Shown: one piece after another, positions 1 through 64,000 of the stretch
Layout of the letters: each line of letters opens with the position of its first letter
Numbering within the stretch: the stretch's first letter is position 1
Source of the DNA: Luteolibacter sp. Y139
GTDB taxonomy: Bacteria > Verrucomicrobiota > Verrucomicrobiia > Verrucomicrobiales > Akkermansiaceae
NCBI RefSeq assembly: GCF_038066715.1
Contig: NZ_JBBUKT010000003.1
Coordinates: 372,001 to 436,000 of the forward strand
DNA: 64,000 nt
Direction of reading: 5' to 3'
Notes under the pieces: model-generated
The model's input: the letters and a program-made list of their open reading frames with translations, nothing else
Databases searched by the model: none
What the model was told of the DNA's origin: nothing
Translations under genes and position numbers: made by a program

Positions 1-1
1 C

Positions 2-715
2 ATCCGTCCTTCGGATCGTCGACCACTTCTTGACGAACGACTCGCTGATTTTCCAAGAACGCGAGCATTGATGGACGGTATTGGCTACTTCGCTAAAATG
101 GAACTGCCGATGGCAGCGATGGGGCCCTATCTCTATTTCGACTCCGACATTGTCTGGCTTCGCCCAGTGACAAATCTCAAACCTCCCAAGGCCCCTAACG
201 CATTCTCGACCGAATCGTGGTCTTGGTACAATGGTGTCGCCAATGACCACCTATGGACAGCCGCGAAGACGCCACGACGCGTGAACTCCGGCTTCTATTA
301 CCTCGGAGAGCCCTTTCCTTTCCAGCGCATGGAGGAGATGCTTGAACGCGGAATGTTCGACCCCACAATTCGCTACAACACGGATCAAGAGATCATGGCC
401 TACTTGTTCTGTAGTATGAATCTCTATCACCCGGACGATCTAAAACGAAGCCGGGTACGAAAGACTTACGATTTAGGCACCCTTGCCAGTGCTGCTTTGC
501 ACTTCCCGGGCCAGATGTGGCGCAGCCACATGGATCAGATAGAAGCTCTGGAGTCTGCGCCGCCCAAATCTGCAGTTGCCATTCGTTACCAAGATCCCGT
601 ACCCCTGACCGAGCTGGAGCTCTTCCGCATGAGAATGAACGTGAGGCTCTCGGATTCCCCGACCCTCGGCAGGTTGATCAACCGGCTCCGGGCAATACGC
701 CAGAAATTCGCATGA
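2..715 (+). CDS. Glycosyltransferase with DXD motif (5' partial)
   Basis: The frame is open from the left edge of the window, so the N-terminus is probably missing; TTG 68 or ATG 71 would give a protein of about 215 residues, but the upstream codons read as plausible protein. The hallmark is YLYFDSDIVWL, whose DSD lies at nt 140-148. This is the metal- and nucleotide-sugar-binding DXD motif of cytoplasmic GT-A glycosyltransferases in the GT8/GT32-like group. A later segment with VNSGFYYLG and NTDQEIM fits the same fold. It is the first of many sugar-transfer genes in the locus, so a role in polysaccharide repeat-unit assembly is inferred. The sugar donor cannot be read from sequence. Confidence 0.72.
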   Translation: MRPSDRRPLLDERLADFPRTRALMDGIGYFAKMELPMAAMGPYLYFDSDIVWLRPVTNLKPPKAPNAFSTESWSWYNGVANDHLWTAAKTPRRVNSGFYYLGEPFPFQRMEEMLERGMFDPTIRYNTDQEIMAYLFCSMNLYHPDDLKRSRVRKTYDLGTLASAALHFPGQMWRSHMDQIEALESAPPKSAVAIRYQDPVPLTELELFRMRMNVRLSDSPTLGRLINRLRAIRQKFA

Positions 716-795
716 TCAAATGCTGCCCTGAACGAAAGCTCCTTCATTCCAATTGAGAAGCTCTCTACGATTGATCCTCAAATCCTCAAAATTTC

Positions 796-1644
796 ATGAA
801 AGAGTTTCTCCGGCGCGTCGCCGAACTTTTGGTTTCGAATGAAACGCTGTGGACGCCAGTTCGCAAAACCTTAGTGCGAGGAAGCCAGTTCCTGTGTGCG
901 ATGCGAGAGAGTTATGAGGCGGACCGAGTGGTCGCGGAAACCCCAGCATTGCGCAACGCTCTCGCAGCCCGCTTGGTAGTCGCTGGACCTTTCCAAGGTA
1001 TGAAGTATGGAAACACGGAAGCGCGGTGCAGCACGCTTTATCCGAAGCTTCTAGGCACCTATGAAAACGAATTGGCTGCCGAAGTTGACGCAGCCATCGC
1101 GAAACGTCACGCCATCGTCGTCGATGTCGGTGCCGCTGATGGTTACTACGCGGTCGGATTCGCCTACCGCAACCCCGATGCAAAGATTATCGCTTTCGAG
1201 CAGGATCCGCGCGCTCAAGTGGAACTTGAAAAGCTTGCAGCACTCAACGGCGTGAGTGACCGGATCGACGTTCGCGGCCACTGTGGTCCTGGCGACATCC
1301 AAGGCTTAAGCGGGAAAAGCGGACTCGTTATCGTCGACTGCGAAGGCTTTGAGGACAAAATCTTGAGTGAGGAAAACATCCGTCACCTGCGTGGCTGGGA
1401 CTTCATCATCGAAACTCACGACGGCTTTTCGCCAGAAGTCACCAAACGTCTAGAAGCTCGATTCGCGGGAACGCATGAAGTCCGCCAAATTGACGCGATT
1501 CATGACTATGACAAACTCGATCATGTTGAGGTTCCGTTATTGAAGGGATTGCCGCGCCGCGCTGCGGACAAGGTTGTCGCCGAAGGACGAGAGCATGCCT
1601 GCCTGCGTTGGCTGTGCTGCACGCCACGCATGGGCAACAAATGA
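796..1644 (+). CDS. FkbM-like SAM-dependent methyltransferase
   Basis: The 282-residue protein has a class I SAM-binding motif, VVDVGAADG, at residues 108-116 and a second conserved block, VDCEGFEDKIL, near residues 180-190. The second block resembles the KxDxEGxE signature of FkbM-type O-methyltransferases. The first 100 residues (including GPFQGMKYG and LYPKLLGTYE) are an extra N-terminal part seen in a subset of the family. It is followed 82 bases later by a second FkbM-type gene, so both probably methylate hydroxyls on the polysaccharide or its lipid-linked precursor. Membership of the methyltransferase fold is clear; the sugar acceptor is inferred from context. Confidence 0.72.
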   Translation: MKEFLRRVAELLVSNETLWTPVRKTLVRGSQFLCAMRESYEADRVVAETPALRNALAARLVVAGPFQGMKYGNTEARCSTLYPKLLGTYENELAAEVDAAIAKRHAIVVDVGAADGYYAVGFAYRNPDAKIIAFEQDPRAQVELEKLAALNGVSDRIDVRGHCGPGDIQGLSGKSGLVIVDCEGFEDKILSEENIRHLRGWDFIIETHDGFSPEVTKRLEARFAGTHEVRQIDAIHDYDKLDHVEVPLLKGLPRRAADKVVAEGREHACLRWLCCTPRMGNK

Positions 1645-1726
1645 TGGGAGCAGAGAAATTTAGGACGCGCATCTCCATCAATTCTCTCATCAAGAGCTAC
1701 CCATAAGACCTCAATCCACTACTGGA

Positions 1727-2410
1727 ATGAAGAAAGTTGGCAGAATATTGAAGCAAGCCTTGAGAGCGAGAGGGTTTGATTTAGTACGGCACAGGGAGCT
1801 TCCCGAACTCCTTGCACATCACCACGTAGACATCGTTCTCGATATCGGTGCGAACGACGGAGGATACGCCACCGAACTCAGGGAAGCCGGCTGGAGAGGT
1901 CCCTTGGTTTCATTTGAACCTCAGCCAGCGGCCTTTGGGCGATTGAAAGAACGTTTCATCGGCGACGCTTTCTGGTCGGGACACCAAATCGGCTTGGGCA
2001 GTGTCGATGAAACACTGAACATGAATGTCCATCACATGGATGTTTTGAGTTCGTTTCTTGAAAAAATCGAGGAATCGGAATCGGCCAGTCAGATTGAAGT
2101 GGAGGTGAAGAGGATGGATGGAATTCTCGACAACATCTTGGGCCACCATCGCAGGCCTTTCGTCAAGATCGACACGCAGGGGTTCGAATTGCAGGTAATC
2201 AAAGGATTCGGAGCCATGACAGACAGAGTTGTTGGATGGCAGCTTGAGATGTCTGTTGAACCTCTCTATCAGAATCAAGTGAAGATCGAGGAGGTCATCG
2301 CGCTTATGAGGAGTTTGGGATTTTCGCTGTGGAAGATCATCCCTGGACTACGCGACCCGAAGACTCTTCAAAGCTTCGAATTCGACGGCGTGTTCTTCAA
2401 GAGTACATGA
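1727..2410 (+). CDS. FkbM family methyltransferase
   Basis: This 227-residue protein is a canonical FkbM methyltransferase. Motif I is VLDIGANDGG at residues 37-46, an acidic SFEPQP follows at about 62-67, and the diagnostic KIDTQGFE lies at 147-154. These enzymes transfer a methyl group from S-adenosylmethionine to a hydroxyl group, here most likely on a sugar. The stop codon overlaps the start of the next gene (ATGA at 2407-2410), which indicates translational coupling with the exostosin-like transferase downstream. It differs clearly from the FkbM-like gene at 796-1644, so the two are not a recent duplication. Confidence 0.82.
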   Translation: MKKVGRILKQALRARGFDLVRHRELPELLAHHHVDIVLDIGANDGGYATELREAGWRGPLVSFEPQPAAFGRLKERFIGDAFWSGHQIGLGSVDETLNMNVHHMDVLSSFLEKIEESESASQIEVEVKRMDGILDNILGHHRRPFVKIDTQGFELQVIKGFGAMTDRVVGWQLEMSVEPLYQNQVKIEEVIALMRSLGFSLWKIIPGLRDPKTLQSFEFDGVFFKST

Positions 2411-3351
2411 ACTCTGAATTTTCTGGCAACATTGTCGACAGCACCGGAGCGCCCCTTGTGGCTTGGGGCGAAACGGTGTTCTTGAAGCGGCTCTTCGAAG
2501 AACTCGAAGCCCAGCTGGGTGACGACTTTTCCCGGTTCACCTTCGTGGTACATCGCCGAGTGTTCGGTGAGATTGCTGGCTCTAAAATTAACTTGGATCC
2601 CGGTGGCCCAAATCGCGTGCTAATCGTGATTTCGGATGAGTGCGAGGCCTTTCCGTGCCAGGAATTCCAATCCTACCGGGTCGTATTCCGCGCCTATGGT
2701 TCACCGCTTGGCGGCGACTCGCGCATTCACGCGTTCCCCGTTGGATACCTCAACGCCGCCGGGCTTGTTGAACCGGTGGAATTTGACCAGCGCCAGGTCA
2801 CGGTCTTCTTCTCAGGTTACCTGAACCGCAACCGGTTGGATGTCTATAAGCAATTCCGGCCGGTATGGTGGCTTCCAAAACGGAACCTATCCCAGAACAG
2901 ATATATCCGGGAGATCGCACGCCGCGCAGCGGAGAGATTCACCAAGGAGCGTAGCTTCCCTGACGCCATCCCAGGAGGACATGTGGCTTTCACCGATTGG
3001 TTCGGAAGAGGACTAGCTCCTGAGGAATACGCGCAAACCTTGGCGAACTCCCGGATCGCCATTTGCCCACCGGGTTTTGAAAGCCACGAAACGATTCGCC
3101 ACTGGGAGGCAATGCGCTTGGGTTGTGTTGTGATCTCGGCACCACTGCCGCCAAACCGCTTTTATTCGAACAGCCCGATCATCCAACTCTCCGACTGGTC
3201 TGATCTCAAGCCAACCGTGAACCGCTTGCTGAACAATCCTTCGGAGCTTCGGGCGAGGCACCTCGCCACCGTCGATTGGTGGAAAAAAGCCTGCTCAGAA
3301 AAGGCGGTGGCAGACTACATGGCGCGCATTATCGTCATGCCCGACTCCTAA
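2407..3351 (+). CDS. Exostosin-like glycosyltransferase
   Basis: The 314-residue reading starts at ATG 2407, overlapping the preceding stop by four bases; a longer in-frame start at 2329 would lie deep inside the upstream gene and is less likely. The C-terminal half carries ANSRIAICPPGFESHETIRH followed by WEAMRLGCVVIS, which matches the nucleotide-sugar-binding end of exostosin (GT47-like) transferases. The N-terminal half, with VVFRAYGSPL and a central FFSGYLNRNR segment, is typical of bacterial members found in polysaccharide clusters. It is probably a cytoplasmic or membrane-peripheral inverting transferase. The sugar it handles is unknown. Confidence 0.65.
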   Translation: MNSEFSGNIVDSTGAPLVAWGETVFLKRLFEELEAQLGDDFSRFTFVVHRRVFGEIAGSKINLDPGGPNRVLIVISDECEAFPCQEFQSYRVVFRAYGSPLGGDSRIHAFPVGYLNAAGLVEPVEFDQRQVTVFFSGYLNRNRLDVYKQFRPVWWLPKRNLSQNRYIREIARRAAERFTKERSFPDAIPGGHVAFTDWFGRGLAPEEYAQTLANSRIAICPPGFESHETIRHWEAMRLGCVVISAPLPPNRFYSNSPIIQLSDWSDLKPTVNRLLNNPSELRARHLATVDWWKKACSEKAVADYMARIIVMPDS

Positions 3352-3371
3352 CGGGAAGCCCACTCTTCGTC

Positions 3372-4844
3372 GTGCTCTTCAACTCTTGGGAGTTTCTAAT
3401 CCTGCTCGTTGCGACCTTTGCGCTTTACTACGCGCCCTGGTCTCGCGGACGCAATGGCAAGGCGTGGCAGGTTACACTGGCGCTGGTCGCCAGCGTGATC
3501 TTCTATGGCTGGGAAGACCCGAAGTTGATCGGTCTCCTAGCGATTTCGTGCGTCGGCAACAGCTTGGCCACCGGCCGTATTATTCTCCACAAGGTCGCCG
3601 GAAACGAGGCCAAAGTGAGACAATGGACACAACGCGCGGTAGTGATGAATCTATCCCTGTTGGGGATCTTCAAGTATCTGCCTTTCCTCGCCGGGCTATT
3701 TCCCTTTCTTCCGCCGTCTTGGTTGGCCGCAGCCAAGGCCATCCCACTGCCAATCGGCATTTCCTTCTATACGTTCCACGGTATCAGCATGATCGTGGAT
3801 GTCGCACGTGGCGAGGTGACTCGGGAAGGCGATGCGCTCATGTCCAAAGGCGGCAGGTTCGCGAAAGGGGTTCGCGATATAGGCTTCTACCTCCTCTTCT
3901 TCCCTCAGCTCGTCGCTGGACCAATCGTCAAGGCAAAGGAATTCTGGCCGCAAATAAGTGGAAAACGCTTGGAAGACATTCGATGGCGACAAGTTGTGCG
4001 CGCTTTGATTACTGGCTATTTCCTCAAGGTTTTCGTGGCGGACAACCTTTCCGAACAAACCGCTAGCCTGACCCTCGGCCCCGAAACCCTGATCGCCTCC
4101 GGCCCGCTGAATCTGATCCCGCTGCTTTACGCTTACTCGCTCCAGATTTTCGCCGACTTCGCGGGCTATTCACTGATCGCAATCGGACTGGCTGCAATGT
4201 TCGGCTACCGCTTTCCGATTAACTTCAACTTTCCCTATCTCTCGACCAGCATTACCGAGTTCTGGCGACGCTGGCACATGTCGCTGTCAGCTTGGCTTCG
4301 CGATTACCTTTACATTCCACTGGGTGGCAACCGCAACGGTCCTACGCGCACTTACCTGAATCTTTTTCTGGTCATGTTTCTTGGAGGACTGTGGCACGGA
4401 GCCGAGTGGAAATTCGCCTTGTGGGGTTCGCTGCATGGGCTGCTCCTGGCCATGGAGCGGTTGTGGGGTAGGAATAAAGCAACTGCGCTCCCGCGGAATA
4501 GCTTCGGGTTCATTCGATTGACCTTCGGATGGCTCTTTGCCTTCCACGCCGTGACGTTGCTTTGGCTGACGTTCCTGATGCCGGACATGGCCAGTATCGT
4601 GGCCTTCTTCCGAGGCGTCTTCGGCGGCAGAACTGGCTTCTCCGGTCCTCCTGCCTTTTCGTTGGTTTTCTATGGAGCGGCCGTGGTCCTTTACCATGCG
4701 TGGGGTTGGCTGAGCGAGCACCGCGAAATACTCGCCGCCAAATTGGCACGGGCACCGTTCGAGCCTTTGATCCAAGGAGTGATGCTCTTTTTAATTTTCA
4801 CAAACCCCGGAGCGCCTCGCGGGTTCATCTATTTTCAGTTCTAA
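3372..4844 (+). CDS. MBOAT family O-acyltransferase (AlgI/DltB-like)
   Basis: This polytopic membrane protein of about 491 residues transfers acyl groups, usually acetyl, across the membrane to an extracytoplasmic polymer. GTG 3372 is chosen because it gives the family's usual beginning (LFNSWEFLILL) and follows the upstream stop by 20 bases with a GGGAAG ahead of it. The conserved FWRRWHMSLSAWLRDY block has His302, and GGLWHGAEW carries the invariant catalytic His342. The next two genes encode secreted SGNH-type proteins, the standard partners of MBOAT in AlgI/AlgJ/AlgX and DltB/DltD systems. Together they argue for O-acetylation of the polysaccharide. Confidence 0.88.
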   Translation: MLFNSWEFLILLVATFALYYAPWSRGRNGKAWQVTLALVASVIFYGWEDPKLIGLLAISCVGNSLATGRIILHKVAGNEAKVRQWTQRAVVMNLSLLGIFKYLPFLAGLFPFLPPSWLAAAKAIPLPIGISFYTFHGISMIVDVARGEVTREGDALMSKGGRFAKGVRDIGFYLLFFPQLVAGPIVKAKEFWPQISGKRLEDIRWRQVVRALITGYFLKVFVADNLSEQTASLTLGPETLIASGPLNLIPLLYAYSLQIFADFAGYSLIAIGLAAMFGYRFPINFNFPYLSTSITEFWRRWHMSLSAWLRDYLYIPLGGNRNGPTRTYLNLFLVMFLGGLWHGAEWKFALWGSLHGLLLAMERLWGRNKATALPRNSFGFIRLTFGWLFAFHAVTLLWLTFLMPDMASIVAFFRGVFGGRTGFSGPPAFSLVFYGAAVVLYHAWGWLSEHREILAAKLARAPFEPLIQGVMLFLIFTNPGAPRGFIYFQF

Positions 4845-4853
4845 GCTGTAGAA

Positions 4854-6938
4854 TTGTTCCCATTTCCAATCGTGATCCGATTTCTCACCCTTTTCGCAGT
4901 CGCCTTTTCCGGGATCCTTCTCGGTCAGTCGTTGTCGATCCTTCCTGGTGAGCAGGTCGTGCCGGTAACGGGCAAACTAATACGTTTGGAGTTTGAAACT
5001 AAAGTGGACAAGGTCTATCGGATCGAGTCCTCTACAAATCTCGCGACGTGGGCAAACGAGGGCTATGCGTTTCGTGGTATCGGTGGAAAAATGTCAGCTC
5101 TGGTGTCGAATCACGACCTTCCGAAGCTATTTTATCGAGTACGCGACGACGCTACCGCTGACGAAGTGGCACCCCTGCTGCCCTACGGGCAATCCACAAT
5201 CGAAGGGCCTCCCGGCCCCGTCGGCCCGCAGGGACCTCAAGGCGAGGCAGGAGAGAACGCCGAGTTGCCCGATACTCGAGATATCGGATCGCCGCCGTTG
5301 CTTCCGCGAACGCTCCAGCGAATCCTTGCCAGTCGCCAATCCGGTTCACCACGACCCTTTCGGCTAAAATACCTGATGCTCGGCGACTCTTATGCCCTCG
5401 ACTTGAGCGCGGAATTGTCTGCCAAGGTTGCTCCGCTGCGCGAATTCGGACTGGGTGCCACCGCCACTTTGCAAGCCGGTGCCGCTTCCGAATACTCACG
5501 CTTCGACCTCGCGCCTACCGGACTGATATGGCGACTCTCGGGCGAAGGCCAGTCGGTGCAGTATGGCTTGGCGAATACCTCCTTGGAATGCTACCGCCTC
5601 AAGGTCTTTTACTCGACGACCTCAGGTGGAGGGTCTTTCGCGCTAGAGGCCAGTACAAACGGCGGACCCTGGATAGAGATACCCGGAGCAAGCAGCACAG
5701 AACCGATCTCAACCGACAACGGCGGAACGGTCGGCGCAGGTATATTCACTTACGACTTTCCGACTACTGAATCACGACGATTACGGGCAAAATGGGTCAA
5801 AGGAACCGTTCGGGTGATCGGATTCGTTCTCTCCGACATCCGGGATGATCCTTCGGTTCCACGTGGAGGCACAGCTTTCTACAACCTCGCTCTCGGCGGC
5901 ATTATCGTGGCAAACGGAAGGCTAACGCCCCAGGGGGTCTGGAACACCCTGCTCCGCGACTTACAACCGGACTTCTGCACCTACAAGTCAGACGATGGAG
6001 AGCACGGGGCAGCGTTCGCCGAATACTATCAGAAAATCCAGACGGCTTATCCGATGGACTGGGTGATGATATCCCGCCACCCCAGCAACGCGAGCGTCTA
6101 CGATACCCCGGGCTCGCCGGCAAACTCCGGAAACGAACTGCTCCCCACGGACATACAGCTCCGTGACTTCGCCTTGGCGCAAGGCCAACTTTTCATTAAC
6201 GGGCGAACGATGTTTCCCGACCATGCCACCATGGTAAAACTCGGCCTTACTGTTGACCTCGATCCCCACCTCACTCCGGTGGGTGACGACTATCAGCAGC
6301 AGATTGTAATGAACCTGCTTGGCGGCAGTTTGAAACCCGCAGTCCAATTCCCCGGCTCAAATGCGGTGGATGTTGAGACCGGCGCTCGATACCGCACCAC
6401 ACCATTGGGAATCGTCGGAAAGAGCGGGCCGCTGATGATGTTCGATCTTCTTTCCAATTCAAATGCTGGCTCGAACTTCCGGCCTTTCTACGCGATCTCG
6501 AAGATCGATGACTTCGGCACCGTTGGCTTTCATCAAGGCCAGGCCAATCGCTGCTTCGCAGTGCTGGATCCCAATGGAAGAATGGCTTATAACAACTCTA
6601 CCAATGGTTGGCAGGCTGGCTTGCTAGCCGGATGGAGTCGTCCGGCAGCGAGCGGAGTCGAGTATTTTGCCGGAGACCGCGTTACGGAAAGTCCCCTCGC
6701 TGTCTCCGGCACCAGTGCGCACACCGGCGACTTGTTCTCGGTCCGTCGGAACGCTTCCGCCAGTTCGCCCGGCACGCGCGTCGCCGGAGTAAAAGCCGAC
6801 GGGGCAGCCGACTTCGGACGGCTTAAGGCCGAGATTCCCGGCTACGCGACCCATGCTGCGGCCGATGCTGACTCCAGCTTGCAATCGGGGCAGCTATACA
6901 AGCTCAATGGCAAGCGTGCCGTTTATCAGAAGCCGTGA
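4854..6938 (+). CDS. Secreted SGNH-type protein with collagen-like triplets
   Basis: The 694-residue reading begins at TTG 4854; GTG 4872 also gives a good signal peptide (hydrophobic IRFLTLFAVAFSGILL). In order it has the signal peptide, a YRIESSTNLATW module (about 45-110) common in verrucomicrobial secreted proteins, five or six Gly-X-Y collagen-like triplets (118-135), and an SGNH-like domain. In the TTG numbering the candidate catalytic residues are Ser179 in LGDSY and Asp470/His472 in DPHLTP. A C-terminal repeat-like region resembles tail-fibre or adhesin ends. Its place directly after MBOAT suggests the acetyl-accepting or polymer-binding partner. The collagen-like stalk in such an enzyme is unusual. 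Confidence 0.66.
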   Translation: MFPFPIVIRFLTLFAVAFSGILLGQSLSILPGEQVVPVTGKLIRLEFETKVDKVYRIESSTNLATWANEGYAFRGIGGKMSALVSNHDLPKLFYRVRDDATADEVAPLLPYGQSTIEGPPGPVGPQGPQGEAGENAELPDTRDIGSPPLLPRTLQRILASRQSGSPRPFRLKYLMLGDSYALDLSAELSAKVAPLREFGLGATATLQAGAASEYSRFDLAPTGLIWRLSGEGQSVQYGLANTSLECYRLKVFYSTTSGGGSFALEASTNGGPWIEIPGASSTEPISTDNGGTVGAGIFTYDFPTTESRRLRAKWVKGTVRVIGFVLSDIRDDPSVPRGGTAFYNLALGGIIVANGRLTPQGVWNTLLRDLQPDFCTYKSDDGEHGAAFAEYYQKIQTAYPMDWVMISRHPSNASVYDTPGSPANSGNELLPTDIQLRDFALAQGQLFINGRTMFPDHATMVKLGLTVDLDPHLTPVGDDYQQQIVMNLLGGSLKPAVQFPGSNAVDVETGARYRTTPLGIVGKSGPLMMFDLLSNSNAGSNFRPFYAISKIDDFGTVGFHQGQANRCFAVLDPNGRMAYNNSTNGWQAGLLAGWSRPAASGVEYFAGDRVTESPLAVSGTSAHTGDLFSVRRNASASSPGTRVAGVKADGAADFGRLKAEIPGYATHAAADADSSLQSGQLYKLNGKRAVYQKP

Positions 6939-6954
6939 ATTTCCCTGCGCCCGC

Positions 6955-7830
6955 ATGACCCACGCAATTCTGATAATGCTCACGCTGGCAGCCTGTTTCG
7001 GCATTCAATCGCTGGCTCTCCGAGCAGTCGGTGGAAGGACGGCCAAGAGCGAGTCGAATTATTTTTCATCCCTAGGGCGAATCCAAGCCGGCGCAGTCGG
7101 CAAACCGGAGGCTATGCTTCTGGGATCTTCCATCACCGGCCGATTGCCAGATCGAGCGCAAGGTTTCGAAGGCTTTGCCAACATGGGCTGCGATGGCGGA
7201 TGCGCGGTGGATACACTGCGAGCGATGGACCGTGGTTTACTGCCCGTCGCACCGATTTTGCTCATCGAAGCGAACACTCTTCAGCGAGCACTCGACCCTA
7301 TCCCTTCCCAAGTCGGATCAGCCATGAAAAGGCCATGGTTTCAGGCCGGTATGCGTATCCCCGCGATCAGCGCTTATGCTCGCCCATCCGCTTTTTTGTA
7401 TTCAATTTTGCTAGCAAAAAAAATCGGCGGCTTCGGCGATCCGGAAAGCGCAGATGACCTGCGGGTGAGCAGCCATCCCGTCCGCCTAACCGCCCTCTCC
7501 GCCACGAACATTTCGCCAAACGAGCAGGCTTTGGTCGGCGAACTCGTCCCCCTACTTCAACGGCTCCAAGAAAAGGGATGTCGCATCGTCTTCGTGTGGC
7601 TGCCTCCCGGTCGTGGTGCCAACTCACCCGTCCCGCCATATATTGCTGCTATGGTCGGGCAAAGCGGATGCGAATGGTGGGACTTGGGGACTGAAGCAGA
7701 TCCCTCCTTGGTCGTGCTGACCGATGGCGTTCATATGGCCGCTCCAAGCGCTGCGCGTACGTCACGCTCGCTGAAAAGAATATTCAGCCTGCCAGGTAAC
7801 ACCCCAAAAGATCTGCCGGAGTCTCCATAA
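6955..7830 (+). CDS. Membrane-anchored SGNH-like protein, MBOAT partner
   Basis: ATG 6955 is preferred over an upstream in-frame ATG at 6853 because it lies 16 bases after the previous stop and begins a clean signal anchor (AILIMLTLAACFGIQSLAL). The 291-residue protein has a GDSL-like block, MLLGSSITG (Ser58), and a C-terminal DGVHM with Asp257 and His260, the usual Ser-Asp-His set of SGNH hydrolases and AlgJ/DltD-like proteins. No other domain was recognised. As the third gene of an MBOAT-SGNH-SGNH set it probably works in the periplasm on O-acetylation of the exported polymer. Enzyme activity itself is inferred. Confidence 0.66.
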   Translation: MTHAILIMLTLAACFGIQSLALRAVGGRTAKSESNYFSSLGRIQAGAVGKPEAMLLGSSITGRLPDRAQGFEGFANMGCDGGCAVDTLRAMDRGLLPVAPILLIEANTLQRALDPIPSQVGSAMKRPWFQAGMRIPAISAYARPSAFLYSILLAKKIGGFGDPESADDLRVSSHPVRLTALSATNISPNEQALVGELVPLLQRLQEKGCRIVFVWLPPGRGANSPVPPYIAAMVGQSGCEWWDLGTEADPSLVVLTDGVHMAAPSAARTSRSLKRIFSLPGNTPKDLPESP

Positions 7831-7840
7831 CATCCTCTTC

Positions 7841-8695
7841 ATGTTAGCCTATATCCTCTCGCAACCGCGGAGTGGGAGCACCGTTCTTACGGCCATGCTC
7901 GACAAACGCAAAGGCGTTGTCTGCATGCCCGAATCGTCTTTCCCCCAAGCGCTCGGCGTCGTAAGCCGAAAGGAGCGGGACGACCGACGTTGGATGGCTG
8001 CTCTCTATCTCGGAAGCACTTTTCCTCCGACTCCTCTGAGCTTCGAAGATGCTCTGGCTTGCATGGAAGGAAGCGACGAGCAGATCCTCCACGCGTTGGG
8101 ACGGGCGTTGGCAACAAAAATCGGGAGAGATCCGACTGAGGTCCGCACTATCGTTTGGAAAACTACCCGCACGATCGGCATGCACAGGGGGCCCCTTTCT
8201 ACCAGTGGTCGTTTCATCGTGCTGCGTCGGCATCCACACAACGTTTTCGAATCCCAATCACGCTTCGACTATGGCGTGCGTAATCGCCGCCCCCTCCGAT
8301 ACGCTTTCTTTGCCCAGAGTTACGAATACGCTTTGTCCCGCCTGCCAGTGGACAGGACCTTCCTGATCAACTATGACGACGCGGAAAAACGCCTCTCCGA
8401 GTTGCTTGGATTTCTCCAACTCGATGATAGAGGCACCTGGGAGACGGGTAGTTCAAGCCTTGATCTGGTTGCAAAAAGTTGCTCGTGGCTGGCGCAAATA
8501 ACCGAGGAGTTCCGCAATACCGATGTGGAGAAGCGCGCGCGGCTAACACCTGAAACGCTGAAGCTGGTAGATCGTTCGCTCGCCCTGACCCGTCCATTGC
8601 GGTCGTTTATGGGACCTGTGAGAGCCCACTCCGATCGAAGGTCCATGAGCCACATCTGGGACTTTGCCCGGCAGCGATTGGCTGAGAATTCGTAA
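7841..8695 (+). CDS. Sulfotransferase family protein
   Basis: This 284-residue protein begins with ILSQPRSGSTVLTAML. The PRSGST segment at residues 9-14 is the phosphosulfate-binding loop for PAPS in sulfotransferases. A second block, FIVLRRHPHNVFES (about 125-138), matches the 3'-phosphate-binding strand with its conserved Arg and Ser. It would move sulfate from PAPS to a hydroxyl group, most plausibly on a sugar of the neighbouring polysaccharide. A large secreted sulfatase at 14.4 kb in the same locus could later remove such sulfates. No PAPS-synthesis genes are in the window. Confidence 0.8.
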   Translation: MLAYILSQPRSGSTVLTAMLDKRKGVVCMPESSFPQALGVVSRKERDDRRWMAALYLGSTFPPTPLSFEDALACMEGSDEQILHALGRALATKIGRDPTEVRTIVWKTTRTIGMHRGPLSTSGRFIVLRRHPHNVFESQSRFDYGVRNRRPLRYAFFAQSYEYALSRLPVDRTFLINYDDAEKRLSELLGFLQLDDRGTWETGSSSLDLVAKSCSWLAQITEEFRNTDVEKRARLTPETLKLVDRSLALTRPLRSFMGPVRAHSDRRSMSHIWDFARQRLAENS

Positions 8696-8697
8696 AC

Positions 8698-9558
8698 ATG
8701 CACCGAACGATACACGACTTCTTCTCCAAGCTCGGCCTTGGAACCGGCACGCTGGCCTCGTGGCGAGGCGGTCTTTCGGCCGCTGTGGCGGGCCGTTTGC
8801 TCGATGTCGCCAGCGATTCGGGAATCAATCTGATCGATACCGCCGACTCATATGCGTCAGGAGAATGTGAGCGCCTTTTGGGACTTTTGCTCCGCGATAG
8901 GCGGGGAAGGTTCTCCATAATAACGAAGGTGGGCTATGTCAGTGCCGATGTGCCAGGGCCGTTGCATCTGCTGAATCCCCTCTTCAAAAAGCTCAAGCAC
9001 AGACTCGGTGCACGGCAAGACTTCCGTCCGGACTCCATGGCTCGTCGCTTGCAACGTTCTTTGCAACGGTTGAAGTCCGACCACGTCGACGCCTTCTTGC
9101 TCCATGACCCTCCGGCTCACGTTCTATCGGATGGGTCGCTTTTCCACGAACTGTCCAAATTGAAAGCCGCAGGTTTGGCGCGCCGTCTCGGCATCTCCAG
9201 CGGAGATGATGAGGCCCTGCAACTCGCGCTTGCATGGCCAGATTGCGACATGATCCAAACGCCTTTAGTCGAAGACGGCGGACTCGCTCCATCGTTGAGA
9301 GCAGCAAAGGCCGGTCGCCCTCTTATCATTCTGAACCATGTTTCCCTTGGCGGCCGTTTGCCGATTGGATGCGAGCCTCAGTCTTCCGCATTGAAGAAAT
9401 GGCGAGAGAGTATCGACACAAGTGCAACCGAGCTGGGTGTCAGCCCACAGGCGGCTTTGCTGCGCGTGGCTTTGGAAACAACCGGTGCAGACTCAGTACT
9501 GACTGGCACAAGGGATTCCGGCCATCTTGCCGAGAACTGCCGCGCCGTGTTATCTTGA
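8698..9558 (+). CDS. Aldo/keto reductase
   Basis: The 286-residue protein has the aldo/keto reductase catalytic tetrad in order: Asp47 in LIDTADSY, Tyr52, Lys77 in IITKVGY and His136 in FLLHDPP. It starts two bases after the sulfotransferase stop. The family reduces carbonyl groups with NADPH on a TIM-barrel. In this setting it may reduce a keto-sugar intermediate, in partnership with the GMC oxidoreductase that follows after seven bases. A redox pair like this is uncommon in simple O-antigen loci. The substrate is not deducible. Confidence 0.85.
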   Translation: MHRTIHDFFSKLGLGTGTLASWRGGLSAAVAGRLLDVASDSGINLIDTADSYASGECERLLGLLLRDRRGRFSIITKVGYVSADVPGPLHLLNPLFKKLKHRLGARQDFRPDSMARRLQRSLQRLKSDHVDAFLLHDPPAHVLSDGSLFHELSKLKAAGLARRLGISSGDDEALQLALAWPDCDMIQTPLVEDGGLAPSLRAAKAGRPLIILNHVSLGGRLPIGCEPQSSALKKWRESIDTSATELGVSPQAALLRVALETTGADSVLTGTRDSGHLAENCRAVLS

Positions 9559-9565
9559 TGGGCCC

Positions 9566-11236
9566 ATGGTCGAAGACGCACGTTCCATTCCTGCTGACAG
9601 CGAACTTAGTGCCGACTTGTGCATCATTGGCGGTGGTTCAGCTGCTATTTCGTTGGCGCTAGAGTATTTGAAGTCAGGCCGACAGGTAATCCTCTTGCCT
9701 GGTGGTGGTCCGAATCAAACCGCGGCCAGCATCGACCTTTATCGGGGCAGGGTAAGTCCTTCAGGAACTCACGAACCTCTGGAAGAGAATCGTCTCCGCA
9801 TGTGGGGGGGAACGACGACCGTCTGGGGCGGGAGGATCGTTCCGTTCGACGAAGTCGACTTCGCCAAGCGGCAGTGGATATCGGAAACCGGCTGGCCAAT
9901 TTCATTGGAAAGCCTTCGGAATTCCATCTCCCGTGCCTGTGAGCTTTCCGAAGCGGGCATTGCCGACTTCGATGCTCACTCAGTCTTTCCGGAAAAGCAG
10001 ACCGAGATTATCACCGGATTCGACAACAAGGAACTCGTGAGCTGGCCCCTTGAGCGCTGGAGCGTTCCAACGGATTTTAGCAAACGATATCGCCCTGATC
10101 TCGACGCGGCGCCGAATGTTCGGGTGCTTCTACACGCTCATGCCATTCATCTCCAAATGGATGCAGGCGGCCAAAGGCTGATGCATGTGGATGCTGCCTG
10201 CTCCCCCGGCAGTAATTTCCGCATCAAGGCACGCGATACCGTTGTCGCTTGCGGTGCCCTTGAAAATGCCCGGCTCTTGCTCGCCTCTCAGGATGTTCTA
10301 CCAGCAGGCATCGGAAACGAACGCGACTTGGTCGGCCGCTACTATCAATCTCACCGCTTCGGCGTCTGCGGCACCGCGGAATTGAAGGATTTCTCCAAAA
10401 ATTTCATCTACGATTTCGAGAAGGACGCGGATGGCATTTATTGCCGACGTCGCTTTTGGCTGACGCCACAAGCACAGGAAAGGCACCAAGTAGGAAACGC
10501 CGTCGGTTTCTTCTTCCGAACCGTGTCTGGCGCTTCGGAGCACAGGAATGCAATGGTCTCGTCGGTTTTGTTGGCGAAGACTTTGTTGGGAGGAGCAAAA
10601 AAGGGCCCGAAGCGGCTTTGCCAGATCGTCAAAGAACAGCGCCACGATCTTGCTACCCACCTTGGCATCGTTCTGAAGGACGGTCCAAGTGTCTTCGGCC
10701 AGCTGGCCGCCGTGGCCTACACTCGCTATTTTCAAAAACGGCGGTTGCCGATGGTTCTACCTCCGAAAAAAACAAATCGTTTTCCCCTCTTTTTTCAAAC
10801 CGAGCACGCTCCCTTGGCAGACAGCCGTGTGGTTCTGGATCCCACTTGTCGCGATGACTTCGGTATGCCACGGCTAGATGTACGGATTCGCTTTTCGGAG
10901 GTTGATTTCCGCACCATCACCACCTTCGTTCGCGTGTTTCAACAGCGGCTTGAGAGTTCGGGCCTAGGCACCTTTCACCTCACGGATGCCGAGAAAGAAT
11001 TTCTAGCCGATCCCTCACGCCAGCCGTTCAATAGTAATTCCCATAACATAGGCACGACGCGGATGGCTGAAAATCCGACCAACGGCGTGGTGGACTTGAA
11101 CTGCAAGGTCCATGGCGTCGACAACTTGTACATGGCCGGTTCATCGGTGTTTCCGACTAGCAGTCATGCGAATCCGACTCTGATGATCGTCGCGCTTTCG
11201 CTCCGGCTTGCAGATCACCTGAAGACCAAGGCGTGA
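9566..11236 (+). CDS. GMC family FAD oxidoreductase
   Basis: ATG 9566 is chosen because it lies seven bases after the preceding stop; a TTG at 9527 would overlap that gene. The protein of about 556 residues opens with the FAD dinucleotide-binding motif in DLCIIGGGSAAISLAL and includes MWGGTTTVWGGRIVPF. It ends with the GMC C-terminal signature, where SHNIGTTRM and SSHANPTLM supply the conserved His/Asn region near the flavin. GMC enzymes oxidise alcohols, often sugars such as glucose or fructose. Next to the aldo/keto reductase it may oxidise and re-reduce one sugar position to invert stereochemistry; this is inference. Confidence 0.84.
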   Translation: MVEDARSIPADSELSADLCIIGGGSAAISLALEYLKSGRQVILLPGGGPNQTAASIDLYRGRVSPSGTHEPLEENRLRMWGGTTTVWGGRIVPFDEVDFAKRQWISETGWPISLESLRNSISRACELSEAGIADFDAHSVFPEKQTEIITGFDNKELVSWPLERWSVPTDFSKRYRPDLDAAPNVRVLLHAHAIHLQMDAGGQRLMHVDAACSPGSNFRIKARDTVVACGALENARLLLASQDVLPAGIGNERDLVGRYYQSHRFGVCGTAELKDFSKNFIYDFEKDADGIYCRRRFWLTPQAQERHQVGNAVGFFFRTVSGASEHRNAMVSSVLLAKTLLGGAKKGPKRLCQIVKEQRHDLATHLGIVLKDGPSVFGQLAAVAYTRYFQKRRLPMVLPPKKTNRFPLFFQTEHAPLADSRVVLDPTCRDDFGMPRLDVRIRFSEVDFRTITTFVRVFQQRLESSGLGTFHLTDAEKEFLADPSRQPFNSNSHNIGTTRMAENPTNGVVDLNCKVHGVDNLYMAGSSVFPTSSHANPTLMIVALSLRLADHLKTKA

Positions 11237-11255
11237 AGCTGCTGTTAAATGCCCC

Positions 11256-12509
11256 ATGAAAATCGTCGTCGCCGCCTACGCATGCAATCCCTACGGAGGC
11301 TCGGAGCCCGGTGTAGGATGGGCTGCCGTCTGTCGGATCGCAAGGAATCACGAGGTTTTCGTCATCACCGATATCCACAACCGCGAAGGTTGGGAACGCG
11401 GCCGGCACGAGAACAAGATTCCGCCCAACGTGCATGTGCGGTTTCTCCGGGAACACAGTGCTTGCAGCCAGAACCGTTTCGTGGCGCATGTACAGAGCTG
11501 GCTCAACTATGCTTCATTCAATCGACAGATTCTCTCCGCCGCTAGATCTTGGCATGAGAAAGAGAACTTCGATCTGTGCCATCAAGTCACGATTGCGGGC
11601 TGGCGAATGCCGTCCCCCCTATGGCAATTACCGATTCCCTTTATATGGGGACCGATCGGGGGAGCTGGCTACATCCCAAGGGGTTTCCGGTCGATGCTCA
11701 GTCCCGCAGCTCGGGCTTTCGAACTCCTTAGAGACATCAACTCCTCGTGCTCGATCCGTTCGAGCGCTTTTCGGAACTGTATTCAGAATACATCGGTGGT
11801 TTTCGCTGCGAACGAGGAAACTGAAGAATTATTGAGGCCACATCGAGGTGACAAACCCTTGGTTCGTTTGCCAATCGCCTCGATTTCTCCTGAAAAGGCA
11901 GAAGCATTCCAGCGAAGTCTTAGACCACCTACTGACGGCCCTCTACGGTTGTTCGCTGGGGGAAACATGGAAGGCCGCAAGGGCATAAGTATCGCTCTAA
12001 GGGCGCTTGCAAAAGTGGCTGCCGCGGGCATTGATTTCCAATACACTGTCGCAGGTGGTGGTCCGGAAGTCTCGAATCTCGTTAAGCTCGCGAGGCAATT
12101 GGGATTGGAAAGACAGATTGAATTCCATCCTGGCTTTAGCGGAGCGGACTATCTCGCAGCTTTGCATCGCTCGGACGTGTATTTTCTCCCGAGCTTCCGA
12201 GAAAGCACGCCGGTAACCTTGCTAGAAGCCTATCTTGCAGGCTGCTATCCGGTGGTCGCAGACACCAGTGCCCAAGGTGAAATCGTGCGCATGGCAGGCG
12301 GCTCGGCGGTGCCCGTCACCAGCATGAAAAATCTCATCGAAGGGCTATCAGATGCCATTCTTGACTGCGCTTGCAACCGGGAAAAACTACTAACAAGGGC
12401 CACCGAAGGCAGAAAGAAGCTTATCGCATATTTCGATTCTGCACGCTACGATCAAGCTCTCTCTGACGCTTATCTACAGGCGACGGAATCCCTCCAAACT
12501 TTGCGCTGA
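11256..12509 (+). CDS. GT4-type glycosyltransferase
   Basis: The 417-residue GT-B protein starts with MKIVVAAYACNPYGGSEPGVGW, where the glycine-rich loop binds the acceptor side. The C-terminal Rossmann domain has LRLFAGGNMEGRKGI and a donor-binding stretch with SFRESTPVTLLEAYLAG, a variant of the family's E-x7-E motif, in which the first acidic residue pairs with Glu in LLEA. It is a retaining, cytoplasmic sugar transferase acting on lipid-linked intermediates. Its stop lies four bases before the sensor kinase start at 12514, so the kinase may be co-transcribed with it. The sugar is unknown. Confidence 0.85.
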   Translation: MKIVVAAYACNPYGGSEPGVGWAAVCRIARNHEVFVITDIHNREGWERGRHENKIPPNVHVRFLREHSACSQNRFVAHVQSWLNYASFNRQILSAARSWHEKENFDLCHQVTIAGWRMPSPLWQLPIPFIWGPIGGAGYIPRGFRSMLSPAARAFELLRDINSSCSIRSSAFRNCIQNTSVVFAANEETEELLRPHRGDKPLVRLPIASISPEKAEAFQRSLRPPTDGPLRLFAGGNMEGRKGISIALRALAKVAAAGIDFQYTVAGGGPEVSNLVKLARQLGLERQIEFHPGFSGADYLAALHRSDVYFLPSFRESTPVTLLEAYLAGCYPVVADTSAQGEIVRMAGGSAVPVTSMKNLIEGLSDAILDCACNREKLLTRATEGRKKLIAYFDSARYDQALSDAYLQATESLQTLR

Positions 12510-12513
12510 CGCC

Positions 12514-13647
12514 ATGCGGTCCGCTTCGCCAATTTCTCAGCCAACTTCCAGTCAAGAAGCGGCGAAGGGAGCTGTGCTTCAACGCCCGACCCCGGGATTT
12601 GTTCGCGGGCTGCGATACCTTGAAGAGCTGTCTCCTACGGCCGCCTGGTTACTGGCCGCATTTCTCATTACCAGCATCGGCATTTTCAGCTGGGTCTCCG
12701 GACCGGAGCTCAGCGGCTCCCTGCTCTACCTGATTCCCGTTCTACTCGTCGGCCACGTGGCGGGCTTTCGTTCGGGCGTCATAGCTGCCCTGCTCGCTGC
12801 CCTGATCTGGTTCGCCGCTGACATGAACAATGGCACCGATGAAACCCGCACCTTCACACCCTACTGGAACGCTTTGATGCGATTGGGCACTTTCTTGGTA
12901 GCAGTAGGTCTCGTAACGGCCACTCGCTCGCTCAACGCTCAGCTTGAGGAACGGGTGAGAGAACGTACAACGGAACTCGAAACCCGAATCATCGAAAACC
13001 GGGAATTGGAGAAGAGCATCCTCGACATCAGCGATCGCGAACAGGTGCGCATCGGCCAGGATCTCCACGACAGCTTGTGCCAGCAATTGGTCAGCGTCGC
13101 CTTCAGCGCAAACATGCTGCAGGAACGCTTGGAAAAAGACGGCTCTCAAACCAACCGCGACGCAGCTCGCATCGCCGATATGATCGATGAGTCGATCAAT
13201 CAGGCCCGCAACTTGGCCCGCGGACTTTATCCGGTGCGACTTGAGACCGAAGGCCTCGAACTCGCGCTCCGCGAACTCGGCGCTACCATGAGCCGACGCT
13301 TTCAGATCATCTGCCGTATCGAATGTCCAGGCCCTCTACCGCCGTGCAAGCCTGCAGTCGGCGTTCATCTCTATCGCATCGCCCAAGAAGCCGTGGTGAA
13401 CGCCGCCAAACACGCCAAGGCTCAAGAGGTCATTCTCTCTATCTTTGCCACCGGAGAACACTTGAAGCTGAACATCGGGGATGATGGCGAGGGCATCGCC
13501 CACATGCCCCGCAATCCGGACGGCATGGGCCTGCGGATTATGGAATACCGAGCCAGAATGATCGGCGCCGAATTCAAGATCGGCCACCGCCTGCCGCGAG
13601 GCACCACAGTGTCATGCAACATGACCCAAGCTGCTTTTTCCGCCTGA
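12514..13647 (+). CDS. Membrane sensor histidine kinase (HisKA_3, NarX/DesK-like)
   Basis: The 377-residue kinase has about four hydrophobic segments (near 43-60, 69-85, 88-101 and 122-137), then a coiled coil rich in Glu and Arg (140-170). The dimerisation and phosphoacceptor region is VRIGQDLHDSLCQQL, with His185 as the expected phosphorylation site. The ATPase domain shows AQEAVVNAAKHA, DDGEGI and GMGLRIMEYRARMIGA. There is no large extracytoplasmic sensor, so it likely reads a membrane or envelope signal. It is followed four bases later by its LuxR-type response regulator. Both sit inside the polysaccharide locus and may control it. Confidence 0.9.
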   Translation: MRSASPISQPTSSQEAAKGAVLQRPTPGFVRGLRYLEELSPTAAWLLAAFLITSIGIFSWVSGPELSGSLLYLIPVLLVGHVAGFRSGVIAALLAALIWFAADMNNGTDETRTFTPYWNALMRLGTFLVAVGLVTATRSLNAQLEERVRERTTELETRIIENRELEKSILDISDREQVRIGQDLHDSLCQQLVSVAFSANMLQERLEKDGSQTNRDAARIADMIDESINQARNLARGLYPVRLETEGLELALRELGATMSRRFQIICRIECPGPLPPCKPAVGVHLYRIAQEAVVNAAKHAKAQEVILSIFATGEHLKLNIGDDGEGIAHMPRNPDGMGLRIMEYRARMIGAEFKIGHRLPRGTTVSCNMTQAAFSA

Positions 13648-13651
13648 CACC

Positions 13652-14323
13652 GTGAGCGAAGTTCCCCAAGAAATTACCCGCATCCTCCTCGTGGACGATC
13701 ACCCGATGATCCGCGAGCGCCTCGTCGAGTTGATTGTTCGCGAGCCTGATCTTGAGGTATGTGGCGAGGCTGAAGATCGCCACGAAGCACTTGACCTCGT
13801 CGCTTCCACCCGTCCGGGTTTGGCTATTGTCGATTTGACCCTGAAATCTTCTCTAGGAATCGAGCTGATAAAAGACCTCCAAGCCCGCTTTCCTGAAGTC
13901 AAGGTGCTGGTGGTGTCAATGCAGGATGAAATGATCTACGCTGAGCGCTGCCTCCACGCCGGTGCCAGGGGCTACATTACGAAGCAACAGGCCAGCCGCT
14001 ACATCATGCGGGCCATTCGACAGGTTCTCGCCGGGGGCATCTACTTGAGCGAAACGATGACCCGCCAAGTGCTCGAGCGTTCCATGGGACGTCCGGCAAA
14101 TCGCGAACCGCTTGAGATTGCCTCAATACTTACAGAACGTGAACTCCAAGTTTTCGAACATGTAGGGAAAGGTTTTAGCACCAAGCAAATTGCAGACTTG
14201 TTGACATTGGATATCAAGACAATCGAAACCTACCGGTCGCGCATCAAGGAAAAGCTGGGATTGAAGGATGGACCTGAACTGCTTCAGCGGGCCATCGCTT
14301 GGGTCCACCGCGGCGCAGGCTAG
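13652..14323 (+). CDS. NarL/FixJ-type response regulator
   Basis: The start is GTG 13652, four bases after the kinase stop. The 223-residue protein has a receiver domain with the acidic pair Asp15/Asp16, phosphoacceptor Asp61 in AIVDLTLKS and conserved Lys111 in GYITKQQ. A LuxR-type helix-turn-helix follows, beginning LTERELQVFEHVGKGFSTKQIA and containing KTIETYRSRIKEKL as the recognition region. It is the partner of the HisKA_3 kinase just upstream. A short inverted repeat 20 bases beyond the gene, before the sulfatase gene, could be its binding site or a terminator. Confidence 0.92.
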   Translation: MSEVPQEITRILLVDDHPMIRERLVELIVREPDLEVCGEAEDRHEALDLVASTRPGLAIVDLTLKSSLGIELIKDLQARFPEVKVLVVSMQDEMIYAERCLHAGARGYITKQQASRYIMRAIRQVLAGGIYLSETMTRQVLERSMGRPANREPLEIASILTERELQVFEHVGKGFSTKQIADLLTLDIKTIETYRSRIKEKLGLKDGPELLQRAIAWVHRGAG

Positions 14324-14343
14324 CGCACGGCATCCAACATCCT

Positions 14344-14360
14344 GTAGGGAAAACCCCTAC
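14344..14360. promoter_or_regulatory. Inverted repeat between response regulator and sulfatase genes
   Basis: GTAGGG and CCCTAC arms of six bases flank AAAAC. There is no T-run after it, so it is a weak terminator candidate. The TAGGG/CCCTA half-sites spaced like this could instead be an operator for the NarL-type regulator encoded just upstream. Confidence 0.4.
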
Positions 14361-14425
14361 CATGAAATCAGGCAGCGGTCATCTGGACAGAACTGCACTC
14401 CTGCGGGACCGTGTCGCTCTGGAGC

Positions 14426-17400
14426 ATGAAACCCAAACCGCTTCGTTCTTTCACCGTCGCCCTTTTTCTAATGCCCGTTGGCTGGCTTGCTGCCGTGCCA
14501 GGGGATGCCGATAATGATGGCTTGCGAGATGCCGTCGAAACCAACACCGGCGTCTACGTTTCCCCTTCCAACACCGGGACCAACCCACAAGTTGCGGACA
14601 CTGACGGCGACAGCTTGCCGGACGGCATGGAGCTGACCCTCGGCACCAATCCAGTCGATCCGGCTAGCAAAGTCCGAAGGCCTAATATTGTTTACATTCT
14701 CGCCGACGACCTGGGCTACGGAGATGTCGGATGTTTCGGTCAGAATCAGCGTTCCGGGATTTGGAAATTCGCCACTCCAGGCTTGGATGCGATGGCCGCG
14801 GAGGGAGCCAAACTCACTCATCACTACGCTGGCGCTTCGATTTGTGCCGCTTCCCGTGCTTCGCTGCTTCTGGGGCAGACCATGGGACACTCGGAAGTTC
14901 GGGACACTCAATTCGACAAAGCCCTACCAGACAATCATACGCTGGCTAGGACACTCAAGGCGGCAGGATACCGGACGATTCACGTCGGCAAGGCAGGCCT
15001 CGCAGGGACGATTCCCACCGATGGCTCCTCCGCGACCAGCATGCCCGGGCATCCTCTTTATCGCGGCTTCGATCGTTTTTTCGGCTACCTAATGCACGAG
15101 GAAGGACATGAGCATTATCCTCAAAACGGTACTTCCAGCAAGACTTCCCACATTTACGATGATTTTCGAGCGGTAACGGATGCCTACGTTGACCTCTATA
15201 CCAGTGACGCCTTTGCGGCATTTGCTAAGAAATCGATCGTCGAGGAGGCCACTCAACATGCCGAGCGCCCGTTTTTCATCTACCTGAGTTACGACACTCC
15301 TCATTTCTACGGTGAATACGCGCCGACGGCAAACTACCCTGCTGGCAAAGGCCTCTCCGGTGGACTCCAATGGACGGGAGCACCATCCTACGTGAACACG
15401 GCCACGAATGATCCCTCAAAGATCGACAACATTGCAAATCAGCACCCATCGGTAAATTCCAATTGGTATCCTGCCGCGAAAAAGTATGTTTCGATGGTGC
15501 GCCGAATGGATGACTCGGTTGCTGACATTCTACAAACCCTGCGGGACTTGGGCATAGCCGATAACACCTTGGTTGTATTTTCGTCAGACAATGGTCCTGC
15601 TGACACCGAAGTTTATCCGCCGTCCTTTGGAAGCTTCGGTCCCTTCGAGGGCATAAAAGGCGATCTTTGGGAAGGCGGTATCCGTATGCCAACCATCGCA
15701 TGGTGGCCCGGCAAAATCTCGGCCACAAATCAACCGTCTAATATTCGGGAAATCGCGAGGCCCTGTGGAAACTGGGATTGGATGGCGACCTTTGCCGACC
15801 TAGCGAAGATTCCTGTTCCATCGTTTACCGACGGAGTTTCGATGGTGCCGACCCTGACCGGCCAAGGCTCTCAAATAGACAAAGGATATCTCTACTTCGA
15901 ATTCGCCTATGGGGGTTTCACAAGTAGGTATCCCGAATTTTCGAATCACGCCGGCGATCCCCGCGGCCAGATGCAAGCGATCCGGGTCGGAGACTTCATG
16001 GGCGTGCGAACAGGCATAAGCAACCCGGCAGACCCGTTCCGGATCTACAACGTCGTGACAGATCCCAAGGAAGGAACCGACCTTTCCGCTGGCCGACCCG
16101 ACCTCCAAGAGAAAATGAAGCTCCTTGCAACTGGAGCCCGTTGCAAGGGGGCGGGGATTAGCCGTCCCTACGATACTGCGGTAATTCCAAATGTTGCAGT
16201 AGCACCGGTACAACAGGGCGGCCTCGTATGTAGGTCCTATGAAGGTTATTGGCCATGGCTGCCTGAGTTTCGAGATCTTCTCGCGAAAACGGAGGTGCTG
16301 TGTCCGACGATCTCTCCGGAGCCCCGTTCGCGGGATCAAGACGTGGGCCTGACCTTCACCGGCTACCTTTCTGTTCCTACTACGGGAGCCTATACTTTTT
16401 CGCTGCGATCAGACTCCGGATCAAGCCTCTGGCTGCACGATTCGCGAGTAATCGACAACGACTACAACTTCGCTAGCTCCAAAACTTCCGATTCAGTCTA
16501 TTTGGCAGCCGGTCTTCATCCGATCCGACTTTACTACCGTCACCAAGGAAGCTCTCCCCTCCTCTCTCTTTCTTATTCCGGGCCGGGCATTGCAATGCAG
16601 TCAATTCCTAGTTCGTCACTTTTCACAGATGGCGCTCCACCCGAATTGTATCCGGATAAACTTACTACTCGGCGCGCCACAGAGGTTACCGTTGACGTCC
16701 TGGCGAACGATTCGAGCGCTTTCCCACTGACACTTGCCTCAGCGGGGACATCATTGCTCGGGACTACGGGCGTAGCATCAAATCGGTTCAAGCTAACGCC
16801 GACAAACGGAACGATTGGCTACGACGAGATTTCGTACGGCGTGACCAACAACTCCAGCCAGTACACTTCTCGAGTTGCCGCAACCGTGCTCTTTGACAAC
16901 GAAATTTGGCTACCCTTTGAAGAGGGTGGGGGTAACAAGGTGAATCGCGTGGGTGGAAGCCCGGCAATTACCGGCACGCTATTGGGATTTGCCAATCCGG
17001 CCAGCGCGTGGACTACGGGACGCTTTCACGGTGCGCTCTCATTCGACGGCACCGACGATCATGTAGACTTCCCTGGCTTAGCGTTGCCCACCGGCCAACA
17101 GCCCCGGACCTTTTCTTGTTGGTTGAAAACTGCTTCAAGATCTTCTCCAGAGCTACAAACCCTGTTCAGTTATGGTTCGAACATCACTGGTGGCCGCTTC
17201 GTAGTACGGCTCGACAATGAGGCAAACGTCTCCTCCGATCAACCGCTGAAGCTGGAAGTCAATAGCGGCCACATTACCGGAACTACCCCTCTGAACGATG
17301 GCGTATGGCACCAAGTGGCGGTCGTGGTAGACGACCACAACGGCAGCGGTAACGTGAATGTAACCGAGACCAAGCTCTGGGTAGACGGTCATCTCGATCA

Positions 17401-17932
17401 GGTCGGGTCGTCGTCCGGGAGGGTACTTGCCACCGGTTCCACGCTGGTTCCATGTCTAGGTGGCTCGAATCACAACGATGGCTATAATTTTTCCGGAAAG
17501 CTCGACGACGTGCGAATCTTCGACCGCGCCCTTTCGGACGCCGAGATACAAGCCCTCTATCTGAGCCGACCCATTTATTTGACGGCACCGACAGACCCAT
17601 CCGGAGATAGTGACTCCGATGGCATGTCCGATGATGCTGAGGAAATTTCGGGCACTGACCCAAACAACGCCTCGTCGGTTCTGCGCATAGACAATTTTAC
17701 CGTTTCGGGCGGTATAGTGTCGCTTCAATGGGCGGCAGTCTCTGCCCGGGACTATCAAGTGGAAGAGAGCAGTGATCTTCGGTCGTGGCAATCCGTTCCT
17801 GAACAGGGTCCTGTCAGAATCCCCGCTTCTTCCGGCGGGTCCGTTCCTGATGCAATGCTTTCTGTAAGCTTCCCGACTCGAGGCGTAGGAGCGCATTTCT
17901 TCCGTCTGAAAGTCACCCTTGGCAGTCCCTGA
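14426..17932 (+). CDS. Large secreted sulfatase with PA14 and LamG domains
   Basis: ATG 14426 (GTG 14411 is an alternative) gives 1168 residues with a signal peptide ending near LAAVPG. Domains in order are a Ca-binding thrombospondin-3-like stretch (DADNDGLRD, DTDGDSLPDG), the sulfatase domain, a PA14-like domain (about 610-735), a short cadherin-like VDVLANDSS module, a LamG domain (about 830-1045), another DSDSDGMSDD repeat, and a C-terminal YQVEESSDLRSWQ module. Asp94/Asp95 in LADDLGYGD bind the metal. The formylglycine motif is CAASR at 141-145, with Ala in place of the usual Pro. It probably removes sulfate from extracellular polysaccharide; either self-made polymer or an environmental one could be the target. 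Confidence 0.88.
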   Translation: MKPKPLRSFTVALFLMPVGWLAAVPGDADNDGLRDAVETNTGVYVSPSNTGTNPQVADTDGDSLPDGMELTLGTNPVDPASKVRRPNIVYILADDLGYGDVGCFGQNQRSGIWKFATPGLDAMAAEGAKLTHHYAGASICAASRASLLLGQTMGHSEVRDTQFDKALPDNHTLARTLKAAGYRTIHVGKAGLAGTIPTDGSSATSMPGHPLYRGFDRFFGYLMHEEGHEHYPQNGTSSKTSHIYDDFRAVTDAYVDLYTSDAFAAFAKKSIVEEATQHAERPFFIYLSYDTPHFYGEYAPTANYPAGKGLSGGLQWTGAPSYVNTATNDPSKIDNIANQHPSVNSNWYPAAKKYVSMVRRMDDSVADILQTLRDLGIADNTLVVFSSDNGPADTEVYPPSFGSFGPFEGIKGDLWEGGIRMPTIAWWPGKISATNQPSNIREIARPCGNWDWMATFADLAKIPVPSFTDGVSMVPTLTGQGSQIDKGYLYFEFAYGGFTSRYPEFSNHAGDPRGQMQAIRVGDFMGVRTGISNPADPFRIYNVVTDPKEGTDLSAGRPDLQEKMKLLATGARCKGAGISRPYDTAVIPNVAVAPVQQGGLVCRSYEGYWPWLPEFRDLLAKTEVLCPTISPEPRSRDQDVGLTFTGYLSVPTTGAYTFSLRSDSGSSLWLHDSRVIDNDYNFASSKTSDSVYLAAGLHPIRLYYRHQGSSPLLSLSYSGPGIAMQSIPSSSLFTDGAPPELYPDKLTTRRATEVTVDVLANDSSAFPLTLASAGTSLLGTTGVASNRFKLTPTNGTIGYDEISYGVTNNSSQYTSRVAATVLFDNEIWLPFEEGGGNKVNRVGGSPAITGTLLGFANPASAWTTGRFHGALSFDGTDDHVDFPGLALPTGQQPRTFSCWLKTASRSSPELQTLFSYGSNITGGRFVVRLDNEANVSSDQPLKLEVNSGHITGTTPLNDGVWHQVAVVVDDHNGSGNVNVTETKLWVDGHLDQVGSSSGRVLATGSTLVPCLGGSNHNDGYNFSGKLDDVRIFDRALSDAEIQALYLSRPIYLTAPTDPSGDSDSDGMSDDAEEISGTDPNNASSVLRIDNFTVSGGIVSLQWAAVSARDYQVEESSDLRSWQSVPEQGPVRIPASSGGSVPDAMLSVSFPTRGVGAHFFRLKVTLGSP

Positions 17933-18014
17933 AAGGGACCCGAGGCGTAAGAGGAAGACGCTTTCCCGAGAGGGGGAGCATCATAAGCACGGCTTCGTGC
18001 GTGTCGTTATCTCA

Positions 18015-18797
18015 ATGATGTTCTCGATTGTCACTCCGAGCCTAAATCAAGGCCGCTTTCTTCCGCAATGCATCGAAAGTGTTCTCGCCCAAAACGGCGT
18101 CGATTTTGAACATATCGTCACCGATGCCGGCTCGACCGACGAAACTCTTGAAGTTCTTGGACGCTACCCTCATTTGAAGTGGACCAGTGAATCCGATAAG
18201 GGCATGAGCGATGGGATCAACAAAGGTTTCCGAAGAGCAAAGGGAGAATGGATCATGTGGCTGAATTGCGATGATTACCTTTTACCAAACGCGCTGGAAA
18301 AAGTTGCGCATTTAGCCGTTTCTCGTCCTGATGCCTCCATCATTCACGGTGATTGCCTTTTCGTGAAAGAAGACGGCACGCCTATTCGGCGTAAATACGA
18401 TACACCAGTGGACGAACTGGACTTCCTGTTCGTCGGCTGCTGCATCCCATCCACAGCAACTTTCTTCCACCGACGAATCTTGGAAGCAGGTTATTTCCTA
18501 GACGAAGGATATCGTAACTGTATGGATTGGGAGTATTACCTTCGTCTTACTCGCGCTTCCTTTCACTTCGATTACTTACCCGAAGCGCTCGCCGGATTCC
18601 GCTGGTATGAGGACAGTACAACCCAAAGGCACTGGCAGCGAATGATCGAGGAAGGTTTGCGCGCTCAAAGAGATCATCTGGCTGCACGTCATCTTCCAAT
18701 CTGGTTGGGGAATGCAGGACTGCTTAAATCACTTCGCAAGTTGTTCCAAGTGCGGCGCATCGCGAAGCGTGTCGCCGTCCACGGGCGGTTTCATTGA
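18015..18797 (+). CDS. GT2 family glycosyltransferase
   Basis: ATG 18015 (or the next codon, ATG 18018) begins a typical GT-A fold: MFSIVTPSLNQGRFLPQCI, then DAGSTDETLEVL and IMWLNCDDYLLP, where the Asp pair coordinates the metal and nucleotide sugar. The protein is about 261 residues without membrane segments. An open frame reaches back to 17919 but overlaps the sulfatase end and has no recognisable protein. It is clearly related in sequence to the GT2 gene at 28750, which shares STDxS/E, GMSxxINxGF and MWLNxDDxL blocks. Its role is addition of one sugar to the repeat unit. Confidence 0.87.
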   Translation: MMFSIVTPSLNQGRFLPQCIESVLAQNGVDFEHIVTDAGSTDETLEVLGRYPHLKWTSESDKGMSDGINKGFRRAKGEWIMWLNCDDYLLPNALEKVAHLAVSRPDASIIHGDCLFVKEDGTPIRRKYDTPVDELDFLFVGCCIPSTATFFHRRILEAGYFLDEGYRNCMDWEYYLRLTRASFHFDYLPEALAGFRWYEDSTTQRHWQRMIEEGLRAQRDHLAARHLPIWLGNAGLLKSLRKLFQVRRIAKRVAVHGRFH

Positions 18798-18807
18798 AAA
18801 AGATTCA

Positions 18808-21171
18808 ATGAGAGTTCTCCAAATATTTAACCGCTACTTTCATATTGGCGGTGAAGAACTTGCCGTTGCGCAAATACGGGAGCAACTCGAGGCGGAACAC
18901 GAGGTTTGCGAGATTATATTCGACAGTCGTGACTGGGTCGCCAAGAGGAACTGGGCAGAACGTATGGGTCAGGCATTCCTCATGGCTTGGAATGGGCAGG
19001 CAATTGAGGAAGTCGAGCGAACGATTGAGGATTTTAAGCCAGATATCATTCTCTTGCATAACCTCATGCCCGTCGGATCAACGGGACTCTATTTGCGTTT
19101 GGTCCGTTGTGGCATTCCCCTCATCCATTTCATCCATAATTTCCGCCCCTTTTCAGTAAATGGCTACTGCTGGGGAGGAGGACGCCTGCAACCGGCGGGG
19201 CTGCGGAAAAACTTTATCCCGGAGATTTTGACGGGTGCCTGGCAAGAGTCTCGGTTGCGCACGGCGTGGTATGCCATGCAGCTTTGGTTTTTGCATGCGA
19301 CTGGAAGCTTCTCAAACATCCACGGATGGATCGCGATCTCTCGATTCATGCGCGACACCTTCGTCCAGAGCGGTATCGCGCCGGAGCGAATTGCCGTAAT
19401 TTCCCACGGGTGGGAACCCCGATGCAGCGAAGAAGAGCTTGCCTCCTCTCGGCACTTCCCCGAGGAGCCCTGCTTCCTTTTCTTAGGACGAATCGCAGAG
19501 GAAAAAGGCGTCCGCGTCCTTTTGGACGCTTGGGAAATCCATAAAGCTTCACAGCGGCCAGGGCGCTTGGTTATCGCGGGGGACGGCCCCTTGGCTGAGG
19601 AGATTGGGCAGCGCTGCGAAAAACTTCAACAGGCTACATGTTTGCCTTTCGTTTCCGGCGAAGATAAGCTGGACCTGCTTCGCAATTGCACTGCACTGGT
19701 TGCGCCTTCCGTCTGGTGGGAGCCACTCGGTCTTGTAATTTTCGAGGCATATGACTTCGGTAAGCCTGTCTTGGCCGCGCGCTCCGGGGGCATAGTGGAT
19801 CATGTGGAACATGGTGTCAGTGGCTGGCTGCACGAACCAGGGGATTCCCGAATGTTGGCCAACCACTTTAACGAAGCTTCGAGCAGCCGCTTGCTTTGCG
19901 AACAATTCGGGACCCGCGGGCGCAGCACTCTTCTCCAGCGCAGTCGATCGGAATGGCTGCGGGAGTTCAATACCTTTGCTAGAGAACTCCTAGATCGATT
20001 CCCCCGCAAAGCAGAACTCGGCACTTCCACGCTTTCTCCAAGTTACCGCTCCACTCCGTTGGTGATCGCAATGTATTTGGCCGATCAGAATCCCAAGCTC
20101 GGCCGAAGTCTTGGGATCTCACGAATGACCCAAGTACTACTGAAAGAGCTAGCGTCTCACGAGGCCCTCGAGCTCACCGGTATTTCTTCGCGTTCATCCA
20201 TCCAACTTCCCGAAGGGTCCAATGCCACTGTGATGCCGTGGACGACCCGAGGCCGTTTTGCGCGGGTTATGACTGACCATCTGCATCCGTTATCCTATCT
20301 AGGCCAACGGGCTGATGTTTTCTATTTCCCCAAGGGGTTCCTGCCAAGGCTCTACACGATGTGTTCACCCTCGGTGGTAACCATCCACGATACGATCATC
20401 CAGTACTACGCCGATCATTATCCCAATTGGCGCACGCACATGGAGTACCGGTACTGGGCCAGCATGCTTAGACACACACTACGCCATGCTGATGGTATCC
20501 TAACGATCTCTGAAGCCGCTAAGGGACAGATCCGCGATTTCATGAAGCGCCATGGAATACCGGCCAAGCCGATCACGGTAACCTACGAGCCGTGCCTCTA
20601 CGAAGAGATCCCTCAGCCGAAATTCGTGGCCAAGGACAACTATGTGCTGCACCTGGCGTCACGCGAACCTCACAAACGAACGGCATGGCTGATTCGACTC
20701 TGGGCGGAAGCCTCGGTCCTCCGTCCGGATCTTCCAGTCCTGCATGTGGTGGGCAAGGTGCCGGAAGAAGTCGAGGAATTGACGGCAACCTGCCCGTTGA
20801 TTGTCCGGCTGCCGTTTCTTGATGACGAGGCCCTGCAAAGCCAGTTCGAGAAGGCTCGGGCTCTCGTCTTTCCCTCAGAAATCGAAGGCTTTGGCTTGCC
20901 TGCCGTGGAAGCCTATTTCCTCGGCACCCCTGTTTGCTTCACTCGCGGCACTTCAATCGAAGAGGTGCTTGGCGATGCCTCCTCTTGCGGTGGATTTGAT
21001 TTACAGGAACCGGCGAGCCTCTTCGTTGCACTCAACGAAGTATTGAATCTTTCCTCCGAGCAAGTAAGGAACTGGGGTCTTACTCTGAGAAACAAGTATG
21101 CGTCGCGGGTTGTTGCCAGCCGCATGGTGGAAGTATTCCAGCAAGTTTCCCGTCGCTTCGCCAACCAATGA
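18808..21171 (+). CDS. Tandem double GT4 glycosyltransferase
   Basis: ATG 18808 starts eleven bases after the previous stop and gives 787 residues holding two complete GT-B units. Unit one (about 1-415) runs from MRVLQIFNRYFHIGGEELAV to a donor site with VWWEPLGLVIFEAYDFGKP. Unit two (about 430-787) runs from MYLADQNPKLGRSLGISR through VVTIHDTIIQYY to ALVFPSEIEGFGLPAVEAYFLG, the classic E-x7-E type motif. Two different transferases fused in one chain suggest two consecutive sugar additions. It ends in an ATGA overlap with the DUF268 gene. Confidence 0.87.
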   Translation: MRVLQIFNRYFHIGGEELAVAQIREQLEAEHEVCEIIFDSRDWVAKRNWAERMGQAFLMAWNGQAIEEVERTIEDFKPDIILLHNLMPVGSTGLYLRLVRCGIPLIHFIHNFRPFSVNGYCWGGGRLQPAGLRKNFIPEILTGAWQESRLRTAWYAMQLWFLHATGSFSNIHGWIAISRFMRDTFVQSGIAPERIAVISHGWEPRCSEEELASSRHFPEEPCFLFLGRIAEEKGVRVLLDAWEIHKASQRPGRLVIAGDGPLAEEIGQRCEKLQQATCLPFVSGEDKLDLLRNCTALVAPSVWWEPLGLVIFEAYDFGKPVLAARSGGIVDHVEHGVSGWLHEPGDSRMLANHFNEASSSRLLCEQFGTRGRSTLLQRSRSEWLREFNTFARELLDRFPRKAELGTSTLSPSYRSTPLVIAMYLADQNPKLGRSLGISRMTQVLLKELASHEALELTGISSRSSIQLPEGSNATVMPWTTRGRFARVMTDHLHPLSYLGQRADVFYFPKGFLPRLYTMCSPSVVTIHDTIIQYYADHYPNWRTHMEYRYWASMLRHTLRHADGILTISEAAKGQIRDFMKRHGIPAKPITVTYEPCLYEEIPQPKFVAKDNYVLHLASREPHKRTAWLIRLWAEASVLRPDLPVLHVVGKVPEEVEELTATCPLIVRLPFLDDEALQSQFEKARALVFPSEIEGFGLPAVEAYFLGTPVCFTRGTSIEEVLGDASSCGGFDLQEPASLFVALNEVLNLSSEQVRNWGLTLRNKYASRVVASRMVEVFQQVSRRFANQ

Positions 21172-21941
21172 TCCGGCCCGTTCTCAGAGCCGTCGGCTTC
21201 AATTTCCGGCGCATTCCCGCCGCCTTTTCCGGTTGGCAGCGCTTCGCGCGCGATCGGGATGAATTTCTCGGCATGCCAGGGGCCGACCGCCTTCCGCGGG
21301 GCAGGGATCTTCCAATGCTCGCGGAGTTCGGTGAATCGTCTGGTGATTTAGGCGCTTACTTTTTCCAAGACCTTGAAGTCGCTCGCTGGATTCTAACGGA
21401 TCAACCCCAGAGGCATGTGGATGTCGGGTCTCGTCTTGACGGCTTTATCGGTCACTTGGCCGTGTTCCGGGAAGTTGATGTTCTCGATATACGGCCGCAA
21501 CCACTGCCTGTGCCGAATGTGCATTTCCATCAGATTGATCTGACGATCGAATTGCCTATGGAATGGACTGCCTGCACGGATTCTCTGTCGTGCCTTCACA
21601 CCATCGAGCATTTCGGCCTCGGTCGTTATGGCGACGCCGTAGATCCATTAGGTCATCTGAAGGGTTTGGAGCAGCTCAAGCGAATGGTGAAGCCCGGAGG
21701 ACTCTTCTACCTCTCGACCCCGATCGGTCCGGAACGCGTTGAGTTCAACGCGCACCGCATCTTTGCAGCATCTACGGTGATCGAGTGGTTCGACGATGGT
21801 TGGAGCATCGAACGCTTTGCGGTGGTGGACGATGCGTCGCGTCTTCATTCACCAGTCGATTGGCGTTCTGCGGAAGCCGCGAATCACTTCGGCTGCCAAG
21901 CTGGCACCGGCATCCTTTGCGCGCGCCGTACCCTGCCGTGA
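21168..21941 (+). CDS. DUF268 family protein (methyltransferase-like)
   Basis: The start overlaps the previous stop (ATGA, 21168-21171). The 257-residue protein matches the DUF268 pattern: a VDVGSRLDGFIGHLA block near residues 85-99, then SLSCLHTIEHFGLGRYGD, and a GGLFYLSTPIG strand near 180. This looks like a methyltransferase-type Rossmann fold. DUF268 proteins are frequent in polysaccharide loci but their chemistry is not established to my knowledge. It ends in a GTGA overlap with a sugar O-methyltransferase, which favours a shared modification step. Confidence 0.75.
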   Translation: MIRPVLRAVGFNFRRIPAAFSGWQRFARDRDEFLGMPGADRLPRGRDLPMLAEFGESSGDLGAYFFQDLEVARWILTDQPQRHVDVGSRLDGFIGHLAVFREVDVLDIRPQPLPVPNVHFHQIDLTIELPMEWTACTDSLSCLHTIEHFGLGRYGDAVDPLGHLKGLEQLKRMVKPGGLFYLSTPIGPERVEFNAHRIFAASTVIEWFDDGWSIERFAVVDDASRLHSPVDWRSAEAANHFGCQAGTGILCARRTLP

Positions 21942-22834
21942 AACGACTTTTGATCGACCGGTTGCATGATCGCATTTGGAAGGAGGCCAGCGGCTGGATG
22001 ACCGTGGAGAGCCTCTCAAACACTGGCGGTACCGGGAGCCGCGGCAGTGTTTCTGGCACCATGGCATGGCCGGCGGCGTGCTCTGCCTTGGCCAATCAAG
22101 AACGAGACAGTCGCAATTTCCGCCGCGAGCGAGCCGTTCGGGAAGTAGTTGAAACACTGGGCCCGAGTGACGGCCGCCATCATGCGAGGTGCATCAGCAA
22201 AAGCGCACCAGAACTCTTGGAGGATCCCCACGTGCGTGCTGTCGATGCGTGGGGTGATCCCATACGTTGGCCCCGTTTTCTCTTGGGAACCCCTACACCC
22301 TTCAGCCCCACGACGCTGCGCTATCTCTCCCATGCGCTGTGGCTCCGCGAGAAGGGCTTTATTGAGCCACGTGGAACTGTCGTAGAAATTGGCGTGGGGT
22401 TCGGCGGACTGGCGGCAATGAACGCGATCGTATCCGAAACACGAACAGTCCTCGTCGATCTACCTGCGGTAACTCAAGCCGCTCTTCGCACAATGGAAGA
22501 AATCGGCCTAGCTGAGTTCACGATTTCTGCCGGAGAAAGCGACCTGCGGGGCGAGTATTGCGTCGTTTCCAACTACGCCTTCACCGAGTTGACGACCGAC
22601 CTTCAAGATCACTACATCGACCGCTACCTACGCAGGTCGTCATCGGGCATGATCGTCAGCAACGCAAACATCTTCTCCCGCTCGATTGGGGGGCGGAACG
22701 ACGAAGCTCTTGTCTCCGCACTGCGGGCGGCAGGGATTCCTGCGCAGCTCGATCGCCAGAACAGCCTGTTAGGCCCCAGCGATCACCTCGCCGGAGTCGC
22801 GCTCATCACCTGGAAAAAAACCGCCTCTCCATGA
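21938..22834 (+). CDS. Putative sugar O-methyltransferase
   Basis: GTG 21938 overlaps the upstream stop (GTGA); an open frame extending to 21785 lies in the preceding gene and is rejected. The 298-residue protein has the SAM-binding motif TVVEIGVGFGGLAAM, followed by RTVLVDLPAVTQAAL, and a characteristic EYCVVSNYAFTEL with YIDRYLRRSSSGMIVSN. This arrangement matches the family annotated as putative sugar O-methyltransferase (NanM-like). It would methylate a hydroxyl of a saccharide during repeat-unit assembly. It ends in an ATGA overlap with the fucosyltransferase gene. Confidence 0.75.
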   Translation: MKRLLIDRLHDRIWKEASGWMTVESLSNTGGTGSRGSVSGTMAWPAACSALANQERDSRNFRRERAVREVVETLGPSDGRHHARCISKSAPELLEDPHVRAVDAWGDPIRWPRFLLGTPTPFSPTTLRYLSHALWLREKGFIEPRGTVVEIGVGFGGLAAMNAIVSETRTVLVDLPAVTQAALRTMEEIGLAEFTISAGESDLRGEYCVVSNYAFTELTTDLQDHYIDRYLRRSSSGMIVSNANIFSRSIGGRNDEALVSALRAAGIPAQLDRQNSLLGPSDHLAGVALITWKKTASP

Positions 22835-23685
22835 TCCGCATCGTCCTGCTTGGCCGCAGCGGCAATCACCTCTTCCAATATGCTTTCGGGCGGGTGCTTG
22901 CGAAGCGCCACGGCGTGCCCCTCGTTTTGGATTGTTCCTGGTTCAATTCCGCCGGATGGCGCGAGGTCTCACATTTATTGCGGCTTCCGCTGCGAGCCAA
23001 GGTCACGAGGCGTGCATCCCTTGCGGCACGCGCGCTCCTGAGGCTCACCGGCAGACACTATTGGGAATATCGCGGTCTGCCGGTGGTTCGGGAACCCGAG
23101 CTTAATCAAGCCTTCCATCCCGATCTCCTCGATGCGCCCGCGGATTGCGTGGTGCGCGGGTACTTCCAGTCCTACAAATATTTTGTCTCGATTGAGGAGG
23201 AACTGAGGAGCGAGCTGCTTGGCTTGTTAGAAAACGTGGTGCCGGAGAAGAGTTCCTCCTCGACCCAGGTGGCGGTCCATGTCCGGCGCACCGATTTCCT
23301 GAAACACGCTGCATTCCAAGTCTGCGACCTCGGCTACTACCGGCAGTCCATGGAGAGGATGCGCGACCTGGTACCCGGCGCGCACTTCACGATCTTTTCG
23401 GACGATCGCGCCTGGTGCTTGCAGAATCTGAATGGGCCGGACATTCAGGTTGCCTCGCCACCGGATCCCGCACGCGGGCCGCTCACTGACTTGGCAAGGA
23501 TGAGCCGCGCCAATCACCACATCATCGCCAATAGCAGCTACTCCTGGTGGGCCGCCTGGCTGGGAAAAAAGGAAGGCCAGCGGGTTCTAATGCCCGACGC
23601 CTGGTTCCGCGGTGACATCCACGCGCCCATCGAGGACAAGTGCTGTCCTGGCTGGGAACTGGTTCCGACAACTTCCGCTTCTTGA
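22831..23685 (+). CDS. GT11 alpha-1,2-fucosyltransferase-like protein
   Basis: ATG 22831 overlaps the previous stop. The 284-residue protein shows all GT11 landmarks: LGRSGNHLFQYAFGRVLA at the N-terminus, VAVHVRRTDFL in the middle (the HxRxxD nucleotide-binding motif) and NSSYSWWAAWLG near the C-terminus. GT11 enzymes add L-fucose, or sometimes galactose, in alpha-1,2 linkage. No GDP-fucose synthesis genes are seen in the window. It lies at the point where GC content rises along the locus. The gene after it (23700) starts 14 bases past its stop. Confidence 0.85.
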   Translation: MIRIVLLGRSGNHLFQYAFGRVLAKRHGVPLVLDCSWFNSAGWREVSHLLRLPLRAKVTRRASLAARALLRLTGRHYWEYRGLPVVREPELNQAFHPDLLDAPADCVVRGYFQSYKYFVSIEEELRSELLGLLENVVPEKSSSSTQVAVHVRRTDFLKHAAFQVCDLGYYRQSMERMRDLVPGAHFTIFSDDRAWCLQNLNGPDIQVASPPDPARGPLTDLARMSRANHHIIANSSYSWWAAWLGKKEGQRVLMPDAWFRGDIHAPIEDKCCPGWELVPTTSAS

Positions 23686-23699
23686 GTTCGCATTCCCCC

Positions 23700-24446
23700 A
23701 TGCGGTTGAGCATCATCATTCCTGTTTTCAACGAGGTAGCCCTCGTCACCACCTTGCTGGAAAAAGTCGTAGCCCTAGAGCTCGACGACGGCATGGCGAA
23801 AGAAATCGTGATCGTGGACGATGGATCCACGGACGGAACGTTGGAAGTGCTTCACGCCTTTCACACCGCTCATCCCGAGACGCGGCTATTGGTCCACGAG
23901 AAGAATAGCGGAAAGGGCGCGGCCGTTCGCACCGGCATGCAAGCGGCACAGGGCGACATCTTCATCATTCAGGATGCCGATCTGGAGTACGATCCCGAAG
24001 ACATCCGCGAAGTAGTAAGACCCGTCGTCACCGGTCAGGCTTCAGTCGTGTATGGCTCACGAATCTTGCGTGAAAAGGCCCTCGGCCGCTCGGGTGTGCT
24101 CGGCTTGGTGACCGGAAAGCACCCCCACTCCTACGTCCTCGCCTATCTCGGCGGCGTGACCATCACCCAGTGGATCAATCTGATCACCGGTGCCTGCCTA
24201 ACAGACGAGCCGACCTGCTATAAAAGCTTCCGCCGCGCCGCGCTCGAAGGCATCGAGATCGATTCCGATGATTTCGCCTGGGAGCCGGAAATCACGGTGA
24301 AGCTGCTCCTGCGCGGCATCGAAATCCGCGAAGTGCCCATCGCCTATCACCCGCGCAAGAACCGCGACGGGAAGAAGATCAATTGGCGGGACGGCGTGAA
24401 GGCGTTGTGGACCGCGGGAAAATATCGCTTTCGAAAATCCTCGTGA
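23700..24446 (+). CDS. DPM1-like GT2 polyprenyl-phosphate glycosyltransferase
   Basis: ATG 23700 gives 248 residues: MRLSIIIPVFNEVALV, IVIVDDGSTDGTL, NSGKGAAVRTGMQAAQGD and IIQDADLEYDPEDI, the complete GT-A signature of dolichyl/undecaprenyl-phosphate mannosyl- or glucosyltransferases. There is no strong membrane domain beyond one mildly hydrophobic segment near 145-165. The family loads a sugar on a polyprenyl phosphate for use outside the membrane. The next gene encodes a large polytopic protein and overlaps it by GTGA, so the pair probably supply and transfer a lipid-linked sugar. Confidence 0.86.
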   Translation: MRLSIIIPVFNEVALVTTLLEKVVALELDDGMAKEIVIVDDGSTDGTLEVLHAFHTAHPETRLLVHEKNSGKGAAVRTGMQAAQGDIFIIQDADLEYDPEDIREVVRPVVTGQASVVYGSRILREKALGRSGVLGLVTGKHPHSYVLAYLGGVTITQWINLITGACLTDEPTCYKSFRRAALEGIEIDSDDFAWEPEITVKLLLRGIEIREVPIAYHPRKNRDGKKINWRDGVKALWTAGKYRFRKSS

Positions 24447-26770
24447 GTCCTTCTTCAAAGGGAACCCTGCTCGGCCTGGCCCTCTGCCTCGCCGTAGTCC
24501 TGGCATGGTTTTCCCCATGGTGGGCGGGCGGCCTGAAGCTCGCGCCGCTCGACCTGCAGAATGAGATGATGTCGCCGTGGCGGCAGGCGGACGAGTCCGG
24601 GCATGCGAAAAATCACATCGTATCCGATGGCGTGGACCAGTACCTCGTCTATCGCATGGTCGCCGCGGCCAATTATGCCCGCGAGGGCGAGTTGGCGTGG
24701 AGCAGCCTCACCTACGGCGGTACGGAGCAGTACGCCAATACCATGGCGCTCTACTTCGACTGGACCATGCAGCTCCATCGCTGGTTCGACTTCTGGACCG
24801 CATGGCACCTCGGCCTGTTAGGGCAAGTGCTGCTCGCCGCGTGTGGCATGTTCCTTTTCCTGCGCGGGCGCGGGGCTAACGTCGTGTGGTCGGTTTGCGG
24901 TGCGGTCGCCTATGCGGCGAATTCCCAATTCGTCACCTGGATCTACCACCGTTGGGCGCTCGGTGCCTTCTGCTGGGTGCCATGGATCCTGTGGGCCATC
25001 GACGCGCGACGCCGCGGGATGAAAGGTGCATGGTCGTTGGTCCCGCTATTCATCGGATTGGCGTTTCTCGGCGGCACGCTCCAGCACGCGGCCTTGGTTG
25101 CGCTGGTCGTGGCAGCAGCCTGGGCAGCGGAAGCGGTGACCGCGAAGCGGGATTGGGGAAAGCAATCGCGCCTCCTCGGCAACTACGCCGCATGGGGACT
25201 GTTAGGCACCGGCCTGGCGGCAATGATGCTTCTACCCTGTGCCGATGCATTCGCGATCAGCAGCCGCTTGGGAATGCACACTGGCATGCATGGCCATGCC
25301 GAAATGGGTGTCTACCCGCAGGGCTGGCTGCAGCCCTTCTTCAATCTCGCCGCCTATCCCTTCCAGGTATTCCCTTCGTTGCTCGGCCGGTGCAATTCGG
25401 TCGATGTGCTGAAGCTCTTCAAGAGCGAGCTCTTCTACATCGCCTACTTCGGATCTCTGCCGGTTATCGTGGCCTTCCTTGCCCCGTTCCGCCGGGACCT
25501 GCCGCCGTTGGCGCGGATCCTCGTGATCATCGGCTTGGTCTTGCCGCTCACACCCTTGGTGCGACTCCTGTATCAACGCCTCTTCCTGCTATTCATCGTC
25601 GGCGGGATTCTTGCCTTCGTCCACCTGATGCAGACGGCCACGCGGGAAACGCGGCTGCGCTTGTTCCGCTGGACAGCGTGGACCGGCGGTATCGCCATCG
25701 GTGCGTGGTTCTTGCTAAGTGTGGGCCTCACCGTCACCCATGATCGCTGGGCAGGCCCCTTGCAGGCCAAGATCACGGCCATGGGCTACGACAGTAGCTT
25801 CGGTCACTTCCGGTCGTGGATCGAAAGCCGGGCGGATCACTTCATCGGTGATCTCTTCATCTGGAGTCCGCAGCAAGCGCTCCCGCTGCTGTTCGCCATT
25901 CTGGCAATCGCCGGACTGCGTGCCACAGCCAGCCTCACACCACGATGGCGCCAAGCCGGCAGCGTGATGGTGGCGGTAGCGGTCTTCGCCGAAGTGACTC
26001 TGTTCGCCACGCGCTGGATCGTCTGGTCGGATGAAAAACGCTATCCGCTCTTTCCCGAAACGCCGGAGTCGCAGGTGCTCCACAAGGAAGTGGGCAGCCA
26101 GGGCCGCGTCGCCAGCATCATCCATCCGACCGCCCACATGGCGATCACACCCTTCGTGCCGAACACCCTCTCGGCCTACGGCATCGCCACCATCCACGGC
26201 TACGATAGCATCCTGCCGAATGGCATGTCGCTCGTCGCCGACCGCACCAAGGACCCCGAAATTCTCGGCCGCTACGGTGTCACCCATCTGATCACATTCC
26301 CGGATAACCCCGACGTTCCGGCCGCCTGGCAACCCGTGTGGAAAAGCCCGTCGATGCAACTTTTCAAAAATCCCCAAGCGGTCCCCCGCTACGTCGGCTT
26401 CCGGGATCATGATGCGCTCATGAAGTTCCTCCAAACCGGTGACCGCACCCAGTACATCGCACTGGAGGAAACACTCGGCCACGAGAACAGCCGCGAACTA
26501 AACGTTCGTGACTCATCCTGGCTCAGAGTCGCGGAGAATTATTCTCCTGGCTGGGAATTTCTCACGGATAGCAATTGGAAGCCGGTCGAACGTGCGACCG
26601 ATGGCACGATGATCCTGCCACTCGGCGACCATGCAGCCCATGTTTCGATGCGCTACCGGCCCCCTCTCCGGTCACGCGGCTTGGCCATTTCCGGAATATC
26701 CCTGATTGCTTGCCTCGGGATTCCTCTTTTCGGAAAGAAGCGATCCATCGGCATTCCAGCCGCATCGTGA
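24443..26770 (+). CDS. Large polytopic membrane protein, YfhO-like
   Basis: GTG 24443 overlaps the upstream stop (GTGA), giving about 775 residues with ten or more membrane segments and a C-terminal soluble part (about 560-740). The first outer loop reads APLDLQNEMMSPWRQ then SDGVDQYLVYRMVAA, and a later one has SLTYGGTEQYANTM. These features resemble YfhO and GT-C-fold proteins, which use polyprenyl-linked sugars outside the membrane. Coupling to a DPM1-like gene supports a lipid-linked sugar transferase. Exact family membership is moderately certain. Confidence 0.6.
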   Translation: MSPSSKGTLLGLALCLAVVLAWFSPWWAGGLKLAPLDLQNEMMSPWRQADESGHAKNHIVSDGVDQYLVYRMVAAANYAREGELAWSSLTYGGTEQYANTMALYFDWTMQLHRWFDFWTAWHLGLLGQVLLAACGMFLFLRGRGANVVWSVCGAVAYAANSQFVTWIYHRWALGAFCWVPWILWAIDARRRGMKGAWSLVPLFIGLAFLGGTLQHAALVALVVAAAWAAEAVTAKRDWGKQSRLLGNYAAWGLLGTGLAAMMLLPCADAFAISSRLGMHTGMHGHAEMGVYPQGWLQPFFNLAAYPFQVFPSLLGRCNSVDVLKLFKSELFYIAYFGSLPVIVAFLAPFRRDLPPLARILVIIGLVLPLTPLVRLLYQRLFLLFIVGGILAFVHLMQTATRETRLRLFRWTAWTGGIAIGAWFLLSVGLTVTHDRWAGPLQAKITAMGYDSSFGHFRSWIESRADHFIGDLFIWSPQQALPLLFAILAIAGLRATASLTPRWRQAGSVMVAVAVFAEVTLFATRWIVWSDEKRYPLFPETPESQVLHKEVGSQGRVASIIHPTAHMAITPFVPNTLSAYGIATIHGYDSILPNGMSLVADRTKDPEILGRYGVTHLITFPDNPDVPAAWQPVWKSPSMQLFKNPQAVPRYVGFRDHDALMKFLQTGDRTQYIALEETLGHENSRELNVRDSSWLRVAENYSPGWEFLTDSNWKPVERATDGTMILPLGDHAAHVSMRYRPPLRSRGLAISGISLIACLGIPLFGKKRSIGIPAAS

Positions 26771-26800
26771 CCCCGGCGACGCAGCCCGTTTTCGCATGCC

Positions 26801-27547
26801 ATGAGCGTCCAGCTTTCCCATCCTGCTCCACCCTTCAATCCGAAGGCTGAAGCAATGCTCTCTGCCATCGGCGGCTTCCCGATTTCGGATCGCCAGCTAT
26901 TTCTCGCCGGCTACTCCGAACTCTGCCGGGTCGATCTAACAGACCGGCATGCCGTCGAAATCTGCGGCGCTTCGGGAAAGCTTGCCGCGGCGGTAGCACG
27001 GACATTTCCCGGAGCGAGGGTAACGGGCTTGGACCTGTGGGCGCCGTCCGGACCGGAGCCCGAGGAGTGGAAGTGCACGCTGCCAGGACTCGAACTGATC
27101 GTGGGCGACGCTTTCGACCTCTCTGCTTTTCCCGCGGAATCCGTGGACCTGGTCTGGGGCCAGGCGGCACTCCATCATTTATCCCACGATCTCGACACGC
27201 TATGCCGCGAGGTCACCCGCATCCTCAAGCCGGGTGGCCGACTCGTGTTCGTCTTCGAGCCGATGGGCCACAATCTTGCGGTCGCCGCCATCCGCGCCAT
27301 GCGGATGGCGGTCCATGAGATGGGGGACGAGAGCAATCTTTACATCTCCCAGTTCAAGCGGATGTCGGCTTTCTTCTCCACCTGCGAAGTCCAGATGTTC
27401 AACCTGCTGGGCTATCCCGTGAAAGCGCTCTCGGATCGCTTCGGCGGCATCTCCCATCTGGTGCACGAACTGGACGCCCGCTTGTTCGGAATGTTTCCGC
27501 GGCTCTTGCGTTACGGTGCGAACGCCAATGTCATTCTCACCAAGTGA
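26801..27547 (+). CDS. Class I SAM-dependent methyltransferase
   Basis: The 248-residue protein has a SAM-binding motif, AVEICGASGKLAAAVA, an acidic GLDLWAP strand, and a post-motif block DLVWGQAALHHLSHD followed by ILKPGGRLVFVFEP. The order is that of small-molecule methyltransferases of the UbiE type. The glycine motif (EICGASGK) departs from the usual GxGxG pattern. Its position between the membrane transferase and a glycosyltransferase implies a polysaccharide-related substrate. It has no membrane segment. Confidence 0.75.
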   Translation: MSVQLSHPAPPFNPKAEAMLSAIGGFPISDRQLFLAGYSELCRVDLTDRHAVEICGASGKLAAAVARTFPGARVTGLDLWAPSGPEPEEWKCTLPGLELIVGDAFDLSAFPAESVDLVWGQAALHHLSHDLDTLCREVTRILKPGGRLVFVFEPMGHNLAVAAIRAMRMAVHEMGDESNLYISQFKRMSAFFSTCEVQMFNLLGYPVKALSDRFGGISHLVHELDARLFGMFPRLLRYGANANVILTK

Positions 27548-27548
27548 C

Positions 27549-28742
27549 GTGACTCCCGCCGCACGATGGTTCACTTGCACGCCGGTCGACTTCAGCGGAG
27601 GGAAGGACTTCTTCGCGCGCGACAGTGGCTTGCTCTGCCGTGGGTTCCAGGCACTTGGCATCGATAGCCGCGCGGTCATGCCCGGCACATCACGGGCCGA
27701 TGACGAGCCCGACCTGATTCGCACCGCTTACGCCGATCTGGAAGACCCCGCATGGTGGCGCTCGCAGCGGCTGGATGGCGTGGTCCTCTATGCTTGGGGC
27801 CGCGCGAAATACCGGCGGGTGGCGGAAGCAATCCGCGAGGCAGGAGTGTTTCTCGTGCTCAATCAGGATAGCGGCGGCTTGGTCAGTCCGCGCCTCGATC
27901 TCGCCGCATGGTGGCGCGAGCAGCTCGTTCTATCCGGCGCCGGCAGAACTGCTGGCGGTTGGTGGCGCTTCTCAAAGCTAGCCCTTCGCGGCCTCACTGT
28001 CGGTCTCACTGTCTCAGACCTCTTGCGAGCCGAACATCTTCGCGCAGGAAATGTCATCGCCTGCGTGACACCGGTAGCGGCAGATCACTACCGCGAATTC
28101 TGCCGCATCTACGGCGGCGCTGATTTTGCCAGCCGGGTGCATGTGGTCCCGCATCCGGTAAATCCTCTGTTCCGGTTCGATGGGCGCCCGAAGACGCGCA
28201 CCGTCACCGCCATCGGACGATGGGACGATGTCACCCAAAAGCGCCCCGAGCTACTGATGGCAGCCGCCGCCAATCTGTTAGACGCCGATCCTCACGTGAC
28301 GGTGGAAATCGTGGGACAGGCAACTGCGGAGCTTCAGAAGTGGGCAGAGAAGCGCGAACGAGTCTGTCTTCATGGCCGTATCCTGCCCGAAGCCATCGCC
28401 GAAATCTTGTCCCACACCCAGATCCTCTGGTGTCCTTCCGCCTTCGAATCCTTCCATATCGCGAGCGGCGAGGCCTTGTGCTGCGGCTGCTCGGTGGTAG
28501 CAGCGGTGTCACCGTCCCTGGCAGCATTCCCGTGGTTCGTCAGTGAGGCATCGGGCTCGCTGGCAGCGACCGATGATGTCGCAGGTCACGTTGCAGCCCT
28601 CCGCAGCGAATTGCACGCGTGGGACGAAGGGACTCGCAATGCAGCATCCATTGCCGCCACATGGCAATCACGTCTGCATGCGCCGGAAGTGGCGCGGCTC
28701 GTCCTTTCGATTGCCGCGGGAGAAATGAATCACAAGACCTGA
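27549..28742 (+). CDS. GT4-like glycosyltransferase
   Basis: GTG 27549 lies two bases after the previous stop; ATG 27528 upstream overlaps that gene and is the alternative. The protein of about 398 residues has an N-terminal WFTCTPVDFSGGKDFFARDS and a C-terminal Rossmann half with TRTVTAIGRWDDVTQKRPELL, VCLHGRILPEAIAEIL and ILWCPSAFESFHIASGEALC, the E-x7-E donor motif. Sequence similarity to other GT4 proteins of the window is low in the N-terminal half, where acceptors bind. It is followed seven bases later by a GT2 gene. Confidence 0.76.
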   Translation: MTPAARWFTCTPVDFSGGKDFFARDSGLLCRGFQALGIDSRAVMPGTSRADDEPDLIRTAYADLEDPAWWRSQRLDGVVLYAWGRAKYRRVAEAIREAGVFLVLNQDSGGLVSPRLDLAAWWREQLVLSGAGRTAGGWWRFSKLALRGLTVGLTVSDLLRAEHLRAGNVIACVTPVAADHYREFCRIYGGADFASRVHVVPHPVNPLFRFDGRPKTRTVTAIGRWDDVTQKRPELLMAAAANLLDADPHVTVEIVGQATAELQKWAEKRERVCLHGRILPEAIAEILSHTQILWCPSAFESFHIASGEALCCGCSVVAAVSPSLAAFPWFVSEASGSLAATDDVAGHVAALRSELHAWDEGTRNAASIAATWQSRLHAPEVARLVLSIAAGEMNHKT

Positions 28743-28749
28743 CCCGCCG

Positions 28750-29553
28750 ATGGACTTCACCATCATCACGCCAAACCTGAACTACGGTCGCTTCCTCGGC
28801 GACTGCCTGGCCAGCGTGGCCGCTCAGGAAGGCGTGACCCTCGAGCATCTCGTCTTCGATGGCGGCTCCACCGATGACAGCGCCGCAGTGGCCTCGCGCT
28901 TTCCTCATGTCCAGTGGTCGGTCGAGAAGGACAACGGCATGTCGCAGGCGATCAATCGCGGCTTCGACGCTGCCCAAGGCGATTGGGTCATGTGGCTGAA
29001 TGCCGATGACCGGCTGAAGCCAGGCGCCTTGTTAGAAATAGTCGCGAAGTTGCGCACAAGCACAGCCGACATCGTCTATGGCGACTTCGATTTAATCGAT
29101 GAATCCGGCAGCCATCTGCGAACCGTCCGCCTGCCGGGCTGGTCACCCTTCGTTCACGTTCACCACCACTGCTACATCGGCTCGACTGCGGCCTTCTACC
29201 GCCGCTCCTCCGTGATTGCGGCAGGGCACCGGTTGCGTGAGGACTTCCGCTACGTGATGGACGGCGAATTCTACGCTCGCCTTCATGCCGCAGGACTGCG
29301 GTTCGAACACGTGCCGGTGACCGTGGCGGACTTCCGCCTGCACGGCAGCAATGCCTCCATGCGCCATCTCGGCAAAACCCGCGATCTCGACACGATCCTC
29401 CAGGCGGAACGCCAGCACGTGGAGTCGCGTGCGATCCGCCGCGCCTACGGCACCACGCTTTTCGACGACCCCTATCTGAATGGCCTGATCGATGGCGTCT
29501 TGTGGATCGCCGCGCGCAGCTGGAAGGTCGCCTTGCGCACTTTGGGAAAATGA
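28750..29553 (+). CDS. GT2 family glycosyltransferase (paralogue of 18015 gene)
   Basis: The 267-residue protein has MDFTIITPNLNYGRFLGDCL, FDGGSTDDSAAVA and VMWLNADDRLKPGALLEI, the GT-A motifs. The whole N-terminal half lines up with the gene at 18015-18797, although this copy uses GC-rich codons. It ends in an ATGA overlap with another GT2 gene. No membrane segment is present. It probably adds a sugar to the growing lipid-linked repeat unit. Confidence 0.87.
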   Translation: MDFTIITPNLNYGRFLGDCLASVAAQEGVTLEHLVFDGGSTDDSAAVASRFPHVQWSVEKDNGMSQAINRGFDAAQGDWVMWLNADDRLKPGALLEIVAKLRTSTADIVYGDFDLIDESGSHLRTVRLPGWSPFVHVHHHCYIGSTAAFYRRSSVIAAGHRLREDFRYVMDGEFYARLHAAGLRFEHVPVTVADFRLHGSNASMRHLGKTRDLDTILQAERQHVESRAIRRAYGTTLFDDPYLNGLIDGVLWIAARSWKVALRTLGK

Positions 29554-30464
29554 ACCCGGTTCTAACAACTCCGCGCGTCGCGGTCGTGTTCGCCTGCTAC
29601 AACCGGCGCGACACCGCGCTCGAATGCGTGAAGCGATTGCGCGCCCAATCACGCCAACCCGACCGCGTGATCGTGGCTGACAACGCATCGACCGACGGTT
29701 CAGCCGCTGCCTTGAACGGGCTCTGCTGGGATGCCCTCGAAATCCTCGATATCGGCGACAACCTCGGCAATGCCGGCGGCGTGCAAGCAGCGATGGAGCA
29801 TGCCTTCGCCCATGGCATGGATGCCGTATGGATCCTCGATGACGACTCGTGGCCGCGTCCGGATGCCTTGGAAGAAATGCTGCGCTCGCCGTGGCGCGAC
29901 GATGCCCTGATTCATCCGCTCCAGGAAGACCCCGCCACCGGACGCTTCACCTGGCCACTGCAAGTCGTGGCCGAAGACGGCTCGGTATCGCTCGCTCACA
30001 CCCGCGACGAACTCCCCGATCGACCACTCGTCCGCAGCCGCGGCGTGTGGACCGGCGCGATGATCCCGAAGAAAGTCCGCGAAGCCGCCGGGCCGGTGAA
30101 GGGCGAGCTCTTCATCCGCGGTGAGGACGAGGAATACCCCTGGCGAATCGAAAAGGCCGGCTTTCCGACCTACGCCGTCACCGCCGCGGTGATGGACCAT
30201 CCCGGCCCGAAGGACCTCGTGCAGTGGCGCTTCCTCGGCCGCAGCCTCTTTCTCGAACGCGGCTTGGCCGACTGGAAGCTGCACTACAAGGTGCGCAACA
30301 TGGTCTGGCTGAAACGCCAACAGGCCGGCGCCACAGGCGCGCTCACGATGGCCCTCGCCTACGCGCTTTGCGTTGCCAGCGTAGACGGTCCCGCACGACT
30401 GCCATTGGTGTGGCGCGCTTTCCTCGATGGATGGCAGGGCAAGCTAGGTCGCTTGGCTGGCTGA
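29550..30464 (+). CDS. GT2 glycosyltransferase, GlfT2/rhamnosyltransferase-like
   Basis: ATG 29550 overlaps the previous stop. The 304-residue protein reads VAVVFACYNRRDTALECVKRL, VADNASTDGSAAAL, GDNLGNAGGVQAAMEHA and WILDDDSWPRPDAL. The NxGxAGG loop and the triple Asp are typical of galactofuranosyl- and rhamnosyl-transferases of the GT2 group. The C-terminal part has a basic helix-rich stretch with RSLFLERGLADWKLHYKVRN. The last 21 bases overlap the 3' end of the convergent VanZ-like gene on the other strand. Confidence 0.84.
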   Translation: MNPVLTTPRVAVVFACYNRRDTALECVKRLRAQSRQPDRVIVADNASTDGSAAALNGLCWDALEILDIGDNLGNAGGVQAAMEHAFAHGMDAVWILDDDSWPRPDALEEMLRSPWRDDALIHPLQEDPATGRFTWPLQVVAEDGSVSLAHTRDELPDRPLVRSRGVWTGAMIPKKVREAAGPVKGELFIRGEDEEYPWRIEKAGFPTYAVTAAVMDHPGPKDLVQWRFLGRSLFLERGLADWKLHYKVRNMVWLKRQQAGATGALTMALAYALCVASVDGPARLPLVWRAFLDGWQGKLGRLAG

Positions 30465-31637
30465 CGCATCTCCCGCTGCAGCTAGCTCGCTGGCCACCTT
30501 GCGCTCCCGCCACCACCGCGAAAGGCGCGAGTGCACGAGTATCGCCAGCACCACCCCCAAGGCATCGAAGGAAAGGTCGAACAAGTCCGACTCATCGAAG
30601 CCGAAGCCGAAGAGATACTGCGACCACTCGATCGCCCCGGCCAATAGCGCTGCGAACACCGCGCTCTTCCATCGACCAATCAGGAAGACGAGCACCAGCG
30701 TGGGGCCGAGAAAGAGCAGCGTGTGAAACAACGGCCGCGCCTGTTTGATGCGGTCCTTGATCTCTAACAGCAAGCTGCCGCCGAACGGCAATTCGCCCAG
30801 CGATTTCGGCACCTGAGCGGGCGGCGTGGCAGTTGAGGCCGGTGGCTTGGCCGCCGGAGGAACAGCCGGTGCCGACAAGACGGCTCGCCCTGCAGGTTCG
30901 CTGATGGCGAACAAGGGCGCCAGCGGGCGGATCGATCCCCACGGGCCGGGGACCGCCCATTGGGTCACGCAGAAAACCCAGAGCGCCGCAGCCAGCAGCG
31001 ACGCACCGAGGCCGGAGGTGCGTCCCCATGTGGCGACCACGGCCGCCCACGCAAACCATCCTGCGAGCAGCACCCAGTGGCCGATCCGCCACCACGCCGT
31101 CTCACGGACGACATCGATGCGGCAATGCTTCAAGTGAAAGGACCCGGAACTCCCCAAGTGCTCCAGGCGAAGTACCGGCACCGCCGGACCATGAGGAGAA
31201 TCATCCACCACACATGGGTTTTCGGCAGCATCGTTGCCACGGCTCGACACCAGATACTGGGCCTCCATCCGGTGATGCGCCGGATGCCACTCGATCATCA
31301 CCCGCCCGTCCGACCATGGCGAAGGCCCCGGAACCAGCCCCTCCGCCTTCACCGCAAAGTCGAACATCAGGAACTCCACCTTTCCCGGCAGGGGAAGCGG
31401 CAACAGCTGAACGACGGCGCTCGATGGATTGCCGGCCGTTAAGGTGACCTCGGTGTTCCCCGCCGGATTCCGTTGAATCGTGACCCCGGGATCCGGCACC
31501 GCATCCCGTACCAGATCATCCAGCGACAGGTGTGGGTAGGAGGGATCGATCTCGAACCGATGCTGCCACGCCAGCCACGTCCCTGCGATGAGCAGGAGCA
31601 AGGCGAGCGGCAGGATCGGGAGGAACGCGCGGCGCAC
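30444..31637 (-). CDS. Membrane protein with VanZ-like C-terminal domain
   Basis: The 397-residue protein has one N-terminal membrane anchor (LPILPLALLLLIAGTWLAW), an extracytoplasmic domain of about 150 residues, then several membrane segments. The C-terminal third (PLFHTLLFLGPTLVLVFLI then AGAIEWSQYLFGFGFDESDLFD) matches the VanZ-like pattern of membrane proteins that carry a conserved Glu and Asp. A Pro/Ala-rich linker near 255-285 joins the halves. The function is not established; the location between glycosyltransferases and the O-antigen ligase suggests envelope work. It is divergent from the ligase gene, with 112 bases between their starts. Confidence 0.68.
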   Translation of the reverse strand: MRRAFLPILPLALLLLIAGTWLAWQHRFEIDPSYPHLSLDDLVRDAVPDPGVTIQRNPAGNTEVTLTAGNPSSAVVQLLPLPLPGKVEFLMFDFAVKAEGLVPGPSPWSDGRVMIEWHPAHHRMEAQYLVSSRGNDAAENPCVVDDSPHGPAVPVLRLEHLGSSGSFHLKHCRIDVVRETAWWRIGHWVLLAGWFAWAAVVATWGRTSGLGASLLAAALWVFCVTQWAVPGPWGSIRPLAPLFAISEPAGRAVLSAPAVPPAAKPPASTATPPAQVPKSLGELPFGGSLLLEIKDRIKQARPLFHTLLFLGPTLVLVFLIGRWKSAVFAALLAGAIEWSQYLFGFGFDESDLFDLSFDALGVVLAILVHSRLSRWWRERKVASELAAAGDASASQAT

Positions 31638-31749
31638 GGCGGGAAGACATCACGTTAGCACGTATCGTGCGAATCCTTTCCCGCGCCGCGGCTCGACATG
31701 ACGGAAATGGCACCCCTACCTTGCCCTCGTTTTACCGCACCAGCGACCC

Positions 31750-33711
31750 ATGCAAGCCATCTCCGGACTGTTCTTCTCCCTGTCGCTCGTGCTGGCCGTG
31801 GTCCTCGGCGGGCAAACGCTCGACTACACGTGGGGACCAGCACTCGTCGCCCTCGCGATCTCACTGGCCACCGGCGCTCTCCAGCTGTGGCAGCTGGGAA
31901 AACAGCCGAAGTCGGCCTGGTTCGCCTTCATCATCATCCTGGTGGCGAGCGGTTGGATTCTCTGGGGTTGCTGGGGCAGCCCGGTGACTGAGTTCGGTCG
32001 TTCGGATGCCTTGCTGGTCGTGGCTGCGCTGACGTCGTGCCTGTGGGCATGGACGATGCCGACTCGCGGTGTGGCCATCCGCTTCAGCGTCGCAGCCCTG
32101 GCCTTGCTCGGCTTCGCAAATCTGGCTCTCGTCCTGATTCAGCTGCGCGACCCGGCGTTCGCGTGGCCGTTCGCGTTCCGGCCCGTCCAACTCCCGTCCG
32201 GTCTCTTCGGACACTACAATCACCTCGCGGACTTCTCGCAGGTCTCCGCACTGATCCTGGCAGCGCGGGCGCTCTGGGCACGGGACAGCTTGGCCGAGAG
32301 GATCGTCCATGCGCTTGGTGCCTTGGCCGCTGTCGCGTGTGTCGCGTTGTGCGGCTCACGGGGCGGTGCCCTCAGCCTGGGAGTCGGAGTGGCGGTCCTG
32401 TGCCTCTGCCTCGCCCTTCTCGCGTGGCGGGACAAGAAGCGGAACCGCGGGATCATCATCGGCACCGCCGTGGCCGTGCCCGTGCTGATCGTGCTGCTCG
32501 CTCCGCTGGTCTTTTCCAAGATCCAGCAACGCCGCGGTGCCAAGGACCCGAAGGAAATCACCCAGGTCGCCGATGACCGCTTCCGCCTGACGCTCGCTGG
32601 CTATGCGATCAAAATCTCGACCACCCAGCCGTGGACGGGCAGTGGCAGCCGCAGCTTCGGCTGGAAAAAGAACGCCGTCGCCAATCCCGATGAGGACAAG
32701 CTCTGGGACCGCTTCAACGACGACTTCGTCCACAATGAACTCCTTCAGGCAGCCGTGGACTACGGCTGGGGCGGAGCTCTCCTCATCGTGGCGGCCGTCC
32801 TGACCACCGGCTTGACCGGAGTGGCTGGCCTCGCCGGCCGGGATGAGGCGGATGCAGGTCGCAGGGGCGCTCTGGATGCCATGGTCTGCGGCGGCTTGGC
32901 CGCGATGACCGGCACCCTGTGCCACTCGAATTTCAGCTTCGTCAGCCACACCCTGCCCGGCGCGATGTATCTCGGGCTTGCCTTCGGCTTCGCCCTGCCG
33001 AGGCGCGAACTGCTGGGCGAATTCCCAAGCACGGCCGGCCGCCTTGTCCCCTGCTTGATAGTCGTTCCCCTTTCGATCGTGCTCGCTCTGACCGGCTGGC
33101 GTGCCAGTCAGACCTTTCGCACCTTGTGGCCGGTGTCTTTCGGCCGCGAATTCCTAGGCGCGGCCGCCCCGGCACTTGCGGTCGAACACGTGCAGCACGC
33201 CATGGAATTGTGGCCCGGCGCCGAACTCGCCGGAAAGGGCGGCCAATTCTCCCGGAACGCCGCCGCAGCCAAAGGCCTGCCGAAGTCCGAGCAGGATGCG
33301 TGGCTGACCCAGGCCGTGGACTTCTACACCACCGCGATCCGGCTCAATCCCTACGATCCGGAATGGCCGGTCAATCGCGGCAACATGCTCTCCGCCCTGG
33401 ATCGAGACAATGAAGCGGAGCGCGACTTCGAAAGAGCCATCGTGCTTGAAGGCGGCACCGAGCGAAACTTCCGCGCGCGCTTCTGCTTCGCCTCCCACCT
33501 CTACCGCCGCTGGTACGACGCCTGGACCAAGGAACGCCGCGCCGGTGAAGCCATGGGCCAGTTCATCCGCGCGCGAGACTTGCTCCGTGAGGCGGACCAG
33601 CAGGGCGGCCTGGGTCAGCTCGGGAAGGATGGCCAGGAACTCGTGAAGAGCATCGAGGACACCATCCGCTTCTTGGAAGGCGCTCACGTGCAGCCGGAAC
33701 CGGTGCGCTAA
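31750..33711 (+). CDS. O-antigen ligase/polymerase family protein with TPR tail
   Basis: The 653-residue protein has about ten to twelve membrane segments in the first 450 residues and a soluble C-terminal region. The Wzy_C-type loop includes the conserved CGSRGGALSLGVGV and HNELLQAAVDYGWGGALLIV blocks; the Arg and His of these segments are typical for O-antigen ligases and polymerases. The tail (about 500-640) reads VDFYTTAIRLNPYDPEWPVN then EAERDFERAIVLEGG, which are tetratricopeptide repeats. The likely role is polymerisation or attachment of the polysaccharide outside the membrane. The gene converges with the exosortase operon at a gap of seven bases. Confidence 0.84.
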   Translation: MQAISGLFFSLSLVLAVVLGGQTLDYTWGPALVALAISLATGALQLWQLGKQPKSAWFAFIIILVASGWILWGCWGSPVTEFGRSDALLVVAALTSCLWAWTMPTRGVAIRFSVAALALLGFANLALVLIQLRDPAFAWPFAFRPVQLPSGLFGHYNHLADFSQVSALILAARALWARDSLAERIVHALGALAAVACVALCGSRGGALSLGVGVAVLCLCLALLAWRDKKRNRGIIIGTAVAVPVLIVLLAPLVFSKIQQRRGAKDPKEITQVADDRFRLTLAGYAIKISTTQPWTGSGSRSFGWKKNAVANPDEDKLWDRFNDDFVHNELLQAAVDYGWGGALLIVAAVLTTGLTGVAGLAGRDEADAGRRGALDAMVCGGLAAMTGTLCHSNFSFVSHTLPGAMYLGLAFGFALPRRELLGEFPSTAGRLVPCLIVVPLSIVLALTGWRASQTFRTLWPVSFGREFLGAAAPALAVEHVQHAMELWPGAELAGKGGQFSRNAAAAKGLPKSEQDAWLTQAVDFYTTAIRLNPYDPEWPVNRGNMLSALDRDNEAERDFERAIVLEGGTERNFRARFCFASHLYRRWYDAWTKERRAGEAMGQFIRARDLLREADQQGGLGQLGKDGQELVKSIEDTIRFLEGAHVQPEPVR

Positions 33712-33718
33712 GAGCGCG

Positions 33719-34453
33719 TCAGTTCTGCAGCTTCACCTGCGGCCAATTGACATTCTTCGCGGCCAGCTGACCGATGAGGTCTCGCACGACCCGGTCCGTA
33801 CCCTCCAAGTCCAGAATCCCGGACTCCCGGTCGGTGTGTTCGCCATTGAACCACATCGTCACGGAAATATAGGCCCATTTCTGTGCCTCTCCTTTCACGA
33901 GGCGGTCCTTGATATCGATCAGCGTCCGCTTGGTGTGATTCTCCGTGATCCGTTCGCTCCCCACGAAGAAGTAGTAAGTCACCGCATCATGCTTTTTGAC
34001 GTACTTGCCGGAGGCATCGGTCGGACGCTCTTGGACCGACAGCAAACGACGGGCGGGCAGCTGGTTCCCGCCCGGCACGGCGATCATCGTCGTGGACGAA
34101 CTATAAATTTCATGACCCTGAGCCGGCATGCAGCGCTCCGGCCGGTGGATCGAGTTTGCCAGATCGATGCCCGACAGCACGATCGACAGCTGGGCAAAGT
34201 CCTTCGGGCTGGTATCAAAAAACGATGTGCTTCCGGACCGTGACCGCTCGCAGGTAGCCTTCGCAAATTTGGTGTCCTTGGCCAGCGTGTCGCGTTCTTC
34301 CTTCGTGGGCTCCTCCTCCTTGAAGGACCAGGAAGACATCTGCTTCGGAATCGTCAGCGACAACGCGGATTCGGCGGTTTTGAAATCCGGCAGCAAGAAC
34401 ACCGCCGAAAGCCCGGCGATGAGAACCCCCAGCAGGACGAGTCCGCGCTTCAT
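33719..34453 (-). CDS. epsI: EpsI family exosortase-associated protein
   Basis: The 244-residue protein has a single N-terminal hydrophobic segment (residues 4-22) and the EpsI signature SIHRPERCMPAQG at about 101-113, with His103 and Cys108 conserved. EpsI proteins accompany exosortases in exopolysaccharide loci, either separate or fused to the exosortase C-terminus. The start overlaps the exosortase stop by four bases, so the two are translationally coupled. Its biochemical role is not well defined in the family. Extracytoplasmic location is expected from the anchor. Confidence 0.88.
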   Translation of the reverse strand: MKRGLVLLGVLIAGLSAVFLLPDFKTAESALSLTIPKQMSSWSFKEEEPTKEERDTLAKDTKFAKATCERSRSGSTSFFDTSPKDFAQLSIVLSGIDLANSIHRPERCMPAQGHEIYSSSTTMIAVPGGNQLPARRLLSVQERPTDASGKYVKKHDAVTYYFFVGSERITENHTKRTLIDIKDRLVKGEAQKWAYISVTMWFNGEHTDRESGILDLEGTDRVVRDLIGQLAAKNVNWPQVKLQN

Positions 34454-35484
34454 CGTGCCTCAAGGGCCTCCCCTCCCTCGCGGACGACCTTTCGTACGGC
34501 TAGCTTCTTTCTGGGGCGGCGCCACGGCAGCCCACCTTCCAGCACGGAGTGGACTCCCAGCAGCATCACCAGGGAAATCGGGTAGAAGAGCAGCAGGCCG
34601 GACCAATCGTGCCACGTTCCCGCGGCGAAGGCATGGTTGCCATACTCGGAGATCACGAAGATCGACGTCAGCCGCAGCATGTTGCCGAGGATCGCGAGCG
34701 GAAAGGCCGCCAGGCAAAGGATCGCCTTCTTCCATAGCGAGATCGGCGCGAGGTAGGCCCACACCGAGGAAATCATGATCAGCGCCATCAGCGAACGGAT
34801 GCCGCCACAGCCCTTGTCGATCGACAGCGGCTCCCACTTGTCAGAGACCGAGTGGATCAGGGTGCCGCGCACCACCGTCTCCACCCCGAACAAGCCCGAG
34901 CCCCATTGGGCGAGCTTCGTGGAAAGAATCTGCAGGCGCGTGGTGGCCTGCTGGAATTCCGGCACCGGAATCGCCAGCCACAGGACGAAGAACGGGAAGA
35001 AAAGCAGCCACGCCGTCCGCCATCCCCACATGAACAGGGAAGCCCCCCACAGGATCATCGGCAGCCCGCCCACCGTGAGCCGCGGCTGGCCGGTGCGCTG
35101 GCCCGCCAGGTAAAACAGGCAGCCGAGCAGGACCACGAGCAAGCCCGACCAATGGCCGGGCCCCGCCACCTCCCGCAGCTTCTTCCACTGGGAAATAATC
35201 AGCCCGACCATGATGACCGGCACCAGGAACCCATGCTGGTAGTCATTCTCCTTGTTCCAGGACGACTTCCACCAACCTGCCGTGGAAAGATCCTTCCAAC
35301 CGCTGGCGGGGACCAAAAAATAGAATCCCGCGACCACGGCCGCGCACAGCAGGCACACGATCAGGGCGCCCTTCGGAATCCCTCCGGGCTTCACGGGTCC
35401 GCGGTTTGCGGCGCTGTCGAGGGTTTCCCCGTGCATCGCCGGGAGAATTCCCGAGTCGGGCCGCCCTGTCAACGCCCCGTCCAC
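34450..35484 (-). CDS. Exosortase
   Basis: The protein has eight or more membrane segments and the exosortase catalytic set: Cys226 in KGCGGIRSLMAL, Arg271 in GNMLRLTSIFV and His292 in GTWHDWSGLLLF (GTG numbering). GTG 35484 is kept as start because a GAGG lies four bases ahead and the GNAT stop is six bases upstream; ATG 35436 would give 328 residues. Exosortases are transpeptidase-like proteins that process PEP-CTERM-type C-terminal sorting signals. No obvious PEP-CTERM substrate is encoded in the window. It is co-directional with a GNAT gene and epsI. Confidence 0.9.
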   Translation of the reverse strand: MDGALTGRPDSGILPAMHGETLDSAANRGPVKPGGIPKGALIVCLLCAAVVAGFYFLVPASGWKDLSTAGWWKSSWNKENDYQHGFLVPVIMVGLIISQWKKLREVAGPGHWSGLLVVLLGCLFYLAGQRTGQPRLTVGGLPMILWGASLFMWGWRTAWLLFFPFFVLWLAIPVPEFQQATTRLQILSTKLAQWGSGLFGVETVVRGTLIHSVSDKWEPLSIDKGCGGIRSLMALIMISSVWAYLAPISLWKKAILCLAAFPLAILGNMLRLTSIFVISEYGNHAFAAGTWHDWSGLLLFYPISLVMLLGVHSVLEGGLPWRRPRKKLAVRKVVREGGEALEAR

Positions 35485-35490
35485 GCGGCC

Positions 35491-35925
35491 TCATCCACGC
35501 CGCCAGCGCCAGACCGGCCCATCCTCCGGAAGCTGGATCTGCCCTTCGCACTTAAAGCCGGCGTGCTCGCAAATCCGCGTGGAGGCATTGTGCTCCGGCA
35601 GGGTGTGGGCGATCAGGGTCACCTTTTCGCCGGTCGCCTCGGCGATTTCCACCAGCAGGCGGGCCATCCGCGACCCATGACCCCGGCGCTCGTAGTGGGG
35701 AAAGGTGAACCACGCGAGCTCCACCTCCCCGCGCTCGTCCGGCGGGCCCTTGAAGGCGCAGGTCCCGATCACCTCCCGGTCCGTCGTCAGCGCCAGGTAG
35801 CCACACCACGGCGGAGTGGTCCCCATTTCCAAGGTCCCCTCGATCACTTCCATCATGATTCCGGAAACGGTGCTGTAGTTGGTGCAGTCGAAATCCAAAT
35901 CGCGAGTGATCGGGAGGAGCGTCAT
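35491..35925 (-). CDS. GNAT family N-acetyltransferase
   Basis: The start at 35925 (ATG on the minus strand) gives 144 residues beginning MTLLPITRDLDFDC. The acetyl-CoA-binding motif is FPHYERRGHGSRMARLLVE, the R-R-G-H-G form of the Q/RxxGxG/A signature, and a C-terminal NASTRICEHAGFKCEG completes the RimJ/RimL-like fold. A longer open frame to 36015 is unlikely because it crosses into the region ahead of the divergent Dus gene. It is the first gene of the operon with the exosortase and epsI. The acetyl acceptor is unknown. Confidence 0.82.
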   Translation of the reverse strand: MTLLPITRDLDFDCTNYSTVSGIMMEVIEGTLEMGTTPPWCGYLALTTDREVIGTCAFKGPPDERGEVELAWFTFPHYERRGHGSRMARLLVEIAEATGEKVTLIAHTLPEHNASTRICEHAGFKCEGQIQLPEDGPVWRWRRG

Positions 35926-36019
35926 TTGCTGAAAACTAGTGCTGGAACCTCCCGGATGGCAAACAAAGCTAGATGCTTGCCGTGGCATCCGGCAGCGGCC
36001 ACAAGGGCCGGGCACCGAG

Positions 36020-37054
36020 ATGACCGACCTCTTTCCCGCCGACCGCCCGGTGCTCTACCTCGCGCCAATGCAGGACGTGACCGACCTGCCGTTCCTGAAG
36101 GTCATCGACCCCTACGGCGGCGCAGACGTCTATGTGACGGAATATTTCCGCGTTCACAATGACTCCCGGCCCAGCGCCTGGATCCTCCGGTCCATCGACG
36201 AAAATCCGACCGGCAGGCCGATTTTCGCCCAGATGATCGGCCAGGACATCGAGGCGCTGGTGAAAACCGCAAGGCAGCTGCTGGAGCACCCGGTCGCCGG
36301 CATCGACCTCAATCTCGGCTGCCCCGCCCCGGTGGTGTGCAAAAAGGAAGCCGGCGGCGGCCTGCTGCGGAACCTGCCGAAGGTGGACAGCATCCTCGGC
36401 GCGCTGCGCGATGCGATTCCCACCCGCTTCACCGTGAAGACCCGCATCGGCTACCATCATCACGATGAATTCCCGCAACTGCTGGAAATCTTCCGCAAGC
36501 ACGCCATCGACGTGCTCGCCATCCACGGCCGCACGGTCGAGGAACGCTACTCCACGCCGGTGCACCCGGACTGCGTGAAGCTCGCCGTGGAAACCCTGTC
36601 CTGCCCGGTCATCGCCAACGGCAATGTCGTCGATGTCGCCACCGGCCTCGCCTACCGGCAGAAATCACAAGCCGCCGGCCTGATGATTGGCCGCGGCGCG
36701 ATCCGGAATCCCTGGCTGTTTTCCCAGCTCCGCTCCGCCTTCGCCGGGGAAAAACCCTTCGAGCCGGGTTGCCGGGACCTGCTGGGCTATGTCGGCCGGC
36801 TCTACGACGAGCTCGCCGCGCATACGAAAACCTTCGATCCGCTCAGCCACGTGCAGCGGATGAAAAAGACCATGGCCTTCGTCACGCAGGGGCATGATCT
36901 CGACTTCGAATTCCGCGTGCGCCGCGCGAAGACCCCGGAAGACTTCCACTCCGCCTGCCGCGATCACCTCGACCGCGATGACCCGGTGCCAACCGCGCCG
37001 CAGGAAAGCTCGCGGGTGTTCTGCGGGTTCGAGGATCTGCTGAGCGCGACGTAA
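36020..37054 (+). CDS. tRNA-dihydrouridine synthase family protein
   Basis: ATG 36020 gives 344 residues, the usual length of DUS enzymes. The N-terminal LYLAPMQDVTDLPFLKVI is the FMN-binding start, and DLNLGCPAPVVCKKEAGGGLL carries catalytic Cys101. FTVKTRIGY, LAIHGRTVEERYS and PVIANGNVVD mark the later barrel strands. The enzyme reduces uridine to dihydrouridine in the D-loop of tRNA with NADPH and FMN. It runs divergently from the GNAT gene over about 94 bases. The DusA/B/C subclass is not assigned. Confidence 0.88.
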   Translation: MTDLFPADRPVLYLAPMQDVTDLPFLKVIDPYGGADVYVTEYFRVHNDSRPSAWILRSIDENPTGRPIFAQMIGQDIEALVKTARQLLEHPVAGIDLNLGCPAPVVCKKEAGGGLLRNLPKVDSILGALRDAIPTRFTVKTRIGYHHHDEFPQLLEIFRKHAIDVLAIHGRTVEERYSTPVHPDCVKLAVETLSCPVIANGNVVDVATGLAYRQKSQAAGLMIGRGAIRNPWLFSQLRSAFAGEKPFEPGCRDLLGYVGRLYDELAAHTKTFDPLSHVQRMKKTMAFVTQGHDLDFEFRVRRAKTPEDFHSACRDHLDRDDPVPTAPQESSRVFCGFEDLLSAT

Positions 37055-37060
37055 CCCGGT

Positions 37061-37687
37061 CTAGGGTTCCACAATCACTTCGTCCCCCTCCTTCGGCTTC
37101 ACATCCCCGAAGACCGCCGTCGGGCTCGCTACCGCTTCTGCTGCCTCGACTTCGCTGACCTTAAGCTTGCCGAGAATCCCGGTGCCGCGCCGGACAGAAA
37201 GCACCGCGTCAGCCTTCACCGCGGCGGCATCAATCACCTGAAGAGTCGCGAACGTTCCCAGATTCGGATCCTCCACCCACTGGACAATCTTTCCCACCGC
37301 CGGAGTTGCGGCGATCGCCTTGGCCCGTTCCTCGGCATTGGGCACGGCCGGTTTGTCCGGTATCTCCGGCGTCGTTTCCTTTGACGCCACATCGTCTTCG
37401 AAAACGGCACCCGTATCCGGCACGTCCTGCGGCTTCACTTCCGGAATGGCTGGCGCTTCGGACGGAGCCTTCTGGCCTTGGGCCAGCGGCATGCCCAGCA
37501 TCATCCGGTCCTTCTCTTCCTTCAGCAGCTTCCGCTGCTGCTCGATCTCCGCAATCTGCCGCTGCACTTCGCCCAGCTCCTTCTTCGGCGTGTCCCGCAC
37601 CTCCTGGCGGAAGTTCTTCCACGACATTGCCAGCGCGCCGACCAGCAGCGCCGTGATCATGCCGAGCAGAATCTTGATCGTGTCCAT
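37061..37687 (-). CDS. Membrane-anchored coiled-coil protein of unknown function
   Basis: The 208-residue protein begins with one membrane segment (KILLGMITALLVGALAMSW), then a charged coiled coil (about 27-65: VQRQIAEIEQQRKLLKEEKD), a Pro/Glu-rich linker, and a small C-terminal domain ending EVIVEP. The C-terminal part (VGKIVQWVEDPNLGTFATLQ and ADAVLSVRRGTGILGKLKVS) looks like a beta-rich fold similar to repeats seen in other verrucomicrobial anchored proteins; no family was recognised. It converges with the Dus gene at a six-base gap and diverges from nrtR. Confidence 0.6.
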   Translation of the reverse strand: MDTIKILLGMITALLVGALAMSWKNFRQEVRDTPKKELGEVQRQIAEIEQQRKLLKEEKDRMMLGMPLAQGQKAPSEAPAIPEVKPQDVPDTGAVFEDDVASKETTPEIPDKPAVPNAEERAKAIAATPAVGKIVQWVEDPNLGTFATLQVIDAAAVKADAVLSVRRGTGILGKLKVSEVEAAEAVASPTAVFGDVKPKEGDEVIVEP

Positions 37688-37748
37688 GCCCCAGCTTTCG
37701 GCGTGGACCGCCCCGTGGCAAGTCCGGCGAAATCCATCGCTTGACTTC

Positions 37749-37763
37749 GTGTAATAATTACAC
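37749..37763. promoter_or_regulatory. 15-base palindrome upstream of nrtR, candidate NrtR operator
   Basis: The sequence GTGTAATAATTACAC has seven-base arms that match perfectly around a central A. It lies 18 bases before the nrtR start. TAATAA inside it can serve as a -10 element, so bound repressor would block the NAD operon promoter. It is strongly AT-rich against a GC-rich background. The pairing with an NrtR-type regulator gene immediately downstream makes autoregulation the simplest reading. Confidence 0.65.
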
Positions 37764-37781
37764 TTTCTTGCGCCCGACGCG

Positions 37782-38468
37782 ATGCCACATACCTACGAGT
37801 TTCCCCGTCCGGCGCTCACCGTGGACTGTGTGGTCTTCGGCTTCGATGGCGCGGGCCTGCAGGTCCTGCTGATCAAGCGCGGCATCGAACCTTTCCTCGG
37901 CACATGGGCGCTGCCCGGGGGATTCGTCCGCATGGAAGAAAACCTCGAAGAGGCCGCCCGCCGCGAACTCGAGGAAGAAACCAGCCTCCGCGATGTCTTC
38001 CTCGAGCAGCTCTACACCTTCGGCGACCCCGGTCGCGACCCGCGCGGACGCGTCGTCAGCGTCGCCTGGTTCGCACTGGTCCATCCCGAGCAGCACCCCG
38101 CGAAGGGCGACACCGACGCCAGTGAGGCAGCTTGGTTTCACATCAGTGATTTGCCGGATCTCGCCTTCGACCACGATCACATCCTCACCACCGCGCTCGA
38201 ACGCCTGCGCGGGAAAATCCGCTACCAGCCCGTCGGCTTCGAACTCCTGCCGAAGCGCTTCACCCTGACCCAACTCCAAGCCCTCTACGAAGCCATCCTC
38301 GGCCGGCCCATCGACAAGCGGAACTTCCGCAAGAAGCTCCTCGCCTTCGACTTCCTAATCCCTCTCGACGAATTCACCGGCGGCGCTCACCGCCCCGCCC
38401 GCCTCCACCGCTTCGACCGCCGCAAATACGACACCCTCGTGAAGAAAGGCTTCCTTTTCGAACTCTAA
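37782..38468 (+). CDS. nrtR: NrtR-type Nudix regulator of NAD metabolism
   Basis: The 228-residue protein joins an N-terminal Nudix domain (about 1-145) to a winged-helix C-terminal half ending [19 protein letters not shown]. The Nudix box runs from Gly47 through Glu53 to REL and EE near 61-66, with Ser68 where the family usually has Gly. In NrtR proteins the Nudix domain mainly binds ADP-ribose or related ligands and relieves DNA binding. It is the first gene before pncB and eight other NAD/ADP-ribose genes, behind a palindrome. A plain Nudix hydrolase is the alternative, but the C-terminal half and context favour a regulator. Confidence 0.82.
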
Positions 38469-38480
38469 CATTTCTCCCAC

Positions 38481-39914
38481 ATGAACAGCCCTCTCCAGAC
38501 CGACCTCTATCAGCTCACCATGGCCGCCGCCTACTGGAACGCCGGCACCGCGGATCACGAAAGCGTGTTCCATCTCTTCTTCCGCCGCCTGCCCTTCCAT
38601 GGCGGCTACGCCATCGCCGCCGGACTGGAACCTGCCCTCCAGTGGTTGGAAGCATTCCGCTTTCGCACCGAAGACCTCGACTACCTCGCCTCGCTCCGCA
38701 CACGGAATGATCATCCACTCTTCAAGGAGGACTTTCTCACCTACCTCGGCGACCTGCGGCTGGAGCTGGACATCGATGCCATTCCGGAAGGCTCGGCCGT
38801 CTTTGCCCATGAGCCATTGCTGCGCGTGCAGGGAAAGATCCTCCACGCCCAGCTCGCCGAGACCGCACTGCTCAATCTCATCAACTTCCAAACTCTCGTC
38901 GCCACCAAGGCCTCGCGCATCTGCTACGCCGCCGCGGGTACGCCTGTCTTCGAGTTCGGTTATCGCCGCGCCCAAGGCCCCGATGGCGGGCTCACCGCCA
39001 GCCGCGCCGCATGGATTGGTGGCTGTGAAGGCACCTCGAATGTCCTCGCCGGCCAACGCTTCGGCATTCCCATCCGCGGCACCCACGCCCACTCGTGGGT
39101 GATGTCGTTCGATGACGAGCAGGAAGCCTTCGACCGCTACGCCGAGGCCATGCCGGATAACTCGACCTTGCTCGTGGATACCTACGACACGCTTGAAGGC
39201 ATCGACAAGGCCATCGTCACCGCCCGCAAGCTGCGCGAACAGGGCCACGAGCTGAGCGGCATCCGCCTCGACTCGGGCGACCTCGCCTGGCTCAGCCAGC
39301 AAGCTCGCGCCAAGCTCGATGCGGCGGGCTTTCCCAATGCGAGAATCGTCGCGAGCAATGACCTCGACGAGCATCTCATCGAAAGCCTGCGCCATCAGAA
39401 CGCCAGGATCGACATCTGGGGCGTCGGCACCAACCTCGTCACCGCGGCCGACCAGCCCGCGCTCGGCGGCGTCTACAAGCTCGCCGCCCAGCGCCGCGAG
39501 GACGGCACCTGGCAACCGCGCATCAAGCTCAGCGAACAAACCGCCAAGAGCTCGATCCCCGGTCGCCTCCAGGTGAGGCGCTTCATCGAGGATGGTAAAT
39601 TCATCGGCGACGCGATCTACGACGTGGATCGTAGTTTCGACGGCGCGACCACCATCATCGACCCCGCTGACCCGATCCGGACGAAAGAAATCCCCGCCGC
39701 GACAACCGCCACCGAACTTCTCCAACCGGTCATGAAAGCCGGTCACCGCACCGTCCCAGCCGAGCCCCTCGAAGCCATCCGCAACCGCTGCCAGGAGAAC
39801 CTCGCCGCCCTCCACCCCGGCATCCTCAGACTTAAAAACCCGCACGCCTACCCTGCCGGACTTGAAGAAGGACTTCATCAGCACCGGGAGCAAATCTTGC
39901 GGGAACTGCGATGA
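38481..39914 (+). CDS. pncB: Nicotinate phosphoribosyltransferase
   Basis: The 477-residue protein begins with [13 protein letters not shown], the family's signature start, and has the active-site His202 in [15 protein letters not shown], the residue that is phosphorylated by ATP during catalysis. [12 protein letters not shown] and [20 protein letters not shown] supply phosphate-binding loops. It makes nicotinate mononucleotide from nicotinate and PRPP, the step after nicotinamidase (pncA, 44306). It starts 12 bases after nrtR and is followed by kptA. Length and motifs are complete. Confidence 0.94.
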
Positions 39915-39930
39915 CCATCATCGCCCCCAT

Positions 39931-40470
39931 ATGGACAACAAACGCATCAGCAAATTCCTCAGCCTCGTCCTGCGCCACGAACCCGAAAAAATCGGGATCG
40001 TCCTCGACGAACATGGCTGGACGGACTCTCAAGAACTCATCCAGGCAGCCGCCCGTCATGGCGTCCGATTCGATCAATCGACTCTGTTAGAGATCGTTCG
40101 GACCAGCGATAAACAACGCTTCGCTCTCAACGAAGATCACACCCGCATTCGCGCCAACCAAGGCCACTCAGTAGAGGTCGATCTCGCCCTCGAACCAAAG
40201 CAGCCACCGGAATCCCTCTACCACGGCACCGTGGAAAAATTCCTCGGCTCCATCCGGAGCACCGGCCTGCAAAAGGGCGAACGCCACCACGTCCACCTCA
40301 GCCCCGACCTCACCACGGCGACCAAGGTCGGCGAACGCCGCGGCAAGCCGGTGATCCTCACCATCCGCGCCGCCGCCATGGCCGAAGCCGGCCACCCCTT
40401 CTTTCTCTCCGAAAACGGCGTCTGGCTCACCGACGCCGTGCCACCGGAGTTCATCGAGTTCCCACCCTGA
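39931..40470 (+). CDS. kptA: RNA 2'-phosphotransferase KptA/Tpt1
   Basis: ATG 39931 begins the 180-residue protein with DNKRISKFLSLVLRHEPEKIG. The Arg-His-Arg-Arg catalytic set is visible: Arg15 and His16 in VLRHEP, Arg74 in IRANQGHS and Arg118 in GERHHVHLS; YHGT (97-100) belongs to the NAD-binding ART fold. The enzyme uses NAD to move an internal RNA 2'-phosphate onto ADP-ribose, giving ADP-ribose 1''-2'' cyclic phosphate and nicotinamide; some Tpt1 proteins are also reported to cap 5'-phosphate ends with ADP-ribose. It lies between pncB and a macrodomain gene, an unusual genomic setting. Confidence 0.92.
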   Translation: MDNKRISKFLSLVLRHEPEKIGIVLDEHGWTDSQELIQAAARHGVRFDQSTLLEIVRTSDKQRFALNEDHTRIRANQGHSVEVDLALEPKQPPESLYHGTVEKFLGSIRSTGLQKGERHHVHLSPDLTTATKVGERRGKPVILTIRAAAMAEAGHPFFLSENGVWLTDAVPPEFIEFPP

Positions 40471-40476
40471 CAAAAC

Positions 40477-40944
40477 ATGGCAATCCGGACCGTCAGAGGA
40501 GATCTGCTCGATCAACCCGTCCAGGTGATCGTAAACGCATGGAACCGCAATGTGATCCCATGGTGGCTCCTTCTGCCACAAGGTGTTTCTGGTGCCATCA
40601 AGAAGCGGGGAGGCTACCAACCATTCCGTGAACTATCCCGAATCGGCTCGATACCCGCAGGAGGCGCAAGACTCACTTCGGCGGGACAACTTCCATTCAA
40701 CGCGATCATTCATGTCGCCGCCATCAACCTGCTCTGGCGATCGTCTCCTGACATTGTGAAATCCTGCGTTGTGAACGCCCTCACATTGGCCGCCGAACAT
40801 CGCTTTGCCTCCATTGCAATCCCACTAATCGGTTCGGGAACCGGCGGCCTCGATCCAGAAAAGTCCAAATCCTGCATCATCGATTCAGCCGAAACCGCTT
40901 CCTTTGACGGCGATATCATCGTCGTCGAATTCTCTCGCCGCTAA
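40477..40944 (+). CDS. Macrodomain protein 1
   Basis: The 155-residue protein is a single macrodomain: MAIRTVRGDLLDQPVQVIVN leads into AWNRNVIPWWLLLPQGVSGAIKKRGG, and the second ligand loop is IAIPLIGSGTGGLDPEKS. The usual NAAN(S) motif reads NAWN, and the Gly-rich loop is replaced by PQGVSGAI, so it is a divergent subtype. Macrodomains bind or hydrolyse ADP-ribose and its phosphates. Location six bases after kptA fits processing of ADP-ribose 1''-2'' cyclic phosphate or related products. It is distinct from the YmdB-like macrodomain at 42884. Confidence 0.82.
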   Translation: MAIRTVRGDLLDQPVQVIVNAWNRNVIPWWLLLPQGVSGAIKKRGGYQPFRELSRIGSIPAGGARLTSAGQLPFNAIIHVAAINLLWRSSPDIVKSCVVNALTLAAEHRFASIAIPLIGSGTGGLDPEKSKSCIIDSAETASFDGDIIVVEFSRR

Positions 40945-40952
40945 TATCAGCC

Positions 40953-42887
40953 ATGAACCTCCGCCTCGCCGCCGTCGCCCTGAACCAAACCCCGCTCGAT
41001 TGGCCGGGGAATGAATCGCGTGCTCGCGCCGCACTCGCACATGCCCGGCACGAAGGTGCCACGCTCGTCTGCCTGCCGGAGCTATGCCTCACCGGCTACG
41101 GCTGCGAAGATGCCTTCCTCGCCCCGGCGACATGGGAGCGAGCATGGAAGATGCTGACCGATCTCCTGCCTGAAACACGCGGCCTCGTCGTCGCCTTCGG
41201 CTTGCCGGTATTCCACCACCGGGCACTATACAATGTCTCGGCCGTGGCGGCCGACGGCGAACTGTTAGGCCTGGCCGCGAAGAAGAATCTCGCGGGCGAT
41301 GGCATTCACTACGAGCCACGATGGTTCAAGCCATGGCCGGGCGGCGTTCGCGACGAATTCGTGGCACCGGATGGCAAGCGGCTGCCGATCGGCGATCTCG
41401 TTTTTGAAGTCGGCAGCGTGAAGCTGGGCTTCGAAATCTGTGAAGACGCCTGGGTTGCCGATCGCCCCGGAGCCAAGCTCGCCGCCCGCGGCGTGGACGT
41501 GATCCTCAATCCCAGCGCCAGCCACTTCGCCTTCGGCAAGGCCAGCATCCGCCGCCGCTTCGTCGCAGAAGGTTCGCGGGCCTTTGGTGCCGCCTACGTT
41601 TACTCGAATCTGTTGGGAAACGAAGCTGGCCGCGTGATCTACGATGGCCAGTTGCTGGTCGCGGAAGGCGGTCACGTCATCGCCGAAAGCCCGCGCTTCG
41701 GCTTCGCTGATCACCGGGTCCTGACTGCCACGGTCGATATCACCGGCGGCCGCTTGGCCATGGCCCGCAGCGCCAGCCACCGGCCCGCCTTGCCCGCGAC
41801 AAATGATCCGGGACTCGTCACCGCCAACTTCACCTGGCCGGAAGTGTCGGCGGCTATCCATCACCACCTGCTCGCCGGACCGGAAGAGAAGACGCTCGAA
41901 TTCACCCCGGCCGTCACCCTCGGCCTCTTCGACTACCTCCGCAAGAGCAAGTCGAGCGGCTACGTCGTCTCGCTCAGCGGCGGCGCGGATTCGGCCGCGG
42001 TCGTTTGCCTGGTGCGCCTGATGTTCGAGTTCGCCCGCGAGGAACTCGGCGAAGAATTCGGCGGCAAACTGGCGACGACGGATTTCGGTAAACTACTACT
42101 CACGGCGTACCAAGCGACCGAAAACAGCGGCGACGTCACCCGCGATGCGGCACGCCTCATCGCCGAAGCGATCGGAGCAACCCACCGCGAACTCGATGTC
42201 TCGGTCCTCCACCGCGGCTACGTGGCCATGATCGAGGAGGCCTTCGGCAACACCCTGAATTGGACCGACCACGACATCCCTCTCCAAAACATCCAGGCCC
42301 GCGTCCGCTCGCCCGGCATCTGGATGCTCGCCAACCTTCGCAACGCACTCCTCCTCTCCACCAGCAATCGCAGCGAAGCCGCGGTCGGCTACGCCACCAT
42401 GGACGGCGACACCTCGGGCGGACTCGCACCGGTCTCGGGCATCGACAAGGCCTTCCTCCGCGAATGGCTCGGCTGGCTGGAAACAACCGGACCCATCATC
42501 GGCGGCAAGCGCCGGCCGATTCCCGCACTCGCCGCCGTGAACGCCCAGCAGCCCACCGCCGAACTCCGCCCCGGCGAACAAGGCCAAACCGACGAAGGCG
42601 ACCTCATGCCCTATCCGGTGCTGGATTTCATCGAGCGCGCCGCCATCCGCGACCACAAATCACCGCGCGAAGTACTAGAGTTACTGGAGATCGCATTCCC
42701 CGCTCATCCGGCAGAAACCCGCACCCGTTGGACCAAGCGCTTCTTCACCCTGTGGAGCCGCAACCAATGGAAGCGCGAACGCTACGCCCCCGGCTTCCAC
42801 CTCGACGACGAAAACCTCGACCCCAAGACCTGGTGCCGCTGGCCCATCCTGAGCGGCGGCTTCCAGGAGGAACTCGATGCCCTATGA
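40953..42887 (+). CDS. nadE: Glutamine-dependent NAD synthetase
   Basis: The 644-residue protein couples a nitrilase-fold glutaminase to an NAD synthetase. The glutaminase triad is Glu43 in [11 protein letters not shown], Lys111 in AKKNLAGDG and Cys163 in FEICEDAW. The synthetase domain has the PP-loop SGGADS (342-347) and [17 protein letters not shown]. It amidates nicotinate adenine dinucleotide to NAD with glutamine nitrogen. It lies after macrodomain 1 and overlaps macrodomain 2 by ATGA. The middle enzyme NadD, which makes its substrate from NaMN, is not in the window. Confidence 0.95.
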
Positions 42888-43378
42888 AAGCCATTCAAGC
42901 CAACATCACCACGCTTGCAGTCGACGCTATCGTCAATGACGCGAACTCCAGCCTGCTCGGTGGCGGCGGGGTCGATGGTGCGATCCATCGCGCCGCAGGC
43001 CCGGATCTCGTAGCGGAGTGCCGCTTGCTCGGTGGCTGCAAGACAGGCCAGGCAAAGATCACGAAAGGCTACCGGTTGCCTGCCAAGCACGTTATCCACA
43101 CCGTGGGCCCCGTGTGGCGCGGCGGAAACAACGGCGAGCCGGAGCTGCTTGCCAATTGCTATCGGAATTCTCTTCAAATCGCGGTCGATCACTCGCTGGA
43201 AAGCATCGCCTTCCCCTCGATTAGCACCGGCATCTTTGGCTATCCAATCGAACAAGCCGCAGAGATTGCGGTGACAACCGTGAAGCAATTTCTCGCTGAC
43301 TCGGGAACACCGCGGGACGTGACCTTCTGCTGCTTTTCGGCAGCCGATCTCCGAGTGTATCAAGCCCTTCTCGACTGA
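42884..43378 (+). CDS. YmdB/MacroD-type macrodomain (O-acetyl-ADP-ribose deacetylase-like)
   Basis: ATG 42884 overlaps the nadE stop. The 164-residue protein reads [20 protein letters not shown] then [10 protein letters not shown], the MacroD/YmdB signature, with Asn21 and Asp31 in the catalytic positions and [10 protein letters not shown] forming the phosphate loop. Asp19 replaces the more common Ala in NAAN. Such proteins deacetylate O-acetyl-ADP-ribose or remove mono-ADP-ribose from acidic residues. It is followed four bases later by an ADP-ribosylglycohydrolase gene, the other main type of ADP-ribose remover. Confidence 0.9.
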
Positions 43379-43382
43379 CACG

Positions 43383-44309
43383 ATGGCCACTTCCCTTGAA
43401 TACGCCCAAGGATGCCTCGCCGGACTCGCAGTCGGCGACGCACTCGGCACCACGCTGGAGTTCACCACACCCGGCTCGTTCAAGCCGCTCACCGACATGA
43501 TCGGCGGCGGACCCTTTCGCCTGAACGCGGGCCAGTGGACGGACGACACCTCGATGGCCCTCTGCTTGGCGGAGAGCCTGATCGAGCGCGCCGGGTTTGA
43601 CCTAAGCGATCAAATGCAACGCTACGTCCGCTGGTGGAAGGAAGGACATCTGAGTGCTACCGGCCGTTGCTTCGATATCGGAAACACGGTGCGATCCGCT
43701 CTCTCCGATTTTTCTATCGACGGCAGGCCCGCCAGCGGCAGCAACGACAGATACTCGGCGGGCAATGGCTCGATCATGCGACTGGCCCCGGTCCCCATCT
43801 TCTTCCGCGATGCGGATGAAGCGATCCACTACGCCGCTGAAAGTTCGCGAGGCACCCACCAGGCCGCCACCTGCCTCGATGCCTGCCGCTACCTCGCGGG
43901 CATGCTGTGGGGACTGCTGCATGGCGCGACAAAGGATGAAGTCCTCGCGCCCTCCTATCACCCATCGGGAAAGAATTGGGAAGGAATGGACCAAGCCATC
44001 GCTACAATCGCCGCGGGATCGTTCAAAGAGAAGGAACCGCCAATGATTCGTGGAACCGGCTACGTGGTGCAATCGCTGGAAGCGGCCCTATGGGCCTTCC
44101 ATCGCTCGAAAAGCTTCGAGGAAGGCGCACTCCTAGCAGTGAATCTAGGCGAAGATGCCGACACCACCGGCGCAATCTTTGGCCAGATCGCCGGGGCCTA
44201 CTATGGATTGGACGGCATCCCCGCGGGGTGGCTGGAGAAGCTGCACGGGCGGGAGATGATCCTCGATTTCGCAAGCAAGCTTTTCACCACCTCGAAAGCG
44301 GTACCATGA
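43383..44309 (+). CDS. ADP-ribosylglycohydrolase (DraG/ARH family)
   Basis: The 308-residue protein has the all-helical ARH fold landmarks: GCLAGLAVGDALG at 10-22, the metal ligands Thr53-Asp54-Asp55 in QWTDDTSMAL, SAGNGSIMRLAP in the middle, and GEDADTTGAIFGQIAGAYYG with Asp258/Asp260 near 256-275. These bind two Mg ions and the ADP-ribose. DraG-type enzymes remove ADP-ribose from arginine or other residues, and some act on ADP-ribose esters. The start is four bases after macrodomain 2 and the end overlaps pncA by ATGA. The natural target is unknown here. Confidence 0.92.
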   Translation: MATSLEYAQGCLAGLAVGDALGTTLEFTTPGSFKPLTDMIGGGPFRLNAGQWTDDTSMALCLAESLIERAGFDLSDQMQRYVRWWKEGHLSATGRCFDIGNTVRSALSDFSIDGRPASGSNDRYSAGNGSIMRLAPVPIFFRDADEAIHYAAESSRGTHQAATCLDACRYLAGMLWGLLHGATKDEVLAPSYHPSGKNWEGMDQAIATIAAGSFKEKEPPMIRGTGYVVQSLEAALWAFHRSKSFEEGALLAVNLGEDADTTGAIFGQIAGAYYGLDGIPAGWLEKLHGREMILDFASKLFTTSKAVP

Positions 44310-44911
44310 ACACTCACGCTCTCATCCTCGTCGATCTGCAAAATGACTTCCTCCCCGGCGGTACCCTCGCCGTGCCGGGCGGTGATGAAGTCATCCCGAT
44401 CGCCAATCAATTGATGAACGACTTCGAACTCATCGTTGCCACCCAGGACTGGCACCCCGCCAGCCACGGCAGCTTCGCAGCGAATCACCCCGGCCGCCAA
44501 CTCTTCGAAAGCATCGACCTCCACGGCCTCCCACAAACCTTGTGGCCCGTGCATTGCGTCGAAAACACCGGCGGCGCTCTCTTCGCACCCGGCCTCGAAA
44601 CGCGCCGCATCACCCGCGTATTCCAGAAAGGCACGCGGACCGAGATCGATAGCTACAGCGGCTTCCACGACAATGGCCGCCGCCATTCGACCGGCCTCGC
44701 CGATTGGCTGCGCGCCCAGGGGATGACCCATGTCACTGTCTGCGGACTAGCCACTGACTACTGCGTGAAATTCACCTCGTTGGACGCCGTGGCAGAAGGC
44801 TTCCACACCACACTTCACCTGCCGGCTAGCCGCGGCGTGAACCTCCAGCCCGGCGACGTGGATGCCGCCATCGAGGAAATGCGAGCGAAGGGAGTCGTCA
44901 TCACCGCATGA
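44306..44911 (+). CDS. pncA: Nicotinamidase
   Basis: ATG 44306 overlaps the preceding stop; open sequence further upstream in this frame belongs to the glycohydrolase gene. The 201-residue protein has the Asp-Lys-Cys triad (Asp10, Lys108, Cys153 in ATDYCVKFTSLDA) and the metal site Asp48, His50 and His54 in TQDWHPASHGSF. It converts nicotinamide to nicotinate, feeding PncB. Nicotinamide is also released by KptA and other ADP-ribosyl transfer, so recycling within the same operon is logical. It overlaps pnuC by ATGA. Confidence 0.95.
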   Translation: MNTHALILVDLQNDFLPGGTLAVPGGDEVIPIANQLMNDFELIVATQDWHPASHGSFAANHPGRQLFESIDLHGLPQTLWPVHCVENTGGALFAPGLETRRITRVFQKGTRTEIDSYSGFHDNGRRHSTGLADWLRAQGMTHVTVCGLATDYCVKFTSLDAVAEGFHTTLHLPASRGVNLQPGDVDAAIEEMRAKGVVITA

Positions 44912-45561
44912 CGTCCGACGCCCGCAGATTCCGCATCGAGGCAATCGCCGTGACCGTCCTCTGCGCGGCGTTGCTCCTCTGCGCTTGGCAAAAGTGGCTG
45001 CCGCTCGATCTCACCGAAGCCCTCGGCTTCGCGACCGGAGCAGCCTGCGTCTGGCTCGTCACCCGCGGCAATATCTGGAACTGGCCCATCGGACTCGCGA
45101 ACAATGTATTCTTCGCAGTACTCTTCTGGCGCTCCCGGCTCTATGCCGACTTCGGGCTGCAGGGCGTCTATTTCATTCTCGGCGTCTGGGGCTGGTGGCA
45201 ATGGCTGCACGGCGGCACCAATCGCTCGCATCTAACAGTTTCGCACACACGCCGAGCAGAGTGGCTCGGCATCGCGCTCTTCCTCACCCTTGGCACCTGG
45301 GGCCTGCGCGAACTCCTGATCGCGGTGAATGGCGCAGCGCCCTTTTGGGACGCGGTCACCACGATCTTGTGCCTCGCCGCCCAATACCTGTTGTGCCGCA
45401 AGCGCCTCGAAAACTGGTGGCTGTGGATCGCGGCGGACATCATCTACGTTCCGCTCTACCTCTCCCGCCACCTGCCCCTCACCGCGATTCTCTATGCAGG
45501 CTTCATCGGCCTGTGCATCGTCGGCCTCATCCGATGGAAACGGGAACTCGTCACGACATGA
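44908..45561 (+). CDS. pnuC: Nicotinamide riboside transporter PnuC
   Basis: The 217-residue protein has about seven membrane segments. The PnuC signature is clear: NWPIGLANNVFFAVLFWRSR, then LYADFGLQGVYFILGVWGWW, and a second block, RLENWWLWIAADIIYVPLYL, on the C-terminal side. It imports nicotinamide riboside by facilitated diffusion coupled to phosphorylation inside the cell. The kinase for that step is encoded by the next gene, nadR, which overlaps it by ATGA. This pairing is well known in other bacteria. Confidence 0.94.
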   Translation: MTSDARRFRIEAIAVTVLCAALLLCAWQKWLPLDLTEALGFATGAACVWLVTRGNIWNWPIGLANNVFFAVLFWRSRLYADFGLQGVYFILGVWGWWQWLHGGTNRSHLTVSHTRRAEWLGIALFLTLGTWGLRELLIAVNGAAPFWDAVTTILCLAAQYLLCRKRLENWWLWIAADIIYVPLYLSRHLPLTAILYAGFIGLCIVGLIRWKRELVTT

Positions 45562-46571
45562 ACCCCAGCCGCTTCGGGCTCGGCGTGGTGATCGGCAAGT
45601 TCCTGCCGCCCCACCGCGGCCACCGCCATCTCATCGAGACCGCGCTTTCGCAATGCGAGCGGGTGATCGTCATCGTCTGCGGCAAGCCCATCGATCCGAT
45701 CCCTCCCCATCTCCGCGCGGAGTGGCTTCGCGAAATGGTCCCCGCCGCCGAAGTCATGCTCATCGACGACCGCTACGATGAGAACGACTCGCGCATCTGG
45801 GCCGAGAATACGATCCAATGGCTAGGCCGCGCACCGGATGCCGTCTTCACCTCCGAAGACTACGGCGATCGCTACGCCTCCTACATGGGCTCCACGCATG
45901 TACAAGTGGACAAAGCCCGCCTCACCGTCCCCTGCAGCGGCACCGCGGTCCGGACCGACGCACTCGCCATGTGGGATTTCATCGACCCCCCGGTCCGCGG
46001 CTGGTTCGCCAAGCGAGTCGTCATCGTCGGCGCGGAATCCACCGGCACCACCACGCTCGCCATGGATCTCGCCTCCGCTTTGCAAACGCCATGGGTCGCC
46101 GAATACGGCCGCGAATACAGCGAAGTGAAACAAGCCCGCGGCGAGACGGAATGGTTTACCGACGAGTTTCTCGACATCGCCCGCGAACAAAACCGCCGCG
46201 AAGACCTCGCCGCCCGGCAGGCAAACCGGATCCTGATTTGCGACACGAACTCGTTCGCCACCGCGCTCTGGCACCGCCGCTACATGGGCCACCATGATGA
46301 GAGGCTCCAAGCGATCGGCGCAGAATGCCGGGCCGATCTCTACCTCCTCACCGGCGACGAAATCCCCTTCATTCAGGACGGCCTGCGCGATGGCGAGCAT
46401 ATCCGGCACGAGATGCACGGCTGGTTCGAAACCGCTCTCGCAGCACAATCCGCCCCCTGGCACCTGCTCCGCGGCACCCGGGAGCAACGGCTCGCGGAAG
46501 CCCTGAAGATCATCCGCACCCGTTGGCCGGCAATCGAGGAATCCCTTGCCCCTGCTCCGGACGGCGTCTAA
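45558..46571 (+). CDS. nadR: NadR-type NMN adenylyltransferase/ribosylnicotinamide kinase
   Basis: ATG 45558 overlaps the pnuC stop. The 337-residue protein has an NMN adenylyltransferase domain with [18 protein letters not shown] (HxGH-type motif at 19-22) and a C-terminal kinase domain whose P-loop reads GAESTGTTT (158-166). The P-loop has Thr where most ATPases have Lys; comparable NadR variants exist, as far as I recall. The N-terminal helix-turn-helix of enteric NadR is absent, which fits transcription control being left to NrtR. It makes NMN from nicotinamide riboside and then NAD. It closes the operon. Confidence 0.92.
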
Positions 46572-46584
46572 ACCACCCGCCGCC

Positions 46585-47817
46585 ATGGCCTCGATCAATT
46601 CGAACTTCCTCAAGCTCAAAGCCGGTTACCTCTTTCCCGAAATCGCCCGCCGGGTGAAGGCCTTCTCCGATGCCAATCCGGACAAGTCCGCCAAGATCAT
46701 CCGCTGCGGCATCGGCGACGTGACCGAGCCGCTGCCCGCCGCCGTGCGTGCCGCGATGCACGAGGCGATCGATGAAATGGGCGTCCGCGAGACCTTCAAG
46801 GGCTACGGCCCGGAGCAGGGCTACGAGTTCCTGCGCCAGGCCATCGTCGACAATGAGTTCGCCGGCCTCGGCATCGGTGCCGATGAAGTCTTCATCTCCG
46901 ACGGCTCCAAGTGCGACACCGGCAACATCCTCGACATCTTCGGCAAGGGCAACGTGATCGCCATCACCGACCCGGTCTACCCCGTCTACGTCGATACCAA
47001 CGTCATGGCCGGCAACACCGGCGACGCCGATGAAAAGGGCGCCTACGGTGGCCTCGTCTATCTTCCCTGCACCGCGGAGAACGGCTTCGTCGCCGACCTG
47101 CCGAAGGAGCGCGTGGATCTCGTCTACCTCTGCTTCCCGAACAACCCCACCGGCGCTGTCGCCACCCGCGCGCAGCTCGAAGCCTGGGTGAAGTACGCGA
47201 AGGAGAACGACACCATCATCTTCTTCGACGCCGCCTATCAGGCCTTCGTCCAGGACGCCTCCGTTCCCAAGTCCATCTTCGAGATCGAAGGTGCCAAGGA
47301 CGTCGCCATCGAGTTCCGCTCCTTCTCGAAGAACGGCGGCTTCACCGGCGTGCGCTGCGCCTACATCGTCATCCCGAAGACGGTCACCGGCAAGGATGAC
47401 CAAGGCAACCGCGTCCCGCTCCACCAGCTCTGGAGCCGCCGCCACAGCACCAAGTTCAATGGCGCCAGCTACCCCGTCCAAAAGGGTGCCGCCGCCGTCT
47501 TCTCCGAGCAGGGCAAGGCCGAGGTGAAGGCACTCATCGAGCACTACATGGGCAATGCCAAGCTGCTCGTCGAAGCCGCCAAGTCCGCCGGCCTCCAGGT
47601 CTTCGGCGGCGTGAATGCCCCCTACGTCTGGGTCGGCTGCCCCGCCGGTCTCGGCTCGTGGGACATGTTCGACAAGATGCTCAACGAAGCCCAGGTCGTC
47701 ATCACCCCCGGTGCCGGCTTCGGTGCCGCCGGCGAAGGCTGGTTCCGCATCTCCGCCTTCAACTCCCGCGCCAACGTCGAGGAAGTCTGCCGCCGCCTGA
47801 AGGCGCTGCTCGGCTGA
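46585..47817 (+). CDS. dapL: LL-diaminopimelate aminotransferase
   Basis: ATG 46585, 13 bases after nadR, gives 410 residues starting [20 protein letters not shown]. Landmarks are [51 protein letters not shown] and the PLP-binding Lys249 in [10 protein letters not shown]. The enzyme converts tetrahydrodipicolinate straight to LL-diaminopimelate, bypassing the succinylase or acetylase route to lysine and peptidoglycan. It occurs in plants, Chlamydiae, Verrucomicrobia, cyanobacteria and others. Codon use is strongly GC-biased, as expected for a highly expressed core gene. Confidence 0.96.
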
Positions 47818-47827
47818 ACCGTCTTCT

Positions 47828-47875
47828 GGTAACCGGGGAATTCCTCCTTTCGCAAAGTGGGGTTCCCCGGTAACC
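47828..47875. promoter_or_regulatory. 13-base inverted repeat between dapL and the toxin-antitoxin pair
   Basis: Arms at 47828-47840 (GGTAACCGGGGAA) and 47863-47875 (TTCCCCGGTAACC) pair at 12 of 13 positions around a 22-base spacer. It begins 11 bases after the dapL stop and ends 8 bases before the antitoxin start. It can act as a terminator for dapL or as the autoregulatory operator that antitoxins normally bind; the absence of a T-run favours the operator. Confidence 0.5.
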
Positions 47876-47883
47876 TTCTGTTC

Positions 47884-48099
47884 ATGAGTCTCGCGGAAAT
47901 CGAGAAACAGGCAGCCGCATTGCCGGTGGAAGAACGCGCTGCGCTGGCTAGCTTTCTTCTGCATTCCTTGCCGGAGCCGGATCATGACGTATCCGACGAA
48001 GAGGTCGCCGAACGAGTCCGGCAGGTGAACGCGGGAGAAGTGGAATTGATCAGCTTCGACGAATTGCGCCGCGGGGTTTTCGCTGACCGGGCCCGCTGA
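47884..48099 (+). CDS. Antitoxin of addiction-module type
   Basis: ATG 47884 gives 71 residues, MSLAEIEKQAAALPVEERAA then LASFLLHSL, a pattern shared by the small addiction-module proteins paired with RelE/ParE toxins. The C-terminal part (DVSDEEVAERVRQVNAGEVE) is acidic and probably wraps the toxin. The stop overlaps the toxin start by one base (TGATG at 48097-48101). It would neutralise the toxin and repress the operon through the inverted repeat just upstream. Confidence 0.78.
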   Translation: MSLAEIEKQAAALPVEERAALASFLLHSLPEPDHDVSDEEVAERVRQVNAGEVELISFDELRRGVFADRAR

Positions 48100-48386
48100 T
48101 GCCCTCGTTTCATCCTCAAGTCCGGCGGGACGTCGGGCGCGCCATGCGCCACTACGATTCCATCAGTGATTCCTTGGGAGATGATTTCTGGCAGAAGTTC
48201 GAGGAAGCCTGTCGCCTGATCGATGCGCATCCAGAGCGCTCTCACTTCGACGCCAGCGGCTGGAGACGGGCGAGTTTGGAGCGATTCCCGTATCACCTGC
48301 TTTTCTATCAAGAGCTTGAAGGCTCCCGGGTCATGGCCCTGCGTCACAACCGGCAGCGGCCGGAGTTCGGACTGCGCCGGAAGTAG
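48099..48386 (+). CDS. RelE/ParE family toxin
   Basis: The 95-residue protein reads FHPQVRRDVGRAMRHYDSIS, then FWQKFEEACRLIDAHPER and RFPYHLLFYQELEGSRVMAL, ending with basic RHNRQRPEFGLRRK. This is the compact RelE/ParE fold: two N-terminal helices and a beta sheet with a HxxRxP-like end. Members cleave mRNA on the ribosome or poison gyrase; which one applies cannot be told from sequence. It is translationally coupled to the antitoxin. It sits between dapL and an AIM24 gene. Confidence 0.8.
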   Translation: MPSFHPQVRRDVGRAMRHYDSISDSLGDDFWQKFEEACRLIDAHPERSHFDASGWRRASLERFPYHLLFYQELEGSRVMALRHNRQRPEFGLRRK

Positions 48387-48411
48387 AAGGGTCGCGGAGT
48401 GGTCACCGAGT

Positions 48412-48431
48412 GGTGGTTCGAATTCGCCACC
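48412..48431. terminator. Short hairpin after the toxin gene
   Basis: GGTGG at 48412-48416 pairs with CCACC at 48427-48431 around TTCGAATTCG. It follows the toxin stop by 25 bases and could end the toxin-antitoxin transcript. There is no T-run. Confidence 0.35.
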
Positions 48432-48479
48432 GAGTTTGGATTAGCACCGGACACTTATCTCGGCTAGACAAGCTCCCCT

Positions 48480-49205
48480 ATGTCCACGCCGCCGACCCTT
48501 CCCGCCAACAGCCCTGCCGAAAGCCTCCAGCAATTCGTCACCCGCACCGCCCAGCGCGATCTCGGCCAGGGAGTCTTCGAGCTGGAGTCGCCACGCTTCC
48601 TCGAAGTGAACCTCAACGGCCGGATGAACACCAAGACCGGTTCGATGGTGGCGTACCATGGCGACATCAAGTTCACCCGCGAGGGCATGCTCGATCAAGG
48701 CGTCGGCAATCTCCTCAAGCGCGCCGTCTCCGGCGAAGGCATGCGCCTCACCTACGCCGATGGCAATGGCAAGCTCTACCTCGCGGACCAAGGGAAGCGG
48801 ATCATCATCCTCAATCTCAAGAACGAGTCGCTGGTGGTGAATGGCAATGACGTCCTCGCCTTTGAGACCAGTCTCCAGCATAAGATCACCATGATGAAGA
48901 AGATCGTCGGCATGATGGCCGGCGGACTCTTCAACGTGCGCTTCGATGGCAGCGGCCTGCTGGCGATCACCAGTCATCATGAGCCGCTAACGCTGCGCGT
49001 GCAGCCGGGCCGGCCCGTGATGACGGATCCGAATGCGACCATCGCATGGAGCGGCAACCTCAGCCCCCAGTTGAAAACCGATGTCTCGCTCAAGACCTTC
49101 CTCGGTCGCGGCTCCGGCGAATCGATGCAGATGCGCTTCGAAGGCGACGGCTTCGTCATCGTGCAACCCTACGAAGAAGTCCACATGGTCACCTCGGCCG
49201 GGTGA
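48480..49205 (+). CDS. AIM24 family protein
   Basis: The 241-residue protein is rich in beta strands and matches the AIM24 pattern: VFELESPRFLEVNLNGRMNT then GSMVAYHGDIKF, EGMRLTYADGNGKLYLAD, and GSGLLAITSHHEPLTLRV. The central insert GVGNLLKRAVSGEG is typical. AIM24-like proteins form a double-stranded beta-helix-type scaffold; in mitochondria one affects inner-membrane architecture, while bacterial roles are not settled. No membrane segment is seen. It precedes a small PUR-type protein. Confidence 0.82.
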   Translation: MSTPPTLPANSPAESLQQFVTRTAQRDLGQGVFELESPRFLEVNLNGRMNTKTGSMVAYHGDIKFTREGMLDQGVGNLLKRAVSGEGMRLTYADGNGKLYLADQGKRIIILNLKNESLVVNGNDVLAFETSLQHKITMMKKIVGMMAGGLFNVRFDGSGLLAITSHHEPLTLRVQPGRPVMTDPNATIAWSGNLSPQLKTDVSLKTFLGRGSGESMQMRFEGDGFVIVQPYEEVHMVTSAG

Positions 49206-49273
49206 CTCCGCCTACCGCCCCGGGCCTTTTCCTTGACAATCAACGCACTCCCCGGAGACTCGCGACCGTAATC

Positions 49274-49495
49274 ATGAAAGGGGACCGAGTGGAAAGCGAG
49301 CTGTTGCACACGGAGAAGATCCTGGCTGACCGGAAGACCTTCTTCTTGGATCTGAAACAGAACTCCCGTGGCATGGTGGTGAAGATCACCGAGGACGTGG
49401 GCGGCAACCGTGACACCATCATGGTGCCTGCAGACATTCTGGGCGATTTCATCGCCGCCTTGAACGACATCAAGGAGACCGCCGACAATCACTAG
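49274..49495 (+). CDS. Small PUR-fold DNA/RNA-binding protein (DUF3276-like)
   Basis: ATG 49274 gives 73 residues, ILADRKTFFLDLKQNSRGMV followed by VKITEDVGGNRDTIMVPADIL and a helix with FIAALNDIKE. This strand-strand-helix repeat resembles PUR-alpha repeats found in bacterial DUF3276 proteins, which bind single-stranded nucleic acids. A TTGACA at 49233-49238 may be its -35 element, though no clear -10 follows. One PUR repeat per chain suggests dimerisation. The open sequence upstream in this frame overlaps AIM24 and is not used. Confidence 0.72.
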   Translation: MKGDRVESELLHTEKILADRKTFFLDLKQNSRGMVVKITEDVGGNRDTIMVPADILGDFIAALNDIKETADNH

Positions 49496-49667
49496 TTAGA
49501 GGCAGGTGCGGGAAATTACTTAGTTTTCCCTTATTTTCTGATTTTGCGATCCGGGGGGTGGATTTCCTTCCCGATTTACGCTTCACTCGCGGCCAGTGGT
49601 AGCACCCTTGCAGTTCATCCATTCCGCCTTTGCAAGCAGCATCCCCCGCAGCACCCGACGCGGTGGC

Positions 49668-51404
49668 ATGGGGATACGGCTCGCGGTTTGGGGAGTGGCG
49701 CTTGGTCTGGCCACCGCAGCGGCCGACACCGTCTGGCAGCCGGTCACCAACTATTCGATCTCCTTTCCCGGAGACCGGCCGGATGCCGCCCCGGCGATCA
49801 ATCCCTTCGACAATTTCACCCACTTCGGCACCGACTTCGGCTGGATGGGTCCCGGCCAAGCCCGCTTGGAGTCCAGGGCCGGCGCGATCCGCACCAAGGC
49901 GGACGGCGAGTGGACCGGTGCCTGGCATTCACTGGCCGGCCTCGCCACCGAAGGCCAGCGGCTGTTCGATCCCACCGATGTCACCGGCCTCGGCGGGCCG
50001 CCTGAAGTCCGCGCCGGCGTGGTCGCCGTGACTGTCGATGCCCGCGGCCAGGGCGTGCTCCGTGTGGAGCTCGCTGATCCCGGCAAGCGCGTGAAATGGA
50101 CCCGCACCATGTCGCTCGAGCCGGGTGAACGGACGCGCCATCGCTTCGAGTTCTCGCCCGCCGAAGTAGGCCCGGTGAAATTCTTCAACTGGGTCGCCGA
50201 GCCCGGCAGCGCGGTGGAGGTCTCGGCCATCGGCTTCGATGTCCAGAAGCCGGCAATCTCCGACGAGGAGTGGCTGCTGCGCGTCTCGCTCGGGAAACTG
50301 CGCCGCTGCCATGATCCCGAGGACGGCCTCACCCGCGACCGCGCGCACTTGCCAGCGGGGGTTTTTGACTCTGTCAGCTCGTCCGGCCTGCATGCGCTGG
50401 CCAGTGCCGCCGCCGCCGCGGAGGGCTGGCTGGACCGCGACATGGTCGCCGGTGAAATCCGCCGGACCACCCGCGCCCTGCTGGGCATCCAGAAGGCCGC
50501 CGGTTTCCTCCCGCACTTCACCCGCAATGACGCGAATGGCCTGCCAGTGGTGCACCCCGGCACGGAGTTCAGCACGGTGGACACCGCCATCACCCTGATC
50601 AGCCTCCGCCTCGCCGGCGATGTGCTGGGGCTGGATGATGTCCAGGACGCCATCGCGGCGATGATTTCCGACCTCGACTTCGACCTCGCCTGCAGCGGCG
50701 ACGGCTGGATCAGCCACGGCTTCGCGACCGATGGCACCACCCCGCTGTCCGGCCAATGGCGGGACTGGGGCGGCGAGACCGCACTGGTCCTGATGCTGGA
50801 GGCCATGGTGGCGGGCCGCGAGCCGAAGGGCCACATGAACCCCGGCGGCCAGGTCTTCCGCGGCGTGCAGTTCATTTCGGAAATCCAGAGCCTCCTCTAC
50901 CCCGACTTCGACCGGCAGGCCCCGGACCTGCTCGCCGGCACGGTTTGGCCGGCGGCCCGGCGGGATTTGTTAGACCGCCAGACCCGCTACGTGGACAAAT
51001 ACTGGCCGGATTCGCCCGCCGCCCGGGCCGGCATCTTCGGACTCTCCAGCGGCGAGGGCGGCATGCCCGGCCAGGGCTACCAGGCCTATGGCGTGGACAC
51101 CCCGGCCATCCGCTGGCTGCACCCGCACGCCATGGTCATGGGCTTGGCACTCAGCGGCGGCAGCCGCTACTCGGAGGGCGTCCACCGCATGATTGAGGCG
51201 GGTTTGGTCGTGCCCCAGGGCCTTCCGGAGAACATCGAGATCGGCCTTTCCCAGCACAATCCCATGCAAGGTTCCCTCAATGCCGGCTTCGAGGCGCTGG
51301 CCGCTTATCATGGCTTGCGGCGCGCCGGAAACGACGTGATCGATGTGGCCAGCCGCCACGATCCCTTGCTGCGGGCAGGGGTCCGGCGCTTCTACGCGGA
51401 CTGA
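49668..51404 (+). CDS. Secreted glucoamylase-like glycoside hydrolase
   Basis: ATG 49668 starts a 578-residue protein with a signal peptide (IRLAVWGVALGLATAAA); GTG 49596 upstream is possible but adds unlikely sequence. After a beta-rich N-terminal domain (about 20-200) comes an alpha-alpha barrel of the glucoamylase-like kind: EFSTVDTAITLISLRLAGDV, GWISHGFATDG, WRDWGGETALVLMLEAMVAG and RAGIFGLSSGEGGMPGQGYQ. Related proteins include GH144-type beta-1,2-glucanases and cyclic glucan-processing domains. It is likely an extracellular or periplasmic glycan-degrading enzyme. The substrate is not predictable. Confidence 0.72.
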   Translation: MGIRLAVWGVALGLATAAADTVWQPVTNYSISFPGDRPDAAPAINPFDNFTHFGTDFGWMGPGQARLESRAGAIRTKADGEWTGAWHSLAGLATEGQRLFDPTDVTGLGGPPEVRAGVVAVTVDARGQGVLRVELADPGKRVKWTRTMSLEPGERTRHRFEFSPAEVGPVKFFNWVAEPGSAVEVSAIGFDVQKPAISDEEWLLRVSLGKLRRCHDPEDGLTRDRAHLPAGVFDSVSSSGLHALASAAAAAEGWLDRDMVAGEIRRTTRALLGIQKAAGFLPHFTRNDANGLPVVHPGTEFSTVDTAITLISLRLAGDVLGLDDVQDAIAAMISDLDFDLACSGDGWISHGFATDGTTPLSGQWRDWGGETALVLMLEAMVAGREPKGHMNPGGQVFRGVQFISEIQSLLYPDFDRQAPDLLAGTVWPAARRDLLDRQTRYVDKYWPDSPAARAGIFGLSSGEGGMPGQGYQAYGVDTPAIRWLHPHAMVMGLALSGGSRYSEGVHRMIEAGLVVPQGLPENIEIGLSQHNPMQGSLNAGFEALAAYHGLRRAGNDVIDVASRHDPLLRAGVRRFYAD

Positions 51405-51480
51405 AGCCTACCTAACTGGTCTGGTTTTTCTTCATTGCCGCAGGGGGAAACGCGGCTTCAAAGTGTGGAAAGCCCTTTAC

Positions 51481-52749
51481 ATGGAGGAACGATACGAGAT
51501 CCGGGGGAAGCTCGGCCAAGGCGGACTAGGCGCGGTGTACCGCGCGTGGGACCACGCCTTGAAGCGGGAAGTGGCGGTCAAACGGATCGTTTCCGGCGAC
51601 GACGCCGAACACCGCGAGGAGGCCACCAAGCAGATGGAGAAGGAGACCGGCGCCCTCGCCGCCCTCCAGCATCCGAACATTGTCACCATCTACGACGTCG
51701 GTTCCGACGAGGACGGCCCCTTCGTGGTGATGGAGCTGCTGACCGGCCAGACGCTCGATGAGATCGTCGAAAAGGCGCCGCTCACGTGGCCGGATTTCCG
51801 CGAACTGGTCCTCCAGATCCAGGAAGCACTGGTCGCCGCCCAGCACCTCGGCCTCGTCCACCGCGACCTCAAGCCGTCGAACATCATGGTCAACTGGCTG
51901 CCCTCCGGCCGCTTCCAGACCAAGATCGTCGACTTCGGCCTCGCCAAGTTCAGCCCCAAGACCTCCATCGACACCATCGAGCAGGGCGACATCTTCGGCT
52001 CGATCTTCTACATGGCCCCGGAGCAGTTCGAGCGCGCGCCGTTCGACCAGCGCTTGGACATGTATTCCATCGGCTGCGTCTACTACTTCACGCTGACCGG
52101 CCAGAATCCTTTCCAAGGCGAGACCGCCCACCAGGTGATGGCGGCCCACCTCGAGCACCGCGTCATCCCGCTCGGCGAAGTCCGCCCGGACATCCCGAAA
52201 TGGGCCGCCGACTGGGTGATGTGGCACATCAACCGTTACCCCGGCGAGCGCCCGGAAAACGCCCGAGAGAGCATGAAGAGCTTCATCCAGCTCGATCAGC
52301 CGCTCTCCCAGGCCATCGTCCAGCCAACCCCGGCCGTGCCCCAGATCCCGGCCGGCCTGCGCCCGCGCTTGGCGAGCGGTGCCCCCCAGCGTCCGGCCCC
52401 CGTGCCGACCGCCATGACGGCGACCCACACCGTCAAGACCCACACTGCACCGCAGCCGCTGGCCCCGCCGGATGGCGCTCCGCCCAGCCTGCACACGACC
52501 CAGTCGATTCCTGAACTCGAAGTCGACACTGGCCCGCCGCCCCCGGACATCGCCGTGCAGCCTGAAGTGGTGACCGCCCCGGTCCCCACCGTCCGCCGCG
52601 CCCCCGGTGCCGGCATGGCCGCACCGACCTACTACCTTCCGAAGAAGAAAAAGGGCATGAGCGAGGGCCAGCGGAATTTCTACGCCGTCATCGGCGGCCT
52701 GCTGATCCTGGCGCTCATCTACTTCCTTGTGACCCAATTTTCCAAGTAG
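51481..52749 (+). CDS. Hanks-type Ser/Thr protein kinase with C-terminal membrane anchor
   Basis: ATG 51481 gives 422 residues. The kinase domain (about 5-270) has the Gly-rich loop LGQGGLGAVYRA, ATP-binding Lys34 in VAVKRI, catalytic HRDLKPSN (His127-Arg128-Asp129) and DFGLAKFS (Asp151), so it should be active. A Pro-rich linker (about 280-380) leads to a single membrane segment (FYAVIGGLLILALIYFLVT) at the very C-terminus. Thus the kinase domain faces the cytoplasm. A degenerate kinase is encoded 2.6 kb downstream and could be its partner or target. Confidence 0.93.
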   Translation: MEERYEIRGKLGQGGLGAVYRAWDHALKREVAVKRIVSGDDAEHREEATKQMEKETGALAALQHPNIVTIYDVGSDEDGPFVVMELLTGQTLDEIVEKAPLTWPDFRELVLQIQEALVAAQHLGLVHRDLKPSNIMVNWLPSGRFQTKIVDFGLAKFSPKTSIDTIEQGDIFGSIFYMAPEQFERAPFDQRLDMYSIGCVYYFTLTGQNPFQGETAHQVMAAHLEHRVIPLGEVRPDIPKWAADWVMWHINRYPGERPENARESMKSFIQLDQPLSQAIVQPTPAVPQIPAGLRPRLASGAPQRPAPVPTAMTATHTVKTHTAPQPLAPPDGAPPSLHTTQSIPELEVDTGPPPPDIAVQPEVVTAPVPTVRRAPGAGMAAPTYYLPKKKKGMSEGQRNFYAVIGGLLILALIYFLVTQFSK

Positions 52750-52793
52750 GGCGGTGGACGCGCGACGCGCGATGCTCTAAGCCTCGCCGCGCC

Positions 52794-54077
52794 ATGCTCG
52801 ATATCCGCGAGATCCGCGAACACACCGATGCCATCCGCGAACGCCTCAAGGCGCGCGGTGGCAACCATTGGACGCTCATTGACGAAGTGCTCGCCTGCGA
52901 CGAATCCCGCCGCAAAGCCGAGACCGAAAAGCAGCAGCTCCAATCCGAGCGGAAGAGCACCTCCAAGCAGATCGGCATGCTGAAGGGCAAGGGCGAGGAC
53001 ACCTCGGCCATCGAAGCCGCCGTCCGCGAGATCAACGACAAGATCGCCGCGCTCGACGCCGATTCGGAAGCCGCGGGCACCCGTCAGGCCGAGCTGCTCA
53101 TGGAAATCCCGAACCTCCCCCACGCCGACTGTCCGGTGGGCGAGGACGAGACCGCCAACCCGGTGGTCCGCACTTGGGGAGAGAAGCCGGAGATCGCTGG
53201 CGCGCAGGATCACCTGACGCTCGCCGAGGCGCTCGGCATCATTTCGCTCGATGACGCCACCCGCATCGCTGGCTCCGGCTTCGCCGTATACCGCGGCAAG
53301 GGGGCCAAGCTGGAGCGCGCGCTTATCAATTTCCTGCTCGATCTCCAGTCGAACGAACACGGCTACGAGGAGGTCAATGTCCCCCACGTGGTGCTGCGCG
53401 AGTGCATGGAAGGCACCGGCCAGCTCCCGAAATTCGAGGACGACATGTACGGCACCGATGCCGGCGAGGACGGCCGCAACCAGCTCTTCCTCGCGCCCAC
53501 CGCCGAGGTGCCGGTGACCAACCTTTACCGCGACACGCTCCTTCACGAAGCCGACCTGCCAAAGCGCCTCTGCGCCTACACCCCCTGCTTCCGCCGCGAG
53601 GCCGGCAGCGCGGGCCGCGACAACCGCGGCATCATCCGCATGCACCAGTTCGACAAGGTCGAGCTGGTCCAGGTCGTCCACCCGGACGTCTCGTTCGCCG
53701 AACTGGAAAACCTGCTCGGCCACGCCCAGGCAGCGCTGGAAAAGCTCGGCCTCCACTACCGCACCATCGAACTCTGCACCGGCGACCTCGGCTTCGGCTC
53801 GGCCAAAACCTACGACATCGAAGTCTGGGCTCCCGGCCATGGGAAGTACCTCGAAGTCTCGAGCTGCTCCTGCTTCACCGACTACCAGGCCCGCCGCATG
53901 AAGCTCCGCTTCAAGGACGCCGAAGGGAAAAACCGCTTCTGCCACACCCTGAACGGCTCCGGCACCGCCCTGCCGCGCCTCTACGTGGCGATCCTGGAGC
54001 AGTACCAGCAACCGGACGGATCCATCAAAATCCCGGACGCGCTGGTACCCTACTTCGGCGCCACGGAAATCCGCTAA
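52794..54077 (+). CDS. serS: Seryl-tRNA synthetase
   Basis: The 427-residue protein starts MLDIREIREHTDAIRERLKA, with the long coiled-coil tRNA-binding arm at about 30-100. The class II motifs follow: PTAEVPVTNLYRDTLL, TPCFRREAGSAGRDNRGIIR, MHQFDKVELVQV, and the C-terminal NGSGTALPRLYVAILEQYQ. It charges tRNA-Ser with serine. Length and motif order match the standard bacterial enzyme. The gene is flanked by the kinase and an anchored TPR-like protein and has no sign of damage. Confidence 0.97.
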   Translation: MLDIREIREHTDAIRERLKARGGNHWTLIDEVLACDESRRKAETEKQQLQSERKSTSKQIGMLKGKGEDTSAIEAAVREINDKIAALDADSEAAGTRQAELLMEIPNLPHADCPVGEDETANPVVRTWGEKPEIAGAQDHLTLAEALGIISLDDATRIAGSGFAVYRGKGAKLERALINFLLDLQSNEHGYEEVNVPHVVLRECMEGTGQLPKFEDDMYGTDAGEDGRNQLFLAPTAEVPVTNLYRDTLLHEADLPKRLCAYTPCFRREAGSAGRDNRGIIRMHQFDKVELVQVVHPDVSFAELENLLGHAQAALEKLGLHYRTIELCTGDLGFGSAKTYDIEVWAPGHGKYLEVSSCSCFTDYQARRMKLRFKDAEGKNRFCHTLNGSGTALPRLYVAILEQYQQPDGSIKIPDALVPYFGATEIR

Positions 54078-54161
54078 CTCCTTCCGTATACGCAATCGCC
54101 CGTGGGTGTCGGCCGAGGTCGCTGCTTGCGTCGCCGATTTTCGCCGCCTAGCGTACCGCTC

Positions 54162-55316
54162 ATGTCCCGTCATCTCCGGTCCGATCTTGTGTTCCGGCTC
54201 TCCTGCTGGGGGCTGGCGTTGGTCGCGTTTTGCCAGCTCCTGACCGCCGGCGTGGCCCTGGCCATACGCGTCGAGCGCGCCCAAGAGGTGAAGATCGTCG
54301 AAAAGGAAGGGCCGACGAAAATCATCACCGTCGCACCCCAAGCCGCGGAACCTGCGGTGGCCAGCATCCCGGCACCGAAGCCTGTGGTGGAATTGCCGCC
54401 GCTTCCCAAAGCCACCGAGCTACCCGCCCCGCGCCCGCTTACCGTTCCCGTCAGTGCCGACCCCGTGGTGGAACGGCTCGTCATCGAGGCCCGCAAGGCC
54501 CGCCTCGCCGACGACATGTCCACCGCCATGAACAAGGTGGAATCTGCGCTCGACGCCGCGCCCAAGGATCCGAACGTCCTCTACGAGAAGGCCCTCATCT
54601 ATGAGGAAATGGCCGGAGCCGATCCCGCTCTGGCGGACAAGGCGGCCGATGCTTACCAGGAAATCCTCGCCCTCGGCACCACCGGCGCGGGATCCCTCTA
54701 TGCGCTGGCGGGCGAGAAACTCGCAGCCGGCATCGCGATGCCTGCCGACCTCCGCGGCCAGCTGGCCCTCGGCCGGGTTTGGATCTACAAAGACAAGGAC
54801 TACGAGGACGGCCAACGCGTGGTGGTCACCGTGCCGGTCCATGGCTCGCCGGATTCCGAGCTCAAGGAAGGCGACTTGGAAGTGAAGGTCACCTTCTACG
54901 ACTCGATGATGCAAAAAGGCAAACGCGAGATCGTTCAGACCGCCGTCGGCGTGAAGAAGGAGAACGTGAGCTACATCACCCTGCCCTTCGACTTCGCCAC
55001 CGGCGAGGAGCTGGTGCGCTTCACCTACATCCTGCCGAAGGACGATCTCCAACAGGAGCACCTGTTCGGAAAACGCGAATACTACGGCCAGGTCGTCGAG
55101 CTGATCTACAAGGGTGAGGTGCTGGACGCCGCCTCCTGGCCCCGCCACCTCTCATCGCGCAGCAGCTCCGCCGCACAGCAACAGCAGCAGCAAACCGGAA
55201 ATCCGTGGGACCAGATGCCCCAGTTCCTCGATGTGGAAGGCGTCCTGCCTGACATGCAGTCTGCTCCGTCGCTCCCGTCGAATGGCGACCTGCCGCCGCC
55301 GCCTCCCGACCGCTGA
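54162..55316 (+). CDS. Membrane-anchored protein with TPR-like helices, unknown function
   Basis: ATG 54162 gives 384 residues with one N-terminal membrane segment (LSCWGLALVAFCQLLTAGVALAI), a Pro-rich stretch (about 45-95), and helices with TPR character: ARLADDMSTAMNKVESALDA then APKDPNVLYEKALIYEEM. A beta-rich region follows (VVVTVPVHGSPDSELKEGDL, SYITLPFDFATGEELVRFTY). Near the C-terminus lies a run of six Gln after SSSAA, then a Pro tail. It ends nine bases before the pseudokinase gene, so the two likely form an operon. No family was recognised. Confidence 0.62.
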   Translation: MSRHLRSDLVFRLSCWGLALVAFCQLLTAGVALAIRVERAQEVKIVEKEGPTKIITVAPQAAEPAVASIPAPKPVVELPPLPKATELPAPRPLTVPVSADPVVERLVIEARKARLADDMSTAMNKVESALDAAPKDPNVLYEKALIYEEMAGADPALADKAADAYQEILALGTTGAGSLYALAGEKLAAGIAMPADLRGQLALGRVWIYKDKDYEDGQRVVVTVPVHGSPDSELKEGDLEVKVTFYDSMMQKGKREIVQTAVGVKKENVSYITLPFDFATGEELVRFTYILPKDDLQQEHLFGKREYYGQVVELIYKGEVLDAASWPRHLSSRSSSAAQQQQQQTGNPWDQMPQFLDVEGVLPDMQSAPSLPSNGDLPPPPPDR

Positions 55317-55325
55317 CCTGACTTC

Positions 55326-56807
55326 ATGGACGATTTCCGCCTCCGCGCCGGTGCCATCATTGGCGATTACCGCCTCGACGAAGTCCTCGACGAAAGCCCG
55401 ACCTCCGTCACCTGGTTGGCCGAGCAACAGTCCATTCGCCGCACGGTGGTGGTCATCGAGCTGAAGCCGACGGCCCTCCACTCCAGGGATGCCTTCCTCG
55501 CCGACATCCGTGCGCAGGCCGCCGTCGATCACCCTCTAATCGGCTCGGTCTATGAGGCGGTGAACCTGCCGGAACACTGCTTCGCCGCGCTGGAGCGGCT
55601 CCCCGGTGCCTCGCTCGCAGACCGGCTGAAAGCCCGGGAAGCGATGAAGCCGGCCCAGGTCGCCCACGTCCTGCGCCGGGTGGCCGAGGCGTCCATGACG
55701 CTGGAGTCCGGCGGCATGTCCACGGCCGCGATGCATGCAGGAGACGTGTTTCTCGACACCCACGGCGTCGTTCGCGTGGCAAATCTCGCCCGCGCCGGCG
55801 TGCGCGAGGCCGGGCGCTCGGCCACCGACATTGCGGCCCTTGGCGGCGAACTCGTCCGTCTGGTCGCTGACGGCCGGGCGGGGGCCTCGCGGATGATGAC
55901 CCTGCTTGCATGGATGCGTGGCGAGGGGCTGGAGCGTTCGCTGACCTGGACGGAAGTCCGTTCCTACGCCGAGCAGATCGAGCAGCAGCTCGCTGAAAGT
56001 CCCGCCGCTGCGGCACCACCCACCGCCCGTGCCCAGACCAGAAAGTCGCCGCTACCCCTGGTGCTCGGCTTGGCGGCCGTGGCGATTGCCGCGGGGTTCG
56101 GAGCCTTTCTTCTGAAAGGGAAGGCCAGCAGCAAACCGACAGCTTCATTGCCCGGCCCGGTGGTCGTTCCCGAGGGTGCCCATCCGCTTCCCGATGGCGG
56201 CACCTCGGCCCTGCCCGCCTTCGAACTGGGCGCCCACGAGGTGACCATCGGCGAATACGAAGACTTTCTCAAGGCACTCGCCGTCCTCCCTGCCGACCGG
56301 AGGACCACCTACGACCACGCCACTCAGCCCGCGGAAAAGGCCGGCCACGAGCCGGAGGGCTGGGCGGACATGCTCGCCGCCATCAAGACCGGCGGCCAAT
56401 GGCAGGGCCGCGTGATCAGCCGCGACTGCCCGATCGTGAATGTCGATTGGTGGGACGCCATGGCCTACTGCGAGTGGAAAACCGTCCACCTCCCGACCGA
56501 GGAGCAATGGTGGGCCGCCATGCACCTCCAGCTACCCGAGCCCTCGGCCCTGCGCCCCTCCGGCTGGGGACCGGTGTCAGAAATCGCCCCCACGGACCGC
56601 ACCCCGGCTGGCTTCGTCGGCATGGCCGGCTCGGTCACCGAGTGGACCCAGAGCCAATCGCTCAATCCCGCCAACCCGCTCGGCGAAAAGAACTGGGTCC
56701 TCATGGGCGGCTCCTACCTCAAGCCCTCCTCCGGCGCCACCGCCCGCGAATGGACCGCCGACCGCGCCCTCCGCCGCCCCGACCTCGGCTTCCGCGTGGT
56801 GGAGTAG
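55326..56807 (+). CDS. Degenerate kinase domain fused to a sulfatase-modifying-factor fold
   Basis: The 493-residue protein starts with a kinase-like domain (about 12-225) that has lost the key residues. The position of the ATP-binding Lys reads VVVIEL (42-46), HRDLKPxN is replaced by AAMHAGDVFL (134-143) and DFG by ANLA. One membrane segment (243-263) follows, then an FGE/SUMF1-type domain (about 290-493) with PAFELGAHEVTIGEYEDFLK, NVDWWDAMAYCEWKT, HLPTEEQWWAAM and LGFRVVE. The two Cys residues needed for formylglycine formation are not seen, so the outer domain is more likely a binding module. It may form a signalling unit with the kinase at 51481. Confidence 0.82.
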   Translation: MDDFRLRAGAIIGDYRLDEVLDESPTSVTWLAEQQSIRRTVVVIELKPTALHSRDAFLADIRAQAAVDHPLIGSVYEAVNLPEHCFAALERLPGASLADRLKAREAMKPAQVAHVLRRVAEASMTLESGGMSTAAMHAGDVFLDTHGVVRVANLARAGVREAGRSATDIAALGGELVRLVADGRAGASRMMTLLAWMRGEGLERSLTWTEVRSYAEQIEQQLAESPAAAAPPTARAQTRKSPLPLVLGLAAVAIAAGFGAFLLKGKASSKPTASLPGPVVVPEGAHPLPDGGTSALPAFELGAHEVTIGEYEDFLKALAVLPADRRTTYDHATQPAEKAGHEPEGWADMLAAIKTGGQWQGRVISRDCPIVNVDWWDAMAYCEWKTVHLPTEEQWWAAMHLQLPEPSALRPSGWGPVSEIAPTDRTPAGFVGMAGSVTEWTQSQSLNPANPLGEKNWVLMGGSYLKPSSGATAREWTADRALRRPDLGFRVVE

Positions 56808-56821
56808 CCATCAGCGACCAA

Positions 56822-56935
56822 CGATCCCGAAGGGATCGCAGCAAGTAGCCGGTGGTCGAGCCGCACCGCGGCGAAAACCACCGGAACCCCCGAAAAGCAG
56901 ACAGAATCCCGGATGGGATTCCAGCCGGGCTGGAA
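56822..56935. repeat. Multi-hairpin intergenic repeat element
   Basis: Four inverted repeats lie in 114 bases: CGATCCC/GGGATCG (56822-56838, three-base loop), CCGGTGGT/ACCACCGG (56849-56884), GAATCCC/GGGATTC (56904-56921) and TTCCAGC/GCTGGAA (56919-56935). The arrangement resembles dispersed REP-like elements that I recall from verrucomicrobial intergenic DNA. It fills the gap between the pseudokinase and OsmC genes. It could be a terminator, an RNA-stability element or a transposable remnant. Confidence 0.6.
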
Positions 56936-56950
56936 GCACCCCCTAGATCC

Positions 56951-57460
56951 ATGGACAGCACCGAACTCAAAGCGCTGCAGGCGCCCCTCAAGGCCCAGTA
57001 CCAAGAGTCCCCCGAAAAGGCCCTGGTCACCTTGCGCGCCCACGGCCGCCTCGACGAAGGCATCAGCTGCCGGGTGGATGCCGGACAGTCGGCAGTGGTC
57101 GCTGGATTGCATCCGGCCACCGGCGGCAGCGGCGCAGCGGCTTGCTCGGGGAATATGCTGCTCGATGCCCTCGTGGCTTGCTCCGGTGTCACCTTGAACG
57201 CAGTGGCCACCGTTCTTGGCATCCATCTCCGGGACGCCGCCATCGAAGCCGAAGGTGACTTGGATTTCCGCGGTACCTTGGGCGTCTCCAAGGAAGTGCC
57301 GGTCGGCTTTCAAAGCATCCGGTTGATCGTCACGCTGGACACCGATGCCTCGGACGAACAGCTCGCGAATCTTCTCCGATTGACCGAGCGCTACTGCGTG
57401 GTCCTTCAGACCCTCAAGCACCCGCCGGAAACGACGCTGCTTCGAAGGCCTCAGCCGTGA
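56951..57460 (+). CDS. OsmC family protein
   Basis: ATG 56951 gives 169 residues, MDSTELKALQAPLKAQYQES. The OsmC fold shows GQSAVVAGLHPATGGSGA, ACSGNMLLDALVACSGVTLN with the first redox Cys, and the second Cys in TERYCVVLQTL. OsmC/Ohr proteins reduce organic hydroperoxides with thiols; some members instead act in other pathways. The start lies 16 bases past the multi-hairpin repeat, so upstream in-frame codons inside the repeat are not used. Its stop is at the left edge of an insertion. Confidence 0.83.
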   Translation: MDSTELKALQAPLKAQYQESPEKALVTLRAHGRLDEGISCRVDAGQSAVVAGLHPATGGSGAAACSGNMLLDALVACSGVTLNAVATVLGIHLRDAAIEAEGDLDFRGTLGVSKEVPVGFQSIRLIVTLDTDASDEQLANLLRLTERYCVVLQTLKHPPETTLLRRPQP

Positions 57461-57481
57461 AGCCACAGCTTCAGCCCATAC
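57461..57481. repeat. 21-base direct repeat, left copy
   Basis: This copy is identical to 58198-58218. Read on the minus strand it encodes YGLKLWL and is followed by HG and a stop (57451-57453), so it looks like an older 3' end of the AEC transporter gene. It begins one base after the OsmC stop and bounds the DUF4240 insertion. Confidence 0.75.
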
Positions 57482-57506
57482 GCCAAAGACATCCGCTGCA
57501 TGCACT

Positions 57507-58052
57507 ATGACCATTGACCAGTTCTGGCAGATCATCGATCAATGCTCACCCCATTCGTTCGACATGGGGCTGAAGTGCCGCTCATTGGAAAAGGCCATTT
57601 CGACTTTAACACCAGATGAGCTTCGCGCATTCACCGATCATTATTGGAGTTGTCGAACAAAAGCTTATCATTGGCCACTGTGGGATGCGGCTTCCATCAG
57701 CCATGGAGGATGCGGTGACGACTCCTTCATGGACTATCGTAGCTCTCTGATTACATTTGGTCGCGATACATTCGAGAGTGCTTTATCTGATCCAGACAGT
57801 TTGGGGGATTTGGAGCATCCCATACCTCGTAGCCAGGATGTGTATGTGGTCATTCATAGTGTTGCCGAACGAATGCTCGGACCCAATTACAGGCCGCCAG
57901 GGGGTGACCCCTCCGAGCCAACGGGAGAGTCAATCGAAGGCGCTGAGGACTACGATTCTATTGCGTTAAACCGCTTCCCTAAGCTCCATGCACAACGGGA
58001 TCGAATCTCTGCTACTATTCAGCAGAAGAAACCATGGTGGAAGCTATGGTAG
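57507..58052 (+). CDS. DUF4240 family protein on AT-rich insertion
   Basis: The 181-residue protein begins MTIDQFWQIIDQCS and has the DUF4240 core: ASISHGGCGDDSFMDYRSSL, ITFGRDTFESALSDPDSLGD and QDVYVVIHSVAERMLG. It ends QQKKPWWKLW, a tail of the kind found on some secreted-effector or immunity-like proteins. DUF4240 proteins have no established function; some occur in polymorphic toxin immunity contexts, to my knowledge. The base composition is visibly lower in GC than all neighbours. It is the only gene inside a roughly 0.7 kb segment flanked by a 21-base direct repeat. Confidence 0.78.
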   Translation: MTIDQFWQIIDQCSPHSFDMGLKCRSLEKAISTLTPDELRAFTDHYWSCRTKAYHWPLWDAASISHGGCGDDSFMDYRSSLITFGRDTFESALSDPDSLGDLEHPIPRSQDVYVVIHSVAERMLGPNYRPPGGDPSEPTGESIEGAEDYDSIALNRFPKLHAQRDRISATIQQKKPWWKLW

Positions 58053-58197
58053 ACAACAAGACAAAGGAGGACGAACAAGCCGCGGTAGGCAACGGCGGCA
58101 TCGCGCGGCGGTTGCAATCGGCGCGTCTCGTGGCCGCCGCTGAGCTTGGGGTCGTCAAAGTGAACTGCGATTCCGCCGGAGGTTCGATCCCTACGCT
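58053..58197. other. Non-coding right arm of the insertion
   Basis: These 145 bases hold no convincing gene. A strong AAGGAGG at 58064-58070 is followed by no clear reading frame. The right part (58140-58197) is GC-rich again, and TTCGATCCCTACG near its end resembles a T-arm but does not fold into a tRNA. It may be the recombination arm of the inserted segment. Confidence 0.4.
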
Positions 58198-59120
58198 AGC
58201 CACAGCTTCAGCCCATACACCAGCGCCGGCGTGGTGATCAGACTGATCAAGGTGCTGTAGTACACCGCCGAAGTCGCAAACGAGGTATCGCCGCCGAACT
58301 CATGCGCCAATAGCGCCGTGTTCACCGCCGTCGGAGCGGCCGCCGCCAGAATCAGTGACGCGGACACATCGCGCGAGAACCCGAACGCCATCACCAGCAG
58401 CACCGCCAGCGCCGGGGAAATCACCAGCCGCAGCAGGATCGCCGACCACAACGGCCCGCGAAACGGCGCCGGCTTGGTTTGCGACATCTGCACGCCCAGC
58501 GTGACCAGTGCGAAGCCGATCAACCCCGCCTGAATCAAGTCGAAGGGCTCCCACAGCCAAATCCAGTCCTGCGGCCGCACCCCAAGACCGCGGCACGTGA
58601 GCCCGGCAGCCATCGCGTAGAGAGTCGGCTGGCGCAGCATCTTCATCAGCGCCTTCCGGTGTGCCCCCACGGTCTCACCCCGCGCCTGCGCCAGGAAAAG
58701 CCCGACCGTGTAGGTCGAGATGTTCATCGTCGCGAGGACGAAGATCTGCACCGCCGCGGCGTAGGCCCCGAAGGCCAGCGTCACCAGCGGCAGCCCGTAG
58801 TTGCCGCAGTTGTAGAACATCGCCGCTAGCGAAAGCGCCTGCCTTCCCCGCGTGTCCATCCGGCACAGGCGACCTGCAATGATGCTGCCCACGAACATCA
58901 GCGCGATCGTGCACAGCGTGAACCCCGCGATCCGCAGTGCCTCCGTCCCGCCCATCTCCGCGCTCACCACCCGGGTGAAAATGAACGCCGGCACCATCAG
59001 GTAGATGTTCAGCTTCACCAGCGTCTCCAGGTGCAGCTTGAACTTGCGGTCCATCAGCCAGCCCGCGCCCACGATCAGGAAAATCGGCGCACAGACATCG
59101 AGCAGGATCCGGAAAAACAC
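58191..59120 (-). CDS. AEC family transporter
   Basis: GTG 59120 on the minus strand starts a 309-residue protein with about ten membrane segments in two inverted sets of five. Landmarks are LLDVCAPIFLIVGAGWLMDR, AMFYNCGNYGLPLVTLAFG (the conserved NxGNxGxP-like crossover) and AAAAPTAVNTALLAHEFGGD. AEC (auxin efflux carrier) proteins export organic anions. The last codons, YGLKLWLA, lie on the right copy of the 21-base repeat, and the gene's former end seems to be the left copy at 57451-57481. The protein is intact despite the insertion. Confidence 0.88.
   Translation of the reverse strand: MFFRILLDVCAPIFLIVGAGWLMDRKFKLHLETLVKLNIYLMVPAFIFTRVVSAEMGGTEALRIAGFTLCTIALMFVGSIIAGRLCRMDTRGRQALSLAAMFYNCGNYGLPLVTLAFGAYAAAVQIFVLATMNISTYTVGLFLAQARGETVGAHRKALMKMLRQPTLYAMAAGLTCRGLGVRPQDWIWLWEPFDLIQAGLIGFALVTLGVQMSQTKPAPFRGPLWSAILLRLVISPALAVLLVMAFGFSRDVSASLILAAAAPTAVNTALLAHEFGGDTSFATSAVYYSTLISLITTPALVYGLKLWLA
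58198..58218. repeat. 21-base direct repeat, right copy
   Basis: This copy is identical to 57461-57481 and lies within the last codons of the AEC transporter gene. With the left copy it frames about 716 bases containing the DUF4240 gene. Confidence 0.75.
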
Positions 59121-59296
59121 GCGCGGCGATCAACGCGGTCACGGGCCGCGATGTCAATCGGTGTCCCGCCCTTACGCCCGCTGTAAGGCTCTCAATTACA
59201 CAAAGTCCCGGCAGACCCCATCCCGCGATCACGTGAGTCGGTTCGGGTTCTCTGATCTTGCAGTTACCTTAAGGATCGGGCAGGGTCCGCCCCACT

Positions 59297-60055
59297 ATGA
59301 AACTTCTGCCCTCCCTTGTCGCCGCTCTTCTGACGGGCCTCGCTGCCTCCGCCTCCGCCCAAGCCACCCGCACCTGGGTCTCCGGCGTGGGTGACGATGC
59401 CAACCCCGGCAGCCGCACCGCCCCGTGCAAGACCTTCGCCGGCGCCATCAGCAAGACCGCCGTGAAAGGCGTGATCAATGTCCTCGATCCCGGCGGCTTC
59501 GGCGCGGTCACCATCACCAAGTCGATCACCATCGACGGCACCGGCTCGGAAGGACACATCCTCGCTTCCGGCACCAATGGCATTGTCATCAATGCCGCTG
59601 ACGACGACGTGGTCATCCTCCGCAACATTCAGTTCGAGGGTGCTGGCACCGGCCTCGTCGGCGTGAAGATTCTCAAGGCCGGCGCGGTCTATCTCGAGAA
59701 CTGCCGCATCGAGAATTTCCAACAGGGCGTGGTCGAAACGACTTCCTCCACCACCGGCACCCAGATCTTCCTGCGCGACTGCCTGATTCACGAATGTAGC
59801 GGCGAGGGCATCTCGCTCGCTCCAGGCGCGGACACGGCCAGCGTGGCGCTGCTCGAAAACACCCGCGTCGAAGGCTGCGGCACCGGCATCTCGGTCGCGG
59901 ACCGCGGTCGTGCCGTGCTCAATGGCTGCACCATCGCCTTCAACGTGGCCGATGGCCTCAAGAAGGTCGGCAAGGGCGTCCTCGAGTCCTACAAGAACAA
60001 CCACATCCTCGGCAACACGCCGGACGGCAAGGCCACTACCTTGACCACCAAGTGA
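59297..60055 (+). CDS. Secreted right-handed beta-helix protein
   Basis: The 252-residue protein has a signal peptide (LLPSLVAALLTGLAASASAQ) and then TRTWVSGVGDDANPGSRTAP with CKTFAGAISKT, the standard opening of parallel beta-helix proteins. Repeating turns such as NGIVINAADDDVVILRNIQF and GVKILKAGAVYLENCRIENF make up the rest. There are no clear catalytic residues of a pectate lyase. It is probably a secreted structural or carbohydrate-binding protein. The 176-base region before it has only a short CTTAC/GTAAG hairpin and no gene. Confidence 0.8.
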   Translation: MKLLPSLVAALLTGLAASASAQATRTWVSGVGDDANPGSRTAPCKTFAGAISKTAVKGVINVLDPGGFGAVTITKSITIDGTGSEGHILASGTNGIVINAADDDVVILRNIQFEGAGTGLVGVKILKAGAVYLENCRIENFQQGVVETTSSTTGTQIFLRDCLIHECSGEGISLAPGADTASVALLENTRVEGCGTGISVADRGRAVLNGCTIAFNVADGLKKVGKGVLESYKNNHILGNTPDGKATTLTTK

Positions 60056-60067
60056 GCTCATCCCCGG

Positions 60068-60100
60068 AATCCGCGGGCTTATCGGACAAGCTCGCGGATT
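60068..60100. terminator. 13-base-pair hairpin after the beta-helix gene
   Basis: Arms 60068-60080 and 60088-60100 pair with one G-U type mismatch around a seven-base loop (ATCGGAC). The hairpin begins 12 bases past the stop. It lacks a T-run, as do other candidate terminators in this GC-rich DNA. Confidence 0.6.
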
Positions 60101-60126
60101 GACCGGAATGCCTGCCGGGGAAATCC

Positions 60127-61677
60127 TTGGCCGTGCCTCTTCCTCCCAAACGCCCGACTTGGATCTCTCACGGTGGTGCTGCCCGGCAAGATCGACGCCC
60201 GGGCGGTCATGACGACGGCCACATCTTTGAAGACCTCGACAAGCCGGGAGCTGCCGAGGTCGTGACGCCCTCCTCCGAAGAGGAAACATCGGAGATCTCC
60301 GTCACGACCGTCTCCGCGGAACTCGCTGAGCTGTTAGGACCGGGCAAGGTCTCGGTCCGCGCCGCCGATCTGGAAGAGCACGCCGCTGACAAGTGGTATG
60401 CCCGCAGGGAGCCGGACATGGTCGTCTTCGCCGAGTCCGCTCAGGATGTTTCGAAGACGCTCCGCTTCGCCTCCAAGCGGAACATTCCCGTCACCACCCG
60501 CGGCGCGGGCATCGGCTATGTCGGTGGTGCCGTGCCGGTGACCGGCGGGATCGTCCTCTCGGTCGCGCGGATGAACCGCATCATCGAGATCAATCCCGCC
60601 GATGGCGTCGCCGTCGTGCAACCTGGCGTGATCACCGTGGCGCTCCAGAATGCCGCGCGTGCAGTCGGCTGGGACTACCCGCCTGACCCGGCGTCGCTGA
60701 AAGAGTGCTCCATCGGCGGCAATATCGCCACCAATGCCGGCGGCCCCCGTTGCCTGAAGTACGGGGTCACTCGTAGCTACGTCCTCGGCCTGGAAGTGGT
60801 CCTGGCCGATGGCCGCGTGATGCGCTGCGGCGGTCGCGTCCACAAGAACAAGACCGGCTTCGACCTCTGCGGCATCTTCACCGGTTCGGAGGGCATGCTT
60901 GGCGTGGTCACCGAGATCACCCTCCGGCTGATTCCCAAGCCCGCCTCACGCGCCATGCTGGCCGCGGTCTTCCCCGACTTCCCCGCGGCGGCAGCAGCCG
61001 TTCAGACGATCCTCAACAGCGGCCACCTTCCCTCCGCCTTGGAAATCACCGACAGCTTCACCCTGGCCGCCGCCCGCAAGCGCCTCGGCGAGGACAAGCT
61101 GCCCCCCGGCCAAGCCCATCTCATCGTCGAGATCGACGGCCGCCCCGCGGCAGTGAAGAGCGAGCTGAAGGAGCTGGAGACCCTGTTAGGAAAAGTCGGA
61201 GCCACCCGCATCGACCGCGCCACCAAGGAAGCCGAGTGCGAGGCGATCTGGCAGCTGCGCCGCGAGTTCTCCTACTCCCTCCGCGACACCGGCCTCACCA
61301 AGCTCAACGAGGACATCGTCGTCCCCCGCTCGAAGCTCGTGGCCTTGGTCGACTTCGCCCGGCGCTTGGAAGAAGACACCGGCATCCCCGTCGCCTGCTT
61401 CGGCCACGCCGGTGATGGCAATATCCACACCAATCTTATGGTCGCCGGCTTCGAGGACCCCGCCACCCGTGAGAAGGCCGAAAAGGCCCTCGACCTCCTC
61501 TTCGCCTGGGTGCTCGACCACGGCGGCGCCATCACCGGCGAGCACGGCATCGGCCTCGCCAAGAAGCCATGGATCCATCAGGCCCTCGGTGAAGTCGCCT
61601 TCGACGTCCACCTCGCTCTCAAGGACGCCCTCGACCCGCAAGGCATCCTCAATCCCGGCAAGTTTCTCGACGACTGA
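60127..61677 (+). CDS. GlcD-like FAD-linked oxidase
   Basis: TTG 60127 follows a GGGGA at five bases; GTG 60133 is an alternative, and the first 55 residues are an extra hydrophilic extension. The FAD-binding PCMH domain has VTTRGAGIGYVGGAVPVTGG, ECSIGGNIATNAGGPRCLKY and GIFTGSEGMLGVVTEITLRL. The C-terminal substrate domain shows FGHAGDGNIHTNLM and GGAITGEHGIGLAKKPWI. The family oxidises 2-hydroxy acids such as glycolate or D-lactate. No GlcE or GlcF partner lies next to it, so a single-subunit dehydrogenase is possible. Confidence 0.9.
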   Translation: MAVPLPPKRPTWISHGGAARQDRRPGGHDDGHIFEDLDKPGAAEVVTPSSEEETSEISVTTVSAELAELLGPGKVSVRAADLEEHAADKWYARREPDMVVFAESAQDVSKTLRFASKRNIPVTTRGAGIGYVGGAVPVTGGIVLSVARMNRIIEINPADGVAVVQPGVITVALQNAARAVGWDYPPDPASLKECSIGGNIATNAGGPRCLKYGVTRSYVLGLEVVLADGRVMRCGGRVHKNKTGFDLCGIFTGSEGMLGVVTEITLRLIPKPASRAMLAAVFPDFPAAAAAVQTILNSGHLPSALEITDSFTLAAARKRLGEDKLPPGQAHLIVEIDGRPAAVKSELKELETLLGKVGATRIDRATKEAECEAIWQLRREFSYSLRDTGLTKLNEDIVVPRSKLVALVDFARRLEEDTGIPVACFGHAGDGNIHTNLMVAGFEDPATREKAEKALDLLFAWVLDHGGAITGEHGIGLAKKPWIHQALGEVAFDVHLALKDALDPQGILNPGKFLDD

Positions 61678-61711
61678 GCCGCGACCCCAACGCTGCGCTC
61701 CAAGGGTACGT

Positions 61712-61732
61712 AGTCCCGCCTTCAGGCGGACT
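61712..61732. terminator. Hairpin between convergent glcD-like and methyltransferase genes
   Basis: AGTC(C)CGCC at 61712-61720 and GGCGGACT at 61725-61732 pair around TTCA with one bulged base. It overlaps the stop codon of the minus-strand methyltransferase and can work as a bidirectional terminator. Confidence 0.5.
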
Positions 61733-62465
61733 CGAGCGATCCCTTGATCCCGCCAAATGCGGCAAAGCACGAATGCTTGTGCAGCAAGTCCACACTCTGG
61801 AACCCCACACGCCTCATCAGATCCAACTGATAGGTCACCGGACGCGGTGAATCCTCGCGATCAATGTAGGCGAGCACCTTGTCCGCGTATTCCTCGCCGC
61901 CCACGCCAGCCAAATAGGCGCGATAACGTTGCCACATCATCCGATCAATGCCGTCAGCCTCTTGCGTGACCAGATCCGTGATCCACAACGAACCACCCGG
62001 CTTCAACCAGCGGAACATCGCGGCAAACGCCGCCTCCCAATCCGCATCATCACGCAAGTGGTGCAAGACCGCTGCGGCCAGGATGACGTCATAGCTCCCA
62101 TCCTCGATCGGCAACGCGCGGAAATCACCCGCCCACGTGACCACTGGTTCGGAAGTCTCTGCACTCACCCGCTGCTTGGCCCGCTCAAGCATCGGCAGGC
62201 TCAGATCGCTCAAGTCACAGGCGAAACTCCGGCCATAGCTCTTCAGCAGCTTGATCGTATTGTTGCCCGCACCACAGCCGATATCGAGCACCTTCCGGAT
62301 CTCCGGTGTCGCAGCGATGGCCGCCTGCGTGATGAGCTCCATCGCCAGCGGCGCATCAATCGTTGCCACCTGACCGGTTTCAAGATTGGAGAACCGTTCC
62401 ACATCCCCATCAAAGCGCTCGCGAATCTCGTGGATCGACGACTTGTCCTGCAACGGCGTTTTCAT
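61722..62465 (-). CDS. Class I SAM-dependent methyltransferase
   Basis: ATG 62465 (minus) gives 247 residues, MKTPLQDKSSIHEIRERFDG. Motif I is VLDIGCGAGNNTIKLL, the acidic strand is SFACDLSDLSLPML, and motif III is YDVILAAAVLHHLRDDADWE, with FRWLKPGGSLWITDLV following. This is the pattern of CmoA- and trans-aconitate-type methyltransferases. The C-terminal half contains YRAYLAGVGGEEYADKVLAY and VDLLHKHSCFAAFGGIKG. The substrate is unknown. It is convergent with the FAD oxidase gene. Confidence 0.85.
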   Translation of the reverse strand: MKTPLQDKSSIHEIRERFDGDVERFSNLETGQVATIDAPLAMELITQAAIAATPEIRKVLDIGCGAGNNTIKLLKSYGRSFACDLSDLSLPMLERAKQRVSAETSEPVVTWAGDFRALPIEDGSYDVILAAAVLHHLRDDADWEAAFAAMFRWLKPGGSLWITDLVTQEADGIDRMMWQRYRAYLAGVGGEEYADKVLAYIDREDSPRPVTYQLDLMRRVGFQSVDLLHKHSCFAAFGGIKGSLESA

Positions 62466-62564
62466 GACCGGCGCTAGTCTGGCACCATCTGCCGTGTGAA
62501 CCAGTGTCAATTGGGGTACACGGCAATCGCGAGGAGGCCTGATCCGCTTCGTGCAAGGGTGATG

Positions 62565-63998
62565 TCACGGATTCGCCAGCATCACCTCCAGCCTCACGAA
62601 CATCCGCGGGTCCGGCGAAGGATTCCCCGTGAGCGATGCCGGCAATGTCACCGGCAACCAGCCGCTCTCCAACGGCGGGATCGGTCCGACCGTCGAGTCG
62701 AACAGCGTGTTCACCCACGTGCCGGAATTGTTCGAAGCCTTCACCCTCCACACCAGGTCGGTCAGCGCCGCATTGTAGCGGAAACGGAATTTGAGGCTAC
62801 TGCCGTCCTTCACCAGCACCGGCAACAAGTGCAGCACCGGAGCGTATGGCCCCACGCCATGGGCGTAGCGCATGATATTGGAAACCCCATCACCGGCAGG
62901 CATCGCCTCCGGACCGGAGACCGCATCATCGACACGATCGCCACCGGTGAAATTCTGGTTCCGCCAATACGCATAGGTGCCTGGCTGGACATTCAGTGCG
63001 TCGCCTTCGATCGTAAAGTTGTCGAAGCGGTTGTTACCGGCCGTGCCACCCGTTCCCTGTTGGAAGGTGATCCGCACCGCGAAGAACGGGTTGTCATCGG
63101 CGGTCGCAATGTTGCGGAAGTCGAGGATCTGCAACACGGGCGTTCCATCCACCACCGTGATCGTCGTGAAAGGAGTCCACGTGGTGCCATTGGTCGTGTA
63201 GCTGACATTCTGAAGGCCCGCTCCTTGGCCGGATCGGCGGGTTTCGTACTTCACCACCGGGTTCTCGTAATGGGTGGTCGGCAGCGCGAAGGTCAGCGTC
63301 GCACCGAGCGGGTTGTTCAAGCGGAAATGCTTGCCCGCGGGATCGTTGTCGCGGGCGTTCTCCGCGAAGAACTCCTGGCCATCATCATTGGTCACAGCCG
63401 CACCACCGGTGAGGACCGTCGAGATCGCGCCACCGCCGATCGTCTCGGTGACGTTGAGAACATTCGCCGCGTTGAGCGCATTGAAGTTCCAATAATGCAT
63501 CAGCAGGCCCGGCGGCGGCGTGGTGGCAGCGAACTGCGCCGGCGCGGACCAGCGGCTCCACCGGCCCGTGTTGTCCTGGTGTCGGACCCGCACGCGGTAG
63601 GTCTTGCCCGGGACTGCGATACCATACGGAATGGTGATCGACCCCGGAGAAGCCGTAGATTCCTGAGTCCAAATACTATTGATCTCGTACTTCGGCGCTG
63701 TGCCGGCGACATAGCCGCTCACACCCTGGCCTGAGATCTCCGCGAGACGCCACTGGGTCTTGGCATAGGTGCCGGCACCCTGCGGATCGGAGAAGGCGGA
63801 TGAGGTGAAGGTCAGATCACTCGTCGGGAACGCGGGATTGCCCGTCGCAGTGACCACAGGCCGGTTCGGGATCAGCGCATCAGCCGCTTCCGAGGCGAGG
63901 TACTGGTAGCCGTAGCCGAGCTGGTTGCCATTGTTCACCGTCCACGCTCCGCCCGGCCAGGCATTGGTCGCGTAGTCACGCAGGTAAATCATCGTGTC
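62565..63998 (-). CDS. Large secreted modular protein, C-terminal part (5' partial)
   Basis: The frame stays open to the right edge of the window, so the N-terminus is missing; 478 codons are visible. The visible part starts near RDYATNAWPGGAW, a region that in verrucomicrobial proteins often follows CotH-kinase-like or lamin-tail domains. A fibronectin-3-like module (YRVRVRHQDNTGRWSRWSAP) and a LamG or discoidin-like jelly-roll (MHYWNFNALNAANVLNVTET) follow, then a module ending PDPRMFVRLEV. It is probably a very large extracellular protein. No PEP-CTERM anchor is seen at its C-terminus. Confidence 0.65.
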   Translation of the reverse strand, partial: DTMIYLRDYATNAWPGGAWTVNNGNQLGYGYQYLASEAADALIPNRPVVTATGNPAFPTSDLTFTSSAFSDPQGAGTYAKTQWRLAEISGQGVSGYVAGTAPKYEINSIWTQESTASPGSITIPYGIAVPGKTYRVRVRHQDNTGRWSRWSAPAQFAATTPPPGLLMHYWNFNALNAANVLNVTETIGGGAISTVLTGGAAVTNDDGQEFFAENARDNDPAGKHFRLNNPLGATLTFALPTTHYENPVVKYETRRSGQGAGLQNVSYTTNGTTWTPFTTITVVDGTPVLQILDFRNIATADDNPFFAVRITFQQGTGGTAGNNRFDNFTIEGDALNVQPGTYAYWRNQNFTGGDRVDDAVSGPEAMPAGDGVSNIMRYAHGVGPYAPVLHLLPVLVKDGSSLKFRFRYNAALTDLVWRVKASNNSGTWVNTLFDSTVGPIPPLESGWLPVTLPASLTGNPSPDPRMFVRLEVMLANP

Positions 63999-64000
63999 TT

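Follow-up and report, generated by a model that had tools for sequence, protein, structure and literature searches.

A single small gene encoding a DUF4240 protein has been inserted as a unit at the 3' end of an AEC-family transporter gene in Luteolibacter sp. Y139, in a place where relatives do not carry it, as is characteristic of integron gene cassettes. We consider it rather probable that this insert is an integron cassette, while the complete reading that we favour, a lone integron-type cassette accompanied by a 21-nt repeat that is a scar of the AEC tail, stands at slightly under an even chance. The features on which the argument is built all lie within the window, by which we mean the whole 64-kb stretch of DNA that was analyzed:

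55326 to 56807, plus strand: gene with an FGE-sulfatase (SUMF1-like) domain (PF03781, 71.3 bits), the left anchor of synteny
56951 to 57460, plus strand: lineage-specific gene of the OsmC family (PF02566, 63 bits), whose stop abuts the left repeat
57461 to 57481: left copy of the 21-nt repeat, the displaced old AEC tail (YGLKLWL-HG-stop on the minus strand)
57482 to 58197: inserted segment of 716 nt between the repeats, an interval that is empty in genome G011 and holds another gene in genome G008
57507 to 58052, plus strand: DUF4240 gene (PF14024) of 181 amino acids, the cargo
58070 to 58188, plus strand: attC-like site next to the AEC stop (attC covariance model, 13.1 bits)
58191 to 59120, minus strand: transporter gene of the AEC (auxin efflux carrier) family (PF03547, 79.7 bits), whose 3' end is the target
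58198 to 58218: right copy of the 21-nt repeat, the present AEC 3' end (YGLKLWL-A-stop)

The two copies of the exact direct repeat AGCCACAGCTTCAGCCCATAC, at 57461-57481 and 58198-58218, start 737 nt apart and can be extended to a pair of 25 nt with one mismatch. This is the sole direct repeat of at least 18 nt within the window, and the longest repeat to arise by chance in 200 first-order Markov resamplings of the region 56801-59400 measured 16 nt and was found once. Read on the minus strand, each copy yields the peptide YGLKLWL, followed in the right copy by A and the stop of the AEC reading frame (58191-59120), and in the left copy by HG and a stop that overlaps the end of the OsmC gene at 57460. 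The first-pass annotation had placed the repeat at exactly these coordinates and had read the same peptide from both copies, the left one with HG and a stop; its description of the enclosed segment, about 716 bases with one gene of low GC content and no integrase, likewise proved correct.

The DUF4240 gene, recognized with 95.8 bits against a cut-off of 27, is the sole credible gene between the repeats. Its GC content is 50.5%, as compared to 60.7% for the window, and equally low values are reached in 20 of 1270 segments of 546 nt. Neither the open reading frames between the repeats nor a Pfam search yielded an integrase, no transposase family was detected in the two scanned reading frames of the insert, and none of the 8 inverted repeat pairs listed falls at the two insert edges. 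In these scans the segment showed neither the terminal inverted repeats nor the transposase of a transposon or insertion sequence. The fold of the encoded protein is predicted to be mainly helical (mean pLDDT 91.4). In NCBIfam and PADLOC the cargo finds no family at E ≤ 0.01, no relative was found in the PDB (best E 0.7 by sequence and 0.96 by fold), and a literature search returned no paper containing the word DUF4240. Among the 17 further genus genomes, 5 have homologues with 35-40% identity, none of them beside an AEC orthologue; the DUF4240 genes of the relatives checked are all at other places, and not, as it might have been, at the same place and with normal composition everywhere. Note that the genome of strain Y139 contains a second DUF4240 gene (L042, G000:C11:86381-86842), whose product is 35% identical to the window protein and which in the alignment resembles those of G007, G008 and G011. 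Judged by its sequence it is probably a resident member of the family.

AEC orthologues are present in 6 of the 17 other genus genomes, with identities of 87-89% in G007, G008, G010 and G011 and of 78% in G012, and in two pieces in G006. The latter gene (L081, G006:C123:13578-14222) matches only residues 1-115 and 205-308 of the query, as if its middle had been lost. In 29 AEC-family loci of other genomes, comprising orthologues and distant relatives with approximately 1.5 kb on each side, tblastn gave no match to either the OsmC or the DUF4240 protein. The alignment of the FGE-sulfatase-domain gene to G008 and G011 runs up to position 56805. In G011 this gene and the AEC gene are about 210 nt apart, with neither an OsmC-like nor a DUF4240-like gene between them, and in G008 they are about 770 nt apart and enclose one different gene, which encodes 192 residues, has a GC content of 53.5% and belongs to no Pfam family. 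As the site is empty in G011 and occupied by another single gene in G008, the DUF4240 segment is an insertion. The earlier proposal of a lineage-specific insertion at the AEC 3' end, by which the old gene end was displaced leftward, is supported by the locus of G011 that lacks the insert.

The OsmC gene found no match above 35% identity in the 17 other genus genomes (two of them with weak matches) or among 287 further genomes that sample the order, genus members included (nine with weak matches). Because OsmC was found in the relatives neither beside the AEC gene nor as a close homologue, the OsmC-AEC pair is a recent state, and by this comparison of sequences OsmC, too, was gained in this lineage only, at the junction that also received the DUF4240 gene. 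Its GC content of 63.9% is host-like, and no attC-like end was seen. It had been anticipated that relatives would show an empty site with OsmC and AEC genes adjacent; a site without DUF4240 does exist in G011, but the adjacency of OsmC and AEC was not found there, being itself new.

Some elements integrate at the 3' ends of genes by means of tyrosine recombinases, and the first-pass annotation had taken the 21 nt for the attachment core of an element of this kind. A small mobile element with its core in the AEC 3' end, served by a tyrosine recombinase in trans, would explain the choice of a 3' end as the target, the typical core length of the repeats and the replacement of the last codons, but the following results make this explanation improbable. 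At one base both copies have a C, whereas every one of the six relatives that possess an AEC orthologue shows G or A there, in a comparison of seven genus genomes including this one. As this lineage-private base is common to both copies, the second copy was made from the lineage's own AEC tail, and a core brought in from another host is unlikely. The repeat starts where conservation of the AEC protein stops, at its last conserved residue, and after this point the AEC ends vary within the genus. At base 22 the right copy has an A, as do all six relatives, while the left copy has a G, so that the duplicated stretch probably ends at 21 nt. When up to three mismatches are allowed, the 7.1-Mb draft genome contains the core only in this pair, so the expectation that the same repeat would be found beside other single-gene insertions was not borne out; nor does the insert have a second copy in the genome. 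Moreover, the insertion at the same place in G008 lacks a flanking direct repeat of at least 12 nt, as do all 15 other attC loci that were checked out of 51 found, some of which lie within arrays rather than alone. With the core confined to this pair and no repeat at any of the 15 attC loci, neither a shared integration core nor an ordinary cassette insertion explains the repeat, which looks like a scar copied from the AEC tail of this lineage. An element of the 3'-end-integrating type would carry an integrase and share its core with other sites; no integrase was seen in the insert, and no further core in this one draft genome. The end of a tRNA or tmRNA was also considered as the target, given the T-arm look of the sequence before the right repeat, and was rejected, since ARAGORN found none in the window. 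When 57300-58400 was searched against Rfam, the sole hit within E 1 was to a snoRNA, with 20.9 bits against a gathering score of 48, which we take as chance, and no match at the gathering score was obtained in loci L076 or L077.

An integrase need not adjoin a lone cassette. Integron integrases above the NCBIfam cut-off are encoded in 8 of the 18 genus genomes (G001, G002, G006, G007, G010, G012, G013 and G017), with a further one just under the cut-off in G016 (247.4) and a partial one in G014. In the genome of strain Y139 (G000) no integron integrase exceeds the cut-off, the best match reaching 84.6 bits against 265, and a complete integron was accordingly not found. In G002 and others the integrases lie in contigs with repeats of clear attC type, which start with NNCGAACAAG and end with GACGTTCGNN, and the array of G002 has a GC content of 56% versus 64.4% beside it. 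Note that several integron integrases and attC arrays are found in one chromosome of G002 (L067, L068 and L069), where the stretches at approximately 3.26 Mb and 3.45 Mb have some identical attC sites in common. In titles and abstract openings of the literature on integrons together with Verrucomicrobia or Luteolibacter, no title concerned the integrons of this group.

The attC type of the genus first became visible as repeats in the G002 array and was then gathered by pattern and by eye; a scan with a guessed half-attC pattern and strict pairing was discarded, as it largely missed this type. A first covariance model (R1) was made of 23 attC rows picked from a pattern listing seeded with GAACAAG, leaving out duplicate array sites and chance matches of the same listing, and a second model (R2) of 102 matches of the first at 37 loci, some of which overlap, so that a few sites are counted twice. 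The window and G008 sites were excluded from the training of both models. As evidenced by the 23 sites, the R and L stems of the genus attC covary: 81.1% of the cells are paired, and the covariation of 0.301 compares to 0.119 in shuffled alignments, none of 500 being as high. The pairs changed on both sides number 11 versus 8.6 in shuffles, 31 of 500 being as high, and slid alignments always showed a lower paired share and a lower covariation score. With 150 candidates scored per genome, the first model found matches at E ≤ 1 in 17 of the 18 genomes, from one to at least 75 in each, the poorest at chance level; G002 and G016 had at least 75 each under the same limit. The genome of strain Y139 had three such matches among its 150 scored candidates, and the best of them (L102, G000:C5:441369-441452, minus strand; 32.4 bits, E 7.1e-5) is a lone attC-like site that scores better than the one in the window.

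Between the stops of the DUF4240 and AEC genes, the plus strand of 58070-58188 obtains the top score of the second model in a scan of the 64-kb window on both strands with filters off. At 13.1 bits and E 0.2 this score is weak, the next being 11.3, and E becomes 0.0035 when the search space is 1.1 kb. The 5' half of the site is well kept (GACGAACAAGCCGCGGTAGGCAAC), and the 3' half is degenerate and ends in GTTCGAT. In the G008 locus (19.9 kb) the top score falls on the matching place and strand (13663-13748, plus; 15.5 bits, E 0.015, next 12.0), with an R'' of GTTCACC that overlaps the AEC stop. The empty G011 locus gave 11.2 bits at most, for a minus-strand match that lies within the FGE-sulfatase-domain gene, some 400 nt away from the AEC end. 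With a 5'-half matrix, 58073 scored 19.5 and was the sole position with at least 18 among 388,412, and when both half-sites were combined, with 97 of the 102 rows used for the 5' matrix, the window site ranked first of 388,796 at 23.4, of which the 3' half gives 2.0. With respect to the G/TT point expected at both edges of a cassette, an R''-like GTTCGAT stands at 58182-58188, and the left edge reads ATACGCCAAAGA, where the arrays have GTTCGNN or similar and after it a purine-rich leader. The low GC content of the inserted genes in the window and in G008 resembles that of the G002 array. If real, the attC-like site is a decayed one, and we infer that it would once have been used as an attC.

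Several results nevertheless run against a cassette. The training seed GAACAAG also occurs in the window stretch, so that its 5'-half score is flattered, and when the combined half-site scores were ranked, second place (22.0) went to an unrelated position of the window and fifth place (15.5) to the G008 site. In the whole-genome lists of the first model at E ≤ 10, for which 150 of some 3,200-3,700 candidates were scored per genome, the 10 entries for this genome do not include the window site and the 9 for G008 do not include the G008 site; the latter was also not reported in a further model search. In 131 kb of other loci one match of 14.0 bits was obtained. R' and R'' of the window site agree in 5 of 7 positions, and the folding of the 58066-58192 bottom strand does not surpass that of its shuffles (z -0.82; 46 of 200 were as good), as is the case for the bottom strand in G008 (z 0.14; 108 of 200 were as good). 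For three array attC sites in the same comparison 19, 0 and 36 of 200 shuffles were as good. A shorter attC reading, 58066-58162, shows better folding (z -2.08 for the top strand and -1.91 for the bottom strand), and was rejected in spite of this because the covariance model prefers an end at 58188. No match to the attC model was found at 10 other DUF4240 loci, and an insertion made by IntI is not expected to duplicate its target.

Such results would be natural if the DUF4240 gene were an ordinary lateral gain by unspecific joining and the attC-like stretch a coincidence. The low model bits, the absence from the whole-genome list, the poor folding and the lack of an attC match beside the 10 other DUF4240 loci all agree with this explanation, as does the neighbouring OsmC gene, which was likewise gained and in which no attC-like end was seen. 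It must however leave to chance that the top filter-off score of the locus lies at the junction of insert and AEC gene, and on the same strand, in both genomes with an extra gene, and we regard it as unlikely, if still to be reckoned with. It is this agreement in junction and strand for which the cassette reading is kept despite the contrary results, and the training seed and the whole-genome list are the reason why we hold it to be rather probable and go no further.

For the integron-type cassette with its scar, the repeat could have arisen as follows. The DUF4240 gene with its now decayed attC would have settled at the AEC 3' end, in a genome that yielded no integron integrase, when the AEC tail was broken in a staggered way that left 21-nt overhangs. 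A cassette fragment would have been captured at the break, and the filling-in of both overhangs would have produced the one 21-nt duplication in a single step, the ends being joined by Ku. Two matches to Ku (PF02735) above the cut-off are present in this genome, and foreign DNA is said to be taken up by bacterial end joining, as Dupuy et al. reportedly described in 2019. Ku is found in 7 of the 18 genus genomes (G000, G003, G005, G008, G009, G011 and G015), and the same search recovered it in Bacillus subtilis 168, which served as a control. Note that these seven and the 8 of 18 genomes with an integrase above the cut-off do not overlap; these are raw counts, and shared ancestry may explain them. 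The outcomes of bacterial NHEJ are mostly small deletions according to passages in PMC10932983, and neither its passages on NHEJ nor other literature consulted describe a 21-nt fill-in. Taken by itself, the break-and-fill step is a tentative proposal with less than an even chance, slightly favoured over the recombination of alleles.

The latter would be compatible with a cassette and differs in the joining step. It supposes that an OsmC-AEC allele recombined with a cassette-AEC allele by a homologous crossover inside the AEC gene and an illegitimate joint on the other side, in the manner of homology-facilitated illegitimate recombination; the joint would lie within the tail of the resident AEC gene, at a depth of 21-25 nt, and the old tail would be left behind. 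This would account for the two unlike AEC ends, one with HG-stop and one with A-stop, as well as for the base-22 mismatch and the missing integrase, and G008 indeed contains a gene and an attC-like stretch directly at the AEC end. All 18 genus genomes gave matches to the ComEC family, yet so did 10 of the 14 controls, that of E. coli included, and the matches consequently are no proof of natural competence. In PMC5361080, homology-facilitated illegitimate recombination is put forward tentatively to explain how gene arrays came to be displaced in Vibrio, yet it is termed quite rare there, and a prior event must have placed the cassette in a conspecific donor. On balance this route is unlikely as well.

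If the favoured reading of a lone cassette and a scar is right, the locus illustrates in detail how a cassette can exist apart from every integron, at a single chromosomal position, the AEC 3' end, where two close relatives have each acquired a different single gene; it would also caution against taking every clean direct repeat that encloses one gene for an attachment core. A wider conjecture would be that Ku-encoding, integrase-less members of the genus capture free cassettes at breaks by end joining, with duplication of the target. We give it little credence; were it true, cassettes would spread into genomes unable to run an integron, and the cassette pool would reach wider than the integrase.

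Among known systems, elements integrated at gene 3' ends by tyrosine recombinases resemble the window in the position of the target, the replaced gene end and the direct repeats, but the insert has no integrase, the core occurs only in the pair, and both copies carry the private base of the host. Loot et al., a work of 2024 cited in PMC12901181, reportedly showed that integron integrases insert cassettes into chromosomal attG sites. A cassette at an ordinary chromosomal place is common to both situations, and the G008 insertion, whose R'' meets the AEC stop, would fit; the window junction in contrast is displaced, a copy of the target is present, and no integrase above the cut-off is encoded in the genome. 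The old gene end left beyond the new DNA recalls homology-facilitated illegitimate recombination as presented in PMC5361080. Finally, single attC sites or cassettes without a neighbouring integrase are termed one-attC CALIN in the usage of IntegronFinder, as given in PMC9024848. The insert is like these in being a small gene with an attC-like 3' stretch and no integrase nearby, in a genus rich in integrons, and unlike them in its low attC-like score and in the 21-nt flanking repeat, which none of the 15 other attC loci has. It is thus probably an instance of a largely known uptake of single genes, distinguished by an unusual scar.
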